DNA of 6,024 nucleotides from contig CP070719.1 in the NCBI GenBank assembly GCA_020350725.1, forward strand, positions 1,063,615 to 1,069,638, in the 5' to 3' direction. Origin of the DNA: a bacterium. GTDB lineage: Bacteria; BMS3Abin14. Position numbers and translations under genes: made by a program. The notes beneath the pieces are model-generated. The model ran no database searches and was not told the origin of the DNA. It saw nothing but the letters and a program-made list of their open reading frames with translations. Every line of letters begins with the position of its first letter. The first letter of the stretch is position 1. Positions 1-6,024 of this stretch are shown here, in pieces.

Positions 1-341
1 CCGTCTCCGGACTTGATGAACAGGAACTGGTCCCCTTCAGGGAAGCGGTTGTCGACGATCGTCTCCGCCAGCGGGGCGAGAAGGTACCGTTCCACCGCTC
101 GCTTGAGCGGCCTGGCGCCCATGTCGGCGGTGAAACCCTTTTGAAGCAGGAAGTCGATGGCGGAGTTGTCCCACTCAACCGCCCAGGACCGGTTGCGCAG
201 GCCCCGCCGCTGGAAAACATGGTCCAGTTCGGATCGGAGTATGCGGCGCATGGTCTCTCGGTTCAACGGCTGGAAGACCACCACCCGGTCGATCCGGTTC
301 AGGAACTCCTTGCGGAACGCCTTCTGGATGGCGCGGCGGAC
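1..341 (-). pseudogene. Severed C-terminal part of the AAA+ ATPase (D2 arginine finger and D2-small domain), partial at window edge
   Basis: Directly after the TAG at 344-342 the same reading frame stays open for 113 codons to the left edge. It reads as the normal continuation of a ClpB-type second ATPase module. KEFLNRIDRVVVF carries the arginine finger (codon 16 after the stop), and GARPLKRAVERY carries sensor 2 (codons 75-86). Between them lies a D2-small-like helical stretch that includes LNRETMRRIL. No frameshift is needed; only the stop codon separates the two parts. The piece lacks a nucleotide-binding site, so it is very unlikely to work alone, although GTG and ATG codons inside it could be called as starts by software. 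It is best read as the 3' part of the upstream gene, lost through a nonsense change or split by a sequence error. The true C-terminus lies beyond base 1. Confidence 0.8.
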
Positions 342-2411
342 CTACGTTCCGCTGAAACTTCCGCCGGCCTCGGTGAAGCCGAGACTGGTGCCGCCCGGGA
401 TCACTCCTCCCAGGTTGGAGGTCATGATGATGATGGCGTGCCTGAAATCGGCGGTGTTTCCCCTGCGGTCCGTCAGGCGACCGTCGTCAAAGAGCTGCAG
501 GAACACGTCCCAGATCCCCGGGTGGGCTTTTTCGAACTCGTCCAGGAGGACCACGGCAAATGGCTGATTGCGGATCCGGTCCGCGAATACCTCCTCCTGA
601 TTGAGATCATCTCCGGGGGATCCGAAGATGCGGCCCAGTGAGTCCTCGGTCTTGAGCTCGCTCATGTCCAGGCGGATCATGCGGTCGGCGGAACCGAAGA
701 GGAACTCAGCCAGGGCGTTGGCCAGCTCAGTCTTTCGCGTTGCCGTGGGGCCGGCGAAAAGGAAAACCCCCAGGGGTCGCGTGGGGTCGGTCTGGCCCGC
801 CTTGATCATCGCCACCCGGTCCACGAGGCAGTCCACGGCCTCCGGCTGGCCCAGGACGCGACCCTCGAAGAATTGCTGCAGTGAGCCCAGGTCGAGGGAC
901 TCCCGTTCATCAAGGATGACCTGAGGAAGACCGGTCATGTTGGACAGGGTGACCAGGAGATCCCGTGACGAAATTGACTCACCGGGCCCGGATGACGTTT
1001 CACGCCTTTCGACCGTGCGCTTGATGAGGTCCAGGACGTGTCCGGGGGCCGAGTCGCGGTTCAGGTACTGGTCGCAGAGTTTGAGGGCCTCGGAGAGGAC
1101 CTCACCCGGCACGGCCGGCGCCCCGCCGGCCGTGAGTTTTTCGGCCGCGTCCCGGGCCAGGGTCAGGGTCGCCTCCTCCGGCAGTGGCTCGACGCGCAGG
1201 AGATCAACGGTCTCTTTCAGGCGCGGAAAACGCCTGAGCAGGCGGCCGCAGGCGTCGGACTCGATCTCCCCCACAACACGGATCTCCCCCTGCTCCAGAG
1301 CAGGGATGATCTGATCCAGGAGGCTGATGGGGCTCTGAAGGTGCCGCCCAGTCCACATGAGCTCGTGAAACCTGGGGACAACCCACAGCACGGGGGAATC
1401 TCCACGAAGGTTCCGCAGGAGGCCCTGGACTCGCTCCTCCAGCTGGCCGGTATAGATCTGTCCGGCGATGACCTCATTGCCCGAGGCCTCGAAGATGGTC
1501 CAGGCCTCCTCCTGGAGAAAACGGCCGGTGTATCGCAGGAGGGTTGTCTTGCCCACACCCTGGGGCCCCACGATCAGTGCCGACCGACGGCGATCCAGGC
1601 GGAGCAGGTTCAGAAGCTGATCGGACTGTCTGATCAGGGCCTCGTGGGCGATGATCTGATCATCCTGGATCTGATCCCAGACTCTGCCCATGGAGGAAAG
1701 GAAGGTTATGTCCGGTGTGGCCTGTCTGTCCCTGACGAGGTCGGCCAGGAGGTCCAGGGTGATGTCGGACCCGACGTGCCCGAGGACCCTTTTGAGCCCC
1801 TCTACGTGGCCTTCGGGCAGATCGGCCGCCCACGCGCTGATGCTCGGTGTCTCACCGGCCTGAAAACGCTGCTGGAGGAACTCTCTCAAAAAAAGGCAGG
1901 CTTGACGGTTCTCCCAGCTTGGGTCCAGGATCTTGATCAACCGCTCAACAAGGGGGGGGATCCCCCTGGCCGAAAGGGCGCGAAGGGCGAACCAGCGGGT
2001 CCAGACTGCCATGGTGCTCATGGTTCTCAGGAGCGCTTCGGAGACGTCCTCCCCATCGTCCGGCCGCCGGCCAAGTGCCTCGACCGCCATACAGGAGAGG
2101 AGAAAATTGTCTCCGTTGTAGAACTTGAGAAGGTCGGAAGTCTGAAAGGGTTCCCCTTCCAGCATGGCGACACCCCGCATGAACTCGGGATGTTCCAGGA
2201 GATCCGACGGGTTGGCAGCCTGGTTGAGGTAGGGATCTACCTCGTCGCAGATCCTGAACAGGTCATTGGTCAGTTGATCCTTCGGGGGCGCTGTTTCCGC
2301 CGGTCTCAGTGCAGCAGGCATTTCAGAGGCCGATTTTCTTCCGTAGCCGAGCCCGACAGCGAACAGGAAACCGAGGACAAAAAAGAGTGTGATCAGAATC
2401 CACTGAGCCAT
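342..2411 (-). CDS. Membrane-anchored double AAA+ ATPase of the ClpA/ClpB type, cut short by an in-frame TAG
   Basis: Residue numbers follow the 708-residue frame that opens at 2468. A hydrophobic segment at 23-41 follows a Met at 20, so the protein is probably membrane-anchored with the ATPase in the cytoplasm. Residues 65-290 look helical, perhaps HEAT-like, and replace the usual Clp N-domain. The first AAA+ module has Walker A GPQGVGKT (301-308) and a pore-loop-like YTGQLEER (339-346), but VLWVVPR (360-366) stands where hhhhDE is expected. The second module (about 538-708) has GPTATRKT (573-580), an intact Walker B VVLLDE (639-644) and sensor 1 TSN (683-685). Translation stops at TAG 344-342, before the arginine finger and sensor 2, which continue in frame to base 1. 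Clp-type hexamers unfold or remodel proteins; the substrate here is unknown. I prefer the start at 2411 because residues 1-19 are encoded by a period-9 repeat and 2468 lacks a Shine-Dalgarno sequence; 2411 has only a weak one. Family certain, activity doubtful. Confidence 0.85.
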   Translation of the reverse strand: MAQWILITLFFVLGFLFAVGLGYGRKSASEMPAALRPAETAPPKDQLTNDLFRICDEVDPYLNQAANPSDLLEHPEFMRGVAMLEGEPFQTSDLLKFYNGDNFLLSCMAVEALGRRPDDGEDVSEALLRTMSTMAVWTRWFALRALSARGIPPLVERLIKILDPSWENRQACLFLREFLQQRFQAGETPSISAWAADLPEGHVEGLKRVLGHVGSDITLDLLADLVRDRQATPDITFLSSMGRVWDQIQDDQIIAHEALIRQSDQLLNLLRLDRRRSALIVGPQGVGKTTLLRYTGRFLQEEAWTIFEASGNEVIAGQIYTGQLEERVQGLLRNLRGDSPVLWVVPRFHELMWTGRHLQSPISLLDQIIPALEQGEIRVVGEIESDACGRLLRRFPRLKETVDLLRVEPLPEEATLTLARDAAEKLTAGGAPAVPGEVLSEALKLCDQYLNRDSAPGHVLDLIKRTVERRETSSGPGESISSRDLLVTLSNMTGLPQVILDERESLDLGSLQQFFEGRVLGQPEAVDCLVDRVAMIKAGQTDPTRPLGVFLFAGPTATRKTELANALAEFLFGSADRMIRLDMSELKTEDSLGRIFGSPGDDLNQEEVFADRIRNQPFAVVLLDEFEKAHPGIWDVFLQLFDDGRLTDRRGNTADFRHAIIIMTSNLGGVIPGGTSLGFTEAGGSFSGT

Positions 2412-2413
2412 GG

Positions 2414-2449
2414 CCCCATGTTCCCCAATTGCCCCGATTGTGCCAATCC
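2414..2449. repeat. Period-9 degenerate tandem repeat at the start of the AAA+ gene
   Basis: Four 9-base units follow each other: 2414-2422, 2423-2431, 2432-2440 and 2441-2449. The plus-strand words resemble CCCCAATTG, and two units (CCCCAATTG and CCCCGATTG) differ at one base. Read on the minus strand as protein the tract gives a Gly-x-Ile type tripeptide pattern (GTI, GAI, GEH), unlike any normal anchor or signal sequence. This suggests that residues 1-19 of the longest reading frame are repeat DNA rather than protein, and that translation begins at 2411. The last unit is too diverged to be certain. Confidence 0.55.
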
Positions 2450-2524
2450 CACCGGGATAATATGGCATACCGGGACATTGAAACCGACAAAGCAGAAGGC
2501 CCCTTGATCCGGGTAGGTTAGGTT

Positions 2525-2533
2525 ATTCTAGCA
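2525..2533 (-). promoter_or_regulatory. Candidate extended -10 promoter element upstream of the AAA+ gene
   Basis: On the minus strand the sequence reads TGCTAGAAT, which matches the extended -10 pattern TGn followed by a TATAAT-like hexamer with one mismatch. It lies in the 150-base gap between the exported-protein gene and the AAA+ gene and points towards the latter. It would start transcription near 2518, about 107 bases before the preferred start codon. No good -35 box stands 16-18 bases upstream (CGGACC at 17), which extended -10 promoters can tolerate. This is a pattern match only. Confidence 0.3.
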
Positions 2534-2595
2534 TAATTCGGAAAGTCGGTCCGGACTACGCAGGGTTTTGGGAGAATGACAGGAGGAAAAGCCCC

Positions 2596-2609
2596 GCGGA
2601 ATTCTCCGC
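2596..2609 (-). terminator. Weak hairpin just after the exported-protein gene
   Basis: GCGGA and TCCGC form a perfect 5-bp stem around a 4-base loop, 10 bases after the TAG stop at 2620-2622. On the minus strand only a short TTTT follows, separated from the stem by GGGGC. The position is right for a terminator, but the stem is short and the T tract is poor, so this may be a transcript-end or processing hairpin, or chance. Confidence 0.25.
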
Positions 2610-2619
2610 CCAGCCCTGA

Positions 2620-3003
2620 CTAATGGTCACCGGTTTTCACCTGCATTTCCTTTCCCCCGTAACCGTGAACCGAGTCCCGGGCCCTCACCGTCACCGCCGG
2701 CATCCCCTCCGGGATCACCACCCGGGTCAGGCTTCTGGTGAAGGGCTGTTCCCCGACATGGGGATGGTACAGGACCCGGGTGGCGAGGACCTTACCATCG
2801 GGTGCGAGGATCTCGAACCGGTCGGCATAGTGATCCCACCCCTCGTCGTCGTGCAGGACGGTCACCGTGAAGGTCAAAGTGCCGTCCTCCGCCCTGCCGG
2901 TCTCAACACCCACGACATCCGCCTCCCCGGCGATGCCAACGGCAGATAAAACGAGAATGAGTATCAGGGTCGTCAAGCCCGGTACGATTAATCTTCGAAG
3001 CAT
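2620..3003 (-). CDS. Small exported protein of unknown function with GWDHYAD and HPHVGEQPF motifs
   Basis: The 127-residue product starts with an export signal: basic LRR at 2-4, a hydrophobic core at about 7-23, and a likely cleavage site after AVG or IAG near residues 23-26. The mature part of about 100 residues alternates in a way that suggests a small beta-sandwich (TLTFTVTVL, DRFEILAPDG, AVTVRARD). It has conserved-looking motifs HDDEGWDHYAD (51-61), HPHVGEQPFTRSL (80-92) and VHGYGG (112-117). I recall similar uncharacterised periplasmic proteins with the GWDHYAD...HPH...EQPFTRSL pattern in proteobacteria, but no function. The His and Asp clusters could bind a metal; that is speculation. 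The frame is open up to 3132, but the start at 3003 is chosen because it puts the signal peptide at the N-terminus and has AAGAGG 9 bases upstream. It ends in TAG. The gene stands alone, with gaps of 249 bases upstream and about 150-210 downstream. Confidence 0.8.
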   Translation of the reverse strand: MLRRLIVPGLTTLILILVLSAVGIAGEADVVGVETGRAEDGTLTFTVTVLHDDEGWDHYADRFEILAPDGKVLATRVLYHPHVGEQPFTRSLTRVVIPEGMPAVTVRARDSVHGYGGKEMQVKTGDH

Positions 3004-3012
3004 CGTGTGCAG

Positions 3013-3018
3013 CCTCTT
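3013..3018 (-). promoter_or_regulatory. Ribosome binding site deciding the start of the exported protein
   Basis: AAGAGG on the minus strand lies 9 bases before the ATG at 3003. It supports this start over the upstream ATG at 3132, whose 43 extra residues would bury the signal peptide inside the protein. Confidence 0.5.
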
Positions 3019-3180
3019 TTTGTCGATGTGATCCGCGATTCGCGAGGGGACAGATTCCAGATTCACGACAAACATGTCACCTGTTAACCTCAATTTGCAA
3101 CTATTACAGGATCTTTCAACACAGCGTAGCACAGAGGGGGCAATCCTGTCCCTGCCACATAAGACCGCTGAGTAAGGCTT

Positions 3181-3292
3181 TTTTGGATTTTGGACTATTG
3201 ATTTCGGACTATTGAAACTGAGATCCGGGCTCAGGACCTTATCTCTTATCGCTTAATTCTCAGGACTGGTTTCCGCTTTCTGCTTTCGACTC
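3181..3292. repeat. Heptamer-periodic word tract running through the transporter's stop codon
   Basis: From 3181 the sequence can be cut into about 16 successive 7-base words in constant phase. The clearest are TTTTGGA at 3181-3187 and 3188-3194, CTATTGA at 3195-3201 and 3209-3215, CTTATC-ending words at 3237-3243 and 3244-3250, and TCYGCTT at 3272-3278 and 3279-3285. Words at 3216-3236 and 3258-3271 are poorly related, so the tract is degenerate. The transporter stop codon (3253-3255) lies inside it. The exact 14-mer at 3181-3194 recurs inverted at 5737-5750 in the larger tract on the right. Confidence 0.6.
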
Positions 3293-4560
3293 TCAAGCAG
3301 CATCTCTCTTCCCTTCTCCTCATCCACGAAGAAGAGAAGGATCCCGCCCGCGACGAAAAGAGCCACGATGGAGAGGATCCCGCTCCGGGGAGAACCGGTC
3401 ACGAGGGCCATCCATCCCATGAGAAAGGGACCCAGAACGGCGGCGAACTTGCCGACCATGTTGTAGAAGCCGAAGAACTCGGCCGCCCTGTCCGGCGGAA
3501 TGATCCTGGTGTAGAAGGAACGGCTTAGGGACTGCACGCCGCCCTGGACCATCCCCACTACCACCGCGATGGTAAAGAAGTCCGTTTCCGTCCTGAGGAA
3601 ATAACCCTTCACCGTCATGGCGATGTACACCGAAATCCCTATATAAATACCGATCTTGGGCCCCAGCTTTTCACCCAGTTTTCCAAACACGATCGCGGAG
3701 GGGAAGCCGACGAACTGGGTGATGAGGAGGGCGATGACGACGCTCTCCGGCCTCAGACCCATGGAGAGACCGTAATCGATGGCCATGCGGATGATGGTGT
3801 GAACACCGTCAATGTAGAGCCAGTATCCCACCAGGAACAGGAGGACGATCCTGAGTTTGCGCACCTCTCTGAAGTTGGAGGACAACTGCGAGAAGCCCCT
3901 GGAGACAAAGCTGACCTTGCCCGGGGACGGAGACGGGCCCGATTCCCTGACGAAAAGGAGAAGAGGAACGGTGAAGACTCCCCACCACAGTGCGGCGGAG
4001 AGAAAGGAGATCCTCACCGCTCCCTCCGGCCCGGACAGGCCGAAGGATGCCGGCGACATGTACATCCAGACGTTCACCGCAAAGAGCAGGCCGCCCCCCA
4101 GATATCCCAGGGAGTAGCCCAGGGCAGAGACAAAATCCACCCGAGACTCGTCGGTCACGCTCATCAGAAGGGAGTCGTAAAAAACGTTTCCGCCAGAAAA
4201 TCCAACCACCGCCATGACAAAGAAAACAGAGGCAACGACCCATCTTCCTTCTCCGACCAGGGGCATCGCGGTCGTCATGGATATACCGATGAAGGCGAAC
4301 AGGGCAAGGAATTTTTTCCTCGCCCTACCCACGTCCGCGATGGCCCCGAGAATGGGAGCCAGGATGACGACCAGGATGCTGGCGATGGAATTGGCCAGGC
4401 CCAGATAGAAGGTGCTGTGCGTCACGTCGGCCCCCTGGCTCCAGTACCCTTTGAAGAACATGGGGAAAAACCCCACCATCACGGTGGTGGCGAAGGCCGA
4501 GTTCCCGAAGTCGTACAGGGACCAGGAGACGATCTGTTTCCAACCGCGGTTTTCAGACAA
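3253..4560 (-). CDS. MFS transporter, UMF1 family (Atg22-like)
   Basis: A 435-residue inner-membrane permease with about twelve hydrophobic segments, the usual length for the family. UMF1 (unknown major facilitator 1) members share the Atg22 fold; yeast Atg22 exports amino acids from the vacuole, but bacterial substrates are not established. Diagnostic features are the opening SWSLYDFGNSAFATTV (12-27), the MFS loop 2-3 signature GAIADVGRARKK (72-83), and the family's C-terminal-half signature SLSRSFYTRIIPP with AEFFGFYNMVGKFAAVLGP (345-357 and 360-378). A charged cytoplasmic loop near 205-236 separates the two halves. The start is a TTG at 4560, supported by GAGGAG 7 bases upstream. The gene ends in TAA. 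The last 12 residues (RKQKAETSPEN preceded by Ser) are polar and encoded by heptamer repeats, so the tail is probably not part of the conserved fold. It lies 245 bases after the methyltransferase, probably with its own promoter. Confidence 0.92.
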   Translation of the reverse strand: MSENRGWKQIVSWSLYDFGNSAFATTVMVGFFPMFFKGYWSQGADVTHSTFYLGLANSIASILVVILAPILGAIADVGRARKKFLALFAFIGISMTTAMPLVGEGRWVVASVFFVMAVVGFSGGNVFYDSLLMSVTDESRVDFVSALGYSLGYLGGGLLFAVNVWMYMSPASFGLSGPEGAVRISFLSAALWWGVFTVPLLLFVRESGPSPSPGKVSFVSRGFSQLSSNFREVRKLRIVLLFLVGYWLYIDGVHTIIRMAIDYGLSMGLRPESVVIALLITQFVGFPSAIVFGKLGEKLGPKIGIYIGISVYIAMTVKGYFLRTETDFFTIAVVVGMVQGGVQSLSRSFYTRIIPPDRAAEFFGFYNMVGKFAAVLGPFLMGWMALVTGSPRSGILSIVALFVAGGILLFFVDEEKGREMLLESRKQKAETSPEN

Positions 4561-4567
4561 GGAGTTT

Positions 4568-4573
4568 CTCCTC
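4568..4573 (-). promoter_or_regulatory. Strong ribosome binding site for a TTG start
   Basis: GAGGAG on the minus strand sits 7 bases upstream of TTG 4560-4558. It decides the start of the transporter, because no ATG or GTG in this frame lies just upstream and the first family-conserved residues begin about 10 codons later. Confidence 0.65.
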
Positions 4574-4607
4574 GATGGGGGCTAGATATTCCCCGTGTTT
4601 ACTTCGT

Positions 4608-4641
4608 CATACCTAAAACCGAAAAACCCGGAACCCTTAAC
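4608..4641. repeat. Short heptamer-periodic tract in the transporter leader
   Basis: Five 7-base words in one phase occupy 4607-4641. On the plus strand most end in AAC or ACC (TAAAACC at 4614-4620, GAAAAAC at 4621-4627, CCTTAAC at 4635-4641). The 9-mer ACCCTTAAC at 4633-4641 also occurs at 5014-5022 inside the methyltransferase gene. Nothing else is evident in the 245-base gap 4561-4805: I see no ORF and no convincing terminator or promoter. Confidence 0.4.
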
Positions 4642-4805
4642 AGAGGGGACCTCAGAGTTCCAGGATGCTAGGTGGTGGGTCCCGACATCAGACGGGAAAA
4701 AAACCCTCTGGAACGGGAAAATGATGACCTCACCGGCGGCCCTCTGCGGGCAGGGCAAAAGGGGTTTCCCTGTGGCTATCCGTGTCCCGGACATTGACCC
4801 AGCAT

Positions 4806-5570
4806 CTACCTGCCGGCGACGAAGATGATCTTCTCGTCGGTGTAGGAGAGGACCTGCCCCGTTTCGCTGATCTCAATATGAAACTGATCCTTGATGTGCT
4901 CCGGGGCCTCCACGAACTCCCTCTCAAGCGCCCTGAGTCCTGCACCCTTCAGTCCCACCCTCTCCACCCACTCATCAAAAGGATGCCGACGTTCGAATTT
5001 CTTTTCCTCTTTCACCCTTAACCCTGAACCTTTTATATGATCCCGCCACTGTTCCCGATCCAGTGACCTGACGTGACTCGGGTCCCGGATCCTCTCTACT
5101 GTGTTGATGAACCTGTCACCGTCGACGTCTGAAGGAGCCAGACTGTCGATGAGAAGAAGGATACCCTCGGGTGACAGTATCCTCCGGACCTCCCCGAGAA
5201 ACGCGGGCACGGACGGGAAATGGTGGCAGGCGATACGGCACAGAACCAGGTCGACGCAGCCGTCCCCGACCGGGATGCCGTCAGCCCTGGATTGGATACA
5301 GGACACACCTTCGATCCCCACAGACGCCAGGTGTTCCCTGGTGACTTTGAGCATCTCCAGAGTAAGGTCCTGAGCGAGGCAGAAAGCGGAGAACGGAGCG
5401 GCCACCCTCAGAGCGTGGCCGGCTCCCGTGGCCACATCCAGGGTTACCCGGGGCAGGATCCGTCGTGCAGCATCCCGGATGGTTTCGAGATCCGGACCGG
5501 CACGGTGGTCCGTACTCTTCAGGTACCTGTCAGCGGACCGGGAAAACGTCTCTCTCGGATCAGTGGGCAT
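4806..5570 (-). CDS. Class I SAM-dependent methyltransferase (Methyltransf_11 / UbiE-like fold)
   Basis: A 254-residue soluble enzyme predicted to transfer a methyl group from S-adenosylmethionine; the acceptor cannot be read from the sequence. Motif I is TLDVATGAG (43-51), followed by the acidic ribose-binding residue in AQDLT (D68), the motif II-like SRADGIPV (94-101) and DLVLCRIACHHF (107-118). Strand 5 follows at GILLLIDSLAP (136-146). The N-terminus FSRSADRYLKSTDHRAGPDL is typical of the YcgJ/UbiE-like group acting on small molecules. The C-terminal half (WRDHIKGSGL, FDEWVERVGL) is the usual acceptor-side region. Length and ends are normal, and the gene stops with TAG. No Shine-Dalgarno sequence precedes the ATG at 5570, and the bases just upstream belong to a heptamer-repeat tract, so it may be leaderless or poorly translated. 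Residues 181-192 are encoded by a short heptamer tract with codons (TCA, TTA, AGG) unlike the GC-rich rest. Confidence 0.9.
   Translation of the reverse strand: MPTDPRETFSRSADRYLKSTDHRAGPDLETIRDAARRILPRVTLDVATGAGHALRVAAPFSAFCLAQDLTLEMLKVTREHLASVGIEGVSCIQSRADGIPVGDGCVDLVLCRIACHHFPSVPAFLGEVRRILSPEGILLLIDSLAPSDVDGDRFINTVERIRDPSHVRSLDREQWRDHIKGSGLRVKEEKKFERRHPFDEWVERVGLKGAGLRALEREFVEAPEHIKDQFHIEISETGQVLSYTDEKIIFVAGR
4996..5030. repeat. Heptamer-periodic tract inside the methyltransferase reading frame
   Basis: Five 7-base words lie in one phase. On the plus strand neighbouring words are clearly related: TTTCCTC (5003-5009) with TTTCACC (5010-5016), and CTTAACC (5017-5023) with CTGAACC (5024-5030). 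It encodes residues GSGLRVKEEKKF (181-192) of the methyltransferase. The protein there still looks like the family, so this may be composition rather than insertion. Confidence 0.4.
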
Positions 5571-5576
5571 GAACGA

Positions 5577-5713
5577 CAGTTTATAGTTTACCGTTCACGG
5601 TTTCCAGTCGGGAAAAGGCCGTGATTGGTGATTCGAAAAGATTAGTTTCCAGTTCACGGTTCACGGTTCGCAGTTAAAAACCGCCGTGATTGGTGACTCG
5701 TGATTCGTGATTA
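5577..5713. repeat. Heptamer tract with two word families: GTTCACG-like and GTGATTC-like
   Basis: The GTTCACG family occurs at 5577-5611 as diverged words (CAGTTTA, TAGTTTA, CCGTTCA) and more cleanly at 5644-5678, with GTTCACG at 5652-5658 and 5659-5665. The GTGATTC family occurs twice at 5621-5634 and four times in a row at 5686-5713 (GTGATTG, then GTGACTC, GTGATTC and GTGATTA). The two families alternate A-B-A-B, which suggests that a compound block of about 60-65 bases was duplicated. The tract begins 6 bases upstream of the methyltransferase ATG and so forms its leader. Confidence 0.75.
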
Positions 5714-5720
5714 GCCAACC

Positions 5721-5755
5721 AATCCAAAATCTAAAATCCAAAATCCAAAACTGAG
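5721..5755. repeat. AATCCAA heptamer array
   Basis: AATCCAA occurs at 5721-5727, 5735-5741 and 5742-5748, with AATCTAA at 5728-5734 and a diverged unit AACTGAG at 5749-5755. The reverse complement of its core (5737-5750) is identical to 3181-3194 in the tract beside the transporter's stop codon. Confidence 0.75.
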
Positions 5756-5760
5756 GACAT

Positions 5761-5814
5761 CTCTGTGGCCCTCTGTGGCGGCGTCTCAAAGGGCGCCTCT
5801 GTGTCCTCTGTGGT
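5761..5814. repeat. CTCTGTGG word array
   Basis: CTCTGTGGC occurs at 5761 and 5771 (period 10). CCTCTGTG occurs at 5796 and 5805 (period 9). The two pairs flank a different spacer that includes GGCGTCTC and GGGCGCC. On the minus strand the word reads as CCACAGAG or ACACAGAG. Confidence 0.65.
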
Positions 5815-5830
5815 AAAGTTTTAATTCCCG

Positions 5831-5864
5831 GGATTGCTTCACGCGGCTTCCTGTTCGCAATGAC
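5831..5864. repeat. REP-like inverted element of the GTCATTGCGA...GAAGCAATCC type
   Basis: The plus strand opens with GGATTGCTTC and closes with GTTCGCAATGAC, so the ends pair as ATTGC/GCAAT around a GC-rich centre with two GCTTC-like words. From memory, intergenic elements starting GTCATTGCGA and ending GAAGCAATCC are widespread in many bacterial genomes; I have not checked this by search. The stem is short, so a stable hairpin is uncertain. Confidence 0.5.
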
Positions 5865-5874
5865 AATCGCTTGT

Positions 5875-5969
5875 TCGCCCCCTCGCCCCCTCGCGATGGG
5901 CTTAGTCCCCGTGTCTCCGCCTCTCCGTGTCTCCGCGTCCGCCTATCGCCCCCTCGCCCTCTCGCGGCC
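5875..5969. repeat. Period-8 words: TCGCCCCC and GTGTCTCC families
   Basis: TCGCCCCC occurs at 5875-5882 and 5883-5890 and again at 5946-5953, followed by TCGCCCTC at 5954-5961 and TCGCGGCC at 5962-5969. Between the two copies lies a second period-8 family: GTGTCTCC at 5911-5918 and 5927-5934, with GCCTCTCC at 5919-5926 and a weaker unit at 5935-5942. One word family therefore brackets another. Confidence 0.7.
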
Positions 5970-5970
5970 T

Positions 5971-5998
5971 CTGGACGCTGGACCCTGGACTCTGGACT
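5971..5998. repeat. CTGGACN heptamer array
   Basis: Four perfect-phase heptamers lie at 5971, 5978, 5985 and 5992: CTGGACG, CTGGACC, and CTGGACT twice. Only the last base varies. No gene, promoter or RNA is apparent anywhere in 5571-6024 apart from these word arrays. Confidence 0.75.
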
Positions 5999-6024
5999 TA
6001 TTCCTCCCCACCAAATGGACCAGC

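Follow-up and report, generated by a model that had tools for sequence, protein, structure and literature searches.

What occupies the last intergenic gap of a bacterial sequence of 6,024 nucleotides (the window, positions 1063615-1069638 of a 2.78-Mb genome), and what kind of process put it there? An earlier note, written from the letters alone, described this gap as a patchwork of short degenerate tandem arrays belonging to unrelated word families that bracket or alternate with one another, and suggested a common generating process for them. The genome is rated 100% complete and comes from a phylum represented in our collection by 12 genomes, all of one family. We analyzed the composition of the gap, its copies elsewhere, and the variants visible at contig ends, and we weigh the explanations as the evidence bearing on each is reached.

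Modules of the window mosaic

Positions 5577-5998 carry no genes and lie between the start of a methyltransferase gene, whose start codon (5570, minus strand) is 8 bp away from the mosaic, and the end of the window, which is a scaffold gap of 100 N. The final 26 bases of the window look like a gene end rather than mosaic; in a second contig, L038, the matching RlmD-type gene (a name assigned by sequence inspection) continues beyond the bases that correspond to window 5999-6024. The methyltransferase and the RlmD-type gene are each present in one copy in the genome. All of the word families named in the earlier note were recovered at their positions (Table 1), with approximate limits for the GTGTCTCC array. 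We denote the modules A (GTTCACn), B (GTGATTn), C (AATCCAA), D (a CTCTGTGG pair flanking a hairpin), E (GATTGCTTC..GCAATGAC), F (TCGCCCCC), G (CTCTGGA), and J (ATTAGAGC); these patterns were defined after the arrays had been inspected.

Table 1. Features of the window mosaic and its flanking genes (window coordinates; TRF, Tandem Repeats Finder).
Feature	Position	Strand	Evidence
Methyltransf_11 SAM methyltransferase gene	4806-5570	-	Pfam, E 3e-16
First A-B unit, GTTTACCGTTCACGG / loop / CCGTGATTGGTGATTC; imperfect hairpin, heptad arms	5578-5634	+	RNA fold z
Second A-B unit, (GTTCACG)n / loop / (GTGATTn)4; hairpin, heptad arms	5650-5714	+	TRF: GTTCACG 5652-5669, CGTGATT 5685-5712
C module, AATCCAA x4+2, exactly 30 bp	5721-5750	+	TRF
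D left, CTCTGTGGCC array, period 10	5761-5779	+	TRF
Hairpin within D, GGCGTC TCAAAG GGCGCC	5780-5797	+	both-side changes in other copies
D right, TCTGTGTCCTCTGTGG	5798-5813	+	sequence and other copies
E module, GATTGCTTCAC...TTCGCAATGAC, REP-like repeat	5832-5864	+	64 copies in 800 kb
F module, TCGCCCCC, period 8	5875-5894	+	TRF
GTGTCTCC/CCTCTCC array, period 8	5908-5940	+	TRF 5914-5936
Second F module, TCGCCCCC, period 8	5946-5965	+	TRF
G module (CTCTGGA), CTCTGGAC GCTGGAC CCTGGAC TCTGGACT, exactly 30 bp	5969-5998	+	30-bp copies elsewhere in genome
Apparent 3' end of RlmD-type 23S rRNA methyltransferase gene, cut by scaffold gap	5999-6024	-	identical to L038 9384-9409

The periodicity of the 422 bases is concentrated at few lags. 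Against 1000 dinucleotide shuffles, self-identity at lag 7 is 0.393 (null 0.256, z 6.2), followed by lag 14 (0.385, z 5.6) and lag 8 (0.324, z 3.1), with the remaining lags from 2 to 20 inside about 2 s.d. of the shuffles. The earlier note had staked its reading on shuffled sequence falling short of the lag-7 and lag-8 signal and on arrays occurring in the rest of the genome; the first is seen here, and the second in the genome-wide arrays described below.

Not all of the families are unrelated. GTTCACn is close to the reverse complement of nGTGATT, and the two make up the arms of one hairpin around a short loop, with fold z scores of -3.9 (plus strand) and -3.1 (minus strand) for the first A-B unit and -3.0 and -2.2, respectively, for the second. 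The pattern of the second unit has 41 copies in our regex list; inspection of that list shows that the N positions, where the arms of A and B vary, do not covary and pair no more often than chance. The hairpin within D behaves differently: its arms change on both sides (GGCGTC/GACGCC, GCGGTC/GACCGC, GGTGTC/GACACC), and these changes are compensatory. The pairs come from explicit extraction of 15 arm pairs, of which six were visibly mis-parsed and set aside, and this extraction was used because the MAFFT alignment was out of register. Inverted partners of arrays are enriched in genomes G000 (14% vs 5%) and G008 (24% vs 4%) and in scattered named loci (40% vs 10%). We considered whether every array is a hairpin arm, and this is not general, since inverted partners reach 3% vs 2% in three sampled genera of the same family. 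The hairpin pairs show no clear preference for either strand, and the window together with three rich loci gave no Rfam match at gathering score.

Two side observations concern the rest of the window. Another gap contains smaller degenerate arrays at 3186-3215 and 3266-3287 (GATTTCGGACTATT x2 and CTGCTTT), related to C as read on the opposite strand. In addition, a gene spanning about 3-2468 has an in-frame TAG at 342-344 (complement) that breaks the AAA_2 (ClpB/ClpA-type) domain of a 708-aa ORF; the reading frame runs on beyond the TAG, which is a pseudogene mark, a sequencing error, or a strain variant.

Abundance, order, and length of the arrays

The last 525 bp of the window match 141 places in the genome (blastn), and AATCCAA has 83 exact overlapping three-unit matches. 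Tandem Repeats Finder, run at score 36 on 400 kb taken evenly from the genome, detected 73 period-7 arrays, or 18 per 100 kb, versus none in first-order Markov sequence size-matched to the sample; 296 kb of unrelated genomes yielded one, AT-rich, and other genera of the same family hold 5 to 42 per 100 kb. Tandem units of 7 bp exceed both chance and other periods, as in the class of intergenic heptamer simple sequence repeats (STRR, LSSR).

The word families are modules of one polar composite repeat and are not independent. Instead of the alternation described earlier, the actual pattern is a fixed directional order common to many loci, A-J-C-(A-B)n-C-D-D-E-F-G, on a single strand. Modules were scanned in 800 kb taken in stretches, half evenly spaced and half centred on hits; the hit-centred half makes the sample biased, so that counts are raised, but it does not create the order. 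Three measurements describe the polarity. First, order asymmetry is 282, compared to a mean of 73 and a maximum of 123 in 2000 within-run shuffles. Second, neighbouring modules lie on the same strand in 522 cases and on opposite strands in 135 (476 vs 90 for A-G and J). Third, several pairs run strictly one way (J-C 17:0, C-D 19:0, D-E 26:0, A-E 23:0) and others less strictly so (E-F 33:4, F-G 34:10, C-A 27:3, B-C 37:11), with A directly before B in 70 cases in the 800 kb. Replichore orientation was set aside as a cause, the skew being weak and having no clear tie to module strand.

Mosaics are placed largely outside genes: by a simple codon-score gene caller, 42 of 766 modules fall inside called genes, although 80% of the sequence is coding. 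Clusters in tandem-gene gaps are antisense to the genes by 31 to 8 (p 0.0003), so that along the coding direction of the downstream gene the modules read G-F-E-D-C-B-A-start codon, and the A end is often near the start codon (8 bp in the window). The mosaic may have a regulatory role. A stronger version, in which the mosaic functions as a leader or regulatory RNA region for the downstream gene, as proposed for TAACTGA repeats, and selection maintains its order, would account for this placement and for the compensatory changes in D. We consider it improbable: whole blocks differ between strain variants with nearly identical flanking genes (see below), 18 clusters sit between convergent genes, the window and three rich loci have no Rfam match, and the hairpin pairs do not clearly favour a strand.

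Period-7 arrays built of differing words share a length peak at 30-31 bp, which comprises 26 of about 75 arrays in the even sample. The peak recurs in G008 (29-31 bp) and in other genera (30 bp) despite their different words, and of the 51 CTCTGGA (G) arrays in the 800 kb, 39 measure exactly 30 bp. Variants of the second unit of the G array recur among copies, which indicates that the copies are related by descent.

The claim that other uncultured bacteria have word arrays of this kind was borne out. Of the 12 family genomes, 5 contain a CTGGACT array, which none of the 278 other genomes sampled has; its reversed control has 0 matches in 290 genomes. Among the named-genome matches listed, in a search run with the array alone, it is also scattered through Planctomycetota, Acidobacteria, Chloroflexi, Verrucomicrobia, Cyanobacteria, Bacteroidales, Proteobacteria, and others. 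AATCCAA x3 is found in 14 of 290 genomes and its reversed control in 5; the excess among the 278 genomes outside the family (8 vs 2) is not significant by genome count (p 0.11). Copy numbers are high in two genomes. G287 and G040 come from other families, and there the AATCCAA array stands alone, 31 bp and mostly four units long, with sharp edges between unrelated flanks. Intergenic regions of G287 (L181 5939-6142, L182 6933-7380, L180 5303-5333) are bracketed by inverted 31-bp AATCCAA/TTTTGGA arrays, one directly ahead of a start codon. The reversed control led to AACCTAA arrays with more units (TTAGGTT on the opposite strand) in an unrelated genome, G238, for instance at C4:25838-25886.

Standalone arrays of this kind raise the possibility that arrays and hairpins are non-autonomous mini-elements of MITE or REP type, inserted with strand bias and nesting by a transposase, of which two Y1 (RAYT-like) genes in the genome are candidates. 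The I element (CCTGAGCCTGTCGAAGGG) splits A and D arrays at defined positions, which counts in favour of this view. By eye, target-site duplications at the edges of the G287 and G040 arrays were not recognised; one of the Y1_Tnp genes lacks any module in the surrounding 1.5 kb or so, and the other has just a cluster nearby; and independent insertions would not give the strict order A-J-C-A-B-C-D-E-F-G. We regard this explanation as rather unlikely. The I element itself was seen at L030 about 9405-9440 and in 12 further places, where its recurrent positions within A and D arrays resemble those of a small insertion.

Contig-end variants and the origin of the mosaic

The earlier note had proposed comparing the same gap in close strains. 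Five pairs of variants permit this, read as alleles from the overlapping contig ends of one scaffolded assembly and not from isolates. L038 carries the bases around the window methyltransferase start codon, then a different mosaic, then the RlmD gene, and we infer that it and the window contig are two strain alleles of one gap. The two have A-B-A-B in common, at about 5% difference, and an identical terminal F-G; between these, C-D-D-E-F in the window is replaced in L038 by a G-type block. The second pair sets C-[D]-E against C-[A B A I A]-E, the two sequences parting where C ends and coming together again where E starts. In a third, the left part, E, and a 100% identical gene flank are kept and the block between them differs. 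Two further pairs differ by exactly one unit, of 8 bp in one and 15 bp in the other. The comparison therefore answers in both directions, with whole-block change in three pairs and single-unit change in two, and suggests, as far as assembly behaviour is a guide, that blocks and units both turn over quickly.

The assembly has its own signature at these places. The 800 kb sampled contains 48 runs of exactly 100 N and two runs cut by stretch ends, and many of the runs adjoin or interrupt mosaics. Scaffold gaps at L037 9639-9738, L038 8998-9097, and others lie in or beside mosaics. Given such gaps and overlapping contig ends placed far apart, the scaffold order is doubtful. An identical 141-bp D-E-F segment is common to contig ends at L037 3374-3514, L030 11882-12022, and L054 7986-8126; such an exact size points to a branching repeat and a k-mer of 141 in the assembly.

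That one slipping microsatellite cannot suffice, as first argued, agrees with the many word families, their common unit length and total of about 30 bp, and the genome-wide scale of the process. Slippage of many heptamer seeds under selection, with polymerase geometry favouring 7-bp units and a stable array length, is a broader proposal. Period 7 predominates, alleles are one unit longer or shorter, and in many bacteria, according to work cited in PMC4679880, long simple repeats are most often heptamers. Yet the lengths peak at 30-31 bp instead of declining from a minimum, the recurrent G-array variants point to descent, and conserved order and block swaps disfavour slippage as the sole process, which we think has little chance of being the full account.

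A repeat-generating enzyme, telomerase-like or other, that synthesizes templated words would explain one length for different words and a 31-bp word array that recurs in unrelated families. Among the mechanisms raised initially, templated synthesis is unsupported. The genome has no RVT_1 reverse transcriptase match in Pfam, in a search that was positive for 3 of 14 controls and that a divergent enzyme would escape; the clearest length variants step by a single array unit, as ordinary slippage would give; and in block variants whole composites change. We hold templated synthesis to be very improbable; a dedicated enzyme that generates repeats is conceivable.

Microhomology copying between loci, also raised initially, fares better, in that block swaps at module edges fit exchange via shared short words. 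The reading we favour by a modest degree is a dispersed, polar, non-coding mosaic resembling REP elements and BIMEs, in which blocks are exchanged by recombination at shared words of about 30 bp and units by slippage; the two processes together fit the order and the coherence of strand, as well as the breakpoints at module edges and the steps of single units. Most modules are degenerate arrays with heptamer or octamer units and a length near 30 bp, and some modules are hairpins. Under this model, array units would be gained and lost by slippage, and whole blocks would move between mosaics by recombination or gene conversion anchored in the shared words. Collinear anchors in the exchange would preserve strand and order, and arrays landing in genes would be removed by selection. 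The words are probably old, having arisen as heptamer hairpin arms or arrays and been inherited as the vocabulary of the lineage. A blastn search of the genome for a donor of the swapped window block at 95% identity or more found none (best 84-90%), so that the exchange is inferred and not traced to its source. Recombination leaves two observations unexplained, namely the common length of about 30 bp among different words and the sharp-edged AATCCAA x4 arrays of unrelated genomes. Some room is left for a more tentative alternative, a new class of element made of directional, ordered intergenic phrases of heptamer-array blocks of about 30 bp that a dedicated process maintains and reshuffles within a small phylum, with single blocks (AATCCAA x4) arising independently or by horizontal transfer in unrelated phyla.

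Relation to known repeats

To our knowledge, heptamer repeats in bacteria have been noted for decades and lack an accepted origin. A genome in which hundreds of arrays keep to one order, favour one length, and vary visibly between strains makes the question testable, as slippage, insertion, and recombination each predict different strain differences. Mosaics located at many scaffold gaps probably break short-read assemblies, and they may represent fast-evolving sequence ahead of many genes. Repeats of seven letters are already known; as far as we found, the ordered, fixed-length, rapidly exchanged patchwork is apparently undescribed. The open-access literature found contained no description of ordered composites of several heptamer families, nor of the CCTTCGACAAGCTCAGG repeat, and absence there is not proof of novelty.

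The BIMEs and REP elements of enterobacteria are mosaic intergenic elements composed of palindromes and motifs. The present mosaics resemble them in being intergenic, multicopy, mostly outside genes, and built of short motifs in a preferred order with internal hairpins, and by eye E and I resemble REPs. They differ in that the modules are mostly heptamer or octamer arrays and not palindromes of about 35 bp, in a polar order extending over up to ten modules, and in the lack of a clear RAYT association. By eye, E and I also lack the GTAG or CGTC tags that mark the two large REP superfamilies (PMC3733652).

Heptanucleotide STRR are known from heterocystous cyanobacteria, other heptamer simple repeats include GGGNATC in Xanthomonas and Nostoc (PMC4692102), and a polymerase-footprint hypothesis accompanies the prevalence of heptamers (Mrazek 2007, as cited in PMC4679880 and PMC4692102). 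Like STRR, the arrays described here are degenerate, have two to several units, are dispersed and intergenic, and vary in unit number among related strains, in our case by one 8-bp and one 15-bp unit between the alleles inferred from contig ends; unlike STRR, they combine many words in an ordered composite of arrays of about 30 bp with whole-block exchange. In the P6b stem of the Nostoc trnL group I intron, heptad repeats (Class I TDNGATT, Class II NNTGAGT) likewise form pairing arms of seven-nucleotide motifs with variable length (PMC4476775), but within a self-splicing intron at one locus, whereas the mosaics are free and intergenic. The TAACTGA direct repeats of marine Beggiatoaceae, which precede start codons and also occur in Cyanobacteria and Bacteroidetes (PMC4679880), resemble our arrays as intergenic heptamer tracts of 2-6 units near start codons that are present in distant phyla; they consist of one word, whereas the composite described here joins at least eight modules in a fixed order.
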